From Hyphomicrobiales bacterium (GTDB lineage: Bacteria > Pseudomonadota > Alphaproteobacteria > Rhizobiales > Rhizobiaceae), in NCBI GenBank assembly GCA_900472605.1, contig UCJD01000012.1, forward strand, positions 1-64,000: a DNA stretch of 64,000 nt, given 5' to 3'. Position numbers and translations under genes: made by a program. The notes under the pieces were generated by a model that worked only from the letters and a program-made list of their open reading frames with translations, did no database searches and was not told where the DNA came from. Below, piece after piece: positions 1 to 64,000 of the stretch. Numbering within the stretch: the first letter of the stretch is position 1; every line of letters begins with the position of its first letter.

Positions 1-68
1 CAACTGCATAAGACAAGCCAACAGAATGGTTCAATCTGACCAGGAAAGGCTCTTGAGCAGACAAACGA

Positions 69-98
69 ATGCCCGCCGCGGTAATTTGCGGCGGGCAT
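69..98 (-). terminator. Hairpin after the peptide-transporter operon
   Basis: A perfect 11-bp inverted repeat (69-79 with 88-98, 8-nt loop) lies 23 bp past the stop codon of the last gene of the leftward operon. It is GC-rich with only a weak T-tract, so it is probably the operon's terminator. The remaining bases before position 122 hold nothing recognisable. Confidence 0.6.
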
Positions 99-121
99 GT
101 AAGAGTTAGGCTCTGTCGATC

Positions 122-1636
122 TCAGTTCTTGACCGTGTCTTCGAGAAAGAAGCGGCCGAGTGGGTTCTGGTAGAAATTCTCGACGTTCTTGCGCGAGACG
201 TTGATGTAGGGGCTGTAGTAGAGGTCAATCCAATTGACGTCTTCCTTGGCCATCTTCTGGATATCGACATACATGGCCTCGCGCTTCTTTGGATCGAGCT
301 CGAGGCGCGCCTTGGCGACCAGATCCTTCACAGCATCGCTCTTGTAGTTGGTCATGTAGTTGTTGTTGCTGTCATGACCGAGCACGAAGGTCGTCTTCTG
401 GTCGGGATCGAGAATGTCGTTGGTCCAATAGTTGACCGAGATGTCATAGTCGCCGGCAACGGTCATATCCCATTCCTGGCTGGCATCCACCTTCTGCAGG
501 TTGGCGGTGATCCCGGCTTTCTGCAACTGCTGCTGCAGAAGAACGGCAATCTGCTCGTCCACTTCGTCGCCAGCGCGCACGAGGTAGTTGAGCGTCAGGT
601 TCGGCTCGCCGGCTGCGGCCAGCATTTCCTTTGCCTTGGCCGGGTCATAGGGCCGCTGCAGGTTGTCGGCGTAGTGGTAGAGCGCGCCCTTCGGGATGTA
701 GGAGTTGGCGACCGTGCCCTGGCCGAAGGTGACAGCATCGACGATGGCCTTCTTGTCGATTGCCATGTCGAGCGCCTGCCGCACCTCCTTCTTTCCAAGC
801 GCACCATGCGCGTGGTTGATCAGCAAGTGATCTTCGCGGGTCGAAGCGTCGATATCGACGTTGAGGTTCGGATCTTTCTTCAGTTCCTCGACGCGGGAGA
901 AGGGCACGAAGATCGCGGTGTCGAGCTGTCCAGCCTGGACGTTCAGCATGCGCGTATTGTCGTCTGGAACGGAAACCCATTCGACGCCATCGAGCTTGAC
1001 GCGGTCGGCTTCCCAGAAGTTGGGGTTCTTCTTCAGGATGACGCGGTCGCCGCGCCGCCATTCTTCAACGGTGAATGCGCCGGAAGCGATCGGCTTTTCG
1101 GCATAGGCGTCCGGTCCTAGCGTTTCCATCCCCTTCTTGGAGATAACCGATGCGTTGGGTAGCGCCAGCGTCGAAAGGAAGGGGGCGGAAGGGTTCTTCA
1201 GCTTGATCGTCAGCGTATGTGCGTCGGTGGCAACGGCCGTATCGATGACCTTGTAGGAATCGCCCCACAGCGAGGCGGCATCATCGCGGATGCGCAGCAG
1301 GCTATAGGCCGCATCTTCGGCGGTCAGCGGTGAGCCGTCGGAAAACTTCGCGTCACGGATCTTGAAAGTATAGGTCAGGCCGTCGTCGGAGGTCGTCCAG
1401 CTCTCGGCAAGGCCGGGCTCAAGCTTGGTGCCGGTCTTGTCGACGCGCACGAGGACGTCATAGACGTTAGAAAAGACCCAGTTGTCGATGTTCTGCGCCG
1501 TCTTGATCGGATCGAACGTCGTCGAATCCTCGCGGCGCCCGATCGTCAGCACGCCGGCGGCTTCCGCATAGCTGGCGCTCAGTGTCAGGCCGGCCATGAC
1601 GGCTGCGAGGCCTACGGTTTTCCATCTGTTTTTCAT
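122..1636 (-). CDS. Peptide-type ABC transporter substrate-binding protein (SBP_bac_5 family)
   Basis: Periplasmic solute receptor of a dipeptide/oligopeptide-type importer, 504 aa, the usual size for the family. The first 26 residues form a Sec signal peptide (basic start, hydrophobic core, cleavage around AEA-AG). The body carries family features such as the early LTIGRREDSTTFDP stretch, LAESWTTSDDGLTYTFKIRD and PFLSTLALPNASVISKKG. It is the last gene of a five-gene leftward operon, 18 bp after the ATPase gene, with an AAGGGA ribosome binding site. Its operon is headed by a proline iminopeptidase, so peptides or a peptide-like plant compound are the likely cargo. The exact ligand cannot be read from sequence. 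Confidence 0.9.
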   Translation of the reverse strand: MKNRWKTVGLAAVMAGLTLSASYAEAAGVLTIGRREDSTTFDPIKTAQNIDNWVFSNVYDVLVRVDKTGTKLEPGLAESWTTSDDGLTYTFKIRDAKFSDGSPLTAEDAAYSLLRIRDDAASLWGDSYKVIDTAVATDAHTLTIKLKNPSAPFLSTLALPNASVISKKGMETLGPDAYAEKPIASGAFTVEEWRRGDRVILKKNPNFWEADRVKLDGVEWVSVPDDNTRMLNVQAGQLDTAIFVPFSRVEELKKDPNLNVDIDASTREDHLLINHAHGALGKKEVRQALDMAIDKKAIVDAVTFGQGTVANSYIPKGALYHYADNLQRPYDPAKAKEMLAAAGEPNLTLNYLVRAGDEVDEQIAVLLQQQLQKAGITANLQKVDASQEWDMTVAGDYDISVNYWTNDILDPDQKTTFVLGHDSNNNYMTNYKSDAVKDLVAKARLELDPKKREAMYVDIQKMAKEDVNWIDLYYSPYINVSRKNVENFYQNPLGRFFLEDTVKN

Positions 1637-1654
1637 CTCTGTGTTCCCTTGTCG

Positions 1655-3367
1655 TTATCGCGACTGTTTCTTCGGTTGCGGCGGTATGGAATAAATCTCG
1701 CGCTCTGCTGTGGAGGCGTGGCCGAGGAGGCGTTTGTCGGGGTCTATGTCGGGAATGGCGGCGATCAGGGCCGCGGTATAGGGATGCTGCGGCCGCGCGA
1801 AGACGTCGGCGGAACGCCCCTCTTCGACGATCTCCCCGCGATACATCACCACCACGCGTTCGCAGAGATTGCGGACGATGGCGAGGTCATGCGCGATGAA
1901 GAGCAGCGTCAGCTGCATCTTCGCCTTGAGTTCCTGGAACAGCTCGACGATCTGCGCCTGAATGGTGACGTCGAGGGCCGCCACGCACTCGTCGGCGATG
2001 ATCATCTTGGGATCAACTGCCAGGGCGCGTGCAATACCAGCGCGCTGGCACTGACCGCCGCTCATGGTGCGGGGTTTGCGGCCGGCGAATTCGCGTTCGA
2101 GGCCGACAAGGTCCAGCAGTTCGTTTACCCGCTGGGGAATGGCCGAGGGCGCGATCTTACCCTGGACCTTCAGGACCTCCGACAGCGTGTGTCCGATCGT
2201 CATGCGCGGGTTGAGCGCGTTAAACGGATCCTGGAATACCATCGCGGCCTCGCGGCGAATCCGCGCCAATCCCGCCGTCGTCTGCTGTGCAAGATCGATG
2301 CCGTCAAACGTGACATGTCCTGATGAGAGCGGCGTCAAACCGAGAATGGCGCGTGCCAGCGTGCTCTTGCCGCTGCCGGATTCGCCGACAATACCGACGC
2401 TCTCGCCGGGCATCACCCGCAAGCTCACACCCGCAACGGCGCTCACCGTTTTCGCATTGCCTTTGAAGAGGCCGCCGCCGGTATTGAAGCGAACATGCAG
2501 GTCGTCGATTTCGAGCAGCGGCTGAACGGTATGTCCCATACGCTCGGTCGTCGCCTCTGGTGCCGCTGCCTCCTCGGGCATCGACGGGTGGCTGGCAATC
2601 AGGCTCACCGTGTAGGGGTGGTTCGGATGCGTCAGGATTTCGCGCTTCGGTCCCTGTTCCAGAAGCTGGCCGCCCCGCAGGACGGCGATGCGATCACAGG
2701 TCTGCGCGACGATGCCGAGGTCGTGGGTTATCAGGATGATCGATAGCCCGCGCTTGTCGCGGATCTCCATAAGCAGACGCAGGATCTGCGCCTGGATGGT
2801 TACATCGAGGGCGGTGGTCGGCTCGTCGGCGATCAATATCTTGGGATTGGACGACAGCGCCACGCCAATCATCGCACGCTGCCGCATACCGCCGGAAAAC
2901 TCGTGGGGATAGCTGTCATATTGTCTGACGGGATCGGGAAAACCGACCTGCATCAGGATCTCGATCGCGACATCACGCGCATTCTGGGCACTCAGCCCCT
3001 GATGATAGCGGATGCCTTCGGCGATCTGGTCGCCAATGCGCATGACAGGGTCGAGATGGCTGGTCGGGTTCTGGAAGACCATGCCGATCTCGCTGCCGCG
3101 AACGGCCAGCATCTCCGCGTCGCTGATCTCAGTCAGGTCGCGGCCTTCGAGCAGGACCTGCCCTCCATCGATCTTCAACAGCGAGGAGGGCAGCAGTCTG
3201 ATCAGCGAGCGGCAGAACAGGCTTTTGCCGGAGCCGCTTTCACCGACGAGCCCCAGGATCTCACCCCGGCCGAGATCTAGCGACACGCTGTCGATCAGCG
3301 TTCTGACGGCTTCATCGCCATGGGCTTTCACCGTCAGGTCGCGAACGGAAAGAAGGGGAGCGATCAT
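1655..3367 (-). CDS. Peptide ABC transporter ATP-binding protein, fused DppD-DppF type
   Basis: One 570-aa chain carries both ATPase halves that are separate in E. coli Dpp/Opp. Half 1 has Walker A GESGSGKS at 42-49, signature FSGGMRQR near 157-164 and Walker B ILIADEP near 177-183. Half 2 has Walker A at 328-335, signature MSGGQCQR near 435-442 and Walker B MIIADE with CVAALD after it. C-terminal oligopeptide-transporter segments follow each half (HPNHPYT and RPQHPYT). The ATG at 3367 overlaps the stop of the upstream permease by ATGA; a longer open frame upstream only shadows that permease. Such fused ATPases are common in Rhizobiales. It powers import of the ligand captured by the adjacent substrate-binding protein. 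Confidence 0.92.
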   Translation of the reverse strand: MIAPLLSVRDLTVKAHGDEAVRTLIDSVSLDLGRGEILGLVGESGSGKSLFCRSLIRLLPSSLLKIDGGQVLLEGRDLTEISDAEMLAVRGSEIGMVFQNPTSHLDPVMRIGDQIAEGIRYHQGLSAQNARDVAIEILMQVGFPDPVRQYDSYPHEFSGGMRQRAMIGVALSSNPKILIADEPTTALDVTIQAQILRLLMEIRDKRGLSIILITHDLGIVAQTCDRIAVLRGGQLLEQGPKREILTHPNHPYTVSLIASHPSMPEEAAAPEATTERMGHTVQPLLEIDDLHVRFNTGGGLFKGNAKTVSAVAGVSLRVMPGESVGIVGESGSGKSTLARAILGLTPLSSGHVTFDGIDLAQQTTAGLARIRREAAMVFQDPFNALNPRMTIGHTLSEVLKVQGKIAPSAIPQRVNELLDLVGLEREFAGRKPRTMSGGQCQRAGIARALAVDPKMIIADECVAALDVTIQAQIVELFQELKAKMQLTLLFIAHDLAIVRNLCERVVVMYRGEIVEEGRSADVFARPQHPYTAALIAAIPDIDPDKRLLGHASTAEREIYSIPPQPKKQSR

Positions 3368-4215
3368 TCGTGAACCCCCAGAATTTCGCCGAGCGCATCG
3401 CCGAGCATGCTGAAACCGAAAGCGAAGACGACGATCGACAGGCCAGGAAAGAGCGTGATCCACCATGCGGTCGTGATAAAGCTCTGGCCCTCGGCCACCA
3501 TGACGCCCCATTCGGCGATCGGCGGCTGAACGCCAAGCCCGAGATAACTGACAGCGGCGCCGCTCAACAGGACGAGCACCGCATCGGACATCGAGAACAC
3601 GATCGAGCCGGCAATGGCGTTCGGCAAGAGATGGCGGAACATGATGCGGAAGCGGCTGAAGCCGAGGCTGACGGCAGCTACCGCGTAGTCACTTTTCTTC
3701 AGCACGAGCATTTGCGCCCGGATCAACCGCGCATAGGAGACCCAGCCGACCAACGCCATGGCGATGTAGAAGCTGCTGAGGCCAGGCCCCAGGATGGCGA
3801 TGATCGACAGCATCAGCACCAGGAACGGGAACGCCAGAATGATATCGACAAGCCGCATGAACAGCGCATCGACGATGCCGCCGAAGAAGCCGGCGATCGT
3901 CCCGACCGTCGTACCGATAACGAAGGGGAAGGCGACGCCGATGATGGCGATCTGCAGGTCGATCCGGGTTCCCCAGATGACCCTCGACAGAATGTCGCGC
4001 CCGAAATTGTCGGTGCCGAAGGGATGCAGCAGCGACGGCGCCTGCAGGCGCACATCCGCGTTCTGGAAGATCGGATCATAGGGTGCGATCAGCGGAGCGC
4101 CCATGGCAAGGATCAGGAAGAGTAGCAAGATGCCCGCGCCGACGCAAAGCGCCGGGCGTTTGCCGACTAACTTGCGCCAGCTGAAGGATACGGGAGCGGA
4201 TACCATGGCACTCAT
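3364..4215 (-). CDS. Peptide ABC transporter permease, DppC/OppC type
   Basis: Inner-membrane subunit of 283 aa. A short cytoplasmic N-terminus is followed by one membrane segment near 20-45, a periplasmic stretch containing HPFGTDNFGRDILSRVIWG (the hallmark of the DppC branch), and a block of further membrane segments. The cytoplasmic coupling loop reads VSYARLIRAQMLVLKKSDYAVAA. It pairs with the DppB-type permease just upstream (4-bp ATGA overlap) and overlaps the ATPase gene by 4 bp, so the subunits are translationally coupled. Confidence 0.92.
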   Translation of the reverse strand: MSAMVSAPVSFSWRKLVGKRPALCVGAGILLLFLILAMGAPLIAPYDPIFQNADVRLQAPSLLHPFGTDNFGRDILSRVIWGTRIDLQIAIIGVAFPFVIGTTVGTIAGFFGGIVDALFMRLVDIILAFPFLVLMLSIIAILGPGLSSFYIAMALVGWVSYARLIRAQMLVLKKSDYAVAAVSLGFSRFRIMFRHLLPNAIAGSIVFSMSDAVLVLLSGAAVSYLGLGVQPPIAEWGVMVAEGQSFITTAWWITLFPGLSIVVFAFGFSMLGDALGEILGVHE

Positions 4216-5150
4216 AGCGTCACCCTGGGGTCGGCGGTGACGGTGAGGATGTCGGCGATGAAGTTGATCAGCACGGTGGCGCAGGCAAACACCATGGCGA
4301 CACCCTGCACGACCATATAGTCGCGCGAGAAGATTGCGCGCACGAGAAGTTGCCCCATACCAGGCAAGGCGAAGACGCTTTCCACGACGACGGTGCCGCC
4401 GATCAGCCAGCCGATGTTGACCGCCAAAAGGTTGATGGTTGGAACAAGCGAGTTCGGCAGAACGTGTTTCCAGAAGACGATGCCTTCCGGCATGCCACGC
4501 GCGCGGGCCGCCGTCGCGACATCTGACTTCAGCCCCTCGATCATCGCTGCGCGCAGGCTGCGTGTCAGGACGGTGGAAAGCGATAGCGCGATCGTTAGGC
4601 TGGGAAGCACCAGATGGGCGAGCTTGTCGCCGAATGTGGCGCCATATCCCGACACCGGGAATATACCGAGTTCCACGCTGAAGACGATAATCAGCATCAG
4701 GCCAAGCCAGAACGGCGGAAAGCCGATGCCGAAGGTCGAGATCACCCGCACCGCATGGTCTGCAGCGCCGCCCCGGTTGCGCGCCGCGATCGCGGCCATC
4801 GGCACGGCGATCAGCACGGACAGGATGACGCTCGTCACGACCAGCGCGACCGTGGGCTCGATGCGTGTCAGGATCAGCTTTAGCACGTCGATCTTGTAGA
4901 GGATCGATTTACCCATTTCGCCATTGGCGAGATTGCGCAAGAAGTAGAAATACTGCAACCACAAGGGTTCATCGAGGCCATACTGCGCCCGGATGTTGGC
5001 AATCGCGGCAGGTGTCGCGCGGGTTCCAAGAATGTTGCGCGCGGGATCGCCGGGGATCAACCGAACCAGAATGAAGGTGATGACGCTGATGCCGAAAATG
5101 ACGGGCAGAAACTGCAGCGGACGCGTGAGAACAAATCTATAGCGATGCAT
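4212..5150 (-). CDS. Peptide ABC transporter permease, DppB/OppB type
   Basis: 312-aa inner-membrane permease starting MHRYRFVLTRPLQFLPVIFG, the standard DppB opening, with the LIPGDPARNILG motif near residue 35 and the EAA-like coupling loop around LTRSLRAAMIEGLKSDVATAARARG. About six membrane segments are evident. It lies 51 bp downstream of the proline iminopeptidase gene on the same strand and overlaps the DppC-type gene by 4 bp. The arrangement supports one transcript: peptidase, DppB, DppC, fused ATPase, receptor. Confidence 0.92.
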   Translation of the reverse strand: MHRYRFVLTRPLQFLPVIFGISVITFILVRLIPGDPARNILGTRATPAAIANIRAQYGLDEPLWLQYFYFLRNLANGEMGKSILYKIDVLKLILTRIEPTVALVVTSVILSVLIAVPMAAIAARNRGGAADHAVRVISTFGIGFPPFWLGLMLIIVFSVELGIFPVSGYGATFGDKLAHLVLPSLTIALSLSTVLTRSLRAAMIEGLKSDVATAARARGMPEGIVFWKHVLPNSLVPTINLLAVNIGWLIGGTVVVESVFALPGMGQLLVRAIFSRDYMVVQGVAMVFACATVLINFIADILTVTADPRVTL

Positions 5151-5201
5151 TGTGGCGATCGCCCCTTTCCATCCGCATGATGCTTGTTGGCTCTCTTTGC
5201 A

Positions 5202-6092
5202 TCAGCTTGCCTTGTGCCGCGATAGAAAGTCCAGAAGCGCCGGGTAATAATCGCCAGGGTTCTCGTAGAAGGGCATGTGGCTGGCATTGGCGAAGACTTT
5301 CAGCTCGGCATTGGGCAGCGCAAGCTTCATGCGCAGCGCGCAGGCCGGTGTCAGTTCGTCATGCTCGCCGGTGGTAATCAGCGTGGGGACGGTGACGCGG
5401 GGCAGGTCGGGGATGCGGTTCCAGTCCTTGAGGTTTCCGATATAGAGAAACTCGTTTGGCCCCTGCATCGTGCCGTAGGGCCCCATGTTCCAATCGTCGA
5501 GCGACCGGCGCACCGGCGCCGGCCATTCCGGCAGGCGACAGACATGCCGGTAGTTCAGGATCGTCACGGCGGCCTGATATTCCGGGTGGTCGTAGGTGCC
5601 CTGCGCCTCGTGCTTCTGCATCATCGAGACGGTTTCCGGACCGAGTGCCGCCCGCAACCGCTCAAGCTCCAGAATGAGATGCGGCATGTCGGCTACGGTG
5701 TCCTCCAGGATCAGCGTCTGCAGATTCTCGGGGTAGGTTAGCGCGTAGTCGATTGCCAGCCAGCCGCCCCAGGAATGGCCGAGCATGTGCACCTTGCCAA
5801 GGCCGAGCGCTTTGCGCACGGTTTCCGTCTCCTCGACATAGCGGCCGATGGTCCAGAGCGCCGTATCATCCGGCCGGTCGGACGCGCCGGTTCCGAGCTG
5901 GTCGAAGGCGACGACGCGGTAGCCCTTGTCGATGAGGCACGAATGCGCTTCACGCAGATAATCGCAAGGAAGACCGGGTCCCCCGTTCAGGCAGAGCACG
6001 GTCTCGCTGCCGCTTCCGAAGCTATAGGCGACAACCTTGAAGCCATCGACCTCGATGTCGTATCGCTGGTCCGGCTCGATTTCACGCCACAT
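5202..6092 (-). CDS. pip: Proline iminopeptidase-family alpha/beta hydrolase (first copy)
   Basis: Serine peptidase of family S33, 296 aa from the chosen start. Visible features are the NGGPG oxyanion segment (36-40), FDQLGTGAS (63-71), the nucleophile elbow GHSWGG with Ser107, an acidic residue in TTGEHDELTP and a C-terminal His in ANASHMPF. The family removes N-terminal proline or acts on related amides. The start at 6092 has a GGAG box 6 nt upstream and leaves room for a leader; an upstream ATG at 6125 (11 residues longer) has no such box. It heads the peptide-transporter operon and diverges from the luxR-type gene; a lux-box-like dyad lies 79 bp upstream. Confidence 0.87.
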   Translation of the reverse strand: MWREIEPDQRYDIEVDGFKVVAYSFGSGSETVLCLNGGPGLPCDYLREAHSCLIDKGYRVVAFDQLGTGASDRPDDTALWTIGRYVEETETVRKALGLGKVHMLGHSWGGWLAIDYALTYPENLQTLILEDTVADMPHLILELERLRAALGPETVSMMQKHEAQGTYDHPEYQAAVTILNYRHVCRLPEWPAPVRRSLDDWNMGPYGTMQGPNEFLYIGNLKDWNRIPDLPRVTVPTLITTGEHDELTPACALRMKLALPNAELKVFANASHMPFYENPGDYYPALLDFLSRHKAS

Positions 6093-6144
6093 TGATGTCT
6101 CCGGTAAAAGATTCTTCTTGCTCATTAATTGGGCAAGGCTAAAT

Positions 6145-6150
6145 TTTTAT
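6145..6150 (-). promoter_or_regulatory. Predicted -10 of the peptidase/transporter operon
   Basis: Read leftward, an ATAAAA hexamer lies about 20 nt past the end of the 6171-6190 dyad. If that dyad is centred at -42.5, as for class II LuxR activation, transcription would start near 6138 and this hexamer falls at -10. No good -35 hexamer is seen, as expected for an activator-dependent promoter. The placement is inference. Confidence 0.35.
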
Positions 6151-6170
6151 CCCAAACAGCGTTTCGCGCC

Positions 6171-6190
6171 AGCTATAAGAAGTGATAGGT
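6171..6190. promoter_or_regulatory. lux-box-like dyad between pip and luxR
   Basis: The 20-mer AGCTATAAGAAGTGATAGGT is an imperfect dyad (12 of 20 positions symmetric; CTAT near one end, ATAG near the other). A second copy lies at 6985-7004; its reverse complement matches this one at 16 of 20 positions. Each copy sits upstream of a proline iminopeptidase gene, as lux boxes do in the XccR/OryR/PsoR systems. It is the likely binding site of the LuxR protein encoded next door. Confidence 0.65.
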
Positions 6191-6216
6191 GGCGCTTCGC
6201 TCACCGGGAGTCGGCC

Positions 6217-6999
6217 ATGCTTGATGAGATCCGTGCGATCAAAACACAATTCACCGATCACCAGACTTTGGACGGGCGGATCGACCAGGTCTTCGAGGAA
6301 ATGAAGACGCTTGGCTTCGAGGCGCTGATCTACGATTACACGCCGATCCCGTACGACCTGGACGGCGAGATCATGATCCCTTCGCTCCTGAAGCTACGCA
6401 ACATCTCCGACGACATGCACGACTATTGGTTCGATCGTGGCTATTTCCGCATCGATCCGGTTCAGCAGGTGGCGCTGCGCACCTCGACGCCATTTTTCTG
6501 GAATTACGACGCCAACGCCGAAACACTGATCAACCGCTTCATGGGCGAGAATACCGAGCCGGTGGCGCGCTATCTCAGCGAGCGCGACATGTCGACCGGC
6601 GTGACCGTGCCGATCCATATGCCGCGTGGCGACTATGCTACGGTCACCGGCATTCGCTACGGTCGCGAGAAGGGCTTCCAGAAGCAGGCTTTGCGCTACA
6701 TCGCCGATTTCAACTTACTGGCCCACGTTTTCCACGAAGCGGCCTTTCCGCTGTTCGACGCGGACGCCTGCAGTGCCGGCAAGGCGCGGTTGACAGAGCG
6801 GGAGCGCGAGTGCCTGCGCTACTCGGCGGAGGGGCTTTCGGCCAAGGAGATAGCCCGCATCATCGAGCGCTCAGTGCCGACGGTGGTCATGCACCTCAAC
6901 GCAGCTGCCAAGAAACTCGGCGCCAAGAACCGTACGCAGGCGGTTGTGCGCGCCACGCACTACCGCCTTCTCGAAGACCGGCCATCCTATAACTTGTGA
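6217..6999 (+). CDS. LuxR-family solo regulator of the OryR/PsoR/XccR/PipR plant-signal type
   Basis: 260-aa transcription factor with an N-terminal autoinducer-binding domain (about 20-165) and a C-terminal LuxR HTH (about 190-250, LTERERECL...[11 protein letters not shown]). Anchoring on the conserved IDP (Asp80-Pro81, TraR Asp70-Pro71), the TraR Trp57 and Tyr61 positions are Met67 and Trp71, exactly the two substitutions that mark LuxR solos answering plant compounds instead of acyl-homoserine lactones. Trp95 (TraR Trp85) is kept. The ATG at 6217 has GGGAG 6 nt upstream; a longer frame to 6037 only shadows the opposite peptidase gene. No luxI-type synthase is in the window. Two flanking peptidase genes and the peptide importer are the probable targets. 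Confidence 0.9.
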
Positions 7000-7004
7000 T
7001 AGCT
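6985..7004. promoter_or_regulatory. Second lux-box-like dyad, overlapping the luxR stop codon
   Basis: The 20-mer TCCTATAACTTGTGATAGCT is an imperfect dyad and the inverted twin of the site at 6171-6190 (16 of 20 matches). Its centre is 43 bp from a plausible start of transcription near 7037, with a TATGGT -10-like hexamer at 7027-7032. It would place the second peptidase under the same LuxR control even though it overlaps the regulator's last codons. Confidence 0.6.
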
Positions 7005-7064
7005 GCCGCCGTTTCAGCGGCCACGCTATGGTTTTCCATCGAGTACCCAAGGATGGAGCTATCA

Positions 7065-7967
7065 GTGACCGCTGTCACGTCGAAGGAAGACTACCTGCCA
7101 TTTCGCGATTATCGCACCTGGTACCGCATCACCGGTTCACTCGACAGCGGCAAGCTGCCGCTGGTCGTCGCCCATGGCGGGCCTGGCTGCACCCATGATT
7201 ATGTCGACTCCTTCAAGGGTATTGCCGCGCTCGACGGCCGCGCGGTGATCCATTATGACCAGCTCGGTAACGGCAATTCGACGCGCCTACCGGAAAAGGG
7301 TCCGGATTTCTGGACGCCAGCACTTTTCCTGGAGGAACTCGATGCACTGCTTGCGCATCTCGGTATTTCCGATCGCTACGCTTTCCTCGGCCAGTCCTGG
7401 GGTGGCATGCTGGGTGCCGAGCATGCCGTCCGCAAGCCGAAGGGCCTGAAGGCCCTGGTGATCGCCAACTCTCCGGCCAACATGCACACCTGGGTTTCCG
7501 AGGCCAATCGCCTACGCGAGGAGCTTCCCAGAGAGGTGCAGGACACGCTGTTGAAGCACGAGGAGGCAGAAACGTTGACCGATCCTGAATACATCACCGC
7601 CTCAAGGGTCTTCTACGACCGCCATGTCTGCCGCGTCACGCCATGGCCCGCCGAAGTCGCGCGGACCTTCGCGATCATGGACGAGGACAACACCGTCTAC
7701 CGCAACATGAACGGCCCGACCGAATTCCACGTCATCGGCACCATGAAGGACTGGACGATCGAGGACCGCCTGGGCCAGATCGAGGCACCGACGCTGCTCA
7801 TCTCTGGCAAGTACGACGAAGCGACGCCGCTCGTAGTCAAACCTTACGTCGATAACGTTCCCGGCTGCGAATGGGTGTTGTTCGAGCAGTCGAGCCACAT
7901 GCCTCATGTCGAGGAAAAGGAACTATGCCTCGCCACGGTTTCGAAATTCTTGTCTCGCCACGACTGA
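7065..7967 (+). CDS. pip: Proline iminopeptidase-family alpha/beta hydrolase (second copy)
   Basis: 300-aa S33 peptidase, clearly related to the copy at 5202-6092. It has HGGPG (37-41), YDQLGNGNS (64-72), the nucleophile motif GQSWGG with Ser111, the acid in SGKYDEATP and the His in QSSHMPHVE. The GTG at 7065 is chosen because GGAG lies 6 nt upstream; an in-frame ATG at 7053 has no spaced ribosome binding site and would leave almost no leader after the predicted promoter. It begins 65 bp after luxR on the same strand, probably with its own LuxR-dependent promoter. Two different peptidases may give two specificities, or one may inactivate the inducer. Confidence 0.85.
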
Positions 7968-8000
7968 GGTCGCGAAATAGCGCTTTCACGAAAGCCAAGC

Positions 8001-8023
8001 CGCTGCCCCGTCTAGGGGCAGCG
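8001..8023. terminator. Terminator-like hairpin between convergent genes
   Basis: A perfect 9-bp stem (CGCTGCCCC with its complement) and a 5-nt loop lie 33 bp past the second peptidase and 38 bp before the end of the convergent aldo/keto reductase gene. There is no strong T-tract on either side. It probably serves both directions. Confidence 0.6.
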
Positions 8024-8061
8024 CATCTTATGACGTCGTCATGCCAGAGCGCGTCACCCAA

Positions 8062-9522
8062 TCAATCGCAGATCGCTTCCGCTTCGATCTCGACCTCGTA
8101 ATCGCCGACCAGGTTGCCGGCTTCGATCAGCGTGTTGGCGGGAAGAACCGATGCGAAGGCACGTCCGTGCGCGCGCGACACCGGCTCCCACTGATTGGCA
8201 TCGCGCAGATAGATCAGCGTCCTGACGACGTCTTCCATCTTGCCGCCGAGCGCGGAAATGGAGGCGGCGATCTTGTCGAGGATGTAGGTCGCCTGCGCGC
8301 CGGCATTGCCGGGCGCTACGCAACGGTTGGTGCCATGCGTCGCGGTTGTGCCGGAGACCAGAATGCGATCCCCCACCCTGACGGCCCGGCTATAGCCCGC
8401 GATCGGCTCCCAGATGCTGCCGGACGAGACCCGCGAACGGCCGGGGCGACCGGGTACCGGCGCAGCCGTGTAGACGGACGGAATGGCATCGAGATGGTGG
8501 CTGAGGTCGCCTGATGCGGTGAGAAATGGCGGCTTGCGGTATTCGTCGCCGCAATCGCCGGGAATGGGCCGCGTCTTGGCGAAGGCGGCGTTCAGCGACG
8601 CGTAATCCTCTTCGTCGAGCGCGAAGGAGAAGACTTTCAGATTGTCGCCGCGATGCTCGTTTTCGCCGATGCGCGCGCCGACGATCGTGGCGGCGACGGA
8701 GTCGTGTTCCAGAACCCAGCGGCTCGCGACATTGGAAATCGAGACGCCGTGCTTGGCCGCAATGGTCTGGGCGGCGCTAAGAATGCCCTGGAAGGCCTCC
8801 CAGCCGCCGGCGGTGTCGATGAAGCGCTTGTATTTCGAGCGGCTCCAATCGGCGATCGATGTCGGCTCGGGCTGGCCCAACCACTTCTCGGAGAGGAACC
8901 CGCCGCAGAGCGTTCCATAGGCGAGGAGCTTGACGCCGCTTTCGGTGCAGAGCTTCGATAGCGCACCCGCGGCGCGGCGGTCGACGAGGGAGAACGAGAC
9001 CTGATTGCTGGCGATCTCGATGCCGTCGGCGAGCGCCAGCGCCAGATGTCCGGCGTCGAAGTTGGTGAGGCCGAGCGCGCCGATCAGGCCTTCCTCGCGC
9101 AGGCGCTGCATCTCGTGCAGAGCGTCTAGCCATGCCGGATGCTCGAAGCTCCACCAGTGGAATTGCAGCAAATCCACCTTGTCGACACCAAGTCGTGTCA
9201 GCCGCTCCTCGACGCCGCGGCGCACGACATCAGCCGTCATCGGTCCCGGCTCAGGGCACCATTTGGTGAATGCGACCGGTCGCTGGCCGTTCTGATGGCG
9301 CGACAGCAAGCGCCCGGTGATCAACTCCGCCGAACCATAGTGATCGGCCATGTCGAACGTATCAAAACCATCTAGCGCATAGGCCTGCAGCACATCGGCG
9401 CCCTTGTCGGGATCGATCACCGTGCCGTTCTTCTCGATGTCGGCCACCTGCCAGAGACCGCAGACGATGCGGCTGATGGAGAGATTCTTGGTGAGCGCTA
9501 TGCGGGGGGGCGTGGTGGACAT
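8062..9522 (-). CDS. Aldo/keto reductase fused to a Rid (YjgF/YER057c) domain
   Basis: 486 aa in two parts. Residues 1 to about 335 are an NAD(P)H-dependent aldo/keto reductase with the tetrad Asp57, Tyr62, Lys87 and His122 (in LLQFHWW). Residues from about 365 to the end form a Rid-family domain (VGDRILVSGTTATHG... VRTLIYLRDANQWEP... YEVEIEAEAICD). In RidA the catalytic Arg lies in a PARS-type motif; here the aligned position is Asn463 (LPANT), so classic imine deamination is doubtful and the domain fits an Arg-lacking Rid subgroup better. It is the last gene of the livGFHM operon, 4 bp after livM, so it probably works on the imported compound. Start ATG at 9522. Confidence 0.88.
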   Translation of the reverse strand: MSTTPPRIALTKNLSISRIVCGLWQVADIEKNGTVIDPDKGADVLQAYALDGFDTFDMADHYGSAELITGRLLSRHQNGQRPVAFTKWCPEPGPMTADVVRRGVEERLTRLGVDKVDLLQFHWWSFEHPAWLDALHEMQRLREEGLIGALGLTNFDAGHLALALADGIEIASNQVSFSLVDRRAAGALSKLCTESGVKLLAYGTLCGGFLSEKWLGQPEPTSIADWSRSKYKRFIDTAGGWEAFQGILSAAQTIAAKHGVSISNVASRWVLEHDSVAATIVGARIGENEHRGDNLKVFSFALDEEDYASLNAAFAKTRPIPGDCGDEYRKPPFLTASGDLSHHLDAIPSVYTAAPVPGRPGRSRVSSGSIWEPIAGYSRAVRVGDRILVSGTTATHGTNRCVAPGNAGAQATYILDKIAASISALGGKMEDVVRTLIYLRDANQWEPVSRAHGRAFASVLPANTLIEAGNLVGDYEVEIEAEAICD

Positions 9523-9526
9523 GTCG

Positions 9527-10498
9527 TTATTCCCTGGATGTCTGTTTGCGCTTGCCCGTCAGCGAGGCGAGCGCGTTGGAGGCGCCGAGAATGCCGCGTG
9601 GGCGCAGGAGCAGGATGAGGCAGAGCCCGACGCCGATCATGACGATCTGCAGCGACGCCGCGCGGGCCTGCTGTTCGGGCGGCACGAAGGCGGACACGGC
9701 GGCGGCTGACAGCGCCCACAGTCCCCAGACAAGCACCGCGCCCAGGATCGCGCCGCGATTGTTGCCGGAGCCGCCGACGATCAGCATCGCCCAGACCTGG
9801 AAGGTCAGGATCGGCAGATAGTTGTCGGGCGCGATGAAGCCGATGAAATGTCCCTGCGCGGCACCGGCCAGCCCCATGATGGCGCCGCCGATGGTGAAGG
9901 CCTGCAGGCGAAAGCGGATCGGCCGCTTGCCGAGCGCCTGTGCAGCACTTTCGTCCTCGCGGATCGCCCGCAGCACGCGGCCCCAGGGGCTCTTGGCGAG
10001 ATGCTGGAGCGCCAGATAAAGCGCCAGCACGACGGCCGCCATCAGGGCGAGATTGGAGAGGGAAAATGCCAGCGGATCAGCGGCAAGGCTTCCGAACGGG
10101 CGCGGAATGAAGCCGATGCCGAAGGCGCCACCGGTGAGCGGCTGCAGGTTGAGCACGCAGAGCTGCACCGTGACCGCGACGCCGAAGGTGGCGATGGCGA
10201 GATAATCGGATCGCAGCCTTATGGTGAGCGCGCCGACCAGCCAGGCGGCGAGCCCGGCGACCAGCGCGCCGCCGAGCCAGCCAATGGCGATCGGCATGTC
10301 GAAACCGCCGAGGCGGCCGGGCGCATCCGGCGTCGTCAAAAGCGCCGACACGTAAGCGCCGATCGCGACGAAGGCGGCGATGCCGACGTTGAAGAGGCCG
10401 GTCTGGCCCCACTGCACATTGAGGCCGAGGCACATGATGGCATAGGTCAGTGCCATCGTCAGGAAGAAGGCTGCGTAGGCAATCAGATCAAGGCTCAT
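9527..10498 (-). CDS. livM: Branched-chain-amino-acid-type ABC permease, LivM
   Basis: 323-aa inner-membrane permease with many hydrophobic segments and the LivM-type cytoplasmic loop SPWGRVLRAIREDESAAQALGKRPIRFRLQAF. The start at 10498 overlaps the livH stop by ATGA; a 26-residue upstream extension of the frame lies inside livH and is not used. The C-terminus ends in LRPRGILGASNALASL, typical of the family. It forms the channel with LivH. Confidence 0.92.
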   Translation of the reverse strand: MSLDLIAYAAFFLTMALTYAIMCLGLNVQWGQTGLFNVGIAAFVAIGAYVSALLTTPDAPGRLGGFDMPIAIGWLGGALVAGLAAWLVGALTIRLRSDYLAIATFGVAVTVQLCVLNLQPLTGGAFGIGFIPRPFGSLAADPLAFSLSNLALMAAVVLALYLALQHLAKSPWGRVLRAIREDESAAQALGKRPIRFRLQAFTIGGAIMGLAGAAQGHFIGFIAPDNYLPILTFQVWAMLIVGGSGNNRGAILGAVLVWGLWALSAAAVSAFVPPEQQARAASLQIVMIGVGLCLILLLRPRGILGASNALASLTGKRKQTSRE

Positions 10499-11406
10499 GC
10501 CGCCCTCCCGAACAGGCCGCGTGGGCGAAGAAGCAGCACCGCCACCAGAATGACGAAAGAGACAGCCGCCCGCCATTCTGCGCCGACGACCTGCACGGCC
10601 AAAGCCTCCGACAGGCCGACGATCAATCCCGCGATCATCGCGCCGGGCACGCTACCGATCCCGCCGAGGATCGCCGCTGCGAACAGCGGCAGCAGCAGGT
10701 CATGGCCGAGATAGGGGCGGATCTGCACCAGGAGCCCGGTCATGATTCCCGCGATGCAGGCAAGGGCTGCGCCCACGAACCAGACGACCCGGATCACGCG
10801 GCGCACATCCACGCCGGCGATCCCCGCCAGAGCCGGATTTTCGCTGACGGCGCGCATCGAGCGGCCGATATCGGTTCGGGTCATCAGCAGGTGGACGGCG
10901 ACGACCGCGACCAGGGACAGGCCGAGTGACAGCAGCTGGTCGGGCGTGGCACGCAGGCCGCCGCCGATCTTCACGGCGATCTGCAGCGCCTTGGTGTAAT
11001 AGGCTGGCTTGGAGGTGAAGATGAATTCGAGCAGGCTGCGCAGCGCCAGCGAGGCGCCGAAGCTCGCCATGACGAGAATGATGATCGCGCCGCCGCTCGC
11101 CCGCAGACGGCCGAACAGCACCGCATCGACGGCAAGCGCGAGCAAGCCCGTGAGTAGGATCGCGATCACGGCCGCAAGCGGTAGCGACCAGCCGAAGGAG
11201 AAGGGGCCGATCGGCTTGGTCAACGAAGTGGACAAGAGCCCGAGGCCGCCGCTGACGGCAAGCGCCAGATAGGCACCCCAGGAAAGCATCTCGCCGTGGG
11301 CGAAATTGGCAAAGCGCAGGATCGAATAGGTAAGCGTCACGCCGATGGCGCCGAGGCCAATCATCGCGCCGGCAATCAGGCCATCCATGAGAAATTGCGG
11401 GTTCAT
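10495..11406 (-). CDS. livH: Branched-chain-amino-acid-type ABC permease, LivH
   Basis: 303-aa permease opening MNPQFLMDGLIAGAMIGLGAIGVTL with the LivH signature FANFAHGEML near residue 33 and the coupling loop MRAVSENPALAGIAGVDVRRV. About eight membrane segments can be read. It overlaps livF upstream and livM downstream by 4 bp each, so the four subunits are translated in a chain. The HAAT family carries branched-chain amino acids but also amides, urea and aromatic acids, so the substrate is open. Confidence 0.92.
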   Translation of the reverse strand: MNPQFLMDGLIAGAMIGLGAIGVTLTYSILRFANFAHGEMLSWGAYLALAVSGGLGLLSTSLTKPIGPFSFGWSLPLAAVIAILLTGLLALAVDAVLFGRLRASGGAIIILVMASFGASLALRSLLEFIFTSKPAYYTKALQIAVKIGGGLRATPDQLLSLGLSLVAVVAVHLLMTRTDIGRSMRAVSENPALAGIAGVDVRRVIRVVWFVGAALACIAGIMTGLLVQIRPYLGHDLLLPLFAAAILGGIGSVPGAMIAGLIVGLSEALAVQVVGAEWRAAVSFVILVAVLLLRPRGLFGRAA

Positions 11407-12143
11407 GGTGCCTCCGACGCCTGTTTGGTGGTGCCGAGATAGAGCTTGGCGATCAGCGGGTCGCCGAGCAGCGAGGAAGCCTCGCCCTCGTGCCTGATCC
11501 GGCCTTCGACAAGGATAACGGCGCGGCTAGCGATCGCCAGCGCCGCCTTGACGTTCTGCTCGACGAGAATGACGGTGACGCCGCTGGCGTTGATCTCCTT
11601 CAGCATCGAAAACACCTCACCGACGATCTTCGGCGAAAGACCGGCCGAGGGCTCGTCGAGGATGAGGACGGAGGGATCGACGATCAGTGCGCGGGCGACC
11701 GCCAGCATCTGCCGCTGCCCGCCCGACAGCGCGCCGGCCAGACGCGAGGGCCTGCTGGCGAGATCGGGAAAACGACGATAGAGCGCGGCGATCCTGTCTG
11801 ACCGCTGCGGCTTGGGCAGGACGGCTGCGGCAAGCTGCAGGTTTTCGTGGATGGTCAGCGTCGCGAAGATGTTTTCCGTCTGAGGAACGAAGGCGAGGCC
11901 TTCAGCGATCTTGCGGTGGGATGCGACGCGGGTGATCTCCCTCTCGCCCAGCATCACGCTTCCTGAGTGGATCGGCACCACCCCGGCGATCGCCTTGACG
12001 AAGGTCGACTTCCCGGCCCCGTTCGGCCCGAGTAGGACCAGCAGCTCGCCCGGCGCCACCGAGAGATCGACGCCGCGCACGATCGGCAGGTCGGGTTCGT
12101 AGCCGGCGACCAGCGCGCGGGTTTGAAGCGCCGGCGCGGTCAT
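11403..12143 (-). CDS. livF: Branched-chain-amino-acid-type ABC ATPase, LivF
   Basis: 246-aa ATPase. Walker A GPNGAGKST lies near 38-46, the LivF-type signature LSGGQRQMLAVARAL near 140, Walker B VLILDEPSAGLSP near 160 and the switch His region ILVEQNVKAAL. The segment RVASHRKIAEGLAFVPQTENIFATLT is typical of LivF. It overlaps livG by 4 bp (start 12143, livG stop at 12140-12142). It energises uptake together with LivG. Confidence 0.92.
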   Translation of the reverse strand: MTAPALQTRALVAGYEPDLPIVRGVDLSVAPGELLVLLGPNGAGKSTFVKAIAGVVPIHSGSVMLGEREITRVASHRKIAEGLAFVPQTENIFATLTIHENLQLAAAVLPKPQRSDRIAALYRRFPDLASRPSRLAGALSGGQRQMLAVARALIVDPSVLILDEPSAGLSPKIVGEVFSMLKEINASGVTVILVEQNVKAALAIASRAVILVEGRIRHEGEASSLLGDPLIAKLYLGTTKQASEAP

Positions 12144-12949
12144 GCCGCCGCTCCGAGATAGGCTTCGATGACATCGGGATTGGAGGCGACGTCGGCAGGC
12201 GTGCCCTCGGCCAGCGGCTTGCCGAGCGCCATGGCGACGACACGGGAGCAGAGCCGCGACACCATATCCATATTGTGCTCGATCAGCAGGATCGACTTGC
12301 CATTGGCATTGAGGTCAAGCACACGTTCCATGATCGTTTCCAGCAGCGCCGGATTGACGCCGGCCGCCGGTTCGTCGAGCAGGATCGCCTGCGGATCGGC
12401 CATCAGGATACGCGCGAGTTCCAGAAGCTTGCGTTGCCCGCCCGAGAGAACCTTCGCCGGTTGTCCCTCAAGACCGGACAAGGTGACGAATTCCAACAGC
12501 GCACGCGCCTTTTCGATCGCCAACCGCTCCTGCTGCCTGACATGACCGAAGCGCAGGAAGTTCGCGAACAGCCGTTCGCCCTCCTGCGCCTGCGCGCCGA
12601 CGAGCACGTTCTCGAGAACAGTCATATCGAGAAAGGGCTTCGGGATCTGGAAAGTCCGGCCGACGCCGCGACCGATTCTCTGTTCCGGGCTTTCCTGCGA
12701 CACGTCGCGGCCGCCGATCCAGATTTCGCCCGATGTGGGCTTGAGGCTGCCGGCGATCAGATTGAACAGTGTGGTTTTGCCGGCGCCATTCGGGCCGATG
12801 AGGCCGACCATCTCGCCTTCGCCGAGCCTCAGCGACATGCCGCCGACGGCCATGTTGCCCTGAAACGACTTCACCAGGTCGCGCGCGTCGATCACGGCTC
12901 TGGCGGGTTCTGCCGCTTTCGGTCGGGCGTCTGGCACTGGCAAAGGCAT
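12140..12949 (-). CDS. livG: Branched-chain-amino-acid-type ABC ATPase, LivG
   Basis: 269-aa ATPase with Walker A GPNGAGKTT, GRTFQIPKPFLDMTVLENV (the LivG-type stretch), signature LSGGQRKLLELARIL, Walker B AILLDEPAAGVNP and C-terminal EAYLG. It is the first gene of the leftward liv operon. Its start at 12949 is 101 bp from the start of the divergent GntR-type regulator, and the shared promoter region contains a long palindrome. The matching solute receptor is encoded in the rightward operon at 15222. Confidence 0.92.
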   Translation of the reverse strand: MPLPVPDARPKAAEPARAVIDARDLVKSFQGNMAVGGMSLRLGEGEMVGLIGPNGAGKTTLFNLIAGSLKPTSGEIWIGGRDVSQESPEQRIGRGVGRTFQIPKPFLDMTVLENVLVGAQAQEGERLFANFLRFGHVRQQERLAIEKARALLEFVTLSGLEGQPAKVLSGGQRKLLELARILMADPQAILLDEPAAGVNPALLETIMERVLDLNANGKSILLIEHNMDMVSRLCSRVVAMALGKPLAEGTPADVASNPDVIEAYLGAAA

Positions 12950-12976
12950 GGAGAAAAGAAGTCTCTTGATTTGATT

Positions 12977-13000
12977 GGTGATGTTTGATCAAACTTCACC
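12977..13000. promoter_or_regulatory. 24-bp near-perfect palindrome, candidate GntR operator
   Basis: The centre GTTTGATCAAAC (12983-12994) is a perfect 12-bp palindrome; with flanking GGTGA and TCACC arms it becomes a 24-bp dyad with 22 symmetric positions. TTCACC is repeated inverted as GGTGAA at 13005-13010. It lies between livG and the divergent GntR gene, the expected place for the regulator's operator. Its position also argues that the GntR gene does not start at the in-frame ATG at 12981. Confidence 0.65.
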
Positions 13001-13049
13001 CCATGGTGAAAAGCAACCAAAAAAAGCGGTGTCTCACGGAGCAGGCTCG

Positions 13050-13820
13050 ATGGTAGTCCCATCAGGAGGAGCCCATGCGAGGAAGCCGGCCGATGGTGGT
13101 CACGACCGTGACGACGCGCTGTCGCCGGTCGGGCGCGAAACGCTGCAGGACCGCGTCTACGCGCAGCTGCGCAACTCTCTGATAAACGGCATGTTCGACG
13201 CCGGCGACGTGTTGCGCATCGTCGATCTTGCCGAGCGGCTGCAGACGAGCACCATGCCGGTGCGCGAGGCGCTTGGCCGCCTCGTGTCCGAGCAGGCGCT
13301 GGAATCTTTGCCCAATCGCTCGGTCCGCGTGCCGCTGATCACCCGCGACCGTCTCGACGATCTGGCCCGCGCCCGCATCCTGATCGAGGGCCAGATGGTG
13401 GCGTTGGCCCTGCCCAATCTGACGGATGACGACTTCGCGGTGCTGAAGCAGATCAATGTCGATTGCGATCTGGCTTTCGAGCAGCACGGCAAGGATATCG
13501 GCCATGTCACCTCGGCGCTGAACCAGCAGTTCCATTTCCACATCTATCATGCGGCGCGCTCGCAGGTGCTGATCCCGATCGTCGAGAGCCTGTGGCTGCA
13601 ATCGGGCGCGATCATCCGCAAGGCCGCGCATATTCATGACGAACAGGGCGGACTTGCCGCCACCAATCATCACTGGGCGCTGATCGATGCGCTAGAAAAG
13701 CGTGATGTCGAGGCCGCGATGCAGTCGCTCTCCAACGACATCAGCCGCTCCTTCGATCTCATTCGTGGGCGGCTGGATGCGGGACCTGAAGGCAACGCGT
13801 CGGGAGACCATCATGGCTGA
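13050..13820 (+). CDS. GntR-family transcriptional regulator (FadR/FCD type)
   Basis: 256 aa from the chosen start. An N-terminal winged helix follows a flexible start (LQDRVYAQLRNSLINGMFDAGDVLRIVDLAERL... MPVREALGRL), and an FCD effector domain follows (residues about 115-235; conserved His in NQQFHFHIYHAA and NHHWALIDALEKRD, which bind metal in this family). The ATG at 13050 has GGAG 8 nt upstream; an ATG at 12981 would sit inside the palindromic operator. It diverges from the liv operon and overlaps the next rightward gene by 8 bp, so it probably controls both operons in answer to the transported compound or its product. Confidence 0.87.
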   Translation: MVVPSGGAHARKPADGGHDRDDALSPVGRETLQDRVYAQLRNSLINGMFDAGDVLRIVDLAERLQTSTMPVREALGRLVSEQALESLPNRSVRVPLITRDRLDDLARARILIEGQMVALALPNLTDDDFAVLKQINVDCDLAFEQHGKDIGHVTSALNQQFHFHIYHAARSQVLIPIVESLWLQSGAIIRKAAHIHDEQGGLAATNHHWALIDALEKRDVEAAMQSLSNDISRSFDLIRGRLDAGPEGNASGDHHG

Positions 13821-14163
13821 GCCCATCGACGACGGCTTCGACCTGTTCGATCTGAGGATCGACGTGATTATTCCAGAGGGCGGTGCCGTCTACTGCGGCG
13901 CCAGGCCGGGCGATCATTTCGAGCTCAGAGGCGAGATGCTACATTTGCCGGAGGGGCAGGGGATCTCGATCTATTCGCTCTCCTCCGTGCTGCCGCTGCT
14001 GGCTGCCAAGCAGCGCCCGACGGATCGCAACGACTGGATGACGACGGACGCCGACATCGCTTGCCCGGACCCCAATTGCTCGACACGGCTCAGGATAACC
14101 CGCACGGGCCTGCGCCGTTTCAGCCATGCCGCCACCACGGCGGTTCCCTTGAATGACGAATAG
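13813..14163 (+). CDS. TIGR04076-like small protein
   Basis: 116-aa cytosolic protein of unknown function. It resembles the TIGR04076 group by its pattern DVIIPEGGAVYCGARPGDHFELRGEMLHLPEG followed by IYSLSSVLPLLAAKQR and a later Cys pair (CPDPNC). That assignment is from memory of the pattern. It starts with GGGAGA 6 nt upstream and overlaps the GntR stop by 8 bp; an aldo/keto reductase gene follows after 9 bp. Its place in the operon suggests a role in the same catabolic route. Confidence 0.72.
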   Translation: MAEPIDDGFDLFDLRIDVIIPEGGAVYCGARPGDHFELRGEMLHLPEGQGISIYSLSSVLPLLAAKQRPTDRNDWMTTDADIACPDPNCSTRLRITRTGLRRFSHAATTAVPLNDE

Positions 14164-14172
14164 GCCGAATAC

Positions 14173-15225
14173 ATGCAGCGCATCACCATCGCCCCCGGTT
14201 ACGAAATCTCCCGCGTCATCCGCGGCGGCTGGCAGCTGGCCGGCGGGCACGGGGTGATCGATGGCGACAGCGCCGTCGAGGACATGATCGCATTCGCCGA
14301 TGCCGGCATCACCACCTTCGACTGCGCCGACATCTATACTGGCGTCGAGGAGCTGATCGGCCGCTTCCGCGTCGCCTACAAGAACCTGCGCGGAGAAGAG
14401 GCCCTCTCGCGCATCCGCGTCCACACCAAGTTCGTGCCCGATCTCACGGTCCTGCCAACTATCAGCAAGGCCTACGTCGAAAGCGTCATCGACACCTCGC
14501 GCAAGCGGCTCAACCTCGATTGCCTTGACCTCGTGCAGTTCCACTGGTGGGCCTATGACATCGGGGGTTGGCTGGAGACGGCGGGCTGGCTGAAGGAGCT
14601 GCATGAGGCCGGCAAGATCGGCAAGATCAGTGGCACCAATTTCGATACCGATCATATCGAGGCGATCATCGGCTCCGGCGTGCCCTTAACCTCGCTGCAG
14701 CTGCAATATTCGCTGCTCGACCGGCGTCCGGAAAAGCGCATGGCGGCACTTGCTCAAGAGAAGAGTTTCGCGCTGTTTTGCTACGGCACGGTTGCCGGCG
14801 GCTTCCTCGGTGACCGCTGGCTCGGCCAAAAGGAGCCGGAGCATCCGCTTGAGAACCGCTCGCTGACGAAATACAAGCTGATCATCGATGATTTCGGCGG
14901 CTGGGACCTGTTTCAGGCGTTGCTGTCGACGCTGCGCGGGATCGCCGACCGGCACGATACCGACATAGCGACGATATCAAGCGCTGCCATGCTGACCAAG
15001 CCAGGCGTCGCCGCCGTCATCGTCGGCGCCCGCAACAGGGATCACCTGAAGTCCAATCTCGCTATCGCGGACATCACCCTCAGTGAGAGTGACCAAGCCG
15101 AGATCGACGCGATCCTTGGGCAATCCAAACCGCTCGAGGGCGACGTCTATACGCTGGAGCGGGACAGGGAAGGCCGCCACGGCAGCATCATGAAGTACAA
15201 TCTCAACAAAGGGGAACAAAAATGA
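14173..15225 (+). CDS. Aldo/keto reductase
   Basis: 350-aa NAD(P)H-dependent oxidoreductase. The tetrad appears as Asp50, Tyr55, Lys86 and His124 (in LVQFHWWAYD). It is a paralogue of the reductase half of the fusion at 8062-9522: shared segments include QFHWW, YSLLDRR/FSLVDRR, GGFL..RWLGQ/GGFLSEKWLGQ and VAAVIVGAR/VAATIVGAR. The C-terminus lacks a Rid domain. It is flanked by the TIGR04076-like gene and the solute receptor (ATGA overlap with the latter). Two paralogous reductases on one transport locus suggest two successive or stereochemically distinct carbonyl reductions. Confidence 0.88.
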   Translation: MQRITIAPGYEISRVIRGGWQLAGGHGVIDGDSAVEDMIAFADAGITTFDCADIYTGVEELIGRFRVAYKNLRGEEALSRIRVHTKFVPDLTVLPTISKAYVESVIDTSRKRLNLDCLDLVQFHWWAYDIGGWLETAGWLKELHEAGKIGKISGTNFDTDHIEAIIGSGVPLTSLQLQYSLLDRRPEKRMAALAQEKSFALFCYGTVAGGFLGDRWLGQKEPEHPLENRSLTKYKLIIDDFGGWDLFQALLSTLRGIADRHDTDIATISSAAMLTKPGVAAVIVGARNRDHLKSNLAIADITLSESDQAEIDAILGQSKPLEGDVYTLERDREGRHGSIMKYNLNKGEQK

Positions 15226-16481
15226 AAACGACATTCCTGCTTTCCGCCATGGTCGCCGCCCTTGCGGCATCCACGGCACCGACGCTGGCCGCCGATTGCG
15301 ACATCACCGTCGGCCTCGTCATGGAGCTTACCGGCCCGGCCGGTGAATATGGCCAGGCGGGCGCCAAGTCGGTCGAGATGGCCTTCCGCGACATCAACGA
15401 CGCCGGGGGCGTCAATGGCTGCAAGGTCGTTGCCGACACCCGCGACAGCCAGAGTCAGGGCAACGTCGCCGTCGATCAGGCGACGCAGCTCGTCAACATC
15501 AAGAAGGTGCCCGTCATCATCGGTGGCATCATCTCGTCGGTATCGATCCCGATCCTGACATCGGTAACGGCGCCGGCGGGCGTGGTGCAGGTTTCGCCCG
15601 CCTCCTCGTCTCCGACACTGACCGAGCTTGGCCGCAGCGGCAAGACCAACGGCGTCTTCTTCCGCACCATCACGTCGGATGCGCTGCAGGGGACCGCGGC
15701 CGCGAAGTTCGCGATGGATCAGGGCCTGAAGAAGATCGCGATCATCAACGTCAACAACGACTTTGGCGTGAACATGGTCAAGGAGTTTTCGACCGCCTAC
15801 CAGAAGCTCGGCGGCACGATCACCTCGACCACGCCCTATAACGAAAAGCAGTCGAGCTATGCCTCGGAAGCCAGCGCCGCGATGGCTGGTGATCCCGATG
15901 CGCTCTATCTCGTCAGCACCCCCGTCGATGGTGCCACCATTGCCCGCGCCTGGGTTTCCGGCGGCGGCAAGCAGACCTTCCTCCTGAACGACGGCATGAA
16001 CTCCAAGGACTTCATCGAGAGCGTCGGCGCGCAGTATCTCGAGAATGCCTATGGCACCTCCTCCGGCACCAGCCCGACCGCATCGACGGAATATTTCAAC
16101 GGCAACTATGAGGCCTTCTCCGGCGGTATCTCGCCCTCGGCTCCGGCCGCCGACCGCTCCTATGACGCGGGTGCGATCGTGGCGCTGGCGATCGCCAAAG
16201 CCGGCAAGGCCGATGCAGCCGCCATCAAGGCAGCCATGCCCGAGGTCGTGGCCGAGGGCGGCACGCCCATCCATGCCGGCAAGGAGGAGTTCGCCAAGGC
16301 GCTGCAGCTCATCAAGGAGGGCAAGCCGGTAAAGTATGAGGGTGTCATCGGTCCCGTCAGCTTCGACAAGTATGGCGACATCACGGGTCCGTTCCGCCTG
16401 TGGAAGATCAGCAACGGCGAGGTGACGACGGTCGGCGAGTTGAGCGCCGAAGACGTCACCAAGATCAAGACCGCGCAGTAA
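15222..16481 (+). CDS. livK: Branched-chain-amino-acid-type ABC transporter substrate-binding protein
   Basis: 419-aa periplasmic receptor of the Leu/Ile/Val-binding type (Peripla_BP_6). A signal peptide of about 22 residues ends near STAPTLAADC. The mature start CDITVGLVMELTGPAGEYGQAGAKSVEMAF is the standard family opening, and IIGGIISSVSIPILTSVTAPAGVVQVSPASSSP is the hinge-proximal segment. ATG at 15222 has GGGGAA upstream and overlaps the reductase stop. It is the only solute receptor near livGFHM, so it is very probably their partner although it is transcribed from the other side of the regulatory region. Confidence 0.9.
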   Translation: MKTTFLLSAMVAALAASTAPTLAADCDITVGLVMELTGPAGEYGQAGAKSVEMAFRDINDAGGVNGCKVVADTRDSQSQGNVAVDQATQLVNIKKVPVIIGGIISSVSIPILTSVTAPAGVVQVSPASSSPTLTELGRSGKTNGVFFRTITSDALQGTAAAKFAMDQGLKKIAIINVNNDFGVNMVKEFSTAYQKLGGTITSTTPYNEKQSSYASEASAAMAGDPDALYLVSTPVDGATIARAWVSGGGKQTFLLNDGMNSKDFIESVGAQYLENAYGTSSGTSPTASTEYFNGNYEAFSGGISPSAPAADRSYDAGAIVALAIAKAGKADAAAIKAAMPEVVAEGGTPIHAGKEEFAKALQLIKEGKPVKYEGVIGPVSFDKYGDITGPFRLWKISNGEVTTVGELSAEDVTKIKTAQ

Positions 16482-16488
16482 AAGAGCC

Positions 16489-16521
16489 GTGCGACATGGC
16501 AGATGTGCTCCCATGTCGCAC
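16489..16521 (+). terminator. Hairpin after livK
   Basis: A perfect 11-bp stem (GTGCGACATGG and its complement, 11-nt loop) begins 8 bp after the livK stop codon. It lacks a T-tract. It probably terminates or stabilises the 3' end of the rightward operon. Confidence 0.55.
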
Positions 16522-16634
16522 CACTCTGGGCTGGGCGCATATGTGCTTTGTTGGGTAAGCAGTGTCGTTCGCGGATCGCGCCGTGTAAAAACGGCACGAT
16601 GTATTTGGCAACCGGCATGACAGGCCATCGACAC

Positions 16635-17021
16635 ATGAAAAAGCGCTCAATCCTTTCGTCGATCTGTTCGATCGTCAGCCTGTTCGTCATGACATCCGCA
16701 GCATCCGCGGAAGATTTAGAGCACGGGCGACGGGTCTTCAGACTGTGCGTTGCCTGTCACACGGTCGATTCCGATCGCAACGGCTTCGGCCCGCATCTAA
16801 AGGGTGTCGTCGGTCGTCCCGCCGGAAGTTTGCCCGACTACCGATATTCCGAAGCGATGAAAGCGGCTGGCGCCGGTGGGCTTGTCTGGGACGAGGCGGC
16901 ACTGTCGGAATTTCTATCCAGCCCCAAGAAGAAGGTGCCGGGAACGAAGATGAGCTTCGGCGGCCTTTGGACGACGTCGGAGATCACCGATCTCATCGCC
17001 TATCTCCGCGCTTTTCCATAG
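16635..17021 (+). CDS. Small class I cytochrome c
   Basis: 128-aa exported monohaem cytochrome. A signal peptide ends near SAASAED (about 26). Haem attachment is CVACH (Cys38, Cys41, His42), and the distal ligand is probably Met106 in PGTKMSFGG, as in cytochrome c2/c552-like proteins. Other family features are GFGPHLKGVVGRPAG and the C-terminal ITDLIAYLR. The start at 16635 precedes the signal peptide directly; an upstream in-frame extension carries no signal. It stands alone between the liv operon and the riboswitch, so the electron partner is unknown. Confidence 0.85.
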   Translation: MKKRSILSSICSIVSLFVMTSAASAEDLEHGRRVFRLCVACHTVDSDRNGFGPHLKGVVGRPAGSLPDYRYSEAMKAAGAGGLVWDEAALSEFLSSPKKKVPGTKMSFGGLWTTSEITDLIAYLRAFP

Positions 17022-17079
17022 ACACAGAAATTGTCGGCTGGCGCGCCTTGACGGCTTGGCGCCGGATCGCCTAAGTCAG

Positions 17080-17303
17080 CTTTGATGGTTCCCGAAGGGA
17101 TGACTTCCGACGGGATTAATAGGGAACACGGTGCGGATGACCCGAATGGGGCCAAGACCGTGGCTGCCCCCGCAACTGTAAGCGGATTGCCTGATGTCCT
17201 CGTGGTGTTCTCTCCGAACGCCATGCCACTGCGAGAGTGTTTGCTCCTCGTGGGAAGGCAGATGTCAGGCGCATATCCGCGAGCCAGGAGACCTGCCGTC
17301 AAA
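17080..17303 (+). promoter_or_regulatory. Cobalamin riboswitch
   Basis: Conserved blocks appear in order: GATGGTTCCCGAAGGGAT, GGGAACACGGTGC, the core CCGCAACTGTAAGCGG at about 17170-17185, and the B12 box AGCCAGGAGACCTGCC at 17282-17297. Adenosylcobalamin-type ligands normally switch off the downstream genes. The first robust downstream gene is the BtuF-like receptor at 17560. The long arm between core and B12 box (about 95 nt) can form the variable peripheral stem. Confidence 0.93.
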
Positions 17304-17349
17304 ACAGTGTCCACCATCCCGGACGGGGTTGTCCGGAGAGGAGCATCAT

Positions 17350-17430
17350 ATGATGGTTTTTGACGTCAGCCGCTGGCGCGGTCCCGCTTTATTCCCCTCC
17401 GCAAATCTCATGTCCGTGATCCCGCGATAG
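17350..17430 (+). CDS. Possible 26-residue leader peptide after the riboswitch
   Basis: An ATG at 17350 follows a strong GGAGAGGAG ribosome binding site directly after the riboswitch and reads 26 codons to TAG (starts MMVFDVSRWRGP, ends SVIPR). No family is recognised. It could be a translated leader used in the expression platform, or chance. The ribosome binding site is better than expected for random sequence. Confidence 0.3.
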   Translation: MMVFDVSRWRGPALFPSANLMSVIPR

Positions 17431-17434
17431 CTTT

Positions 17435-17492
17435 CGCCGCCGCATGATGGCAGGCGAGCGCTTCGCTGTTTTTTCCTGCATCATCCGCGGCG
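17435..17492 (+). promoter_or_regulatory. Imperfect hairpin between riboswitch and transporter genes
   Basis: Arms 17435-17454 and 17475-17492 pair over about 16 bp with an internal loop. Inside the loop a short AGCG-CTT-CGCT stem (17457-17467) is followed by six T residues (17469-17474). It may be the terminator/antiterminator part of the riboswitch, but no mutually exclusive fold has been computed. Confidence 0.35.
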
Positions 17493-17559
17493 GTCCCCGC
17501 TTCGAGTTTCACAGCCACAGCCAATGGGCTGCGGGCTTCAGCCACACATGAGGACCAAT

Positions 17560-18591
17560 ATGAACCGCATCATCCTGCGACCCGCGCTGCTGTCGATCGC
17601 GACGGCCTTCGCTTCCACCACTTTTCTCCCCTCCGCCCATGCCGCGGCGACGACCTACCCGCTGACGATCACCAATTGCGGTCAGCAGGTGACGTTCGAC
17701 AGCGCGCCGAAGAAGACGGTGTCGATCGGTCAGGGCATGACCGAAATTCTCTACTCGCTCGGCCTTGCCGACAAGATCGTCGGGACAGCGGTCTGGGTTG
17801 GGCCGGTGCTGCCGGCCTATGCCGAGGTCAACAAGGGCATCAAGCGGTTGGCCGACAACGATCCGAGCTTCGAATCCGTCGTCGGCCAGGAACCGGACCT
17901 CGTCGCGGCCGAGTTCGAGTGGCACGTCGGCACGCAAGGGTCGGTCGGCAAGCGCGAACAGTTCGCCGGCCTCGGCATCAAGACCTATGTTTCGCCGGCC
18001 GATTGCGTCGCGAAGATCAACACCGATGGTGGCGACGGCGTGCGCAGCGAGCTTTTCACCATGGCGCTGATCTATCAGGAGATCGCCGAACTGGCGGAGA
18101 TCTATGACATCCAGGATCGCGGCGCGGCTCTGATCGCCGACTTGAAGAAGCGCGAAGCGGATGCCGTGGCATCGCTCGGTGGGTCGGCCAGAGATCTGCC
18201 TGTCGCCTTCTGGTTTTCCAGCAAGGAAGTGCAGGGCGATGCCTTTATCGCCGGCAAGAACAGCGCTCCGGCCTATATTCTGAAAACGCTCGGCGCCCGC
18301 AATGTCGTCAGCACCGAGGAAGAGTGGCCGCTCGTCGGGTGGGAAACGATCGCACAGGCCAATCCTGGAGTCATCGTCATCGCCACTATGGACCGCCGTC
18401 GCTACGCCGCGGACGATCCCAAGGTGAAGCTCGATTTCCTTGAAAAGGATCCGGTCACCAGCCAGCTCGACGCGGTGAAAAACCGGCATTTCGTGGAGAT
18501 GGATGCGCAGTCGATGAACCCGACGATCCGCACAATCGATGGCCTGGAACGTCTGGCCGCCGGCATCAAGTCCTTCGGTCTCGCCAAGTGA
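17560..18591 (+). CDS. ABC transporter substrate-binding protein, BtuF/FecB-like (cobalamin uptake by context)
   Basis: 343-aa exported receptor of the siderophore/B12 clamp type. The signal peptide ends near SAHAAATT (about 29). The family pattern is seen in KTVSIGQGMTEILYSLGLADKIVGTA and ESVVGQEPDLVAAE. It is longer than E. coli BtuF (about 266 aa). ATG at 17560 has GAGGA 5 nt upstream. The cobalamin riboswitch in front and the FecCD permease and ATPase behind point to cobalamin or a cobalamin precursor; iron-siderophore cargo is the alternative but would not explain the riboswitch. Confidence 0.82.
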   Translation: MNRIILRPALLSIATAFASTTFLPSAHAAATTYPLTITNCGQQVTFDSAPKKTVSIGQGMTEILYSLGLADKIVGTAVWVGPVLPAYAEVNKGIKRLADNDPSFESVVGQEPDLVAAEFEWHVGTQGSVGKREQFAGLGIKTYVSPADCVAKINTDGGDGVRSELFTMALIYQEIAELAEIYDIQDRGAALIADLKKREADAVASLGGSARDLPVAFWFSSKEVQGDAFIAGKNSAPAYILKTLGARNVVSTEEEWPLVGWETIAQANPGVIVIATMDRRRYAADDPKVKLDFLEKDPVTSQLDAVKNRHFVEMDAQSMNPTIRTIDGLERLAAGIKSFGLAK

Positions 18592-19628
18592 GACACACCT
18601 CGATAGCCCACCGGGGATGGAGAACGCTGCTTGTTCTCCTCGTCCTTGCCGTTGTGGCATTGGGTTTCGTCATCAGTCTCGCCGTGTCCATCGGCGAGAT
18701 CTCCATTCCTGTCGCCACGACGGCCAAGGCCGTGGCGAACCGCGTGCTTGGCACCGGCTTTGAACTCAGCCGGATTCACGAAGGCATCATCTGGGATTAC
18801 CGCCTGAGCCGCGCGCTTGTCGCCGCAAGCGCCGGAGCTGCCTTGGCCCTGTGCGGTGCGGTGCTGCAGGCGCTGCTGCGCAATCCGCTGGCCGAGCCCT
18901 ATGTGCTCGGCATTTCCGCCGGCGCGTCCACCGGCGCCGTCGCCGTCATGATCCTCGGCTTCGGCTATGGGGTGTTGACGCTCTCGGCCGGCGCTTTCAT
19001 CGGCGCGGTCGCGGCGTTCCTGCTGGTCTCGCTGCTCGCGGCGGGCTCCGGTGGCGGAACGGATCGTATCGTCTTGGCTGGTGTCGCCGGCTCACAGCTC
19101 TTTAACGCGCTGACATCCTATATCGTCACGACGTCGGCCAATGCCGAGCAGGCGCGCGGTGTCATGTTCTGGCTTCTCGGCAGCCTCTCCGGCGTGCGTT
19201 GGCCGGATGTCTATCTCGCGGCCCCCGTTGCAATCGGCGGCTTTCTCGTCTGCATGCTCTACGCACGGGCGCTCGATGCCTTTACCTTCGGCATCGATGC
19301 TGCGGCAGCGCTCGGTATTCCGGTTGCCGGCATCCGGATCGTGCTGCTCGCGCTCACGGCGCTGCTTACCGCGACGATGGTCAGCATCGTGGGCTCGATC
19401 GGCTTTGTCGGCCTGGTCATTCCGCATGCGGCGCGCTTCGTGGTCGGGCCGGGGCATGGACGCCTGTTGCCGGCGACGGCGATATCCGGCGCCATCTTCA
19501 TGGTGGTCGCCGATATCGTCTCGCGCGTCATCGTCCCGCAGCAGGTGCTGCCGATCGGTGTGGTCACCGCGCTCTTCGGGGCGCCGGCATTCGCGCTCAT
19601 TCTCTACAAGGCGAGGCGGCCCGCATGA
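18588..19628 (+). CDS. ABC permease, BtuC/FecCD type
   Basis: 346-aa permease with about ten membrane segments. Family motifs: RLSRALVAASAGAALALCGAVLQALLRNPLAEPYVLGISAGAS near the N-terminus and IGFVGLVIPHAAR in the C-terminal half. The GTG start at 18588 overlaps the receptor stop (GTGA), and the gene overlaps the ATPase by 4 bp. It forms the channel of the riboswitch-controlled importer. Confidence 0.88.
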   Translation: MRHTSIAHRGWRTLLVLLVLAVVALGFVISLAVSIGEISIPVATTAKAVANRVLGTGFELSRIHEGIIWDYRLSRALVAASAGAALALCGAVLQALLRNPLAEPYVLGISAGASTGAVAVMILGFGYGVLTLSAGAFIGAVAAFLLVSLLAAGSGGGTDRIVLAGVAGSQLFNALTSYIVTTSANAEQARGVMFWLLGSLSGVRWPDVYLAAPVAIGGFLVCMLYARALDAFTFGIDAAAALGIPVAGIRIVLLALTALLTATMVSIVGSIGFVGLVIPHAARFVVGPGHGRLLPATAISGAIFMVVADIVSRVIVPQQVLPIGVVTALFGAPAFALILYKARRPA

Positions 19629-20395
19629 GCATTTCCATCAGCGATGTGCATTGGGCAACCTCAGGCGTGCTTGTCGTCAAGGGTGTAAGTCTTGAGGTTC
19701 CGACCGGGCAGACGCTTGGTCTCATCGGGCCTAACGGTTCCGGAAAATCCAGCCTGCTGCGGTTGATCGGAGGGTTGCGCAAGGTCAAGAGTGGTGTCAT
19801 CGCGCTCGGCGATACCGGCATCGACACGCTGGCGCGCCGCGATATCGCCAAGCGCGTCGCCTTTGTCGAACAACAGGCCACCACCGAGACGCAGGTGACG
19901 GTGGCCGAGGTCGTTCGTCTCGGGCGCACACCGCATCGCGGCCCGCTGGCGCCATGGAGCGCCAATGACGAGCAGGTGGTCGAGAACGCGCTGCGGCAGG
20001 TGGGCATGATCGAGAAGGCGCGGCAGCTCTGGCACACGCTATCGGGCGGCGAGCGGCAGCGTGTGCATATCGCGCGCGCTCTGGCGCAAACGCCGACCGA
20101 GCTGCTGCTCGACGAGCCGACCAACCATCTCGACATCCAGCATCAGCTCGAAATCCTGTCGCTGGTCGCCAAGCTGCCGATCACCAGCATCGTCGCGCTG
20201 CATGATCTGAACCTCGCGGCCATGTTTTGCGACAGGATTGCTGTGCTTAGCCAGGGTCGGCTTGTTGCGGTCGGACCGGCGGAGGAGGTATTGACTGAAG
20301 GCTTGATCGCCGATGTGTTCGCGGTGCGCGCCCATATCGAGCGCTCGCCGCATCATGGTCGGCAGCATATTCATTTTCTTGGCTGCATTTCTTGA
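19625..20395 (+). CDS. ABC ATPase, BtuD/FecE type
   Basis: 256-aa ATPase starting MSISISDVHWATSG. Walker A GPNGSGKSS lies near 38-46, the signature LSGGERQRVHIARAL near 140, Walker B LLLDEPTNHLDI near 160 and the switch in ALHDLNLAA. VAEVVRLGRTPH is typical of the iron/B12 branch. A longer open frame upstream runs through the permease gene and is not used. The methyltransferase gene follows after 6 bp. Confidence 0.9.
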   Translation: MSISISDVHWATSGVLVVKGVSLEVPTGQTLGLIGPNGSGKSSLLRLIGGLRKVKSGVIALGDTGIDTLARRDIAKRVAFVEQQATTETQVTVAEVVRLGRTPHRGPLAPWSANDEQVVENALRQVGMIEKARQLWHTLSGGERQRVHIARALAQTPTELLLDEPTNHLDIQHQLEILSLVAKLPITSIVALHDLNLAAMFCDRIAVLSQGRLVAVGPAEEVLTEGLIADVFAVRAHIERSPHHGRQHIHFLGCIS

Positions 20396-20401
20396 GGTCC
20401 G

Positions 20402-21205
20402 ATGTCCATCAGACAAACCAATTTCGATTTGAAGGAAGAGATCAGGGACTATTGGTCCAGGCGCTCGCAGACATTCGATCTTGCCTTCGGCCACAGGATA
20501 CCGCGCGGGCCGGAGTTCGATGCCTGGCAGCAGCCGATGCGCGATCACCTGGGGGCGACACCCCTGCGCGTTCTCGAACTTGCCTGCGGCACGGGCGAGG
20601 TTACAGCGCTGATCCACGATCTCGGCCACGACGTCACCGCGCTGGATTTCTCCGAGGCCATGCTGTCAATCGCCAGAGCCAAGCATGCTGGCAAGGAACG
20701 CCTGCGTTTCGTGCTCGCCGATGCTGAAAATCCGATGGAGCCGGATGGCCGTTACGACGCCATCATCTGCCGGCATCTGGTGTGGACGCTGACGGATCCC
20801 GCAAAGGCATTCAGCGAGTGGCATCGGGTTCTGAAGCCGGGCGGGACGCTGCTGGTTTTCGACGGCGATTGGGCGAAGCCGACACGGCTCGGCCGCGCCG
20901 CGGCATGGCTCATTCGCCGGATCGATCGCTTCTGCGGTGCTGATCGTCATTACGACGGCGCGATGAGCGCGCGCCATGCGGCGATCATGTCAGAGCTCCC
21001 CTTCGGCGCGGGACTGCGGCCGGATGATCTCATCCCGCAGTTGAAGCAGGCCGGCTTCGTGGGCTTCGAGATTTCGTCCCACGGTCCGATCGCGAAAGCG
21101 CAGCGGCGTGGCGCCAATCTGCGCAACAAGCTCCGGACGCTGGTCTATCGGCGCTTCATTCTCGTGGCCAAATCCGCTGGTGTTTCGCAAGGTGGCGAGG
21201 CCTGA
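20402..21205 (+). CDS. Class I SAM-dependent methyltransferase in the cobalamin-transport operon
   Basis: 267-aa Rossmann-type methyltransferase. Motif I is VLELACGTGEV (about 58-68), followed by ALDFSEAML, the motif IV region YDAIICRHLVWTL and the post-motif HRVLKPGGTLLVF. The target is unknown. It lies 6 bp behind the ATPase gene, so it is probably co-transcribed from the riboswitch-controlled promoter. A role in corrinoid modification is suggested only by position. Confidence 0.85.
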   Translation: MSIRQTNFDLKEEIRDYWSRRSQTFDLAFGHRIPRGPEFDAWQQPMRDHLGATPLRVLELACGTGEVTALIHDLGHDVTALDFSEAMLSIARAKHAGKERLRFVLADAENPMEPDGRYDAIICRHLVWTLTDPAKAFSEWHRVLKPGGTLLVFDGDWAKPTRLGRAAAWLIRRIDRFCGADRHYDGAMSARHAAIMSELPFGAGLRPDDLIPQLKQAGFVGFEISSHGPIAKAQRRGANLRNKLRTLVYRRFILVAKSAGVSQGGEA

Positions 21206-21464
21206 TCTATCGCGAAAACGCGGTGGATTTGGCGCCGCCGGCGAATTTTGTGGGCTGTCGTCATCGAAGCATGTTGACGTGATCGGCTAGACGGGGTCAT
21301 CTGCGCATAACGGCATGGCGCTCATGCTTGCGGTGATCGGCACGGGAGGCCGGATCACCGTCTCCAGAAGCCGAGCGCCGGCAGTCTCAAGGGAGGAGTA
21401 CGCCTGTCAGCCAGCCCGATTGGATCGGGATGGGCTGAAACCCTTGAACGCTAGGACTCCCGCA
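21206..21464. other. Leader region of eutBC
   Basis: 259 bp without a convincing gene. An in-frame extension of eutB runs back to 21315 but lacks a ribosome binding site and family similarity. No second cobalamin riboswitch is seen, so eutBC either read through from the transporter operon or use an undetected promoter here. Confidence 0.5.
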
Positions 21465-22850
21465 ATGGCATACAGCACGACGATCGAACGAACGCGCTTC
21501 GGCTTTCGCGATCTGAAGGACCTCCTCGCGAAAGCGACGCCGGAACGCTCCGGCGACCAGCTCGCCGGCATCGCTGCCAGCGGACCGGTCGAGCGTCTGG
21601 CCGCGCAGATGGCGCTCGCCGATCTGCCGCTGAAGGCGTTTTTGGCAGAAGAGGTTATTCCGTCGGAGAGCGACGAGGTCTCGGCGCTGATCGCCAAGCA
21701 GTTCGACGCGCGAGCTTTTACGCCGATCAGTTCCTTCACGGTGGGCGAGTTCCGCGAGTGGTTGCTGAAGCCGGAGACCGATCAGCGAGCACTGGAAGCG
21801 ATCACCCACGGCATCACGCCGGAGATGCTGGCGGCCGTTTCGAAAATCATGCGGCTGCAGGATCTGATCGCCGTCGCAGCCAAGCGGCAGGTCGTCACGC
21901 GCTTTCGCAACACGCTCGGCCTCACCGGCCGGCTCTCGACCCGCAACCAGCCGAACCATCCGACCGACGACAGCCGCGGCATCGCCGCCTCGGCGATCGA
22001 CGGTCTGCTGATGGGGTCCGGCGACGCGGTCATCGGTGTCAATCCGGCAACCGACAGCGTCGAGGACTATGTTCGCATCGTCTCGCTGCTCGACGAGATT
22101 CGCGAGCGGCTCGCCATCCCCACCCAGACCTGCTGTCTCGGCCACGTCACCACGGCCATTCGCGCTGTCGAGGCGCGGGCACCTGTTGATCTGATGTTTC
22201 AGTCGGTCGCGGGATCGCAGAAGGCCAATGAAGGTTTCGGCATCGATCTTGCGCTGCTCAAGGAAGCCCAGGACGCTGGGAAATCGCTGAAGCGCGGCAT
22301 GCCGGGCGCCAATGTCATGTATTTCGAAACCGGGCAGGGAGCCGCGCTCTCGGCCGACGCGCATTTCGGCGTTGACCAGCAGACGATGGAGACCAGGGCC
22401 TACGCCGTCGCGCGCGAGTTCGATCCGTTGTTGGTCAACACGGTCGTCGGTTTCATCGGTCCGGAATATCTCTTCAACGGAAAGCAGATCATCCGCGCCG
22501 GCATCGAGGACCATTTCTGCGGCAAGCTGCTCGGCCTGCCGATGGGCGTCGACGTTTGCTACACCAACCATGCCGATGCCGACCAGGAAGACATGGACAC
22601 GCTGTTGACGCTGCTCTGCGCAGCAAACGTCAATTTCGTCATCACCGTACCCGGTGCCGACGACATCATGCTGAATTACCAGTCGCTGTCCCACCATGAC
22701 GCCGTGTTCTGTCGCGAAACCCTCGGTCGCCCGCCAGCGCCGGAGTTCGAGACGTGGCTTCGCGACGTGGGGCTGACCAATGATGCCGGCGCGCTATCCG
22801 GCGCGCCTGCCATGCTGACCGATTACCTGTCGAGGGCCGCTCTTGTCTAA
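21465..22850 (+). CDS. eutB: Ethanolamine ammonia-lyase large subunit
   Basis: 461 aa, the normal EutB length (about 453-464). It opens MAYSTTIERTRFGFRDLKDL, then KATPERSGDQLAGIAA, both hallmarks. The catalytic barrel includes NTLGLTGRLSTRNQPNHPTDDSRGI and PMGVDVCYTNHADADQEDMD. With EutC it splits ethanolamine to acetaldehyde and ammonia using adenosylcobalamin. ATG at 21465 has AGGA 8 nt upstream. It overlaps eutC by 8 bp. No eutA reactivase, microcompartment shell or dedicated aldehyde dehydrogenase is nearby; the preceding cobalamin-uptake operon fits its cofactor need. Confidence 0.95.
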   Translation: MAYSTTIERTRFGFRDLKDLLAKATPERSGDQLAGIAASGPVERLAAQMALADLPLKAFLAEEVIPSESDEVSALIAKQFDARAFTPISSFTVGEFREWLLKPETDQRALEAITHGITPEMLAAVSKIMRLQDLIAVAAKRQVVTRFRNTLGLTGRLSTRNQPNHPTDDSRGIAASAIDGLLMGSGDAVIGVNPATDSVEDYVRIVSLLDEIRERLAIPTQTCCLGHVTTAIRAVEARAPVDLMFQSVAGSQKANEGFGIDLALLKEAQDAGKSLKRGMPGANVMYFETGQGAALSADAHFGVDQQTMETRAYAVAREFDPLLVNTVVGFIGPEYLFNGKQIIRAGIEDHFCGKLLGLPMGVDVCYTNHADADQEDMDTLLTLLCAANVNFVITVPGADDIMLNYQSLSHHDAVFCRETLGRPPAPEFETWLRDVGLTNDAGALSGAPAMLTDYLSRAALV

Positions 22851-23628
22851 ATCCAACGCCACCGAACTCAGAGCCGACTATCAGCCGGTCACCGTCGATC
22901 TGGCCGAGATGACCGATGCGCGCGTCGCGCTCGGACGTTTCGGATCGGGCGCGCCGACCAAGGCGCAGCTGGCCTTCCGGCTCGATCATGCAAGGGCCCG
23001 CGAAGCTGTATGGTCGACCGTCGACGAGAACAGGTTGAAGAGCGATCTCACGGCGCTCGGGCTGGATGTCGTCTCGGTGGAAAGCATGGCCGAAGATCGC
23101 GGCAGCTATCTGCGCCGGCCTGATCTTGGCCGCAAGTTGTCGCGCGTTTCGGTCGAGCGGCTGGATGCACTGCCGTCTGACGCGAAAGGGTGTGATGTCG
23201 TCATCACCATTGCCGATGGCCTCTCGTCGAGCGCGGTCGATATCAATGCGGTCGCGCTTGTGCGCGAACTCTCGGGCCTGTTGCGCTTAGCCGGCTTGTC
23301 GATCGGCCCGGTTGCCGTCGCGCGCCAGGCGCGGGTGGCACTTGCCGATGAGGTCGGCGAAATTCTCGGTGCCAGGATCACGATCGTGCTGATCGGAGAG
23401 AGGCCCGGTCTTTCCGCGGCCGACAGTCTCGGCGCCTATATCACCTACGAGCCATCCGTCGGCACGCCGGATTCCCGGCGCAACTGCGTGTCGAACATGC
23501 GTGAGGGTGGCCTGTCGATGGGGCAGGCGGCGAAGACCATCGCCGGTCTCATCGCCGATATGACGAAGACAGGTGTCAGCGGCGTCGGCCTCAAGGAAGC
23601 GCTGGTCAGGTTGCCCAGCGCTTCTTAG
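22843..23628 (+). CDS. eutC: Ethanolamine ammonia-lyase small subunit
   Basis: 261 aa, the usual EutC size. Recognisable segments are [33 protein letters not shown]-like (residues 24-50), [17 protein letters not shown] and [18 protein letters not shown], and the C-terminal [14 protein letters not shown]. It contributes to B12 binding. The start is a TTG at 22843 behind GAGGG; no ATG or GTG gives a full N-terminus, so the rare start is well supported. It ends 6 bp from the convergent GMC gene. Confidence 0.93.
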   Translation: [261 protein letters not shown]

Positions 23629-23634
23629 TCGGCT

Positions 23635-25290
23635 TCACCGGATGCCCGCTCGTGGGCGCGCGCGCGTGTCGTTGCGCTCGTGCTCGAAGATGGCGCCGGG
23701 AAGCGGCAGCTTGCCTCGAATGATGTCCGAGCCCTTCTCGCCCACCATGATGGTCGGGGCATTGGTGTTGCAGGAGGGAACGCGCGGCATGATGGAGGAA
23801 TCGCAGACACGCAAGCCTTCCAGCCCGTGCACCTTGAGGTCGAGCCCGACGACCGCGTCGACGCCCGTGCCCATCTTGCAGGTGCCGACGGGGTGGTGGT
23901 CGGTCTTGGCGTTGGCGCAGCCATAGTCGAAGAGTTCGTCGTCGGTCATCACCTTCGGTCCGGGAAGCCGCTCGGCCAGCACGAAGGGTTTCAGCGCCGC
24001 CTGCTGCATGATTTCGCGCGCGATCTTCAGGCCTTCCAACGACATCGTCCTGTCGTGCGGGTCGGACCAGTAGTTCGGATCGATCAGCGGCGCTGCCGAC
24101 GGATCGGATGATCGGAGCCTGACGGTGCCGCGCGAGCGGGGATGGAGATAGGCCGAGTTCAGCGTCACGCCGGCGTTCTTCAGCCGCTCCACGCCCGCCT
24201 CGATGCCGGAGCCGAGGCCGAGGTGGAACTGGATATCGGGGGAGCGCGCATTCGGATCCGCATACCAGAAGCCGCCGGTCTCGAAGAGCGAGGACGCAAC
24301 CGGGCCTGTGCGGAAGAGGATGTATTCCAGCCCTGCCCAGACCGTCCGGTGCAATTTCGCGACGCCGTCATAGGTGTGGTCGCCGGTGCACTCGCAAATG
24401 ACGAAGAGGTCGAGGTGGTCCTGCAGGTTGCCGCCGACGCCGGGAAGATCGTGATGAACCTTGACTCCAACCGACGTCAGGTGATCGGCCGGTCCGATGC
24501 CCGATTGCAGCAACAATTTCGGCGAGCCGATCGCGCCCGATGACACCAGCACTTCGCGCTCGGCGCGGATCACCTCGGAGCCCTTGTCCGTCACGACTTC
24601 GACGCCAACGGCTCTCGTGCCCTCGATCACGATCCGGGCGACGCGGGCGCCGGTGCGGATGGTCAGGTTCTTTCGATCCTTGATGGGAGATAGATAGGCG
24701 AGCGACGCGGATGAGCGACGGCGGTTGCGCTGTGTCAGCTGGTAGAAGCCGACGCCGGCCTGCTGCTTGCCGTTGAAATCGTGATTGTAGGGAATGCCGA
24801 GCTCCTGACCGGCGCGGATATAGGCATCGCAGATCGGCAGCGCGGAGACCGGCATCGAGACGCCGAGCGGCCCACCATAGGAATGGTAATCGTCGGCGAA
24901 GCGCTGGTTATCCTCGGCGCGCTTGAAGTAGGGCAGGATCGAGCGATAGTCCCAGCCGTCGCAGCCATCCTCGCTGGCCCATAGGTCGTAGTCGGCAGCG
25001 TTGCCCCTCGTATAGAGTTGGGCATTGATCGATGAACCGCCGCCGATCACCTTTGCCTGCGTATAGCGCAGCACCCGGCCTTTCATGTGCTTCTGCGGAA
25101 CGGTTTCCCATCCCCAGCTCGCCACGCCCTTGGTCATTTTCGCGAATCCAGCCGGCATGTGGAACAGCGGGTTCCAATCTCCGCCACCGGCTTCCAGAAG
25201 CAGCACGCTGACGTCAGAATCTTCGCTCAGCCTGCTGGCGAGCACGCATCCGGCGGGACCCGCGCCCGTTATGATATAGTCAAAGCCCAT
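23635..25290 (-). CDS. GMC-family FAD oxidoreductase (choline dehydrogenase-like)
   Basis: 551-aa flavoprotein. The FAD-binding fold starts MGFDYIITGAGPAGCVLASRLS with EAGGGD ending strand 2. The GMC signatures VIGGGSSINAQLYTRG (about 85-100) and SSGAIGSPKLLLQSGIGP are present, and the C-terminal active site has HHPVGTCKMG with the second catalytic stretch NTNAPTIMVGEKGSDII. It oxidises an alcohol to an aldehyde or ketone. ATG at 25290; a longer frame to 25380 runs into the SDR gene. It is the last gene of the leftward LacI-linked locus. Confidence 0.9.
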   Translation of the reverse strand: MGFDYIITGAGPAGCVLASRLSEDSDVSVLLLEAGGGDWNPLFHMPAGFAKMTKGVASWGWETVPQKHMKGRVLRYTQAKVIGGGSSINAQLYTRGNAADYDLWASEDGCDGWDYRSILPYFKRAEDNQRFADDYHSYGGPLGVSMPVSALPICDAYIRAGQELGIPYNHDFNGKQQAGVGFYQLTQRNRRRSSASLAYLSPIKDRKNLTIRTGARVARIVIEGTRAVGVEVVTDKGSEVIRAEREVLVSSGAIGSPKLLLQSGIGPADHLTSVGVKVHHDLPGVGGNLQDHLDLFVICECTGDHTYDGVAKLHRTVWAGLEYILFRTGPVASSLFETGGFWYADPNARSPDIQFHLGLGSGIEAGVERLKNAGVTLNSAYLHPRSRGTVRLRSSDPSAAPLIDPNYWSDPHDRTMSLEGLKIAREIMQQAALKPFVLAERLPGPKVMTDDELFDYGCANAKTDHHPVGTCKMGTGVDAVVGLDLKVHGLEGLRVCDSSIMPRVPSCNTNAPTIMVGEKGSDIIRGKLPLPGAIFEHERNDTRARPRAGIR

Positions 25291-25303
25291 TGGTTCTATC
25301 CTG

Positions 25304-26083
25304 TCACAAGCGGGGAATGGAAAGGCCGCCATCGGCGTCGATGACGGTGCCGGTCGCAAAGGCGAAGGCGCCTGAGGCAAGGGCCGAGCAAATTCGGCCG
25401 ACGTCGTCGGCCTCGCCCCAGCGCTTCATCGGCACGAGGCCGCCCTCGATCAGCGCGTCGTATTTCGAGGTCACACCTGAGGTCATGTCGGTGCGGATGA
25501 TCCCCGGCCGGAGTTCGAAGACGGAAATGCCCGATTCTGCCAGCCGCAGCGCCAGGCCCTGCGAGAAGGCGGCAAGTCCGGCCTTGCTGATGCAATAGTC
25601 CAGGCGCTCAGGCGAACTCGCCTCTGCCGATACAGAGGTGATGTTGATGATCGAGCGCGGATGCGGCTTGTCGCCGGATACGAGCATCGCCTTCACGACC
25701 GCCTGGGTGAAGAAGACTGTGCCGCGCAGGTTCGTGGCCATGATCGTGTCGAAATTGTCAGGCGTCAGCCCGAGGAAATCGCCCCTCACCACGGCAGCCA
25801 TGCCGGCATTGTTGACCAGGCAATCGATGCGACCGAAGGCCTGCAGGATCGCGTGAACCGTTTCCTCGTGCTTCTCAACTGCGGAGATATCGGCCTGCAG
25901 GTAGATCGCATCGCCACCATGTTGCTTCAACTGCGCGACGGTCTCGTCCGCGGTCTCCACGGCGCCGACGCCTGTTATCGCGACATTGAAACCTGCTTTC
26001 GCCAGAGCGCCGGCAATGCCGAGCCCGATGCCGCGACGGCCGCCAGTGACCACGGCTACGGGCTTGTCCGAATGCGTCGTCAT
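25304..26083 (-). CDS. Short-chain dehydrogenase/reductase
   Basis: 259-aa NAD(P)-dependent enzyme. The nucleotide motif TGGRRGIGLGIA is at about 14-25, NNAG near 92, and the catalytic Ser-Tyr-Lys in ITSVSAEASSPERLDYCISKAG. The C-terminal end GTVIDADGGLSIPRL is typical. ATG at 26083 overlaps the stop of the upstream GMC gene by 4 bp; a frame extending to 26512 only shadows that gene. It probably interconverts a hydroxyl and a carbonyl in the same pathway as its two GMC neighbours. Confidence 0.9.
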   Translation of the reverse strand: MTTHSDKPVAVVTGGRRGIGLGIAGALAKAGFNVAITGVGAVETADETVAQLKQHGGDAIYLQADISAVEKHEETVHAILQAFGRIDCLVNNAGMAAVVRGDFLGLTPDNFDTIMATNLRGTVFFTQAVVKAMLVSGDKPHPRSIINITSVSAEASSPERLDYCISKAGLAAFSQGLALRLAESGISVFELRPGIIRTDMTSGVTSKYDALIEGGLVPMKRWGEADDVGRICSALASGAFAFATGTVIDADGGLSIPRL

Positions 26084-27585
26084 GCTCTCAAATCCTTTGA
26101 TGCGATGTGGTCGGCAACGCGCAATGCCTGGCTTGCCACCGTCAGGGCCGGATTGACGGCCGCCGAGGTCGGCAGGAAGCTGGCATCGACGACGAAGAGG
26201 TTCGGGTGGTCGAAGGCGCGGCAGTAGATGTCGAGCGGCGCGGACGCAGCATCGTTGCCGATCCTGACGGTTCCGCACTGGTGTGATGGTGTGCGCTTGT
26301 CGAAGGGACGGCTGAGCACGATCGGGAAGCCGATCGAGCGCAGGATGTCCTTGAGCTTGGAGACCAGCGAGAGATGGGCGTCCCAGTTGGTGCGCTGCCA
26401 TTTCAGGACGATGCGCTCGCCATCGACCATGACGCGGCTTTCCGGGTTCGGGACATCCTCGCTCATGGCGTAAAAGTCGATCGCATGACCGGTGATCCGA
26501 TCCAGCAGCCATTCTGGCACCTTGGGCAGCGATCCCTTGAGAACCTTGCCCGAGATGCGGCCGAGCAGCTGCACATTGCCGAGCGGCGGCCCGCCATTGC
26601 CGTCGGAGAGATAGAAATCGTTGAAGGCGAATGTCTTCTGGTAGATCGAGGTGTTGCGATATTTCGGCGATACACCGATCACGGCCGAGGAATTGTGGTT
26701 CATGAAATTCCGGCCGACCTGACCGGAGGAATTGGCCAGCCCCTCGGAAAACCTGCCATTTGCCGAGCGCAGCAGCAACACGGCCGATTGCACCGCGCCG
26801 GCGCTGAGGATCACGAGCTTCGGACGCAGCGTATGCGCCTGGCCATTCTTCCGATAGGTCACGCCCGAAATCCGGCCATCGGCATCTGCTTCCAGCTTGA
26901 TGACGGGCGATCCGGTTTGCAGGCGCACGTTGTCGTGGCGAAGAGCCTGCGAAAGGGCCGCCGTCTCCGCATCCATCTTGCCGTCATCGGAATTGGGATG
27001 CGCATCCCATGGCGTTTTCGCCTTCGCCAACCATTTGTCGATATCGACGCCCAAAGGCAGCGAGAAGGGATGCAGGCCCTTCGCCTTCAGCCGCGCCCTG
27101 ACGTCGGCGATGGCGGGTTCCTCGCGCACCGGCGGGTAATTGTAAGGCGTCGAGTGAGCCGGCTCCGTCGGGTCATCGCCGAGCGCGCCGCGCACCTTGT
27201 ACAACGCCTCGGCGCGACCGTACCACGGCTCCAGTTCCTCATAGGGAAATGGCCATGCGGGCGACACGCCTTCGCGATGATGGATCTCCTCGAAATCCTC
27301 GCGGCGGTAACGCGAGAGCACCGCACCGAAGAATTTCGAATTGCCGCCGACATTGTAGTAGTTGCCGGGATTGAAGCCGGTGCCATCGGCCTCGTACCAG
27401 GTCTCCTTCGGCCGGAAATGGCCGCGCTGAAAGATCGCCCGCTGGTCGCGGTTGACGGGGTGGTCGGCAATCCGTTCGCCGGCTTCGAGAATGAGGATCT
27501 CGGCTCCGGTGGCAGCGAGCCCGGCAGCGACGGTCGCGCCACCGATGCCCGAGCCGATGATGACGATATCAGGTGTTCTGTTCAT
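26080..27585 (-). CDS. GMC-family FAD oxidoreductase (sugar-oxidase-like branch)
   Basis: 501 aa. FAD motif IVIIGSGIGGATVAAGLA near residue 6, then LILEAGER. Segments YNVGGNSKFFGAVLSRYR and LVILSAGAVQSAVLLLRS, and the C-terminal HQCGTVRIGND with VVDASFLPTSAAVNPALTV, give the active-site His and the GMC end. It is distant from the copy at 23635 and looks closer to sugar oxidases and dehydrogenases such as pyranose oxidase-like or glucoside 3-dehydrogenase proteins. That closer placement is by eye only. Confidence 0.87.
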   Translation of the reverse strand: MNRTPDIVIIGSGIGGATVAAGLAATGAEILILEAGERIADHPVNRDQRAIFQRGHFRPKETWYEADGTGFNPGNYYNVGGNSKFFGAVLSRYRREDFEEIHHREGVSPAWPFPYEELEPWYGRAEALYKVRGALGDDPTEPAHSTPYNYPPVREEPAIADVRARLKAKGLHPFSLPLGVDIDKWLAKAKTPWDAHPNSDDGKMDAETAALSQALRHDNVRLQTGSPVIKLEADADGRISGVTYRKNGQAHTLRPKLVILSAGAVQSAVLLLRSANGRFSEGLANSSGQVGRNFMNHNSSAVIGVSPKYRNTSIYQKTFAFNDFYLSDGNGGPPLGNVQLLGRISGKVLKGSLPKVPEWLLDRITGHAIDFYAMSEDVPNPESRVMVDGERIVLKWQRTNWDAHLSLVSKLKDILRSIGFPIVLSRPFDKRTPSHQCGTVRIGNDAASAPLDIYCRAFDHPNLFVVDASFLPTSAAVNPALTVASQALRVADHIASKDLRA

Positions 27586-27605
27586 AGTGCTATCGCGCCG
27601 TCAGA

Positions 27606-28721
27606 TCACGCGATCCGCGCCTGACTTTGCGGGTCGAAAAAGACCACCTTGTCGAGATTGAATGCCAGCCGCGCGTTCTGGCCCGGCTGGATGCGGGCGT
27701 CGGCGCGCAGGCGGGCCACGACTTCCTTGCCGCCGAGCTTGGTGACGGCGAATGTGTCGGAACCGGCCGGCTCGACCACGTCGATCAAGCAATCGCCTTC
27801 GGCCAGCGTCTGCGCATTGCGGTCGGCGCCGTCGGGGTCGGTCAGCGCTTCTGGACGGATGCCGAAGACGATCTGGCGGCCGGCATGCGCCTGCAGCGCC
27901 TCGCGGCCCGGTGCGATCGGCAAGCGGATCGGCTCGCCGCTCGGCCGCGCCAGCGACACCGACAGTCCCGTTGCTCCCTGCTCAATGGTGCCTGAGAGCA
28001 GGTTCATCGCTGGCGAGCCCATGAAGTCAGCGACGAACATGTTGGCGGGGTTGTTGTAGATCTCCGCCGGCGTGCCGAACTGCTGGACCTCGCCATCCTT
28101 CATCACGGCGATCTTGGTGGCCAGCGTCATTGCCTCGATCTGGTCGTGGGTGACGTAGACGATGGTCTTGCCGGTTGCCTGGTGCAGCCGCTTGATCTCG
28201 ATGCGCATGTCGACGCGCAGCTTGGCGTCGAGGTTGGAGAGCGGCTCGTCGAACAGGAAGAGCTTCGGATCGCGCACCAACGCGCGGCCCATGGCGACGC
28301 GTTGCCGCTGGCCGCCTGACAGCTGGCTCGGCTTGCGATCGAGCAGATGGCCGATCTGCAGCACCTTGGCGACCTTGTCGATCGCCGCCTTGCGCTCGTC
28401 GGCCGGCACGCCGCGCATCTCCATGCCGAAGGAGATGTTCCCGGCGACCGTCATGTTCGGATAGAGCGCGTAGCTCTGGAACACCATGGCGATATCACGT
28501 TTGGACGGGTGCAGATCGGAAATGGTGCGGCCATCGACGCGGATATCGCCCTCGGTGATGGCCTCCAGTCCGGCGATCGTGTTGAGCAGCGTGGACTTGC
28601 CGCAGCCGGAGGGGCCGACCAGCACCAGAAAGCCGCCCTTTTCCAACTCAAGATCGATGCCCTTGAGGATTTCCAGTGCGCCAAAACGCTTTCTGAGGCG
28701 TGAGATTTCGAGAAAAGCCAT
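27606..28721 (-). CDS. Sugar ABC transporter ATPase, UgpC/MalK type
   Basis: 371-aa ATPase. Walker A GPSGCGKST near 37-45, signature LSGGQRQRVAMGRALVRDP, Walker B LFLFDEPLSNLDAKLR and switch YVTHDQIEA are all standard. The C-terminal regulatory OB-fold (from about 240) includes FGIRPEAL. It follows MalG-like by 4 bp and precedes the GMC gene by 20 bp. It drives the CUT1-type importer encoded upstream. Confidence 0.92.
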   Translation of the reverse strand: MAFLEISRLRKRFGALEILKGIDLELEKGGFLVLVGPSGCGKSTLLNTIAGLEAITEGDIRVDGRTISDLHPSKRDIAMVFQSYALYPNMTVAGNISFGMEMRGVPADERKAAIDKVAKVLQIGHLLDRKPSQLSGGQRQRVAMGRALVRDPKLFLFDEPLSNLDAKLRVDMRIEIKRLHQATGKTIVYVTHDQIEAMTLATKIAVMKDGEVQQFGTPAEIYNNPANMFVADFMGSPAMNLLSGTIEQGATGLSVSLARPSGEPIRLPIAPGREALQAHAGRQIVFGIRPEALTDPDGADRNAQTLAEGDCLIDVVEPAGSDTFAVTKLGGKEVVARLRADARIQPGQNARLAFNLDKVVFFDPQSQARIA

Positions 28722-28725
28722 GGGA

Positions 28726-29670
28726 TTATCCTTTGACCGCGCCCGCCATCAGTCCGCGAACGAAGTAGCGGCCGGCGAGGATGTAAACGAGGAGCGTGGG
28801 CATGGCGGCGATCATCGCGGCGGCCATGTTGACATTGTATTCGACGACACCCGTCGAGGTATTGACGACGTTGTTGAGCGCCACCGTCATCGGCATGGAT
28901 TCACCGGTCCCGGCGTAGGCGGAGGCAAACAGGAAGTCGTTCCAGATGTTGGTGAACTGGTAGATCACGGTGACGACGATGATCGGCAGCGAGTTTGGCA
29001 GCATGATGCGGCGGAAAATCTGGAAGAAGCTCGCGCCATCCACCTGCGCCGCCCGCACAAGCTCCGTCGGAAATGCCTCGTAATAGTTGCGGAAGAACAG
29101 CGTCGTGAAGCCGAGGCCGTAGACCACGTGGACGATGACCAGATTGACCGTCGGGTTGCCGAAGCCGAGCGACATGCCGATCTCGTTCGTCAGCGTGTTG
29201 CCGAAGCGGCCGAGGCTGCCGAGAATGGTCGCCATCGGCAGCAGCACCGACTGGAACGGGATAAAGCAGGCAAACAGCATCAGCCCGAACACCAGCGTAT
29301 GGCCGGGGAAGCGCCATTTGGTCAGCACGTAGCCGTTGAGCGCGCCGAGGATGGTCGAGATGGCAACGGCGGGAACGACCATCTTGATCGAGTTCCAGAA
29401 ATAGCCCTTGATGCCGGCGCAGGTGAGCCCGACGCAGGTCTCGCCCCATGCCTTGATCCAGGGTTCGAAGGTTGGTGCTGACGGCAGCGACAGCATGTTG
29501 CCGTTCTGGATTTCGTCCATGGTCTTGAACGAGGTGACCAGCATGACGAAGAGCGGCATCAGGTAGATGATCGCAAAGATCGCGAGGATGCCATAGATGA
29601 AGATCCGGTTGAAAAGCCGGGTGCGGGCCAGGTTGGATGAACTTGGTGTATCCGATGTCACTGCGCTCAT
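28726..29670 (-). CDS. Sugar ABC transporter permease, MalG type
   Basis: 314-aa inner-membrane protein with about six membrane segments. The coupling loop is ELVRAAQVDGASFFQIFRRIMLPNSLPII, the EAA motif of carbohydrate permeases. It overlaps the MalF-like gene by 4 bp (start 29670). The N-terminus before the first membrane segment is short and polar. Confidence 0.9.
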   Translation of the reverse strand: MSAVTSDTPSSSNLARTRLFNRIFIYGILAIFAIIYLMPLFVMLVTSFKTMDEIQNGNMLSLPSAPTFEPWIKAWGETCVGLTCAGIKGYFWNSIKMVVPAVAISTILGALNGYVLTKWRFPGHTLVFGLMLFACFIPFQSVLLPMATILGSLGRFGNTLTNEIGMSLGFGNPTVNLVIVHVVYGLGFTTLFFRNYYEAFPTELVRAAQVDGASFFQIFRRIMLPNSLPIIVVTVIYQFTNIWNDFLFASAYAGTGESMPMTVALNNVVNTSTGVVEYNVNMAAAMIAAMPTLLVYILAGRYFVRGLMAGAVKG

Positions 29671-30629
29671 CGTGATTTCTCCCGCAGTTCGGAATAGAGA
29701 TAGGGAACGATGATCGCCGAGATCGTCATCAGCATGATCACGGCGCTGGCCGATCCCACGGCCATCTCGTTGCGCTTGAAGGTGTATTCGTACATGAAGT
29801 TGGACGGCAGCCAGGCCGAGCCGCCGGGCCCGCCGGAGGTCAAGGCGACGACAAGGTCGTAGGACTTGATCGCCATGTGGGCGAGCACGATGAAGGCGGA
29901 GAGGAAGACGGGCCTCAGAAGCGGAATGATGATGCGGCGGTAGAGTTGCACCGTCGATGCGCCGTCGATCTGCGCCGCCTTCATGATCTCGCTGTCGATG
30001 CCGCGCAGGCCCGCCAGGAACATCGCCATGACGAAGCCCGATGCCTGCCAGACGCCGGCGATGACGACGGTATAGATCACGAAATCCTTGTTCTTGATCC
30101 AGTCGAAATGGAAGCTGGTCCAGCCGAAGTGATGCAGCGTCTGCTCAAGCCCGAGGCCCGGATCGAGGAACCATTTCCAGGCGACGCCTGTCACGATGAA
30201 GGACAGCGCCATCGGATAGAGGAAGATCGGCCGCAATATCCCTTCGCCGCGGATCTTCTGGTCGAGCAGGATCGCCAGCAGCAGGCCGAGGCCAAGGCAG
30301 ATGGCGATATAGAGGAAGCCGAAGATCCCCATGTTGGTGATCGATGTGTACCAGCTGGAGGGCGGGTCGCTTTCGAAGGTCCAGCGCCAGAGCCGTTGAT
30401 AGGCGCGAGGCCCGGTCAGTACATAGGACGGGAAGGTCTTGGAATTGGTGAAGGACAGATAGACCGTCCACAGGATGAAGCCGTAGACGAAGACCAGCGT
30501 GATGGCGAAGCTCGGCGCCAGCACGATCTTCGGCAGCGCATCCTGCAGCCAGCCGCGCATGGAAAACGAGGTTCCGCGCTGTGCTGGTGTCTCGGCTTTG
30601 GTGGTAGCGATAGTGCTCATGACATTCAT
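29667..30629 (-). CDS. Sugar ABC transporter permease, MalF type
   Basis: 320 aa from the chosen start. The EAA loop reads SEIMKAAQIDGASTVQLYRRIIIPLLRPV. The start at 30629 has GGGAGG a few nt upstream; an ATG at 30662 lies on the edge of a 12-bp hairpin and has no spaced ribosome binding site, and a third ATG at 30620 is possible. It forms the translocation channel with the MalG-type permease. Confidence 0.88.
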   Translation of the reverse strand: MNVMSTIATTKAETPAQRGTSFSMRGWLQDALPKIVLAPSFAITLVFVYGFILWTVYLSFTNSKTFPSYVLTGPRAYQRLWRWTFESDPPSSWYTSITNMGIFGFLYIAICLGLGLLLAILLDQKIRGEGILRPIFLYPMALSFIVTGVAWKWFLDPGLGLEQTLHHFGWTSFHFDWIKNKDFVIYTVVIAGVWQASGFVMAMFLAGLRGIDSEIMKAAQIDGASTVQLYRRIIIPLLRPVFLSAFIVLAHMAIKSYDLVVALTSGGPGGSAWLPSNFMYEYTFKRNEMAVGSASAVIMLMTISAIIVPYLYSELREKSR

Positions 30630-30661
30630 CCCCCTCCCAAGGGTGACGTTGGCAGTCGACA

Positions 30662-30689
30662 TCTTCCCCGCCTGAAAAGGCGGGGAAGA
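30662..30689 (-). terminator. Stem-loop between receptor and permease genes
   Basis: A perfect 12-bp stem with a GAAA tetraloop (arms 30662-30673 and 30678-30689) lies 16 bp after the receptor stop. Such structures in sugar-ABC operons usually act as partial terminators or 3' stabilisers so that the periplasmic receptor is made in excess over the membrane subunits. Confidence 0.7.
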
Positions 30690-30705
30690 CCGTTCGCGGG
30701 TCTGC

Positions 30706-31968
30706 TTACTTGGCGTCGTCGATTGCCTTCACGAGCTCTTCGACGGCCTGATCGGACGTCTTGATCTGGCCGTGGACGAACTTCGAGACGACGTCCTTGT
30801 AGGCGTTGGCAACGGCCGGAGGCGCGCCATAGCCCTGTGCCAGCGAGCCGAACAGCGTGCCGCCTTCGTTGGCTGCCTTCAGGTCGGCGATGCCCTTCTT
30901 GCCGCAGGCGTCGAAGTCGGTATCAGGCACGTCGGTACGGGCCGGGACCGAGCCCTTGACGACGTTGAAGGCCGACTGGAAGCTCTTCGACAGCGTTGCC
31001 GTCGCAAGCGCCACCTGAGCGGCCTTGCGATCGTCAGGCACATTGAACATGCCGAACATGTCGGAGTTGTAGATCACGCTGCCATCGGTGCCCGGGAAGC
31101 GGTAGCACAGGAAGTCGGTGTCGGGCTTCTTTTTGGCGGCGACGAATTCGCCCTTGGCCCAGTCACCCATCACCTGCACCAGCGCATCACCCTTGATGAC
31201 CATGGCGGTCGCAAGGTTCCAGTCACGGCCGGAGAAGTTCGGATCGACGTACTTGACCAGCGTCGCGAGGTTGTCGAACGACTTCTTCATCGTGTCGGAC
31301 TTCAGCGACTCCTCATCGAGTTCGTTGAAGGCCTTCTTGTAGAACTCCGGACCACCGGTCGACAGCACGACGCTGTCGAACATGGTGGCTTCCTGCCAGT
31401 TCTGGCCACCGAGGGCGAGCGGCGTCACGCCGGCTGCCTTGGCCTTGTCGAGCAGGGCTACGAGGTCTTCGAAGCTCTTCGGCTGCGTGCCGCCGATCTT
31501 GTCCATCACGGCCTTGTTGATCCAGAGCCAGTTGACGGAGTGAACGTTGACGGGTGCTGCGACCCACTTGCCGTCATAGACGGAGAACTTCTGCAGCGCC
31601 GCCGGAACGGACTTGTCCCAGCCTTCCTTCTTCGCGGTTTCGGTGAGATCGCCCATCACACCGGCCTGCGCGTAGTCGAGAACGGTGTAGCCGAGCATCT
31701 GCGATGCCGTCGGGTAGGTGCCGGCCGCCACCATCGCCTTCAGCGCCGTCATGGCCGCGTCGCCGCCGCCGCCCGCGACCGGCACGTCTTTCCACGCGTA
31801 GCCTTCCTTCGACAGATCGCCCTTCAGCACGTTGAGCGCCGCGGCTTCGCCACCAGACGTCCACCAATGCAGCATCTGCACTTCCTTGACATCGGCAGCG
31901 CGCGCGATACCGCCCGCAGCACCAATTGCCAATGCGACCATGGCAGTCGCCGTTAGAAATCTGCGCAT
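30706..31968 (-). CDS. Sugar ABC transporter substrate-binding protein (SBP family 1)
   Basis: 420-aa periplasmic receptor. The signal peptide ends at about 24 (GGIARAADV). The mature start [24 protein letters not shown] is typical of glucose/mannose-type receptors of CUT1 systems. ATG at 31968 has GGGAGG 7 nt upstream; a frame running to 32091 has no such support. A 7-bp hairpin (31998-32016) lies in the 104-bp leader after the aldehyde dehydrogenase gene. The ligand cannot be read; the neighbouring oxidases suggest a sugar, polyol or glycoside. Confidence 0.9.
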
Positions 31969-32072
31969 TTGAAAACCTCCCGTTTTCAAGTTCGCGAAAC
32001 GGGACCCATTCCCGTTCCGTATCCCCCGCCCTCCTCGAGCGTGGTTTCTGCAAGCCGGCTCCCCGCCGGTCT

Positions 32073-33581
32073 TCAGCTTCTGGGCATCCACCAGTTGGTG
32101 CGGCTGCCGATATGCATGTTGAGCGTTTTCGTCTCGGTGTAGTCCTCCACCGCGTGGCGGCCGAGCTCGCGGCCGAGGCCGGACTGCTTGTAGCCGCCGA
32201 ACGGCAGCTCCGAGGCGCCATCCATGAACGTGTTCATCCAGACCGTTCCCGCGCGTACTCTACGCCCGATCGTCAGGCATGTGTCGAAATCCTTGCTCCA
32301 GACGCCGGCCGAAAGGCCGTAATCGATCGAGTTGGCGATCTCGATCGCCTCTTCGGTGGTCTCGAAGGTGAGCACAGACAGCACCGGACCGAACACCTCC
32401 TCGCGGGCGACTGTCATTCCCGGCGTAACCTTCGAAAGAATGGTCGGCGCCATGAACTGCCCCATGCCGAGATCGATCGCCTCGCCGCCATGCGCGACTT
32501 CCGCGCCGGCAATCTTCGCGGCCGTGACGTATCCCGCGATCTTGTCGAAATGCTGCGGCGTGATGATCGCGCCCACCTGCGTTGTCGGGTCGAGCGGATC
32601 GCCGACCTTGACGTTCCTGGCGAGCGCCGCGACGCGCGCCACGACATCGCTGGCGATGCTCTTGTGCAGGATCAGCCGGGAACCGGCATTGCAGCATTCG
32701 CCGGCATTGAAATAGGCGCCGAAGACGGCCGCGTCGATGAACGCGTCGAGATCGGCGTCCGGGAAGACGATCTGCGGGTTCTTGCCGCCAAGTTCCAGCG
32801 ATACCTTCTTCAGCGTTTGCGCGGCATTGGTCATCGTCAGCTTACCAACGCCGGTCGAACCGGTGAAGGAGACCATGTCGACATCGGGATGGGACGTCAT
32901 GATCGCGCCCACCTCGGCGCCAGTGCCGGTGACGATATTGACGACGCCATCTGGCACGCCGGCCTCCTGCAGGATTTCACCGAGCACGATCGTCGAGCCC
33001 GATGTCAGTTCCGACGGCTTGACGACGCAGGTGCAGCCGGCTGCAAGCGCGAAAGGCAGCTTCTGGCCGACGATCAGGAAGGGGAAATTCCACGGCGTGA
33101 TGATCGACACGACGCCGATCGCCTCGCGCAGAACAACGCCGAGCGTGCCATCGCCGAGCGTGTTGTAGCTTTCGCCGTGCAGATCACGCGCAAGCGCCGC
33201 TGCATAGCGCCAGATATCAACCGATCCTGCGATTTCTCCCTTGACCTGGGTGATCGGCTTGCCCGCTTCGATCGCATCGAGATAGGCGAGTTCGCCGGCG
33301 CGGGCCGCGATCAGATCGGCGGCCTTGAGCAGGATGGCGGAACGCTCCGATGCGGTCATGCGCGGCCACGGGCCAGTGTCGAACGCCTTGCGGGCAGCAG
33401 CAATAGCGCGCTCGGCGTCGGCCTTGGTACCGCCCTGGAAGCGGCTGACGACGACGCCGTGGCTCGGGGCGACGCGCTCGATCGGGGCCGCGTTGCCGGA
33501 TATCCATTTGCCGTCGATCAGCATCTTGAAGTCGCGGGCCGTCTGATTGGCGAGCGCCTTCGGGGTCACCAGAACCGTCAT
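32073..33581 (-). CDS. NAD(P)-dependent aldehyde dehydrogenase
   Basis: 502 aa. The general base Glu lies in [12 protein letters not shown] and the nucleophile in [12 protein letters not shown], where the two adjacent Cys leave the exact nucleophile position one residue ambiguous by eye. TPWNFP and FTGSTGVGK (cofactor loop) are present, as is the C-terminal [13 protein letters not shown]. The ATG at 33581 has GGGAG 7 nt upstream and overlaps the preceding stop as TAATG; an ATG at 33587 is too close to the ribosome binding site. It oxidises an aldehyde intermediate to an acid, which could feed the CoA-transferase two genes upstream. Confidence 0.91.
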
Positions 33582-34360
33582 TACCATTCTCCCTTGAACT
33601 GTGCCGGGCGTTTCTCGCTGAATGCGGTCACGCCCTCCTTGAGGTCGCCGGTCTTGGCGACCAGGATCGAGCCGAGCGCCTCAACCGCCGTACCGTTATC
33701 CTCGCCGTTGGCCGATGCGATCATCAGCTTGGTGATCTCGAGCGCTGCGGGTCCGCGCGAGGCGATGCGGCGCGCATAGTCTCTTGCTGCATCGACAGCC
33801 GTGCCCGTGCCGACGACCATGTCGACGATGCCGAACTGGCGGGCTTCCTCGGCAGTGAATACCTCGCCGCCCAGCGCCATGCGGCGCACGATCTGCGCTC
33901 CGAACCGCTTGACAAGACGCTGCGTGCCGGACCAGCCTGGGATCATCCCGAGGCCGGTTTCCGGAAGGCCGATCTTGATCTGCTCTTCGGCGATCCTGAT
34001 ATCGGCAAGGCCGGCGAGCTCCAGCCCGCCGCCGAGCGCATGGCCATTCAGCGCCGCGATCAGGGGAACGCGAAGCGTGGCAATTCGCTCGAAGACACGA
34101 TGGCCGTAGCGGACCCAGGCATGCCCGAACTCTTGAGGCGCCATGTGCCCCCAGGCCTTGATGTCTCCACCCGCGGAGAAGGCCTTGCCATCGCCGGTGA
34201 GGATGGCGACATGCACGTCGGGATTGGCTTCCACCACATCGGCGGCTTCAGACAGAGCCTTCAGCATATCGAGGTCGAGCGCGTTCAGCTTCTCGGGTCG
34301 CGATACGGTCATGATGGCGAGAGAGCCGTCGATGTCGACGCGCACGGTTCCGCTAGTCAT
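33581..34360 (-). CDS. Enoyl-CoA hydratase/isomerase family protein
   Basis: 259-aa crotonase. The oxyanion segment is AFSAGGDIKAWG, and both glutamates of true hydratases are kept, in GGGLELAGLADI and LPETGLGMIPGWSGTQRL. It therefore probably adds water to an enoyl-CoA. It overlaps the CoA-transferase gene by 8 bp and abuts the aldehyde dehydrogenase gene, so acid activation, hydration and oxidation are encoded together. Confidence 0.9.
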   Translation of the reverse strand: MTSGTVRVDIDGSLAIMTVSRPEKLNALDLDMLKALSEAADVVEANPDVHVAILTGDGKAFSAGGDIKAWGHMAPQEFGHAWVRYGHRVFERIATLRVPLIAALNGHALGGGLELAGLADIRIAEEQIKIGLPETGLGMIPGWSGTQRLVKRFGAQIVRRMALGGEVFTAEEARQFGIVDMVVGTGTAVDAARDYARRIASRGPAALEITKLMIASANGEDNGTAVEALGSILVAKTGDLKEGVTAFSEKRPAQFKGEW

Positions 34361-35966
34361 GGAAGGTGCCCTCCAGAACGCGCGCGCTTTTCACAGGCAG
34401 CGACAGTCCGATCGGCGCTTCCGCAAACAGTCTGGCGTCCATCACCTTGAGGTCGTTGGCGACCAAAAGCGGGAACTCGGATTGATCCAAAATATGCGTC
34501 TGCAGGTCGATTCCGGGCGCGATCTCGGTCAGAACGATGCCGTCGGCGGTGAGCTTCATCACGCAGCGCTCGGTGACGTAGGCGATATCCTGCCCTTGCT
34601 CGATCGCCCGGCGACCGGAGAAGGTCACGTGCTCGACCTCGTTGACCAGCTTCTTCAGCTTGCCTTCCTTCTCGATGACAAGCTTGCCATCGGCGATGCC
34701 GAGCTTGGCGCCGGCATTGAACATGCCGGAGAAGACGATCTTGCGCGCGCGTGCGGTAATATCGACGAAGCCGCCGGCGCCGGCCGTTACATGCGGACGG
34801 AAGGAGAGCTTGGAGACGTTGACCGAGCCATCCCGGCCGATTTCCAGGAAGGACAGGAGCGACGCATCGAAGCCGCCACCCTGGAAATAGGTGAATTGAT
34901 AGGGCGATGGCATGTAGGCATCGGCGTTCGAGGCGCAGCCGAAGGCGAAGTCGAGCAGCGGAACACCGCCGACCGCACCTTGCTCGATCACCCAGGTGAC
35001 AGCGCCGTGCTGACCTTCTTCCATCAGGATGCGCGGCACATTCGCCGAAATGCCGAAGCCGAGATTGACGCAGCTATTGGCCTGAAGCTCCTGCGCGACG
35101 CGACGCGCGATCACCTTCTGGATGTTGAATTCGGGCACGCGGAACGTGTCGAGCGGGCGGAAGATCTCACCTGAAATCGCAGGATCGTAGAGCGTCTGTG
35201 TCGTCTGCTTCTGCTCCGGATCGACGATCACATAGTCCACCAGCATGCCCGGCACACGCACGTCGTGTGGCTTTAGCGAACCCTGCTTGGTGATGCGCTT
35301 GACCTGCGCGATGACGATGCCGCCATTGTTGCGGGCCGCGAGCGCCTGGTCGAGCCCGCCGAGATAGGCGCCCTCGTGCTCGTATGTCAGGTTGCCGTGC
35401 TCGTCGGCCGTCGTCGCCCTGACGATCGTGACATCGGGGGTGATCGCCGGAAAGTACAGCCAGTCGTCTCCTTCGAAGGAGACGCGCTTGACCACCGCCG
35501 TTTCTTGCGCGGCGGCGTTCATCGCGCAGCCCTGACGCTTCGGATCCACGAACGTGTCCATCCCCACCTTCGTCAGCACGCCGGGCCGCTTGGCGGCTGC
35601 CTCGCGGTGCATGTCGAACATCACGCCCGAGGGGATGTTGTAGGCCGGGATCTCGTTGCCTGATATCATCTGCCAGATCAGCGGCGGTTCTGCGGTCGAC
35701 GGGCCGGAAGGGTAGGAGCCGCCGATGATCCGCTTCAGGAGACCTTTACGCGCGATGTGGTCGATGCCCTTGATCCCGCTCATGTCGCCGGCGGCGATCG
35801 GGTGCAGCGTGGTGATGTCGCGCGGATGGCCGGTGGCCTCGAAGCGCTCGCCGATCGCTTTCAGCATCAGGTCGGGGCAGCCGAGGCCGCTGGAGGAGGA
35901 GACCGAAACGACGGCGCCATCGGGGATCAGGTCAGCGGCTTGCGATGGGGTGATGTGCTTGCTCAT
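34353..35966 (-). CDS. Acyl-CoA:acid CoA-transferase (YdiF/propionate CoA-transferase type)
   Basis: 537 aa with both halves of a family I CoA-transferase in one chain. The catalytic Glu is in WVIEQGAVGGVP (about 328-340), preceded by the substrate loop CVNLGFGISANVPRIL. The N-terminal half has SGLGCPDLML and GSYPSGPSTAEPPL. ATG at 35966 is chosen; a TTG at 35975 would add three residues. It moves CoA from a donor such as acetyl-CoA to a carboxylic acid. It ends 8 bp inside the hydratase gene. Confidence 0.9.
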   Translation of the reverse strand: MSKHITPSQAADLIPDGAVVSVSSSSGLGCPDLMLKAIGERFEATGHPRDITTLHPIAAGDMSGIKGIDHIARKGLLKRIIGGSYPSGPSTAEPPLIWQMISGNEIPAYNIPSGVMFDMHREAAAKRPGVLTKVGMDTFVDPKRQGCAMNAAAQETAVVKRVSFEGDDWLYFPAITPDVTIVRATTADEHGNLTYEHEGAYLGGLDQALAARNNGGIVIAQVKRITKQGSLKPHDVRVPGMLVDYVIVDPEQKQTTQTLYDPAISGEIFRPLDTFRVPEFNIQKVIARRVAQELQANSCVNLGFGISANVPRILMEEGQHGAVTWVIEQGAVGGVPLLDFAFGCASNADAYMPSPYQFTYFQGGGFDASLLSFLEIGRDGSVNVSKLSFRPHVTAGAGGFVDITARARKIVFSGMFNAGAKLGIADGKLVIEKEGKLKKLVNEVEHVTFSGRRAIEQGQDIAYVTERCVMKLTADGIVLTEIAPGIDLQTHILDQSEFPLLVANDLKVMDARLFAEAPIGLSLPVKSARVLEGTFHD

Positions 35967-35971
35967 CCCTG

Positions 35972-38019
<2,048 letters not shown>

Positions 38020-38061
38020 GAATGCCCTCCCTTGGTCGGCGCCAATTTTCATCGTTAATAA

Positions 38062-38075
38062 TTGGAACGTTCCAA
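38062..38075. promoter_or_regulatory. LacI-type operator O1
   Basis: TTGGAACGTTCCAA is a perfect 14-bp palindrome with the central CG typical of LacI-family sites. It lies 43 bp upstream of the LacI gene, over its likely promoter, and shares 13 of 14 bases with the site at 38243-38256. Confidence 0.8.
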
Positions 38076-38240
38076 CTTTGTCAAGCGGAGTTAATCGACG
38101 GATGACGGCGCTTCAACGAGAATCCACAGTCCGGCGCGTATTGCGATGCAAAATGGCGCAAAATAATCGATTTCATGGCTGAATATCTGGTCTGAGGCGA
38201 TAAGCGGCAGCTGTTGTTCACCGTCGAAAACATACTTGCA

Positions 38241-38258
38241 ATTTGGAACGATCCAAAT
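38241..38258. promoter_or_regulatory. LacI-type operator O2
   Basis: ATTTGGAACGATCCAAAT is an 18-bp dyad (16 symmetric positions). Its core is the 38062 operator with one change. It lies 33 bp upstream of the DUF993 gene start, so binding would block that promoter; the two sites are about 181 bp apart, which would allow looping. Confidence 0.8.
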
Positions 38259-38290
38259 TATTGCATTGTCTACGTCTTGAGGAGGACCCC

Positions 38291-39457
38291 ATGAGCTTGA
38301 CTTTGAATCTGCCTGACGCCGATGGTGCAGTTCGCGAATATCGCCTTGTCGGAACCCCGATCGAGCGGCCGTCCAAGCCACCGGTATTCAATCGCATTGC
38401 CTATGCCGCGGCCCACGTCGTCTCCGATGCACGCCGGGATTCCAATCCTTGGGGGAAGCCGGCGATCGACTGGGATACGACGATCGCCTTCAGGCGGCAT
38501 CTCTGGAGCCTCGGCTTCAAGATCGCCGAAGCGATGGATACCTCGCAGCGCGGAATGGGGCTTGATTGGGCGGGCGCGCAGGAACTCATTCGACGTTCGC
38601 TGGAAGAGGCGCGCCATGTCGAGGGCGCCGATCTTGCCTGCGGCGCCGGCACAGACCATCTCGCGGCCGCCGATGCGCGCTCGCTGGATGATGTCATCAA
38701 GGCCTACGAGACACAGATCGAATTCGTGGAAAAACACGGTGGCCGCGCCATTATGATGGCGAGCCGTGCGCTTGCCCGCGTCGCAACGTCGCCAGACGAC
38801 TATATCAAGGTCTATAGCCGCATCCTCTCACAGGCAAAGGACAAGGTCGTCCTGCATTGGCTGGGCGACATGTTCGATCCGAACCTGGCAGGCTATTGGG
38901 GAAGTGCTGAGTTCGAGCCGGCGCTCGAATGCGCGCTGGATATCATCAAGGAGAACCGGAGCAAGGTCGAAGGCATCAAGATCTCATTGCTCGACAACGC
39001 CAAGGAAGTGCAGCTTCGCGACCGGCTTCCCGAGGGCGTCATGTGCTTCACCGGCGACGACTTCAACTACGCGGAACTGATCGAGGGTGATGGCAAGCGC
39101 TACAGCCACGCGCTTCTCGGCATTTTCGACGCCGTGGCGCCGTCTGCCTCGAAGGCGCTTGCGTCGCTGGCTGCCGGAGATGCCGCCACCTTCCGCTCGG
39201 TGATCGAGCCGACAGTGCCGCTTTCACGCAAGATCTTCGAGGCGCCCACGCAATATTACAAGGCGGGCGTGGTCTTCCTGGCTTGGTTGAACGGCCATCA
39301 GAGCCATTTCAGCCTGCCCGCCGGCTTGCAGTCGGCGCGCGGCATCAATCACTACGCGGATATCTTCCGTCTGGCCGACAAGGCAAACGTGCTCGATCGG
39401 CCGGAGTTGGCAACTGAGCGCATGAAGAACTTCGTGGGTGTCTTCGGCGTGCAATAA
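38291..39457 (+). CDS. DUF993 protein, dihydrodipicolinate synthase/aldolase-like
   Basis: 388 aa. The fold is suggested by the repeated beta/alpha pattern and segments such as GGRAIMMASRALARVA, VLHWLGDMFDPNL, KIDLLD-like KISLLDNAKE and GVMCFTGDDFNY; the Lys of a Schiff-base aldolase could be the one in GIKISLLDN. The DUF993 name is from recall of the pattern. ATG at 38291 has GAGGA 6 nt upstream. It diverges from the LacI gene and lies under operator O2. It may perform a C-C bond cleavage step in the pathway. Confidence 0.78.
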   Translation: MSLTLNLPDADGAVREYRLVGTPIERPSKPPVFNRIAYAAAHVVSDARRDSNPWGKPAIDWDTTIAFRRHLWSLGFKIAEAMDTSQRGMGLDWAGAQELIRRSLEEARHVEGADLACGAGTDHLAAADARSLDDVIKAYETQIEFVEKHGGRAIMMASRALARVATSPDDYIKVYSRILSQAKDKVVLHWLGDMFDPNLAGYWGSAEFEPALECALDIIKENRSKVEGIKISLLDNAKEVQLRDRLPEGVMCFTGDDFNYAELIEGDGKRYSHALLGIFDAVAPSASKALASLAAGDAATFRSVIEPTVPLSRKIFEAPTQYYKAGVVFLAWLNGHQSHFSLPAGLQSARGINHYADIFRLADKANVLDRPELATERMKNFVGVFGVQ

Positions 39458-39517
39458 GCCAGACGGAAGGCCGCCCGGCTTATGATGCTTGGACACGGGT
39501 TCTATACCAATGAATAA

Positions 39518-39547
39518 AAGGACCGGCGTGTGGTGACGCCGGTCCTT
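39518..39547. terminator. Bidirectional terminator
   Basis: A perfect 12-bp stem (AAGGACCGGCGT and its complement) with a 6-nt loop lies between the convergent DUF993 and degP genes, flanked by AAAA on the left. It should stop transcripts from both sides. Confidence 0.8.
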
Positions 39548-39554
39548 CCGAACG

Positions 39555-41048
39555 CTAGGCCGCAGCGAAGGGAACAGCCACGAAGGTCTTGTTGCCGCCT
39601 CGCTGTACGAGGAGCAGCACGGACTTCTTCTCGGTCTTTGCTGCATCCGCCACCGCGTTCTTAGCTTCACTCGCGTCGTGAACGGTCTTGTCGTTCACCG
39701 ACAGGATGATGTCGCCGGTCTGCAGACCAGCCTTGGCAGCGGGCTTGTCCGGCGCCACGTTGGCAATCACGGCGCCTTCGACCTTCTGCGACAGACCAAG
39801 CTGCGCGCGGATGTCGGGCGTGAGATCGGCCAGTGCGACACCGATCTTCGGTCCGCTCTGCGCCTGTTTTTCAGTGCCGCCAGCGCTGGCCAACTGCTGT
39901 CCGTCATCGCCACCGCCAATCGCGACCTTGAGTTCGACGCTCTTGCCGCCGCGCCAGACCGTTACGGTCTGCTTGTCGCCTGGCGAGAGATCGGCAACGA
40001 GGCGCGAAAGGTCCTTCGGCGATGTGACACTGTCGCTTCCAACGTTGGTGACGACGTCGCCTGCCTTGACGCCGGCCTTGGCTGCGGGCGAGCCTTCGGT
40101 GACATCGGCCACGAGCGCGCCTTGCGGCTTGGCAAGACCGATAGCGTCGGCGACATCCTGGTTGACGCCCTGGATTTGAACGCCAAGATAGCCGTGCTCG
40201 ATGGAGCCGTTCTTCTGCAGCTTGGCGACGATCGTCTTGGCTTCATCGGATGGAATGGCGAAGCCGACACCGACACTGCCGCCGTTCGGCGAATAGATGG
40301 CGGTGTTGATGCCGACGACATGGCCGTCGCGATCGACGAGCGGTCCGCCCGAGTTGCCGTGGTTGATCGGCGCATCGATCTGTATGAAGTCGTCATAAGG
40401 GCCGCTGTGCAGATCCCGGCCGCGTGCCGAGACGATGCCCGCCGTTACGGTGGTGCCGATGCCGAAGGGGTTGCCGATGGCCAGAATCTGGTCGCCGAGC
40501 TTGAGCTTGCCGGAATCGCCCCAGGCAATCGTCGGCAGGGCCTTCGGCGCTTCGATCTTGACAACGGCCAGATCGGCCTTGGCGTCGGCGCCGATCAGCT
40601 TGGCGGGCAGTTCCGTGCCGTCGTCCAGTGTCACCTTTATATCAGTGGCGTTTGCGATGACATGGTTGTTGGTGACGATGTAGCCGTCCGGGCTGACGAT
40701 GAAGCCGGATCCGAGAGCCTGCGCATGCTCACCGGATTGCGGTGCCTGATGCGGGACCGGAATGCCCTGCTGCTCGAAGAACTGCTTGAACTGCTGCTGC
40801 ATCTCGGAATTGTCGGTGCCGTCGTCCGCGCCCGATGCCTTCATCGTCGTGACGATGGTCACGACAGCCGGCTTGTCGGCATCGACGATGTCGGCAAACG
40901 AACCGTTGCCGTTGGGGGAGGTGGCGACCGACGCCGGCGACGCTACGGCCGGGGACGTTTCGAACGCATAAGGAAGCGAGGCTGCGCCAACAATGATTGC
41001 CGCACCGAGAAGGGCTGCTGACCTGCGGCGATTGAGGATGTTTGACAT
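39555..41048 (-). CDS. degP: Do-type periplasmic serine protease (DegP/HtrA family)
   Basis: 497 aa. An N-terminal signal or anchor (residues 8-30) is followed by the trypsin-like domain with His129 (TNNHVIA), Asp159 (KADLAVVKI) and Ser233 (NHGNSGGPL), then two PDZ domains (about 280-370 and 400-490). It degrades or refolds damaged envelope proteins. The Q-rich loop MQQQFKQFFEQQG near 83-95 corresponds to the LA loop. It is monocistronic, with a 514-bp AT-rich region upstream. Confidence 0.93.
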   Translation of the reverse strand: MSNILNRRRSAALLGAAIIVGAASLPYAFETSPAVASPASVATSPNGNGSFADIVDADKPAVVTIVTTMKASGADDGTDNSEMQQQFKQFFEQQGIPVPHQAPQSGEHAQALGSGFIVSPDGYIVTNNHVIANATDIKVTLDDGTELPAKLIGADAKADLAVVKIEAPKALPTIAWGDSGKLKLGDQILAIGNPFGIGTTVTAGIVSARGRDLHSGPYDDFIQIDAPINHGNSGGPLVDRDGHVVGINTAIYSPNGGSVGVGFAIPSDEAKTIVAKLQKNGSIEHGYLGVQIQGVNQDVADAIGLAKPQGALVADVTEGSPAAKAGVKAGDVVTNVGSDSVTSPKDLSRLVADLSPGDKQTVTVWRGGKSVELKVAIGGGDDGQQLASAGGTEKQAQSGPKIGVALADLTPDIRAQLGLSQKVEGAVIANVAPDKPAAKAGLQTGDIILSVNDKTVHDASEAKNAVADAAKTEKKSVLLLVQRGGNKTFVAVPFAAA

Positions 41049-41562
41049 GATGTCCGTCCTTTGGATGTGTTGCTCGATCGCGTGATGGCTTTCACCAGTA
41101 TTAGACGCGTGAGATACATATCTGCCGGACGAGATGTATTTTCAAATTAAATATAGATTAGCTAATTGTTACGGTTTATTCATTTGTTACAAGAGTTTAA
41201 TGATGTGACCCGACGTATATTTCGTGCTCGGGAATGCGACGACTATCGCAGGCCGCATGCTCTTCTCCGGGCCGGTATCTGGGTGGTTTTGAGGGGGAGT
41301 TCGACCGCGATCGGCCATGCTTTGTCATCAGACACGCTTGCCGATCGCGGAAGAGCCTTGGGAGGCATTGCGTGGTCCGCCGCAGGGCTGGGACGCGGGG
41401 CTTCACTAGCCCGGCACCACCGGCGCGTCGATACACAGTAAAGTGACCCAACCCGCGAATATTTGTCATAAATGAAAGTCATCACCGCATTTTGCGTGGC
41501 GGCTTCGGCTCTGTTATGGGTATTCGGGCAGAAAACGAAACTGAAGCGAAAGCACTCGCACA
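41049..41562. other. Intergenic region between degP and the DeoR-type gene
   Basis: No convincing gene in 514 bp. Open frames of 70-106 codons on both strands have no ribosome binding site or recognisable pattern. The part at 41135-41200 is clearly AT-rich and probably carries the degP promoter; an imperfect inverted repeat (ATACAT...ATGTAT, about 41115-41140) lies beside it. Confidence 0.5.
41530..41552 (+). promoter_or_regulatory. Candidate DeoR/GlpR-type operator
   Basis: Spaced CGAAA repeats (GAAAACGAAAC, then AGCGAAAG) lie directly before the regulator start codon. On the other strand these are TTTCG repeats, the kind of site bound by GlpR/AgaR-like DeoR proteins. Autoregulation is inferred. 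Confidence 0.4.
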
Positions 41563-42354
41563 ATGTTCCTGAGTGACCGTCAAACCGAAATCGTCGATAT
41601 GGCCAAGTCGAAAGGCCGGATATTCGTCGAGGACCTGGCAGCGCATTTTTCCGTGACGCCGCAGACCATTCGCAAGGATCTCAACGACATCTGCGACGCC
41701 CAGATATTGACCCGTGTGCATGGCGGCGCGGTCTTCCCGAGCGGAACCGAAAACGTCAAATACGAGGCGCGACGCCAGATCGCGTCGAGCGAAAAGCAGG
41801 CCATCGGCCTGGCCGCCGCGAGCCTCATTCCTAACAATGCGTCGCTGTTCATCAATATCGGCACGACGACCGAGGCGGTCGGCGAAGCGCTCATCAATCA
41901 TCACGAATTGATGGTGATCACCAACAATATCAACGTCGCCAACCGGCTGAGACTTTTGCCCGCCATCGAGGTGGTCATTGCCGGTGGGGTCGTGCGCAGT
42001 GCCGATGGTGGCATCGTCGGCGAGGCGGCCGTCGATTTCATTCGGCAGTTCAAGGTGGACTATGCCGTGATCGGTGCCTCCGCGCTCGATGAAGACGGCG
42101 CGCTTCTCGATTACGATTTCCGCGAGGTGAAGGTGGCGCAGGCGATTATCGCCAATGCCCGCCATGTCATCCTGGTCGCCGATTCCACCAAGTTCGAGCG
42201 CACGGCGCCGGTCAGGATTGCCCAGCTTTCCCAGGTGCACACCTTCATTACCGATCGTTGCCCGGTTCCTTCAGTGCGGCAATTCTGTCTTGAAAACGAT
42301 GTACGGCTGATCGAGACCAGCACGCAAAGGCAGCCGCAGACCGAGTTGGCGTGA
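41563..42354 (+). CDS. DeoR/GlpR-family sugar-phosphate-responsive regulator
   Basis: 263 aa. The HTH is RQTEIVDMAKSKGRIFVEDLAAHFSVTPQTIRKDLNDI with the family motif RVHGGAV. The effector domain has the sugar-phosphate-binding pattern INIGTTTEAV and ADSTKF. Overall it looks most like GlpR, the glycerol-3-phosphate repressor, but no glp gene is nearby, so the symbol is not assigned. YbaK follows after 39 bp. Confidence 0.87.
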   Translation: MFLSDRQTEIVDMAKSKGRIFVEDLAAHFSVTPQTIRKDLNDICDAQILTRVHGGAVFPSGTENVKYEARRQIASSEKQAIGLAAASLIPNNASLFINIGTTTEAVGEALINHHELMVITNNINVANRLRLLPAIEVVIAGGVVRSADGGIVGEAAVDFIRQFKVDYAVIGASALDEDGALLDYDFREVKVAQAIIANARHVILVADSTKFERTAPVRIAQLSQVHTFITDRCPVPSVRQFCLENDVRLIETSTQRQPQTELA

Positions 42355-42393
42355 CACGCCTTCCCAAACTCCCATCAAGGATGATCGTTGCCC

Positions 42394-42852
42394 ATGAGCC
42401 TAGAAACCGTTCGCGCATTTCTCAGCGCATCCGCTCCCGATATCGACATCATTGAAACCGAGATGAGTTCTGCGACCGTCGCGCAGGCAGCCGAAGCACA
42501 TGGGGTCGATCCGGCGCAGATTGCCAAGACGATCTGCCTGCGGCTAGATGACGCGCCGATCCTGGTGGTCGCGGGCGGCCTGGCGCGGCTTGACAATCGC
42601 AAGTTCAAGGACACGTTCGGTACCAAAGCGCGGCTGCTGAATGCCGAAGAGGTCGTCGAGGCGACCAGCCATCCTGTTGGCGGGGTTTGTCCGTTCGGGC
42701 TTCCGTCGCCGTTGCGCATCTATTGCGACGTTTCCCTGAAGAAATTCGATGAAGTGGTGCCCGCTGCGGGATCCACCAATTCGGCTGTCCGGATCGCGAC
42801 GGATCGCCTGGCGGAGCTGACTAAGGCGACTTGGGTTGATGTCTGCCAGTAA
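42394..42852 (+). CDS. YbaK/EbsC-family aminoacyl-tRNA deacylase
   Basis: 152-aa stand-alone editing domain. Features are AAEAHGVDPAQIAKTICLRLDD, the catalytic-type Lys in that stretch, and VGGVCPFGLPSPLRIYCD, the GGxxPF signature. These proteins hydrolyse mischarged tRNA such as Cys- or Ala-tRNA-Pro. ATG at 42394 is chosen; a TTG at 42388 is better spaced from AAGGA and would add two residues. Confidence 0.88.
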   Translation: MSLETVRAFLSASAPDIDIIETEMSSATVAQAAEAHGVDPAQIAKTICLRLDDAPILVVAGGLARLDNRKFKDTFGTKARLLNAEEVVEATSHPVGGVCPFGLPSPLRIYCDVSLKKFDEVVPAAGSTNSAVRIATDRLAELTKATWVDVCQ

Positions 42853-42960
42853 GCCGATACACAAACAATTGAACCAGATTCAACGCAAAGCTTAAAACGC
42901 GGAAAAAGAAACCTATATAAGAAGGCGAAACTCAACTGTTGCCATATGGGAGACTTTAGG

Positions 42961-43995
42961 ATGCCTCGTGCCGTTTCACGTTTTGCCAAGGTAGCGGCGA
43001 TTGCCGCCCTGACAGGCGTTACCGTATTTGCGTCCATCGGGGATGCGGATGCGCGGCGGGCAGGAGGCTCCGGTTTTGGCAGCCGCGGCACGCGCACGTT
43101 CCAGGCGCCGCCGGTCACCCGCACCGCGCCGGCCCCTGCCGCGCCGATGGATCGCTCGATGAGCCAGCGCCCTGAAACCAACGCGCCTGGCGCCGCGACG
43201 CAGCCGGCCTTCGGCGGTGCTCAGCAGCGTGGTGGCCTGTTTGGCGGCTTCGGCCGCTCGATGATCGGCGGCCTGGTTGCCGGCGGTCTGCTCGGCATGC
43301 TGCTCGGTCACGGGTTCGGCGGCGGCTTCGGCTTCCTGGGTATGCTCCTGCAGTTCGCACTGATCGCGGGCGCCATCATGCTCGCCGTCCGTTTCTTCGC
43401 CAACCGCGGCCAGCAGCCGGCCTACGGCTCGGCTCGTCCGAGCGGCGTCAGCCCTATGGCATCGAACGGCAACTCGTCTTTCCGCATCCCGAGCATCGGC
43501 TCCGGTGCGGCCGGCTTTGGCCTCGGCGGCTCGAATGCCGCTCCGCAGCCGCCGCGCAACGATCAGCCGAGCGATGAGATCGGCATCAGGCCTGATGACC
43601 TTGACCGTTTCGAGCAGCTCCTCACGGAGGTTCAGACGGCCTATGGCGCCGAGGATTACGGCACGCTGCGCAAGCTGACGACGCCGGAAGCCATGTCCTA
43701 TCTCGCCGAGGAACTGGGCGAGAACGCCACCAACGGCGTCCGCAACCAGGTCAGCGACGTCAAGCTGCTGCAGGGCGATGTCGCTGAAGCCTGGCGTGAA
43801 GACGGTTCCGACTACGCGACGCTCGCCATGCGCTACCAGTCCATCGATGCTGTCGTCGAGCGCGATGGGGGCCGGGTGGTCAGCGGCGACACGCGTTCGC
43901 CGACCGAGAGCACCGAGGTCTGGACCTTCGTGCGCAAATCCGGCACCGACTGGAAGCTTGCGGCTATCCAGGGCACCGAACAGCGCGCTGCCTGA
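42961..43995 (+). CDS. Tim44-like domain membrane protein
   Basis: 344 aa. A signal sequence (1-30) is followed by a Gly/Pro/Ala-rich stretch, two hydrophobic segments (about 98-145, MIGGLVAGGLLGMLLGHGF and FLGMLLQFALIAGAIMLAV) and a soluble C-terminal Tim44-like domain from about 210 (RFEQLLTEVQTAYGAEDYGTLRKLTTPEAMSYLAEEL). ATG at 42961 has GGGAG 8 nt upstream; ATG at 42946 would add five residues but overlaps that box. It probably acts at the inner membrane; the precise role is unknown. Confidence 0.85.
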   Translation: MPRAVSRFAKVAAIAALTGVTVFASIGDADARRAGGSGFGSRGTRTFQAPPVTRTAPAPAAPMDRSMSQRPETNAPGAATQPAFGGAQQRGGLFGGFGRSMIGGLVAGGLLGMLLGHGFGGGFGFLGMLLQFALIAGAIMLAVRFFANRGQQPAYGSARPSGVSPMASNGNSSFRIPSIGSGAAGFGLGGSNAAPQPPRNDQPSDEIGIRPDDLDRFEQLLTEVQTAYGAEDYGTLRKLTTPEAMSYLAEELGENATNGVRNQVSDVKLLQGDVAEAWREDGSDYATLAMRYQSIDAVVERDGGRVVSGDTRSPTESTEVWTFVRKSGTDWKLAAIQGTEQRAA

Positions 43996-44018
43996 TTTTA
44001 TCGAATTGAAACCCTGCT

Positions 44019-44714
44019 TCAGCCCTCCTGGGCTGTGGCAGGCACGACCCAGAGCGGTCGATCTTCGCGCCGTGGCGCGGCAATTGTTGGAGCGGCTTCC
44101 TGTTCATTCAGGAGGCCGTCTTCGTTTTCGCTGACGTCCACTTCATAAGCATAGTCGTACAGCATCTCGCAGGCGCGTTCGCTGGCCTTGATCTTGGCCT
44201 CGGTCTCGCTGATCGCAGAGGCGATCGCCTTGACGCGGGCGCGCAGCATGGAGCCGAGAATATCGGTCGAAGGCCGCTTTTCCAGGCGTTCCAGGTGATG
44301 CTCGATGCGCGCGGCGTGGCGTTCGAGTTCACGCTTGGAAAAGCGCGCCTTGCGCATGTCCTCTGACAGATCGTCGCGCATGCGCGCAAGCGGATCGAAG
44401 GTGCCGGGTTCGCGCTCATCCAAAGTGAGCTCGTTGACGAGCTTCTCGATCACGATCAGCGCCTGCAGATCGACGGGCTCGGCGAGTTCGACGTCGTAGC
44501 CGGTATCGTCGAACACCTTGCGGCGAACGGGATCGAGCAGCAGCTCATAGGCCTTCTGCACCCGCCCGAAAGCCGTGGGATCGCCGCCCGAATCCGGATG
44601 GGTCGTCTTCGCGCGCCTGCGGTAGGCCGATTTGATCTGGTCATCGCTCGCGTCCCTGCGGACACCGAGTATCTCGTATGGATTGGTCACTGTCCCTCCG
44701 CTGCTGTCGGACAT
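44019..44714 (-). CDS. J-domain (DnaJ-like) protein
   Basis: 231 aa. The J domain is near the N-terminus (NPYEILGVRRDASDDQIKSAYRRRAKTTHPDSGG), with the HPD that stimulates Hsp70. No zinc-finger or DnaJ C-terminal domain follows; instead there is a helical, charged region (about 90-195, RKARFSKRELERHAARIEHHLERLEKR). The start is uncertain: ATG 44714 or 44738, or GTG just before NPYEIL. It is convergent with the Tim44-like gene. Confidence 0.8.
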   Translation of the reverse strand: MSDSSGGTVTNPYEILGVRRDASDDQIKSAYRRRAKTTHPDSGGDPTAFGRVQKAYELLLDPVRRKVFDDTGYDVELAEPVDLQALIVIEKLVNELTLDEREPGTFDPLARMRDDLSEDMRKARFSKRELERHAARIEHHLERLEKRPSTDILGSMLRARVKAIASAISETEAKIKASERACEMLYDYAYEVDVSENEDGLLNEQEAAPTIAAPRREDRPLWVVPATAQEG

Positions 44715-44738
44715 CGTCGTGACACCCGTGAAGGGCAT

Positions 44739-45040
44739 TCGTCTATCAATGCCGTTCTTCTACCATCACTGGGGCAGAGTTTGGACAAAAGAATGCATAA
44801 GTTTGCGTGAACGCCCGGATTGGCTGAAGGCATCCACCGGCTATCCACAGTTTGATTGGACGTATCAGGTTGCCATGTCAGTTTGCCCGCGGAAATCAAT
44901 CCCATGGGAAAATCGGATGCCGCGGGAATGCTTAATCGATATAATGCCGCCGCTTGCGTTGACGCTGTCAGTCAAATCGAGTTCTATCCGCCACCTTCTT
45001 GCGCCAGTCACACTGGCGGAGAGCTTCGGAGGACGGTTTC
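44739..45040. other. Leader region of panCB
   Basis: About 300 bp without a gene. It holds a perfect 7-bp hairpin with a CAC loop (45002-45018), 9 bp before the panC ribosome binding site, which could modulate translation. Nothing else is recognised. Confidence 0.5.
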
Positions 45041-45910
45041 GTGCGTATTATCAAATCGATAGCAGATCTCAGGGCATGCCTGGAGATCTATCGGCGTGAG
45101 GGCAAAAGGATCGGCTTGGTGCCGACCATGGGCTTTCTGCATATCGGTCACATGGAGCTTGTCTCGCGCGCCAAGGCTGAAAACGATGTGACCGTGGTCT
45201 CGATTTTCGTCAATCCGTTGCAGTTCGGCGCCAACGAGGATCTGGCGCGTTATCCGCGCGATCTTGAGCGGGACTCCAAGCTTCTGGAAAATGCCGGCGT
45301 CGACTTTCTGTTCGCGCCCGAAGTGACGGACATGTATCCGCGCCAGATGCTGACGATTGTCGATGTGCCGGAGATTGGCCGACAGCTGGAGGGCGAGGTT
45401 CGCCCGGGTCATTTTGCCGGTGTCGCCACTGTCGTCACCAAGCTGTTCAATATCGTCCAGCCGCATGCCGCCTATTTCGGCGAGAAGGATTATCAGCAGG
45501 TGGTGTTGATCAAGCGGATGGTCGAGGATCTCGCGCAGCCGGTCGACGTGGTTGCGGTGCCGACGGTGCGCGAAGCCGATGGCCTGGCCTGCTCTTCCAG
45601 AAATGTTTATCTGAGCGAGACCGAGCGGGCGGCGGCGGTCATCGTGCCGCGAACGCTCGACGAAGCAGCCCGGCTTTACGCCGGGGGCTGCGATGATCCC
45701 GCGGAACTGGAAGCGGCATTGGCCCGCTTTGTCGCATCCGAACCGCTGGCGAGCGCCGAGGTCGTCGCCGTCAGGCATCCCGAGACGCTCGAACCGGTAA
45801 TCTCGCTGCAATCTGCACCGGTGCTCGTGGCACTTTTCGTGCGCATCGCAAACACGCGGCTGCTCGATAACCGCGTCATCGGCCTGACGGCACAGTCGAG
45901 GGCTGCCTGA
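45041..45910 (+). CDS. panC: Pantothenate synthetase
   Basis: 289 aa, the usual length. It joins pantoate and beta-alanine using ATP. Motifs: [15 protein letters not shown] (HIGH), [34 protein letters not shown] and SSRNVYLS (KMSKS-like). The GTG at 45041 has a strong GGAGGA 7 nt upstream; a frame to 44999 has no support. It overlaps panB by one base (TGATG). Confidence 0.95.
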
Positions 45911-46731
45911 TGAGCGCGCAGGGCAAGCAGAAGCGGCTGACCACAGCCTCCATCCGATCGATGAAGGGCGGCGATCGTGTCGTTTGTCTCACCGCCTACA
46001 CGACGCCGATCGCGCGCCTGCTGGACCCGCATTGCGATCTTTTGCTCGTCGGCGATTCCTTGGGCATGGTGCTTTACGGCATGGAGACGACGGTCGGCGT
46101 CACGCTCGACATGATGATCGCCCATGGCCGCGCGGTCATGCGCGGCACGTCGCACGCCTGCGTCATCGTCGATCTTCCGTTCGGCAGCTATCAGGAATCC
46201 AAAGAGCAGGCCTACCGCAACGCGGTGTGCATCCTGCAGGAAACGGGTTGCGACGGGGTCAAGCTTGAAGGTGGCGAGGAGATGGCCGAGACCATCGCGT
46301 TCCTGACGTCGCGCGGCGTGCCTGTCTTCGCCCATGTCGGGCTGATGCCGCAACTGGTCAACACGGCCGGCGGCTTCCGATCGCTGGGGCATTCCGAGCA
46401 GGAGGCGACGAAAATCCGTCGCGATGCGGCGGCGGTGGCCGATGCCGGCGCCTTTGCCGTCGTGATCGAGGGAACGGTCGAGCCGCTGGCGCGCGAGATC
46501 ACCGCGTCGCTGTCGATCCCCACCATCGGCATTGGCGCGTCAGTTGCCTGTGACGGCCAGGTGCTTGTGTCCGATGACATGCTGGGCTTGTTCAGCGATT
46601 TCAAGCCGCGCTTCGTCAAGCGCTTCGCCGAGTTGGGGCCTCTGGTGTCGCAGGCAGTGGAAACCTATGCCGATGACGTCCGCGCCGGCCGTTTTCCAGG
46701 CCTCGAACACACCTTCCAGCCGCGCAAGTAG
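45910..46731 (+). CDS. panB: 3-Methyl-2-oxobutanoate hydroxymethyltransferase
   Basis: 273 aa. It makes ketopantoate from 2-ketoisovalerate and methylene-tetrahydrofolate. Motifs: [32 protein letters not shown] (Mg-binding Asp), [22 protein letters not shown] and [18 protein letters not shown]. It is translationally coupled to panC. Confidence 0.95.
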
Positions 46732-47051
46732 ACGCGCGTGCACCATTTGCGCGCTCGCGCGATCTTTGGTCGCGCCCCGGTAGCGGAAACCCACGCTTAA
46801 TTGCATCTTCGCGGAAGTGCGCTACATTCAACTTGTTTCATATGAGAATTGCGTTCGGCTGATATCGATCGCAGCGCGCTTTCTCGCGAAGCGGTGAGGG
46901 TGTGATGTCGGTCCCGGCGCGTTAGCGGCGGCGATAAGATTTTTAGGAGTGATTTCATCGCTGCAACCTCCGGCCATCCGCCGACAGGTCCGCAGCGTCG
47001 ATAAGGCCTACTCAGCTTGTGTCAGTTTTGGAATTCGGGGGAACTCCTAAG
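46732..47051. other. Intergenic region before the RND operon
   Basis: 320 bp. No gene, repeat or regulator-binding dyad could be picked out by eye. It must hold the promoter of the efflux operon; no regulator gene is adjacent. Confidence 0.45.
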
Positions 47052-48125
47052 ATGCACATCAAGACGTTCAGCCTGCTTCTTCTATGCCTCTCGTTCGTCT
47101 CCTGCCAGAGAGAAGGCGGCGAGCCCGCCGAACTGACCATTCCGGTGCGCGCGGAACCGGTCGCGCTTCAGGATTTCCGCTACAGCATCAAGCTCACCGG
47201 CGAAATCGCCGCGCATATTGAATCCAATCTCTCGTTTCGTGTCAGCGGCAAGGTGACCGAGTGGACCGTCGATGTCGGCGCGCATGTGACGGCCGGGCAG
47301 GTGATCGCGCGGGTCGATCCGCAGCAGCAGAAGGCCGATGTCGAGGCTGCGCAGGCTGCACTCGTCGCCGCGCAGGCCGACGTCGAGCAGGCGACCTCCG
47401 AGTTCGAGCGGCGCAAGACGCTTCTGGCCAGTGGTTCGATCTCCAAGGAATCCTACGATCAGGCGGCAACGGCGCTCGATACGTCGAAAGGTTCGCTCGA
47501 CAACGCCAAGGCGCAACTCGGGACGACCAAGGATGCGCTCGGCTACACCGAACTGAAGACGGACGCCGATGGCATCATCACCGCCCGCAACGTCGAGGTC
47601 GGGCAGGTGATGCAGGCGGCGCAGACGGCGTTCACGCTGGCGCAGGACGGACCGCGCGACGCGGTGTTCTACATCTACGAGACGCTGCTGCAATCGAGGC
47701 CCGATACGCCGAGGATCGAGGTCGCACTCGTCAGCGATCCCAGCGTCACGGCCTTCGGCAAGGTCAGCGAGATATCGCCGACGATCGACACCTCCACCGG
47801 CACCGTGCGCGTCAAGATTACGCTGGAAGAGACGCCACCAAGGATGACGCTCGGGGCGCCGGTGACGGGTTTTGCTCAATCGGCGCCGACGAAGATGATC
47901 ATCCTGCCCTGGACGGCATTGTTCGCCATCGATGGCAAGCCGGCTGTCTGGGTAATTGATCCGAAGGATGAAACCGTCACTCTGAAGCCGGTCAAGGTCG
48001 CGACCTACGAGACCGGCCGCGTGATCATATCGGGCGGGCTCGATATCGGCGAAATGGTGGTTACCGACGGCGGCAAGATGCTGCGACAGGGCCAGAAGGT
48101 GACGGTAGAAGGAGGGCAGAGCTGA
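47052..48125 (+). CDS. RND efflux periplasmic adaptor, first copy
   Basis: 357 aa. The N-terminus LLLLCLSFVSC suggests a lipoprotein anchored at Cys18. The barrel-sandwich halves (SFRVSGKVTEWTVDVGAHVTAGQVIARVDP and DGIITARNVEVGQVM) flank a helical hairpin of about 90 residues rich in Ala/Gln. ATG at 47052; a frame from 47019 would spoil the signal peptide. It overlaps the next adaptor gene by one base. Confidence 0.9.
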   Translation: MHIKTFSLLLLCLSFVSCQREGGEPAELTIPVRAEPVALQDFRYSIKLTGEIAAHIESNLSFRVSGKVTEWTVDVGAHVTAGQVIARVDPQQQKADVEAAQAALVAAQADVEQATSEFERRKTLLASGSISKESYDQAATALDTSKGSLDNAKAQLGTTKDALGYTELKTDADGIITARNVEVGQVMQAAQTAFTLAQDGPRDAVFYIYETLLQSRPDTPRIEVALVSDPSVTAFGKVSEISPTIDTSTGTVRVKITLEETPPRMTLGAPVTGFAQSAPTKMIILPWTALFAIDGKPAVWVIDPKDETVTLKPVKVATYETGRVIISGGLDIGEMVVTDGGKMLRQGQKVTVEGGQS

Positions 48126-49201
48126 TGCGGCCGTCGTGTGTCCCGAAGCTTCTTGTCATCCCCATGATCATCGCGCTTGCCGCATGCAGTCAAGATCAGG
48201 AAACCGCTCCACCGATACGGCCGGTCCTTTCCAGCGTCATCGAGCTTTCGAACTTGCCGACCCCTAGCTTCGCCGGAACGGTTGCGCCGAAGACGGAAAC
48301 ACCGCTCGGCTTTCGCGTCGGGGGCCTGATGGTGGCGCGTGATGTGAATACGGGCGATGTCGTGACCAAGGGTCAACTGCTGGCGTCCCTTGAGCCGACC
48401 TCGCTGGAGCTCGCGGTCAGGTCGGCGCAGGCTGAGCTTGCCAATGCGCAGGCACAGCTCGCCAATGCACGGTCTTCCGAGGAGCGCGCACGTGCGATTT
48501 TCCAAGGCGGAACGGGGACCAAATCCAGCCTGGAGAGCAGCGTGCAGGCGACCCAGACCGCGCAATCGGCTGTGGTGCAGGCGCAGACCGCGCTCGACAA
48601 GTCGAATGAGGATCTCTCCTACGCGCAGCTTCTCGCGACCTTCGACGGGGTCGTGACCGCCACCTCCGTTGAAGTGGGGCAGGTGGTCTCGGCCGGCGAG
48701 TCCGTGCTGACCGTCGCCATGCCGGGCGAGCGCGATGCCGTCATCGACATTCCCGAAGGCGAGCTGATCCCTGCGATAGGCGACGCCTATTCCATCCTGC
48801 TGCAGATCAATCCATCGGTCACGTCGATGGGTGCTGTGCGCGAAGTGGCGCCGACAGCCGATGCCGCGACCCGCACCCGGCGCGTCAAGATCGCGCTGCA
48901 GAACCCGCCCGACGCCTTCAGGATAGGAACGACCATCACGGCCATCCGGCAGGCTCGCGACGTCAAGAAGCTCTTCCTGCCGGCCTCGGCGATCCTTAGT
49001 CAGGACGGGAAGACCTTGGTCTGGATCGTCGATGAGAAGGCCGAAACCGTTCGATCTCAGGAGGTGAGGCTGCGCGACAAGAGGTCGGCGCATCCGGAAG
49101 TCGTCTCGGGTCTGGAGCCGGGCACACGCGTCGTCATCGCCGGCGTCCATAGCTTGAAAGAAGGGCAGAAGATCAAGGTCGGGGGTGGTGCGCGCTCATG
49201 A
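48125..49201 (+). CDS. RND efflux periplasmic adaptor, second copy
   Basis: 358 aa with a clear lipobox ALAAC (Cys21). Barrel-sandwich parts are LGFRVGGLMVARDVNTGDVVTKGQLLASLEP and DGVVTATSVEVGQVVSAGESVL. It is homologous to the first adaptor but not a near duplicate. It overlaps the pump gene by 4 bp. Two adaptors for one pump recalls TriABC of Pseudomonas aeruginosa. Confidence 0.9.
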   Translation: MRPSCVPKLLVIPMIIALAACSQDQETAPPIRPVLSSVIELSNLPTPSFAGTVAPKTETPLGFRVGGLMVARDVNTGDVVTKGQLLASLEPTSLELAVRSAQAELANAQAQLANARSSEERARAIFQGGTGTKSSLESSVQATQTAQSAVVQAQTALDKSNEDLSYAQLLATFDGVVTATSVEVGQVVSAGESVLTVAMPGERDAVIDIPEGELIPAIGDAYSILLQINPSVTSMGAVREVAPTADAATRTRRVKIALQNPPDAFRIGTTITAIRQARDVKKLFLPASAILSQDGKTLVWIVDEKAETVRSQEVRLRDKRSAHPEVVSGLEPGTRVVIAGVHSLKEGQKIKVGGGARS

Positions 49202-52200
49202 ACAAGTTCAACCTCTCCGACTGGGCGCTCGAACACCGGTCGATGATCTGGTACTTCATGATCGTCTTCGCGCTGCTGGGGATTTTCTCCTACATGAACC
49301 TCGGGCGCGAGGAAGACCCCAACTTCACCATCAAGACGATGACGATCTCCACGCAGTGGCCCGGTGCGTCCGCCGAGGAGACCACGCGGCAGGTGACCGA
49401 GCGTATCGAACGCAAGCTCGAGGAACTGGATTCGCTCGACTATACCAACTCGCTGACGATTGCGGGCCAGACGACGGTGTTCGTCTACCTCAAGGATTCC
49501 ACCAAGGCGCGCGATGTGCCGGGGATCTGGGTCGACGTTCGAAACATGGTCAGCGATATCGAGGGTCAGTTTCCCTCGGGCGTGCAGACGCCGACCTTCA
49601 ACGATCGCTTTGGCGACGTCTTCGGCAACATCTACGCCTTCACCGCCGATGGGTTCACGCAGCGCCAATTGCGCGACTACGTCGAGAGCGTCCGCCGCAG
49701 CATCCTCACGGTTCCCAATGTGGGGAAGGTTGACCTGGTCGGTGCGCAGGACGAGGTGATCTTCCTCGAGTTTTCGACGCGTCAACTCGCCGCGCTCGGC
49801 ATCAGCCAGGCCGATGTGCTCAACACGCTCCAATCGCAGAACGCGATCACGCCGTCAGGCGTGCTGCAGGCGCAGGGCGAGCGCGTCAGCTTGCGCGTCA
49901 GCGGCCAGTTCACCTCTGAAGACAGCTTGCGCAGCATCAACCTGCAGGTCAACAATCGCTTCTTCCGACTGAGCGATATCGCCACCATCACGCGCGGATA
50001 CACCGACCCGCCCACGGCGCTGTTTCGCGTCAACGGCATGCCCGCAATCGCGCTGGCGATCGGCATGAAGCCCGGCGCCAATCTGCTTGAGTTCGGCAAG
50101 GCGCTGCAGGCCGAGCTGCGAAAGGTGCACGCGACGTTGCCAATCGGCATCGAACCGCATCTCGTCGCCGACCAGCCTGTCATCGTCGAGGAGGCGGTGT
50201 CAGGGTTCACGCGAGCGCTGGCGGAGGCGATCATCATCGTCCTCTTGGTGAGCTTCGTCAGTCTCGGCTGGCGTGCGGGTTTGGTCGTTGCCTTCGCGAT
50301 CCCGCTGACTTTGGCGATCACTTTCGTCTTTATGGAATATGACGGCATCTCGCTGCAGCGCATCTCGCTTGGCGCCCTGATCATTGCGCTTGGCCTGCTT
50401 GTCGATGACGCCATGATCGCCGTGGAAATGATGGTCGCGCGGCTCGAGGCCGGCGATCCGATCACCAAGGCGGCGACCTACGTCTATTCGCACACGGCCT
50501 TTCCGATGCTCACGGGAACCTTGGTGACCGTCTCGAGCTTCATGCCTGTCGGCCTCAACAACAGCGCGGCCGGCGAGTTCACCTTCTCGCTCTTCGTGGT
50601 GATCGCGGTATCGCTGGTCGTGTCTTGGATCGTGGCTGTGGTGTTCGCGCCGCTGCTCGGCGTGACGATCCTGCCCAAGACGATGAAGCAGCATCACGAG
50701 AAGAGCGGCTGGTTTGCCAACGGCTTCGCGAAGATTCTCGATGTCTGCATGCGCTTCCGCTGGATCACCATCGCGCTCACGGTCATCGCCTTCGCCTGCG
50801 CGGTTTACGGCATGCGCTTCGTCCAGGAACAGTTTTTCCCTTCATCCGACCGACTGGAACTGATCGTCGATTTTGCGCTGCCCAATAATGCCTCGATCAG
50901 CGAAACCGATCGGCAGATGGCGCAGTTCGAGAAGGAGAAGCTGCAAGGCAATCCCGATATCGAACGCTGGTCGACCTATGTCGGGCAGGGCGCGCAGCGC
51001 TTCGTTCTCTCCTTCGACGTGCAGCCGCCGAGCCCCTCTTTCGGCCAGGTGGTGATCATCACCAAGAGCCTTGCGATACGCGACAAGCTGCGCGTGGAGC
51101 TTCAGGACTATCTCACGAAGACCTTCGTCGGCACCGACGCCTATGTGAAACTGCTCGACATCGGCCCGCCGGTCGGCCGTCCGGTTGCCTATCGCCTCAG
51201 CGGTCCCGATATCGAAGGGGTCCGCCAGCGCGCGCTGGAGCTTGGCGCGGTCATGAGCCGCAATCGGTCGCTTGGCGACGTCGTTTACGACTGGAACGAG
51301 CCGCAGCGTGTCGTGAAAGTCGATGTTCTTCAGGACAAGGCGCGCCAGCTGGGCGTCACATCTGAGGATATCGCGTCGGCGCTGAACGGTATCGTCGGCG
51401 GCGCGTCGGTAACGCAGGTGCGCGACGATATCTATCTGATCACCGTTCTGGCGCGCGCCCAGGCATCCGAACGGCGGTCGATCGAGACCCTGCGCGACCT
51501 GCAGCTGCGCACCAGCAACGGCAACTCGGTTCCCTTGGCGGCAATCGCGAACTTTCGCTACGAGACAGAGCCGCCACGGATCTGGCGCCGAGACCGCTTG
51601 CCAACGGTGACCATCAAGGCAGCCGTCATCGATAGCAAACAGCCGGCGACGGTCGTCGATCAGCTAGCCAAGGATATCGATGCCTACACCGCCCAGCTCC
51701 CGACGGGCTTTACGGTTGAGGTCGGCGGTAGCGTCGAGCAAAGCGCGAAGAGCCAGGCGCCGATCGCCGCCGTCGTGCCGATGATGCTGTTCACAATGGC
51801 GACGATCCTGATGATCCAGCTGCAAAGCTTCTCGCGGTTGTTTCTGGTCTTTGCGGTTGCACCGCTGGCCTTGATCGGCGTCGTGATCGCGCTTCTGTCG
51901 AGCGGCGCGCCAATGGGCTTCGTGGCGATCCTCGGCATTCTCGCCCTGATCGGCATCCTGATCCGAAACTCGGTGATCCTCGTCGTGCAGGTGGAGGAGC
52001 TCAGGCGAGAGGGGCATCATCCCTGGGATGCGGTGCGAGAGGCGACCCAACATCGAATGCGGCCGATCCTTCTGACGGCGGCGGCGGCAAGCCTTGCCCT
52101 CATCCCCATTTCGCGGGAGGTGTTCTGGGGGCCGATGGCCTATGCCATGATGGGCGGCATCATCGTCGGCACGGTACTGACGCTGCTGTTCCTGCCCGCG

Positions 52201-52257
52201 CTTTATCTCGCCTGGTTCAGGATCAAACGACCGGACGACGCGCACGTTCCGGAATAA
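49198..52257 (+). CDS. RND multidrug efflux permease (AcrB/HAE1-type)
   Basis: 1019 aa with the family's twelve-helix layout: N-terminal helix (about 18-36), first porter domain, helices 2-6 (about 335-500), a second helix (about 520-540), second porter domain, and helices 8-12 (about 860-1005). Helix 4 has the proton-relay pair in LGLLVDDAMIAVEMM (two Asp). LILFVSFVSLG-like and PLALIGVVIALL segments are typical. No outer-membrane channel gene is adjacent, so a general TolC-like protein is needed. Confidence 0.92.
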   Translation: MNKFNLSDWALEHRSMIWYFMIVFALLGIFSYMNLGREEDPNFTIKTMTISTQWPGASAEETTRQVTERIERKLEELDSLDYTNSLTIAGQTTVFVYLKDSTKARDVPGIWVDVRNMVSDIEGQFPSGVQTPTFNDRFGDVFGNIYAFTADGFTQRQLRDYVESVRRSILTVPNVGKVDLVGAQDEVIFLEFSTRQLAALGISQADVLNTLQSQNAITPSGVLQAQGERVSLRVSGQFTSEDSLRSINLQVNNRFFRLSDIATITRGYTDPPTALFRVNGMPAIALAIGMKPGANLLEFGKALQAELRKVHATLPIGIEPHLVADQPVIVEEAVSGFTRALAEAIIIVLLVSFVSLGWRAGLVVAFAIPLTLAITFVFMEYDGISLQRISLGALIIALGLLVDDAMIAVEMMVARLEAGDPITKAATYVYSHTAFPMLTGTLVTVSSFMPVGLNNSAAGEFTFSLFVVIAVSLVVSWIVAVVFAPLLGVTILPKTMKQHHEKSGWFANGFAKILDVCMRFRWITIALTVIAFACAVYGMRFVQEQFFPSSDRLELIVDFALPNNASISETDRQMAQFEKEKLQGNPDIERWSTYVGQGAQRFVLSFDVQPPSPSFGQVVIITKSLAIRDKLRVELQDYLTKTFVGTDAYVKLLDIGPPVGRPVAYRLSGPDIEGVRQRALELGAVMSRNRSLGDVVYDWNEPQRVVKVDVLQDKARQLGVTSEDIASALNGIVGGASVTQVRDDIYLITVLARAQASERRSIETLRDLQLRTSNGNSVPLAAIANFRYETEPPRIWRRDRLPTVTIKAAVIDSKQPATVVDQLAKDIDAYTAQLPTGFTVEVGGSVEQSAKSQAPIAAVVPMMLFTMATILMIQLQSFSRLFLVFAVAPLALIGVVIALLSSGAPMGFVAILGILALIGILIRNSVILVVQVEELRREGHHPWDAVREATQHRMRPILLTAAAASLALIPISREVFWGPMAYAMMGGIIVGTVLTLLFLPALYLAWFRIKRPDDAHVPE

Positions 52258-52281
52258 GAAGTGACCGGAGGCGCGGGCTGA

Positions 52282-53490
52282 TCACGCCCGCAGCCAGCTG
52301 CTGATACCGCGCGCGGCTGCGCGACCGGTCGCGAAGCATGCGGTGAGCAGGTATCCGCCCGTCGGGGCTTCCCAATCGATCATCTCGCCGGCGACGAATA
52401 GCCCGGGGCGCTGCTTCAGCATGTAATGCTCGTCGATCTCGTCCCACGCGACGCCGCCCGCAGATGAGATGGCCTCGGCGATCGGGCGTGGAGCCACGAC
52501 GGGGATAGGGAGAGCCTTGATCAGCCGCGCCAGTCGAGCGGGATCGTGCAGTTCGGCATCCCTGCCGCATTCGCGAACGAGGTTCGCCTTGACGCCGTCG
52601 AGGCCGGCGCCCTTGCGCAGCCGGTTGGCGAGGCTCGTCTTGGTGTCCTGCTTGGCAAGATCGCGTTCGATCCGCTCCAGCGTCCGCCCTGGCATCAGAT
52701 CGACGACGAGGATTGCGGATTGCCCTGAAATAAGCGTGTCTCGCAGCGCGGCGGCATGGGCGTAGACCAGGCTGCCCTCGATGCCGTGTTTGGTGACGAC
52801 GAACTCGCCTTGCGTTGATCCCGCCGGCGAAGTCGCCACCACCGACTTGACAGCAGCGCCAGCGAAACGTTCGCCAAACACCGTGCTCCAGTTGACGTCG
52901 AAGCCGCAATTGGCCGGTTGGAAATCGCGAACGGCAATCGCCTCGTCCCGCAACCAATCGACCCAGCGACCATCCGAGCCAAGCCGCGGCCAGCTGCGGC
53001 CGCCGAGGGCGAGTAGAGCGGCATCGGGCCGGACAACGAGGTCACCTTCCGGCGTTTCGAATAGATATCCTCCATCGGAGAAGCCTTGCCAGCGGTGCTT
53101 CGTTTTGATCGCCACGCCTTGTGCGCCCAGTCGCCTGATCCACGCCCGCAACAGAGGCGAGGCTTTCATCGCCACGGGAAAGACGCGTCCGGAGCTTCCG
53201 ACGAAGGTCGCTGTCTCGAGCTCGGCGGCCCAGGCTCTGACATCACCGGGACGGAAAGCGTCGAGCGCATCCCGCAGGTACGAGTTCGCACTGCCGAAGC
53301 GCTTCGAAAATCGCTGATAGTCTTCGGAATGGGTGATGTTGAGGCCGGATTTTCCGGCAAGCAGGAATTTGCGCGCGACCGTCGGCATCGCCTCGTAAAC
53401 CGTGACGCTATGGCCGGCCGAAGACAAAATCTCCGCCGCCATAAGCCCCGCCGGCCCGCCGCCGATGATGGCTATCTCTTTGCCCGACAT
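52282..53490 (-). CDS. NAD(P)/FAD-dependent flavoprotein, HI0933/BaiN-like (TIGR03862-type)
   Basis: 402 aa. Dinucleotide motif EIAIIGGGPAGLMAAEIL at 5-22, then KFLLAGKSGLNITHSE, the hallmark of HI0933-like proteins. The C-terminus GLFVAGEMIDWEAPTGGYLLTACFATGRAA closes the FAD site. Function is not known for this branch. A weak hairpin (52273-52291) overlaps its stop and separates it from the convergent pump gene. Confidence 0.87.
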   Translation of the reverse strand: MSGKEIAIIGGGPAGLMAAEILSSAGHSVTVYEAMPTVARKFLLAGKSGLNITHSEDYQRFSKRFGSANSYLRDALDAFRPGDVRAWAAELETATFVGSSGRVFPVAMKASPLLRAWIRRLGAQGVAIKTKHRWQGFSDGGYLFETPEGDLVVRPDAALLALGGRSWPRLGSDGRWVDWLRDEAIAVRDFQPANCGFDVNWSTVFGERFAGAAVKSVVATSPAGSTQGEFVVTKHGIEGSLVYAHAAALRDTLISGQSAILVVDLMPGRTLERIERDLAKQDTKTSLANRLRKGAGLDGVKANLVRECGRDAELHDPARLARLIKALPIPVVAPRPIAEAISSAGGVAWDEIDEHYMLKQRPGLFVAGEMIDWEAPTGGYLLTACFATGRAAARGISSWLRA

Positions 53491-53627
53491 ATATTCGCCC
53501 GCAGTTGAACTTGCGGGTCCGTCATGACTCGTGCGCTCGATATACGCAACCCCGAGAGGGCGGAGCGGCGCGCCATCACATCAGATGCCGGTGCGAACAT
53601 TGCCGCACCGCGCCCGCCAACGCGGCG

Positions 53628-53831
53628 TCAGTCCACGAATCGCGGCGTAAACCGCGGCTTGGTCGAGGCTTCTTCCTCTTTCATGGCGTCTTCGTGGTAC
53701 CAGCAGCTATCGTAGACGCAGGGTTCCAGGTCTTTTTCCAGGTCAACCTTCTGACGAAGAGCCGATGAAGCGAAGCGCTTGGCCGGAAAAGCGTAAATCG
53801 TTGCCGACTCGTGATGCACACCAGTAACCAT
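53628..53831 (-). CDS. gstI: GstI / DUF2735 small protein, glutamine synthetase II translational inhibitor
   Basis: 67 aa. It matches the DUF2735 pattern: an early ESATIYAFP segment and a later WYHEDAMKEE segment. In Rhizobium leguminosarum the similar-sized GstI is encoded divergently from glnII and blocks GSII translation; here too the gene diverges from glnII. ATG at 53831 has GGAGG 6 nt upstream. No RNA-binding fold can be seen from sequence. The assignment rests on motif plus position. Confidence 0.8.
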   Translation of the reverse strand: MVTGVHHESATIYAFPAKRFASSALRQKVDLEKDLEPCVYDSCWYHEDAMKEEEASTKPRFTPRFVD

Positions 53832-54208
53832 GTCATGCCTCCAAATTGAGTCCGCCCTAAAGCGTTAAGATGGATAATAACACAGCTGCACAGAGAATGC
53901 GCTATTTGATTGAAAAAAGTGCAACAAATGTTTGAATCGTGGGCAATCACGATTTGAGTAGCTTTATATCAGAAATCCGCGGAATACATAAAATATGCAT
54001 TTGCGCAATAAATGAGCAAAGTGACTGCTGTGTGGAAAAAACCGACTGCCTCTCTATTGCTTGTTTTACAACGAGGCAGTCGATCGATAGGCGACGTAAC
54101 CGCTTGAGTCCACTAGCACTTCAGCGCCCCCTTCGATTGACGCGGGCTAGCTCGAACGCCCCCGTCACCGTCCTTCTCCGGTTGGCCATTTCACCCCGCG
54201 TCGCGAAC
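53832..54208. promoter_or_regulatory. gstI-glnII divergent control region
   Basis: AT-rich 377 bp. It holds a TTTGC...GCAAA dyad at 54000-54020 and a perfect 10-bp inverted repeat CGACTGCCTC...GAGGCAGTCG (54043-54052 and 54073-54082, 20-nt spacer) about 130-165 bp upstream of the glnII sigma-54 promoter, a typical distance for activator (NtrC) sites. Neither is a close match to the usual NtrC consensus, so the binding protein is open. Confidence 0.5.
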
Positions 54209-54224
54209 TGGCACGCTACATGCA
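54209..54224 (+). promoter_or_regulatory. Sigma-54 (-24/-12) promoter of glnII
   Basis: TGGCACGCTACATGCA matches TGGCAC-N5-TTGCA at all but one base, with the invariant GG and GC spaced correctly. Transcription would start near 54236, giving a 77-nt leader before the glnII ATG. Rhizobial glnII genes are known to be NtrC/sigma-54 dependent. Confidence 0.85.
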
Positions 54225-54312
54225 TAATCTTTGGCATCCCTCCACGGGCAAGGCGGCTTCGGCTTCCGCGTCCCTGGGACTTGCTGACACACTTGTTTTG
54301 AGAGACTCGCAA

Positions 54313-55353
54313 ATGACCAAGTATAAGCTCGAGTACATCTGGCTCGATGGATACACCCCGGTACCGAACCTTCGTGGCAAGACGCAGGTCAAGGAATTTG
54401 CAGAATTCCCGACGCTCGAGCAGCTGCCGCTCTGGGGCTTCGATGGCTCCTCCACGATGCAGGCCGAAGGCCGCAGCTCCGATTGCGTGCTGAAGCCCGT
54501 CGCTGTTTATCCGGACCCGGCTCGTACCAACGGCGTACTCGTCATGTGCGAAGTCATGATGCCTGATGGCGTTACCCCGCACGCATCCAACGCTCGCGCC
54601 ACCATCCTGGACGACGAAGGCACCTGGTTCGGCTTCGAGCAGGAATACTTCTTCTATCAGAACGGCCGTCCGCTCGGCTTCCCCGAGCAGGGCTACCCAG
54701 CTCCGCAGGGCCCTTACTACACCGGTGTTGGTTATTCCAACGTTGGCGACGTTGCTCGCGAAATCGTCGAAGAACACCTCGACCTGTGCCTCGCTGCCGG
54801 CATCAACCACGAAGGCATCAATGCCGAAGTGGCCAAGGGCCAGTGGGAATTCCAGATTTTCGGCAAGGGCTCCAAGCGCGCCGCCGACGAAATCTGGATG
54901 GCTCGCTATCTCCTGCAGCGCCTGACTGAAAAGTACGGCATCGACATCGAATATCATTGCAAGCCGCTCGGCGACACCGACTGGAACGGTTCGGGCATGC
55001 ACTGCAACTTCTCGACCAAGTACATGCGCGAAGTCGGCGGCAAGGAATATTTCGAAGCCCTGATGGCGCAGTTCGACAAGAACCTGCTCGACCACATCGC
55101 AGTTTACGGTCCTGACAACGACAAGCGTCTGACCGGCAAGCACGAGACGGCTCCGTGGAACAAGTTCTCCTACGGCGTTGCCGACCGTGGCGCATCGATC
55201 CGCGTCCCGCACTCGTTCATCAAGAACGATTACAAGGGTTACCTGGAAGATCGCCGCCCGAACTCGCAGGGTTGCCCTTACCAGATCGCTTCGCGCGTCC
55301 TGAAGACGATCTCGGAAGTACCGCTTTCCGGTTCCGCCTCGGCCGCCGCCTAA
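54313..55353 (+). CDS. glnII: Glutamine synthetase II (eukaryotic type)
   Basis: 346 aa, the size of octameric GSII, not the about 470-aa GlnA. It opens MTKYKLEYIWLDGYTP; WGFDGSSTMQAEG and FGFEQEYFFYQ (metal/substrate Glu), GQWEFQIFG, and GMHCNFST (ATP site) are typical, as is NKFSYGVADRGASIRVP. ATG at 54313 is chosen; an upstream frame begins inside the promoter. It assimilates ammonia in the cytosol, mainly under nitrogen limitation. Confidence 0.96.
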   Translation: MTKYKLEYIWLDGYTPVPNLRGKTQVKEFAEFPTLEQLPLWGFDGSSTMQAEGRSSDCVLKPVAVYPDPARTNGVLVMCEVMMPDGVTPHASNARATILDDEGTWFGFEQEYFFYQNGRPLGFPEQGYPAPQGPYYTGVGYSNVGDVAREIVEEHLDLCLAAGINHEGINAEVAKGQWEFQIFGKGSKRAADEIWMARYLLQRLTEKYGIDIEYHCKPLGDTDWNGSGMHCNFSTKYMREVGGKEYFEALMAQFDKNLLDHIAVYGPDNDKRLTGKHETAPWNKFSYGVADRGASIRVPHSFIKNDYKGYLEDRRPNSQGCPYQIASRVLKTISEVPLSGSASAAA

Positions 55354-55375
55354 GGCTTATGCTTGATTGATTGTG

Positions 55376-55407
55376 ATGGCGTCGGTCGAAAGGCCGGCGC
55401 CATTTTT
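55376..55407 (+). terminator. Rho-independent terminator of glnII
   Basis: A 12-bp stem (two G-U pairs) with a GAAA loop, arms 55376-55387 and 55392-55403, ends in a run of five T residues. It lies 22 bp after the glnII stop. Confidence 0.9.
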
Positions 55408-55614
55408 GTAATGAGGGCTGATCATGTGCCTCGCATTGGCACGGTGATCGATGGTGGTGGTGATTTTTTCGGCCGATCCGAATTTTTCTAAACCGTATTC
55501 GAGATCGCCATCGTCTAACGGTTGAAAAACTCAACCGAACGGCCGCATTCCTTTTGCGTTACAGTCGCTTTTCACTATACTTGCCTTGGATCATCCAAAC
55601 GCGAGTTACCCTTG

Positions 55615-57564
55615 GTGTCAGTGGCTAAGCACAGCCTCCTGCTTCGCTTGCTCGGAAAGCCCGCGCTTTTCGCCAATGACGGCGAAATCGTGCTTCCGGA
55701 AAAAGCCTATCCGCTCCTGGCCTTCGTGGCTGCGTCGTCGCAGTTCTCGATGGAGCGCGAGACGTTGCGGGGCATGCTCTGGCAGTCCGACGTGTCGAAA
55801 CAACGTGCCGGCAGCCTTCGACAACTCCTTGCCCGCATCGATCGCAGCGTGCCGGAAGGGCTTCCCCGCCTGATCACGGCCACGAACACGCATATCACGC
55901 TCAACGCCGAGCATTGGGCCACCGATGTCCTGCTGCTGGGGGACGCCACGCATCCGCTAGCGCGGAGCGATTGGGCCCTGCTTCAGGGCGAGTTGCTCGA
56001 GGGTTTCCGCGCGCCGACGATGGAAGCCGATGAGTGGGTCACGATCGAGCGTCGCCGCATCGCCGAATGCCGCGATGCGCATCTGATGACGCTGCTTGAT
56101 TCGCCAGACAAGCTGACATTTGCCGATACCGTATTGCTGGCCGGCCTGCTCGTGGCCGCCGACCCGGCGAACGAGGCGGCATGCCGCGCGCTGATGAAGG
56201 CGCATGCGAGGGCGGGTGATCTCGCGTCAGCGCGGCAAGCGTACTTCCGTTGTCGCAATGAATTGAAGGCCGAGTACGGCGCCGAGCCTGATTCGGCAAC
56301 GCAGGCGCTCGCGCTGGAGCTCGGCATCATCGCGCCAGCAGCACCTGCCGTGCCGGAAGCAGCACCTGTTCGCTCGACGACCGTCGATCCGCTTGGCCAG
56401 CCGCGCGTGCTCATCCTTCCACCGGAGACGATGCTGTCGGAGCCGCTGCTGCAGCGCGTCGGCCGCGCCCTGCTTGAGGACGTCACGATCGGCCTCAGCC
56501 AGCAGCGTGGCTTCAAGGTGATCGCGGCGCATACCAGCGTTGAGATCTTGAACCGCAGTCTCGCCAGCGGTGAGCTGCAGCCCATGCCGCCGGAATTGCG
56601 TTTCGATTACACCGTCTACGTGACGATCCATGGCCGCGAGGACGAGATTTACGCAACCTGCCGGCTGACGAAGACCTCGACCGCCGAAGTGCTGTGGGCG
56701 ATCGACCTGCCGCTTGCCATGCAGAAGGTCAACCAGTCCTTCGGCCAGTTGGCGCGGCGCATCGTCATGACCCTTGCCGATACGATCGAACGGCGCGAAC
56801 TGACGGATATGATGCACGATGTCTCGCCCTCGGCCTATCGGCTGTATCTCGAGGGCAAGCGGCTCGTTTCCAAGACCGATCTGCAGCACCTCAGGCAGGC
56901 GCGCAAGTGGTTCAAGTCCGCGCTGTCGAGACATGACCGTTTCTCCTCCGCCCATGCCGGCATGGCCCGGGTGCTGGGCATGGAGTGGCTCGTTCGTGGC
57001 ATGAAGGACACTGCACTTCTGGAAGAGGCCGATCGGTCGGCATGGCAGGCGCGCGACAGCGATCCCAACAGCGGCCGCGCCATGCGCGAGCTCGGTTTCG
57101 TCGCGCTCTATCGGCGCCGCTTTGCCGATAGCCTCGATTTCTTCGCCGAGGCGCAGATGCTCAATCCGAACGACGCGGATATTCTGGCCGACCACGCCGA
57201 TGCGCTTTTGCATGACGGGCAGAGCGATCGGGCGCTGGAACTCAGCCACGCCGCGCTGAAGCTCAATCCGCTTCCGCCGGATTACTACTACTGGAATCTG
57301 GGCGGCATCCATTTCGTCCAGGAGAATTACGCCAAGGCGATCGAGGTGCTCGACCGCGTCAAGGACCGGCCGGCGACCTCTCGTCTGCTCGCCGCGGCGC
57401 ACGCCAAGAACGGCGATAAGGCCATTGCCGCGCATTATGCCTCGGTTGTCCTCGAGAATTTTCCGGATTTTCGCACGGAAGATGTCTGGCGTTTCGTGCC
57501 GGATCGCAACCCTGACGATACTCGTCAGCTGATAGACGGACTCAGGATGGCCGGTCTGTCCTGA
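55615..57564 (+). CDS. BTAD/SARP-like regulator with TPR repeats
   Basis: About 649 aa. A winged-helix-like N-terminal domain (about 1-95, LLLRLLGKPALFANDGEIVLPEKAYPLLAF-type start) is followed by a BTAD domain (about 100-245; WALLQGELLEGF, RRIAECRDAHL, AHARAGDLASARQAYFRCRNELKAEYG), a TolB-like mixed region (about 270-400, RVLILPPETMLSEPLLQRVGRALLEDVTIGL) and at least four TPR-like helical repeats (from about 425; YRLYLEGKRL, AMRELGFVALYRRRFADSL, ADILADHADALLHDGQSDRALE). No kinase, receiver or AAA domain is present. The start is uncertain (GTG 55615 or 55621). It lies 120 bp before the RiPP-like genes, and its family often runs secondary-metabolite loci. Confidence 0.8.
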   Translation: MSVAKHSLLLRLLGKPALFANDGEIVLPEKAYPLLAFVAASSQFSMERETLRGMLWQSDVSKQRAGSLRQLLARIDRSVPEGLPRLITATNTHITLNAEHWATDVLLLGDATHPLARSDWALLQGELLEGFRAPTMEADEWVTIERRRIAECRDAHLMTLLDSPDKLTFADTVLLAGLLVAADPANEAACRALMKAHARAGDLASARQAYFRCRNELKAEYGAEPDSATQALALELGIIAPAAPAVPEAAPVRSTTVDPLGQPRVLILPPETMLSEPLLQRVGRALLEDVTIGLSQQRGFKVIAAHTSVEILNRSLASGELQPMPPELRFDYTVYVTIHGREDEIYATCRLTKTSTAEVLWAIDLPLAMQKVNQSFGQLARRIVMTLADTIERRELTDMMHDVSPSAYRLYLEGKRLVSKTDLQHLRQARKWFKSALSRHDRFSSAHAGMARVLGMEWLVRGMKDTALLEEADRSAWQARDSDPNSGRAMRELGFVALYRRRFADSLDFFAEAQMLNPNDADILADHADALLHDGQSDRALELSHAALKLNPLPPDYYYWNLGGIHFVQENYAKAIEVLDRVKDRPATSRLLAAAHAKNGDKAIAAHYASVVLENFPDFRTEDVWRFVPDRNPDDTRQLIDGLRMAGLS

Positions 57565-57581
57565 AGTGCAACACATGGCAG

Positions 57582-57640
57582 CTTTGACCGTTAATTAGCG
57601 AAATTTCCAGTCACACCGGAATAACGCCGGCCGGTCAAAG
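57582..57640 (+). promoter_or_regulatory. Inverted repeat in the promoter region of the small peptide gene
   Basis: CTTTGACCG (57582-57590) is repeated exactly inverted as CGGTCAAAG (57632-57640), 41 nt apart, within the 120-bp gap before the peptide gene. The left arm contains a TTGACC that could be a -35. It may bind the upstream regulator as separated half sites, or form a long-loop hairpin in the leader. Confidence 0.4.
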
Positions 57641-57684
57641 TCTCTCCTGTCCGCAGCAAACGCTGCCACCAAAAGGAGAAAACC

Positions 57685-57810
57685 ATGACCAACGCAATCA
57701 AGTCCACCGTTCGCCTCTCCGCTGCAGCCCAGGCCGTTCTGAAGCAGAATGTCGTTCAGCTTGACACCAACGCAACCTCGAACATCGTTCACGCTCTGAA
57801 GTTCCGTTGA
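57685..57810 (+). CDS. 41-residue peptide, candidate RiPP precursor
   Basis: ATG at 57685 with an excellent AAAGGAG ribosome binding site; TGA at 57808-57810, 11 bp before ycaO. The peptide starts MTNAIKSTVRLS and ends NIVHALKFR. It contains no Cys, Gly, Trp or Tyr, has one acidic residue (Asp27) and several basic ones, and its Ser/Thr/Asn are gathered at 28-33 (TNATSN). A hydrophobic, helix-prone first half (about 9-26) could be the leader and the C-terminal part the core. No double-Gly cleavage site is seen. The role as YcaO substrate is inferred from size, ribosome binding site and position. Confidence 0.72.
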   Translation: MTNAIKSTVRLSAAAQAVLKQNVVQLDTNATSNIVHALKFR

Positions 57811-57821
57811 GGTTATTGCGA

Positions 57822-59078
57822 ATGTCTGTTCAGGCAGCACTCACGGATCTGGCTGGGGATCTAAGTCTTTCCGCGGCGGGCGTCAGCGCCTACCACGACC
57901 GCTCCTTGACGCCTGGACAGACATTCGCGGCGATCAAGCCGCACTTTGCCGAGCTTGGAATAACGCGCGTCGGCCTTTTGACGGCGCTCGACCTTCTCGA
58001 AATTCCTGTCGCTTTCGCGACCCGCCCGAACAGCTATACGCTTTCCGTCTTCCAGGGCAAAGGCATCGACGAGGAAGCCGCGATGACCTCGGCTGCCATG
58101 GAGGCCGTCGAAACCCGCGTTGCCGAGATGCAGCCGGACGACCTGGTCATCGCCACGCTCGCCGGCATGAAGGCTGAGCGCGCGCCGCTTATCGATCTCG
58201 ATTCCGTCGCGCGTTGCGTGCCGTCGGACATCGATGCCGGACCGCTCGCCTGGAGCGAAGGGCTCGATATCATGAACAACAAGCCGGTTTTCGTGCCGTG
58301 GTCGCTTGTTGGCCTCGATCATCGTGGGACGAGACCTTCCGGCTTCGAGCAGTCCAGCGACGGGCTGGCCTCCGGCAACCGGCCTGCCGAGGCGGTGTTA
58401 CACGGCCTGTGCGAATTGGTCGAGCGCGACGCGTGGGCGCTGACGCAGCTGCGCCCTTTCGATGAACTGCGCGGCTCACGCATCGATCCATTAGGCTTCG
58501 GCGATCCCGTGATCGACATCATCACCGGCCGCATCGCCCGGGCCGGCATGCGGCTTCTGCTTATCGATATGACGACGGACATCGGCGTGCCGAGTTTCCT
58601 CGCCGTTATCGTTCCCGGCGACCTCGGTGAGCGCGTCGATGCACGCTGGACGAATGTTTGTGGCGGCTGTGGCTGCCATCCCGATCCTGTGCGCGCTGCA
58701 CTGCGCGCCATCACCGAGGCGGCGCAGAGCCGGTTGACGGCGATCGCCGGCAGCCGTGACGACTTCTCGCCGCGCGTCTATCAGCGCCTTGATGGCGATG
58801 GGCCGATGCAGCAGCTCATCGACCTCTGCGACGAGACGCCGGTTGCTCCCAGCCTCGCCGAACCTGCCAAGCGCAGCATCCAGCAGACCATCCGTCATAT
58901 TCTGGATCGGTTGCGGACGCGCGGCATCGAGCAGGTCGTGGCGGTGCCGATCCCACATCCACGCCTTCCGGTTTCCGTCGTCCGCGTGATCGTTCCGGGC
59001 CTCGAAGTCGATGTCAGCGGTGAATTCATTCAACTTGGCTTGCGCGCGATTGGCGCCATGCAGGGAGCTCAGTCATGA
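57822..59078 (+). CDS. ycaO: YcaO-domain protein (TfuA-associated)
   Basis: 418 aa. ATP/Mg-binding motifs of the family are SAAMEAVETRVAE (90-102), GLASGNRPAEAVLHGLCELVERDA (181-204) and AITEAAQSRLTAIAGSRDD (296-314); CGGCGCHPDP (280-289) precedes the last. YcaO enzymes activate peptide amides with ATP to form azolines, macroamidines or, with TfuA, thioamides. No C-terminal PxPxP and no N-terminal E1-like partner domain is present. ATG at 57822 has GAGG 9 nt upstream. It overlaps tfuA by 4 bp, so the pair is translationally coupled. Confidence 0.93.
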   Translation: MSVQAALTDLAGDLSLSAAGVSAYHDRSLTPGQTFAAIKPHFAELGITRVGLLTALDLLEIPVAFATRPNSYTLSVFQGKGIDEEAAMTSAAMEAVETRVAEMQPDDLVIATLAGMKAERAPLIDLDSVARCVPSDIDAGPLAWSEGLDIMNNKPVFVPWSLVGLDHRGTRPSGFEQSSDGLASGNRPAEAVLHGLCELVERDAWALTQLRPFDELRGSRIDPLGFGDPVIDIITGRIARAGMRLLLIDMTTDIGVPSFLAVIVPGDLGERVDARWTNVCGGCGCHPDPVRAALRAITEAAQSRLTAIAGSRDDFSPRVYQRLDGDGPMQQLIDLCDETPVAPSLAEPAKRSIQQTIRHILDRLRTRGIEQVVAVPIPHPRLPVSVVRVIVPGLEVDVSGEFIQLGLRAIGAMQGAQS

Positions 59079-59818
59079 GAGTTATCTTCGCAGGACCAAG
59101 CTTCGGTCGGGATCTCGACAGGCTACAGGCAGAGCACCCTTCGATTAAGTTTCGCGGGCCGGCCGCCCGTGGCGATATCCTGCAGGCCGTGCGAGACGGT
59201 GCGCGGGCTATTGGCATCGTCGATGGCTATTTCGGCGAAATGCCGTCCGTCTGGCACAAGGAAATCCTCTTCGCGCTGGAGCAGAACGTCGTGGTTGCCG
59301 GCGGCGCCAGCATGGGGGCGCTGAGGGCAGCCGAATGTTCGGCCTTCGGCATGGTCGGTATCGGCTCGATCTATGACGAATACGCTGATGGCCGGCTTAT
59401 TGACGACGAGGCCGTGGCGCTCGTTCACGCGCCGGCTGAGCTGGGCTGGCTGCCGCTCTCGGTGCCATGGGTGGATTATCAGCCAACGATCGACGCGCTG
59501 AACGGTCAGGGCCTGCTTTTGTCAGGCGAATACAAGAAGCTTCTCCTGGCGGGCCGCGCGCTGCATTTTTCCGAGCGGACCTATCCGAAGGCGGTGGAAC
59601 GTTGCGCGTTCGATAGCGCCGATCGTGCCAAAGAGATCGTGCGTTTGATTCGCGCGAACAAGATCGAGCGCAAGCGCGCCGACGCGGACATGGTTCTGGA
59701 TTACCTCGCCAGCGTGAAATTCACTGCTGGGAAGCGCAGCTGGGGCTTCGCGGCAACGTCACACTGGGAGATGCTGCATGCCGAAATCAGCAACCCGGTA
59801 ACGCCTGTAACGCTCTAA
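59075..59818 (+). CDS. tfuA: TfuA-like protein
   Basis: 247 aa. The TfuA core is plain: GARAIGIVDGYFGEMPSVWHKEILFALEQ (42-70), GGASMGALRAAECSAFGMVGIG (76-97) and DDEAVALVHAP (110-120). In archaea TfuA works with YcaO to place a thioamide in methyl-CoM reductase, and bacterial YcaO/TfuA pairs are linked with thioamidated peptides; the name comes from the rhizobial trifolitoxin locus. The basic C-terminal region (about 190-235) may contact the partner or peptide. Confidence 0.92.
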   Translation: MRVIFAGPSFGRDLDRLQAEHPSIKFRGPAARGDILQAVRDGARAIGIVDGYFGEMPSVWHKEILFALEQNVVVAGGASMGALRAAECSAFGMVGIGSIYDEYADGRLIDDEAVALVHAPAELGWLPLSVPWVDYQPTIDALNGQGLLLSGEYKKLLLAGRALHFSERTYPKAVERCAFDSADRAKEIVRLIRANKIERKRADADMVLDYLASVKFTAGKRSWGFAATSHWEMLHAEISNPVTPVTL

Positions 59819-59850
59819 TAACGCCCTGCCTGAATGATGGAAGCACTGGA

Positions 59851-59872
59851 GCCCCAAAGTGGTGTTTGGGGC
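59851..59872 (+). terminator. Hairpin between tfuA and the 89-residue gene
   Basis: A perfect 8-bp stem, GCCCCAAA with its complement and a 6-nt loop, 32 bp after tfuA. There is no T-tract, so attenuation or mRNA stabilisation is as likely as full termination. Confidence 0.5.
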
Positions 59873-59892
59873 ATCTCAGAGAGGCGGACGAG

Positions 59893-60162
59893 ATGAACAT
59901 TCAGACGATGGACGAGGGCAGCGGAAGCGAATACGCGAGGATATTTCGCTTGCTGTCGGCCGCGAAGGACGAGGCGCAGAAGCTCAAGCTGAACAATCTG
60001 ACGCACCTTACGAACATGGCTCTGCTGCAGGTCGTCATCGATTGGGATGGGATCGACCCGGAGCGCGAGCTGGACGTGAACCTGGAAAAGCTGATCGGCA
60101 CCAAGACGAAACTGGCAATGAAAGACGCGCGAGAAAATCTCGTTGTCCTGGAGCGCCACTAA
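59893..60162 (+). CDS. Hypothetical 89-residue helical protein
   Basis: No family recognised. The sequence is almost entirely helix-prone and charged (YARIFRLLSAAKDEAQKLKL near 19-38, KLIGTKTKLAMKDAREN near 68-84), acidic at the N-terminus, with no signal peptide, membrane segment or Cys. ATG at 59893 is preceded by GAGG at 10 nt. It lies 74 bp after tfuA on the same strand and may be an immunity, chaperone or leader-binding factor of the peptide locus, or unrelated. Confidence 0.7.
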   Translation: MNIQTMDEGSGSEYARIFRLLSAAKDEAQKLKLNNLTHLTNMALLQVVIDWDGIDPERELDVNLEKLIGTKTKLAMKDARENLVVLERH

Positions 60163-60179
60163 CCGTCGATGGGTTCCGT

Positions 60180-60205
60180 CGAAGCCGCTTTATTCGGCGG
60201 CTTCG
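60180..60205. terminator. Convergent terminator hairpin
   Basis: A perfect 9-bp stem (CGAAGCCGC and its complement, 8-nt loop) overlaps the last codons of the XRE gene and follows the 89-residue gene by 17 bp. It can serve both directions. Confidence 0.7.
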
Positions 60206-60588
60206 CTTTCGATCTGCTCCATGCCGGCAATCGCCTGCACCAGCTTGACGATCTTCTTGCGGACCTGCTCGTTCTTGATCGACAGGAAGGCAGCGTTCAG
60301 AAGCACGCCGTCGCGCGATACGACGAATTCGTCGCTGGGGGTCGGATTGTCGTTGGCGTTGGCCGAAATATCTTCGAAGAAGGAGCGGACGTCGACATCG
60401 AGCGCACCGGCGATTTCGACGAGCATGCTTGCCGAAACGCGGTTCGAGCCCTTTTCGTATTTCTGAATCTGCTGGAACGTGACGCCGACGCGGTCACCCA
60501 ATTCGGTCTGCGAAACCTTGCGCATCAGGCGCTTGATGCGGATCGTCTTACCGACATGAACGTCGACGGTATGCGGAGCTTCTTTCAT
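60190..60588 (-). CDS. XRE-family transcriptional regulator
   Basis: 132 aa. The HTH_3 domain spans about 13-67 (IRIKRLMRKVSQTELGDRVGVTFQQIQKYEKGSNRVSAS), followed by an acidic, Asn-rich linker and a helical C-terminus. This layout is common in Rhizobiales. ATG at 60588 with an AAGGATAAGG box. It is convergent with the peptide locus; nothing links it to that locus except position. Confidence 0.9.
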   Translation of the reverse strand: MKEAPHTVDVHVGKTIRIKRLMRKVSQTELGDRVGVTFQQIQKYEKGSNRVSASMLVEIAGALDVDVRSFFEDISANANDNPTPSDEFVVSRDGVLLNAAFLSIKNEQVRKKIVKLVQAIAGMEQIESEAAE

Positions 60589-61189
60589 GGCCTTATCCTT
60601 CTAACGCCAGTTGCGGCGTGCTTATTATTCCCTGCGGCAACCTTACCAAGATATTTGAACGGATCAATTGTGCCGTCCATTTTTATTCCCGCCAACTCAT
60701 GTGCCTGAAGACCCTGACTTTCAACTGAAAAGAGCCTGTCGTTCAGCAAATTCGTGCGGCGTCGAATGCAATCATAAGTAAGTATCCCGGTTCATTTTGA
60801 CCAAACGAGGCTTATATACATCTTCCGGTAGATAAAGCGCCGGAATTTGAGACTTGCAGCGAAGGCCGTGATATCCGCCTGGAACGGTGTTTTTAGGGCC
60901 TTTCCGGGCAGTAACAAAACGGTGTACGCGGCGAATTGACGATTGGATTAGTACCTCATGAACTTATTGTTGTGGTCTGCATTTGTTCGCGCTATCCCGC
61001 GAAAGGCCCTGCTGGACAGTGCTTTTGACGTAAGGTGCTGGATGAAAATATGAATCCGGCTGTCGTTTTCTCGAAAATCTCAGGCTCGAAGATTGGTGTG
61101 CCGATCTGCTGAGGAGCAAAGATTTGTCGGAATAAAATCTCGGCTGTCGCCGCCGATCAATTCTTCATTAGCGCACTACCGAGAGTGGA
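60589..61189. other. 601-bp region without a protein gene
   Basis: No open frame above 60 codons on either strand and lower GC than the surroundings. A promoter-like pair TTGACG (61025-61030) and TATGAA (61049-61054), 18 nt apart, points rightward into sequence with no gene, so a small RNA is possible. The region must also carry the promoter of the XRE gene. Confidence 0.45.
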
Positions 61190-61684
61190 TTATTTATGTA
61201 TCGGATCGATCCACCGAACGTCTTCCGGCTTTTCAATCGGTTCTATATCGAGATTGACAACGACAGGCTCCTGTCCGGAGCGGACGAGGACGCATTCCAG
61301 CGTCTCGTTTTGGCTCGCATTGATCTCCTGATGCGGCACGTAAGGCGGTACGAAAATGAAATCGCCAGGCCCGGCCTCGGCCGTAAATTCGAGATTGTTG
61401 CCCCAGCGCATGCGCGCCTTGCCCTTCACGACATAGATGATGCTTTCGAGATCGCCATGATGGTGCGCGCCGGTCTTGGCGTTGGCGTGGATCGTGACCG
61501 TGCCTGCCCAGATTTTCTCGGCGCCGGCGCGAGCATTGTTGATCGCCGTCGCGCGGTTCATGCCTGGGGTCTGCGCCGTGTTCGGATCGAGCGCATTGCC
61601 CGGGATGACCTTCACGCCATGTTCACGCCAATCGATGGGGCCATGGGAGTGATCGGCTTCGTGGGAGCCATGATCGCTGCTCAA
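61190..61684 (-). CDS. Cupin-domain protein
   Basis: 164-aa single-cupin protein with a His-rich N-terminus (SSDHGSHEADHSHG). Metal motif 1 is TGAHHHGDLESIIYVVKGKARMRWG (about 71-95), motif 2 region GPGDFIFVPPYVPHQEIN. It probably binds a metal; enzymatic or sensory role unknown. The start is TTG at 61684, supported by AAGGAG 8 nt upstream; no ATG lies nearby in frame upstream. Confidence 0.85.
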   Translation of the reverse strand: MSSDHGSHEADHSHGPIDWREHGVKVIPGNALDPNTAQTPGMNRATAINNARAGAEKIWAGTVTIHANAKTGAHHHGDLESIIYVVKGKARMRWGNNLEFTAEAGPGDFIFVPPYVPHQEINASQNETLECVLVRSGQEPVVVNLDIEPIEKPEDVRWIDPIHK

Positions 61685-61737
61685 GTCGGGTCTCCTTCCC
61701 TTGTGCGATCGCGGGTCCTGCCCGCAATCAGGTCCGT

Positions 61738-62067
61738 TCAGCCTGTTCGCGCGGAAAGCGCGTCGAGCTTGCGGCGCAGCCGACGGCGGACGTCGTCGTC
61801 CTGTTGCTCCATGGCGCCGAGCATGTCGCGTAGCGTGCCGCGCAGCCCGTGGATCTGGTCGACGAGGTCCATGATGAGATCGACGCCTGCTTCGTTGACG
61901 CCCATGTCGCGGGTAAGGTCGAGGATCAGCCGCGCACGCGCCACATCGTCGTCGCGAAAATCACGATCGCCGTCATGCGCTTCGGGGATCAGCCAGCCCT
62001 GCTCGATCCACACGTCCACCATGGTCACGTCGATCTTCAGGGTTCGGCGGAATTCAAGATCATTCAT
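61738..62067 (-). CDS. cbpM: Chaperone modulator CbpM (MerR-like HTH)
   Basis: 109 aa. A MerR-type winged helix (FRRTLKIDVTMVDVWIEQGWLIPE and FRDDDVARARLILDL) is followed by a helical tail. CbpM binds CbpA and inhibits its co-chaperone activity. The ATG at 62067 has GGAGGAGC upstream and overlaps the cbpA stop by 4 bp; a frame to 62118 is not needed. Confidence 0.88.
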   Translation of the reverse strand: MNDLEFRRTLKIDVTMVDVWIEQGWLIPEAHDGDRDFRDDDVARARLILDLTRDMGVNEAGVDLIMDLVDQIHGLRGTLRDMLGAMEQQDDDVRRRLRRKLDALSARTG

Positions 62068-62987
62068 GGCTGCTCCTCCATGCTTTTTCTCGGATTCTGT
62101 GGATTGGCCGGCGCCCACTCGCTCATGAATTCGGCAAGCTTCGGGTCCGGTTCATCCGGCAAGACGATTTTCAGCGAAACGTAGATATCGCCGGCGCCGC
62201 CACCGCGCTTCGGTGCGCCCTTGCCCTTCAGGCGCAGCACCTTCCCGGTGCTGGAGTTCGCGGGCAGTGTGAGATTGACCGCGCCCGATGGCGTCGGCAC
62301 GCGGACCTTGCCGCCGAGCACCGCCTCGGGGAGCGATATCGGCAGATCAAGCCGGATGTCGTCGCCATCGCGAACATAGAACTTGTGCGGACGAACGCGG
62401 ATCTCCACGAGTGCGTCCCCCGGCGGACCGCCGCCGATCCCAGGCTCGCCCTTGCCCTTCAGGCGTAGCGTCTGTCCGTCGCGGGTTCCTGCCGGGATCT
62501 GTAAATCGAGAGCCGGGCCATCCGGCAGGCGTATCTGCGTCCTGGTGCCGTTGAAGGCGTCGAGAAAATCGACCTCCATGGAATATTGTCGGTTCTGCCC
62601 CTGCGAGCGGAACTGCCCGCCGCCACGTCCGCGTCCGGAGAAGAAGCTCGAAAATATGTCGTCGCTGTCGCCGAAATCGGCGAAGCCGGCATTGTTTTGA
62701 TAGCGGCTGCCGGCGCCGGCTTGCGAGGCGTAGTCGCGATAGTAATTGCGCTGCGCCTGCTCGGCGCCGGTCATGTCGATCTCGCCTCGGTCGAAGCGCT
62801 TTCGCTTGTCCTCATCTCCGACGATCTCGTAAGCGGCGGAGATTTCCTTGAACCGGTCTTCGGCCTGCTTGTCGCCGGGGTTCAGGTCGGGATGCAGTTT
62901 CTTGGCGAGCTTGCGGAACGCGCTCTGGATTTCTTTTTGCGTAGCGTCCTTCTTGACGCCCAGAAGCTCGTACGGATCTCGGCTCAT
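62064..62987 (-). CDS. cbpA: DnaJ-family co-chaperone CbpA
   Basis: 307 aa. J domain 1-65 with HPD (KLHPDLNPGDKQAEDRFKEI), then a Gly/Ser/Arg linker (GRGRGGGQFRSQGQNRQ) and two DnaJ C-terminal substrate-binding domains (VDFLDAFNGTRTQIRLPDG; VEIRVRPHKFYVRDGDDIRLDLPISLPEAVLGGKVRVPT). It lacks the zinc finger, as CbpA does. With cbpM it forms the usual two-gene operon. Confidence 0.92.
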   Translation of the reverse strand: MSRDPYELLGVKKDATQKEIQSAFRKLAKKLHPDLNPGDKQAEDRFKEISAAYEIVGDEDKRKRFDRGEIDMTGAEQAQRNYYRDYASQAGAGSRYQNNAGFADFGDSDDIFSSFFSGRGRGGGQFRSQGQNRQYSMEVDFLDAFNGTRTQIRLPDGPALDLQIPAGTRDGQTLRLKGKGEPGIGGGPPGDALVEIRVRPHKFYVRDGDDIRLDLPISLPEAVLGGKVRVPTPSGAVNLTLPANSSTGKVLRLKGKGAPKRGGGAGDIYVSLKIVLPDEPDPKLAEFMSEWAPANPQNPRKSMEEQP

Positions 62988-63101
62988 ACATGTCTCCGTT
63001 CAGCCGGCGCGCACCGCCGGCAATCTTTGACAATATATATAGGTTGCAAAGTCGCGCGCGACGAGAGGCGCAATGTCTCTCCGTGCTTGAGTCGATCGTC
63101 G

Positions 63102-63902
63102 TTACACGCCTGCGATCTTGCGGAGATCGTCGATGGCGCCGGGTCCTGCTGCCAGCACCTTGGCACCTTTGGTCAGCCCCTCGCCGTTGGTCGGGAAGGG
63201 GTGAAACCAGCCGCCGGCTTCCTTGACCAGGCAATATCCGGCGAGGCAATCCCAGGCATGCATGTAGGGTTCGTAATATCCGACGAGGCGGCCGGCGGCG
63301 ACATAGGCGAGCATGAGCGCGCCGGAGCCGTTGCGGATGAAATTGCCGCCCGCCTCCAGCAGTTCCTCGACCATCTTGGCGACCGTGGCGGGCGAGACAT
63401 GGCTGTTCGCGCCGATGCCGGTCACAGCGTTGCGTATGTTGCGTTCGGGGCTGAGCTCGAGCTTTTTGCCGTTCAAGGTGGCGCCCATACCGAGCGCGGC
63501 GGCGTAGACCTCATCATGGCAAGGCGAGGCGATGACGCCGACGACAGGCTCGTCATCGTGCAGCAGGCCGATCGAGACGCACCAGTTCGGCATGCCGTTG
63601 ACGAAAGGGCTCGTTCCGTCGATCGGATCGATCACCCAGGTGAAGCCTGACGTGCCCGCGGTGAGGCCATACTCCTCGCCGAGAACGCCATCTCCGGGGT
63701 AGGCTTCCGCGAACCGCGCGCGGATCAAGTTCTCGACCTCCCGGTCGGCGATCGACACGACGTCCTGCGGGTCGCGCTTTGTCTCGACGACCAGCGTCTC
63801 GCGACGCTTGAAATAGTCGAGCGCCACGGCGCCTGCCTCGCGGGCAACCGCTTCGGCTAGGGCCAGACGGGCTTCGAGCCCTGGAATAACGCGCAATGTC
63901 AT
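63102..63902 (-). CDS. Inositol-monophosphatase-family phosphatase
   Basis: 266 aa, the usual length. Metal motifs: GVLGEEYG (73-80), WVIDPIDGTSPFVNGMPNW (89-107) and HAWDCLAGYCLVKEAGG near 215. Candidates are inositol-1-phosphatase, histidinol-phosphatase (HisN) or 3'(2'),5'-bisphosphate nucleotidase; sequence alone does not decide, though TSPFVNGMPNW resembles HisN-like members. Nothing is visible in the last 98 bp of the window. Confidence 0.88.
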   Translation of the reverse strand: MTLRVIPGLEARLALAEAVAREAGAVALDYFKRRETLVVETKRDPQDVVSIADREVENLIRARFAEAYPGDGVLGEEYGLTAGTSGFTWVIDPIDGTSPFVNGMPNWCVSIGLLHDDEPVVGVIASPCHDEVYAAALGMGATLNGKKLELSPERNIRNAVTGIGANSHVSPATVAKMVEELLEAGGNFIRNGSGALMLAYVAAGRLVGYYEPYMHAWDCLAGYCLVKEAGGWFHPFPTNGEGLTKGAKVLAAGPGAIDDLRKIAGV

Positions 63903-64000
63903 CGCAACATGTCCTTTGTCGGAAACGATGGCCGGATACAGCCGCTGAAAATCACGATCGCAAGCTGCTGACGGTGCGGAAAAGCCGCTGCCGTGGAACG

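Follow-up and report, generated by a model that had tools for sequence, protein, structure and literature searches.

The 41-codon reading frame at 57685-57810 is confirmed as a real gene, and we consider it likely to be the precursor peptide gene of a YcaO-TfuA RiPP cluster, with a C-terminal core and a product that is probably thioamidated. We read it as a precursor because the two genes downstream encode a YcaO enzyme and a TfuA protein, as in the three-gene set varA-varY-varT of Streptomyces varsoviensis (precursor, YcaO, TfuA), which suffices for thiovarsolin B according to the available part of PMC6511847. The frame lies in the window, by which we mean the whole stretch of 64,000 nucleotides that was analysed, and it is the second member of a block of six genes (BTAD regulator, peptide, YcaO, TfuA, 89-aa ORF and convergent HTH gene) that is syntenic in 53/53 related loci. 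The features of this block are as follows.

55522-57564, + strand: BTAD/TPR transcriptional regulator of SARP-like architecture, start codon uncertain (Pfam BTAD 2.4e-10, and TPR)
57610-57627, + strand: direct-repeat box 1, GTCACACCGGAATAACGC, 11-bp period, SARP-box-like; the site from which the pattern was defined
57643-57679, + strand: predicted 5' UTR hairpin; inner stem 57653-57657/57662-57666, outer stem 57643-57648/57674-57679, which pairs the Shine-Dalgarno sequence
57685-57810, + strand: putative precursor peptide gene, 41 aa; presumptive division into a leader, RxSxAAxAxxKQ, and a core around IVHALKFR
57822-59078, + strand: YcaO enzyme, 418 aa (PF02624, 9.2e-68)
59075-59818, + strand: TfuA protein, 247 aa (PF07812, 7.8e-38); overlaps the YcaO stop by 4 nt
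59807-59824, + strand: direct-repeat box 2, GTAACGCTCTAATAACGC, before the 89-aa ORF; found by the genome scan and not used in defining the pattern
59893-60162, + strand: 89-aa protein, possibly a CinS-like anti-repressor; in 20/20 cluster genomes
60190-60588, - strand: Cro/CI-type HTH regulator, convergent, at the end of the conserved block (HTH_3, 1e-12); in 53/53 loci

The small reading frame is a conserved gene

The 53 related loci are made up of 19 loci and a further 34 from a YcaO protein scan of additional genomes (Rhizobium or 'Rhizobiales bacterium', 34/34 with the small gene). Seven of the 19 are identical over 4 kb to members of the 34, which leaves 46 distinct genomes, and the window itself makes a 54th locus. 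As the original prediction had described, the frame begins with ATG, is preceded by AAAGGAG, ends in TGA and is followed by the next gene 11 nt past the stop. The composition is also as described, with a single Asp and neither Cys, Gly, Trp nor Tyr; Pro and Glu are likewise absent. Taken by itself the ORF is not beyond chance, since 96 frames reaching 30 aa or more overlap the 8 kb between 54000 and 62000; the small ORF is significant because it is conserved among relatives.

Stops and frameshifts in relatives, which had been set beforehand as the refutation test, were sought and none was found, the ORF being intact in 53/53 related loci as counted with a small-gene finder that demanded the motif HAL[KR]FR before the stop. 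Codon analysis covered 54 sequences, among which there are 47 different DNA sequences. Counted by codon position (1, 2 and 3), a set of 24 sequences with 41 codons had 15, 12 and 39 variable sites, and a set of 23 sequences with 47 codons had 20, 18 and 45. The synonymous versus nonsynonymous comparison that had been proposed as a check, made by pairwise pooling of related sequences, gave low pN/pS values of 0.20 and 0.27. Over the last 15 codons the pooled ratio fell to 0.03 (41-codon set) and 0.12 (47-codon set), while pS remained at 0.43. The low ratios and the third-position variation together indicate selection on the amino acids, strongest at the C-terminus. There the sequence HA[LV][KR]FR is nearly fixed, and R, S, AA, N, HA and FR are invariant in 19 aligned rows that include another genus.

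Conservation, codon-position bias and synteny give strong support to a translated gene. Frames as short as this one are frequent in the window, but a chance ORF in GC-rich DNA was rejected and is of negligible probability, in view of the third-position bias, the low pN/pS, the intact frame in 53/53 loci and its constant place and order. The proposed unit with the next gene is supported as well: in 54/54 loci the open frame of YcaO has an ATG 5-13 nt past the peptide stop. That length cut-offs miss the gene proved true in part: of 60 plasmid records listed, out of 120 matched, 53 annotate it as 'hypothetical protein' and the other 7 have no feature there, at least 2 of those 7 being without a usable gene table.

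The peptide gene accompanies its YcaO gene

A protein search found the peptide in 18/61 genomes, all of the same genus. Starting instead from YcaO, an orthologue of at least 70% identity was present in 20/61 genomes and the small gene in 20/20 of these; every orthologous YcaO examined adjoins a peptide gene. A motif-free listing of ORFs, reaching 120 nt upstream of the YcaO homology, recovered the small gene in 18/20 loci. In the remaining 2/20 the anchor had been shifted by about 34 extra codons inserted in frame near the N-terminus of YcaO, and the peptide still ends 13 nt before the YcaO start. Such an insertion, beginning EQFQQKCE after about five codons, was seen in three loci (L065, L067 and L093). 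Extra DNA between the peptide gene and ycaO, which would have spoken against a leader peptide controlling ycaO, was considered for these three and rejected, the insertion sitting inside the ycaO frame.

One further genome of the same genus (L107) also has a homologue of the peptide, as do three from another genus in the family (L108-L110), where the peptides end in HAVRFR. By tblastn with E up to 1, 120 plasmid records contain the peptide (119 Rhizobium, 1 Sinorhizobium), and there are weak matches in other genera at E 0.001-0.009. Among the carriers of the cluster are R. etli CFN 42, on plasmid p42e, and R. johnstonii 3841, on plasmid pRL11. Compared with Pfam, NCBIfam and PHROG, the peptide matched no family.

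Paralogous YcaO loci have small genes of another kind. In L022, L025, L028, L030 and L031 the precursor type is longer and has a conserved N-terminal part; those of L022, L025 and L030 carry short C-terminal repeats (for example ASGRFDE, ASGKFD and ASGRLDE), and those of L028 and L031 have a single GFMDG or GVFDG at the end. Four paralogous YcaO matches (G008:C33, G012:C21, G019:C5 and G033:C34) contain one TGA, perhaps merely through upstream extension of the match.

A predicted hairpin covers the Shine-Dalgarno sequence

The AAAGGAG box, put forward as a translation signal, is present and is also predicted to be buried in a hairpin, which qualifies its use as evidence. The 53 nt running through the start codon fold with an MFE of -15.6 kcal/mol (z -4.3), with GGAG paired. 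For 41 distinct sequences the mean z was -3.4 (36/41 below -2) and the mean Shine-Dalgarno pairing 0.98 (39/41 above 0.8), against -0.44 (4/46 below -2) and 0.59 (9/46 above 0.8) for 46 control ORFs in the window, a comparison in which the controls are mechanical frames of at least 200 codons with a Shine-Dalgarno-like motif, some of them surely not genes, and in which the related sequences are not independent and p-values are not to be taken at face value. Of the loci from the other genus, L109 and L110 arrive at much the same fold with different letters, and L108 does not clearly do so.

With single-base shuffling of the upstream 35 nt as control, the Shine-Dalgarno pairing was supported in 9/13 representatives (at most 18/200 shuffles reach it) and unsupported in 4/13 (L052, L080, L083 and L108); the MFE z was below -2 in 12/13. 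RNAalifold across both clades kept 3 pairs, a low number that we attribute to failure of the sequence alignment between the clades. Within clades, double changes were found in 2/17 and 1/5 pairs. Since covariation is thus modest, the case for the hairpin rests on the energies and on the Shine-Dalgarno pairing. The region 57500-57850 had no Rfam match at E up to 1, and a comparable hairpin appeared in none of five paralogous YcaO leaders that were folded. We regard this as good, if not final, evidence that the predicted hairpin acts as a translational gate on the precursor. A second hairpin, GCCCCAAA...TTTGGGGC, was noticed by eye at 59851-59872 of the window, in the leader of the 89-aa ORF, and some clade-1 relatives have it too.

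The position of the hairpin bears on whether the small ORF could be a regulatory arrest leader peptide, the C-terminus of which would stall the ribosome at the stop codon, with coupling controlling translation of ycaO. The conserved residues do run exactly to the stop, and the distance to the ycaO start in the 54/54 loci suits coupling. Yet the hairpin sits upstream of the small ORF, so that the small ORF itself looks regulated; the N-terminal block is conserved as well; and a small precursor gene is what the available parts of the literature lead one to expect beside adjacent YcaO-TfuA pairs. An arrest peptide is in our judgement unlikely.

The neighbouring enzymes point to a probable thioamidated peptide

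For the precursor reading, the identity of the two enzymes is central, YcaO-TfuA pairs being known to thioamidate peptides. Their Pfam scores are well over gathering, and the pair is adjacent in 53/53 loci. The best NCBIfam model for YcaO was TIGR03266 (McrA-glycine thioamidation YcaO; 201 bits, under the cut-off of 365) and the best for TfuA was NF033432 (McrA-glycine thioamidation TfuA; 172 bits, under the cut-off of 235). Among solved structures the nearest YcaO was 6pe3 (MJ1094; 9.3e-33), and TfuA matched 6xp8, a TfuA-domain protein (7.9e-28). The YcaO segments SAAMEAVE, EAVLHGLCELVERDAW and LRAITEAAQSR, which we take to be the YcaO ATP-binding motifs, align with 6pe3. Compared by eye, their Met, His and Ala resemble the residues that PMC8120280, in the text available, reports as preferred at those positions in TfuA-associated YcaO. 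Two matches to ThiS were found in the genome. ThiS is the sulfur carrier used through TfuA.

Both enzyme scores are under the McrA equivalog cut-offs, and homology therefore fixes neither the substrate nor the chemistry. The reactions of other YcaO enzymes include formation of azolines or amidines and modification of whole proteins, as stated in the available sections of PMC13063428. PMC8120280, in the part available, describes one TfuA clade that has no known product and consists mostly of proteins from Proteobacteria and Actinobacteria, and it proposes to test whether the function of that clade differs. In the conserved block, Pfam matched YcaO, TfuA and the regulators, and nothing in the two small proteins; among the block proteins it gave no transporter, protease, dehydrogenase, separate leader-binding domain or obvious immunity gene. 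The genes flanking the six-gene block differ between two clades. Matches to each of the six genes are present in the other genus too, in loci that are cut at both ends.

Further copies of each enzyme were observed. The same genome has a second YcaO (L069 7864-9174, in G000:C48 of about 300 kb, and L002), 42% identical, with a Cro/CI-type HTH gene before it and, after it, a small ORF like those behind other paralogous YcaO genes; no TfuA lies within the 16 kb fetched. A second TfuA (L138 4414-7498, in G000:C79) has a divergent TPR protein that is 27% identical to the BTAD regulator of the window, followed by a 72-aa precursor-like ORF (MSKVVVISITGEDGLWVADLDAGTV...), and no YcaO lies in the 10 kb fetched. 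With these second copies of YcaO and TfuA in the genome, partners could be shared. In Rhizobium tumorigenes, a TfuA-like gene stands between the genes for urea carboxylase and allophanate hydrolase (L111 4785-5498), and the 10 kb covered there has no annotated YcaO.

The product could be an azoline or another YcaO-type ring instead of a thioamide. YcaO chemistry is diverse (PMC13063428, in part), and rhizobia make azol(in)e peptides, phazolicin and trifolitoxin among them (PMC9670871 and PMC10128002). Here, by contrast, the peptide has no Cys and a TfuA gene is adjacent, both of which make an azoline less likely; of the three NCBIfam models matched by YcaO, the SagD azole model scored lowest (116 bits versus 201 for McrA thioamidation), and a dehydrogenase is lacking among the block proteins. 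Azoline-forming YcaO enzymes have a terminal PxPxP, whereas the present one ends in ...GAMQGAQS, without it. We hold a ring-type product to be quite improbable.

Alternatively, the 41-mer could be an unmodified accessory or regulatory partner, the substrate of the YcaO-TfuA pair being a protein elsewhere, as with uL16 in E. coli or McrA in archaea. Some YcaO enzymes do have intact proteins as substrates, as the available sections of PMC13063428 record, and the C-terminus of the 41-mer is unusually constant for the core of a natural product. The same source, in the part available, judged the E. coli YcaO unlikely to act on a RiPP precursor, as no small ORF is nearby; here a small ORF is near YcaO in 53/53 loci, unlike in E. 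coli. That the peptide itself goes unmodified seems very unlikely.

Two direct-repeat boxes suggest control by the BTAD regulator

The BTAD regulator precedes the peptide gene in 53/53 loci. Its N-terminal profile matches OmpR-type winged-helix chains weakly (best E 0.012), and its comparison with AfsR gave E 0.12. Upstream of the peptide, T(C/A)AC(G/A)C is repeated at 11 bp. The corresponding pattern, GTMACRCNNNAATRACGC, has two perfect matches in the 5.8-Mb genome, at 57610 and 59807, where about 0.09 per genome would be expected by chance if uniform composition is assumed. Both boxes are recognisable in 54/54 loci, box 1 with at most 1 mismatch and box 2 with 0-2, and, with a looser pattern, in the other genus. 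Over the 61 genomes there were 21 perfect matches in 17 genomes, 21/21 of them at the cluster, while a reversed control pattern gave one match. Both sites are perfect in 4/17 genomes, and in 3/20 cluster genomes neither is.

In classical SARP sites an 11-bp unit is directly repeated, according to the available part of PMC10972967, and this likeness makes the adjoining BTAD protein the obvious candidate activator. By analogy, it probably acts through the 11-bp repeat box as activator of the peptide-ycaO-tfuA operon. Close cellular control of the peptide is suggested by the regulon with its two boxes, together with the buried Shine-Dalgarno sequence.

A model for the cluster and the possible role of the 89-aa protein

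In the precursor reading, the BTAD regulator would switch on the peptide-ycaO-tfuA operon via its 11-bp repeat box, and the YcaO-TfuA pair would recognise the N-terminal half of the peptide (RxSxAAxAxxKQ) as its leader. YcaO, with ATP, and TfuA, delivering sulfur, would then convert one or more backbone amides to thioamides in the IVHA[LV][KR]FR segment, and proteases outside the block would free the product. We favour a conserved physiological product (a signal, a metal ligand or something cofactor-like) over an arms-race toxin, since the C-terminus hardly varies across two genera and the block has neither a transporter nor an obvious immunity gene.

The 89-aa ORF behind box 2 offers a lead as to function. 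A homologue with 55-57% identity occurs in 4/17 genomes of the same genus that are without the cluster, and two cluster genomes have an additional second, weaker homologue. In the three of these four non-cluster genomes that were read (G018, G013 and G024), the homologue lies directly 3' of luxI, itself behind luxR, all on one strand; Pfam confirms LuxI and LuxR of G018 and LuxR of G024. This is the position of CinS, which, as characterised in the available parts of PMC4149787 and PMC5977203, is a small protein that counteracts the HTH repressor PraR as its anti-repressor; the cinS gene is transcribed together with cinI. In the present cluster, however, the 89-aa gene is not downstream of luxI. 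Profile comparison (hhalign) of the 89-aa protein with the 63-aa protein that follows luxI in G009 and G027, presumed to be CinS, gave a probability of 4.5%. Against the small proteins behind paralogous YcaO genes the figure was 28.7%, rising to 87% with more diverse alignments. The model of the 89-aa protein is helical and of low confidence (mean pLDDT 64), too weak for a structure search. Judged from sequence, the protein is possibly CinS-like, as a lead and not as membership.

From the luxI-adjacent homologues one may sketch peptide signalling built like cinIS, a scheme that we consider doubtful. A thioamidated peptide would replace the acyl-homoserine lactone, the BTAD protein would drive both the signal and a CinS-like anti-repressor via the two boxes, the anti-repressor would lift a PraR-type repressor, and the Shine-Dalgarno hairpin would be a second gate. 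If true, it would tie a ribosomal thioamide pheromone to rhizobial quorum sensing.

Comparison with known systems

YcaO-TfuA clusters in Rhizobium are already known; what appears unusual is the regulatory layout, of which we found no description. In its available text, PMC8120280 counts more than 500 TfuA-related RiPP clusters in Rhizobium, found with antiSMASH and RiPPER, and the present cluster is probably among them. The results section of that paper contains no such precursor, BTAD box or hairpin; its precursors are listed in a supplement, which may include this peptide. Our literature search found no description of the precursor, box or hairpin, and a search under guessed pRL11 locus numbers returned nothing.

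With the CinS-PraR system the locus shares 89-aa homologues that follow luxI in three non-cluster genomes and an adjoining Cro/CI-type HTH gene, but profile similarity to the presumed CinS is very weak. With SARP regulation, as far as the available source describes it, it shares a BTAD-domain regulator beside the cluster and direct repeats with an 11-bp period, and it differs in the C-terminal TPR region and the alphaproteobacterial host. Linear azol(in)e peptides (TOMM) have a Cys/Ser/Thr-rich core and a dehydrogenase, whereas here Cys, Ser and Thr are all absent from the C-terminal HA[LV][KR]FR and the block has no dehydrogenase. The thioviridamide-type thioamitides have additional tailoring enzymes in the cluster, and Pfam found none of these in the conserved block. 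The methanogen pair for McrA-glycine thioamidation supplies the nearest curated models for both enzymes, with MJ1094 as the nearest solved YcaO; its substrate is a large enzyme, where here it is apparently a small peptide, and the present scores are under the equivalog cut-offs.

The thiovarsolin cluster shares with the present one the minimal gene set of precursor, YcaO and TfuA. VarA, as described in the part of the source available, has repeated APR cores, whereas the 41-mer has one C-terminal segment ending in KFR or RFR, and the present set differs further in its Gram-negative Rhizobium host and in having its own BTAD regulator and 89-aa gene. As of 2021, every peptide product known from a YcaO-TfuA pair was of actinobacterial origin, according to the available text of PMC8120280. 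The locus described here offers a defined precursor, a near-fixed C-terminus and a minimal enzyme pair, and with R. etli CFN 42 and R. johnstonii 3841 as carriers it makes the product and its role directly testable.
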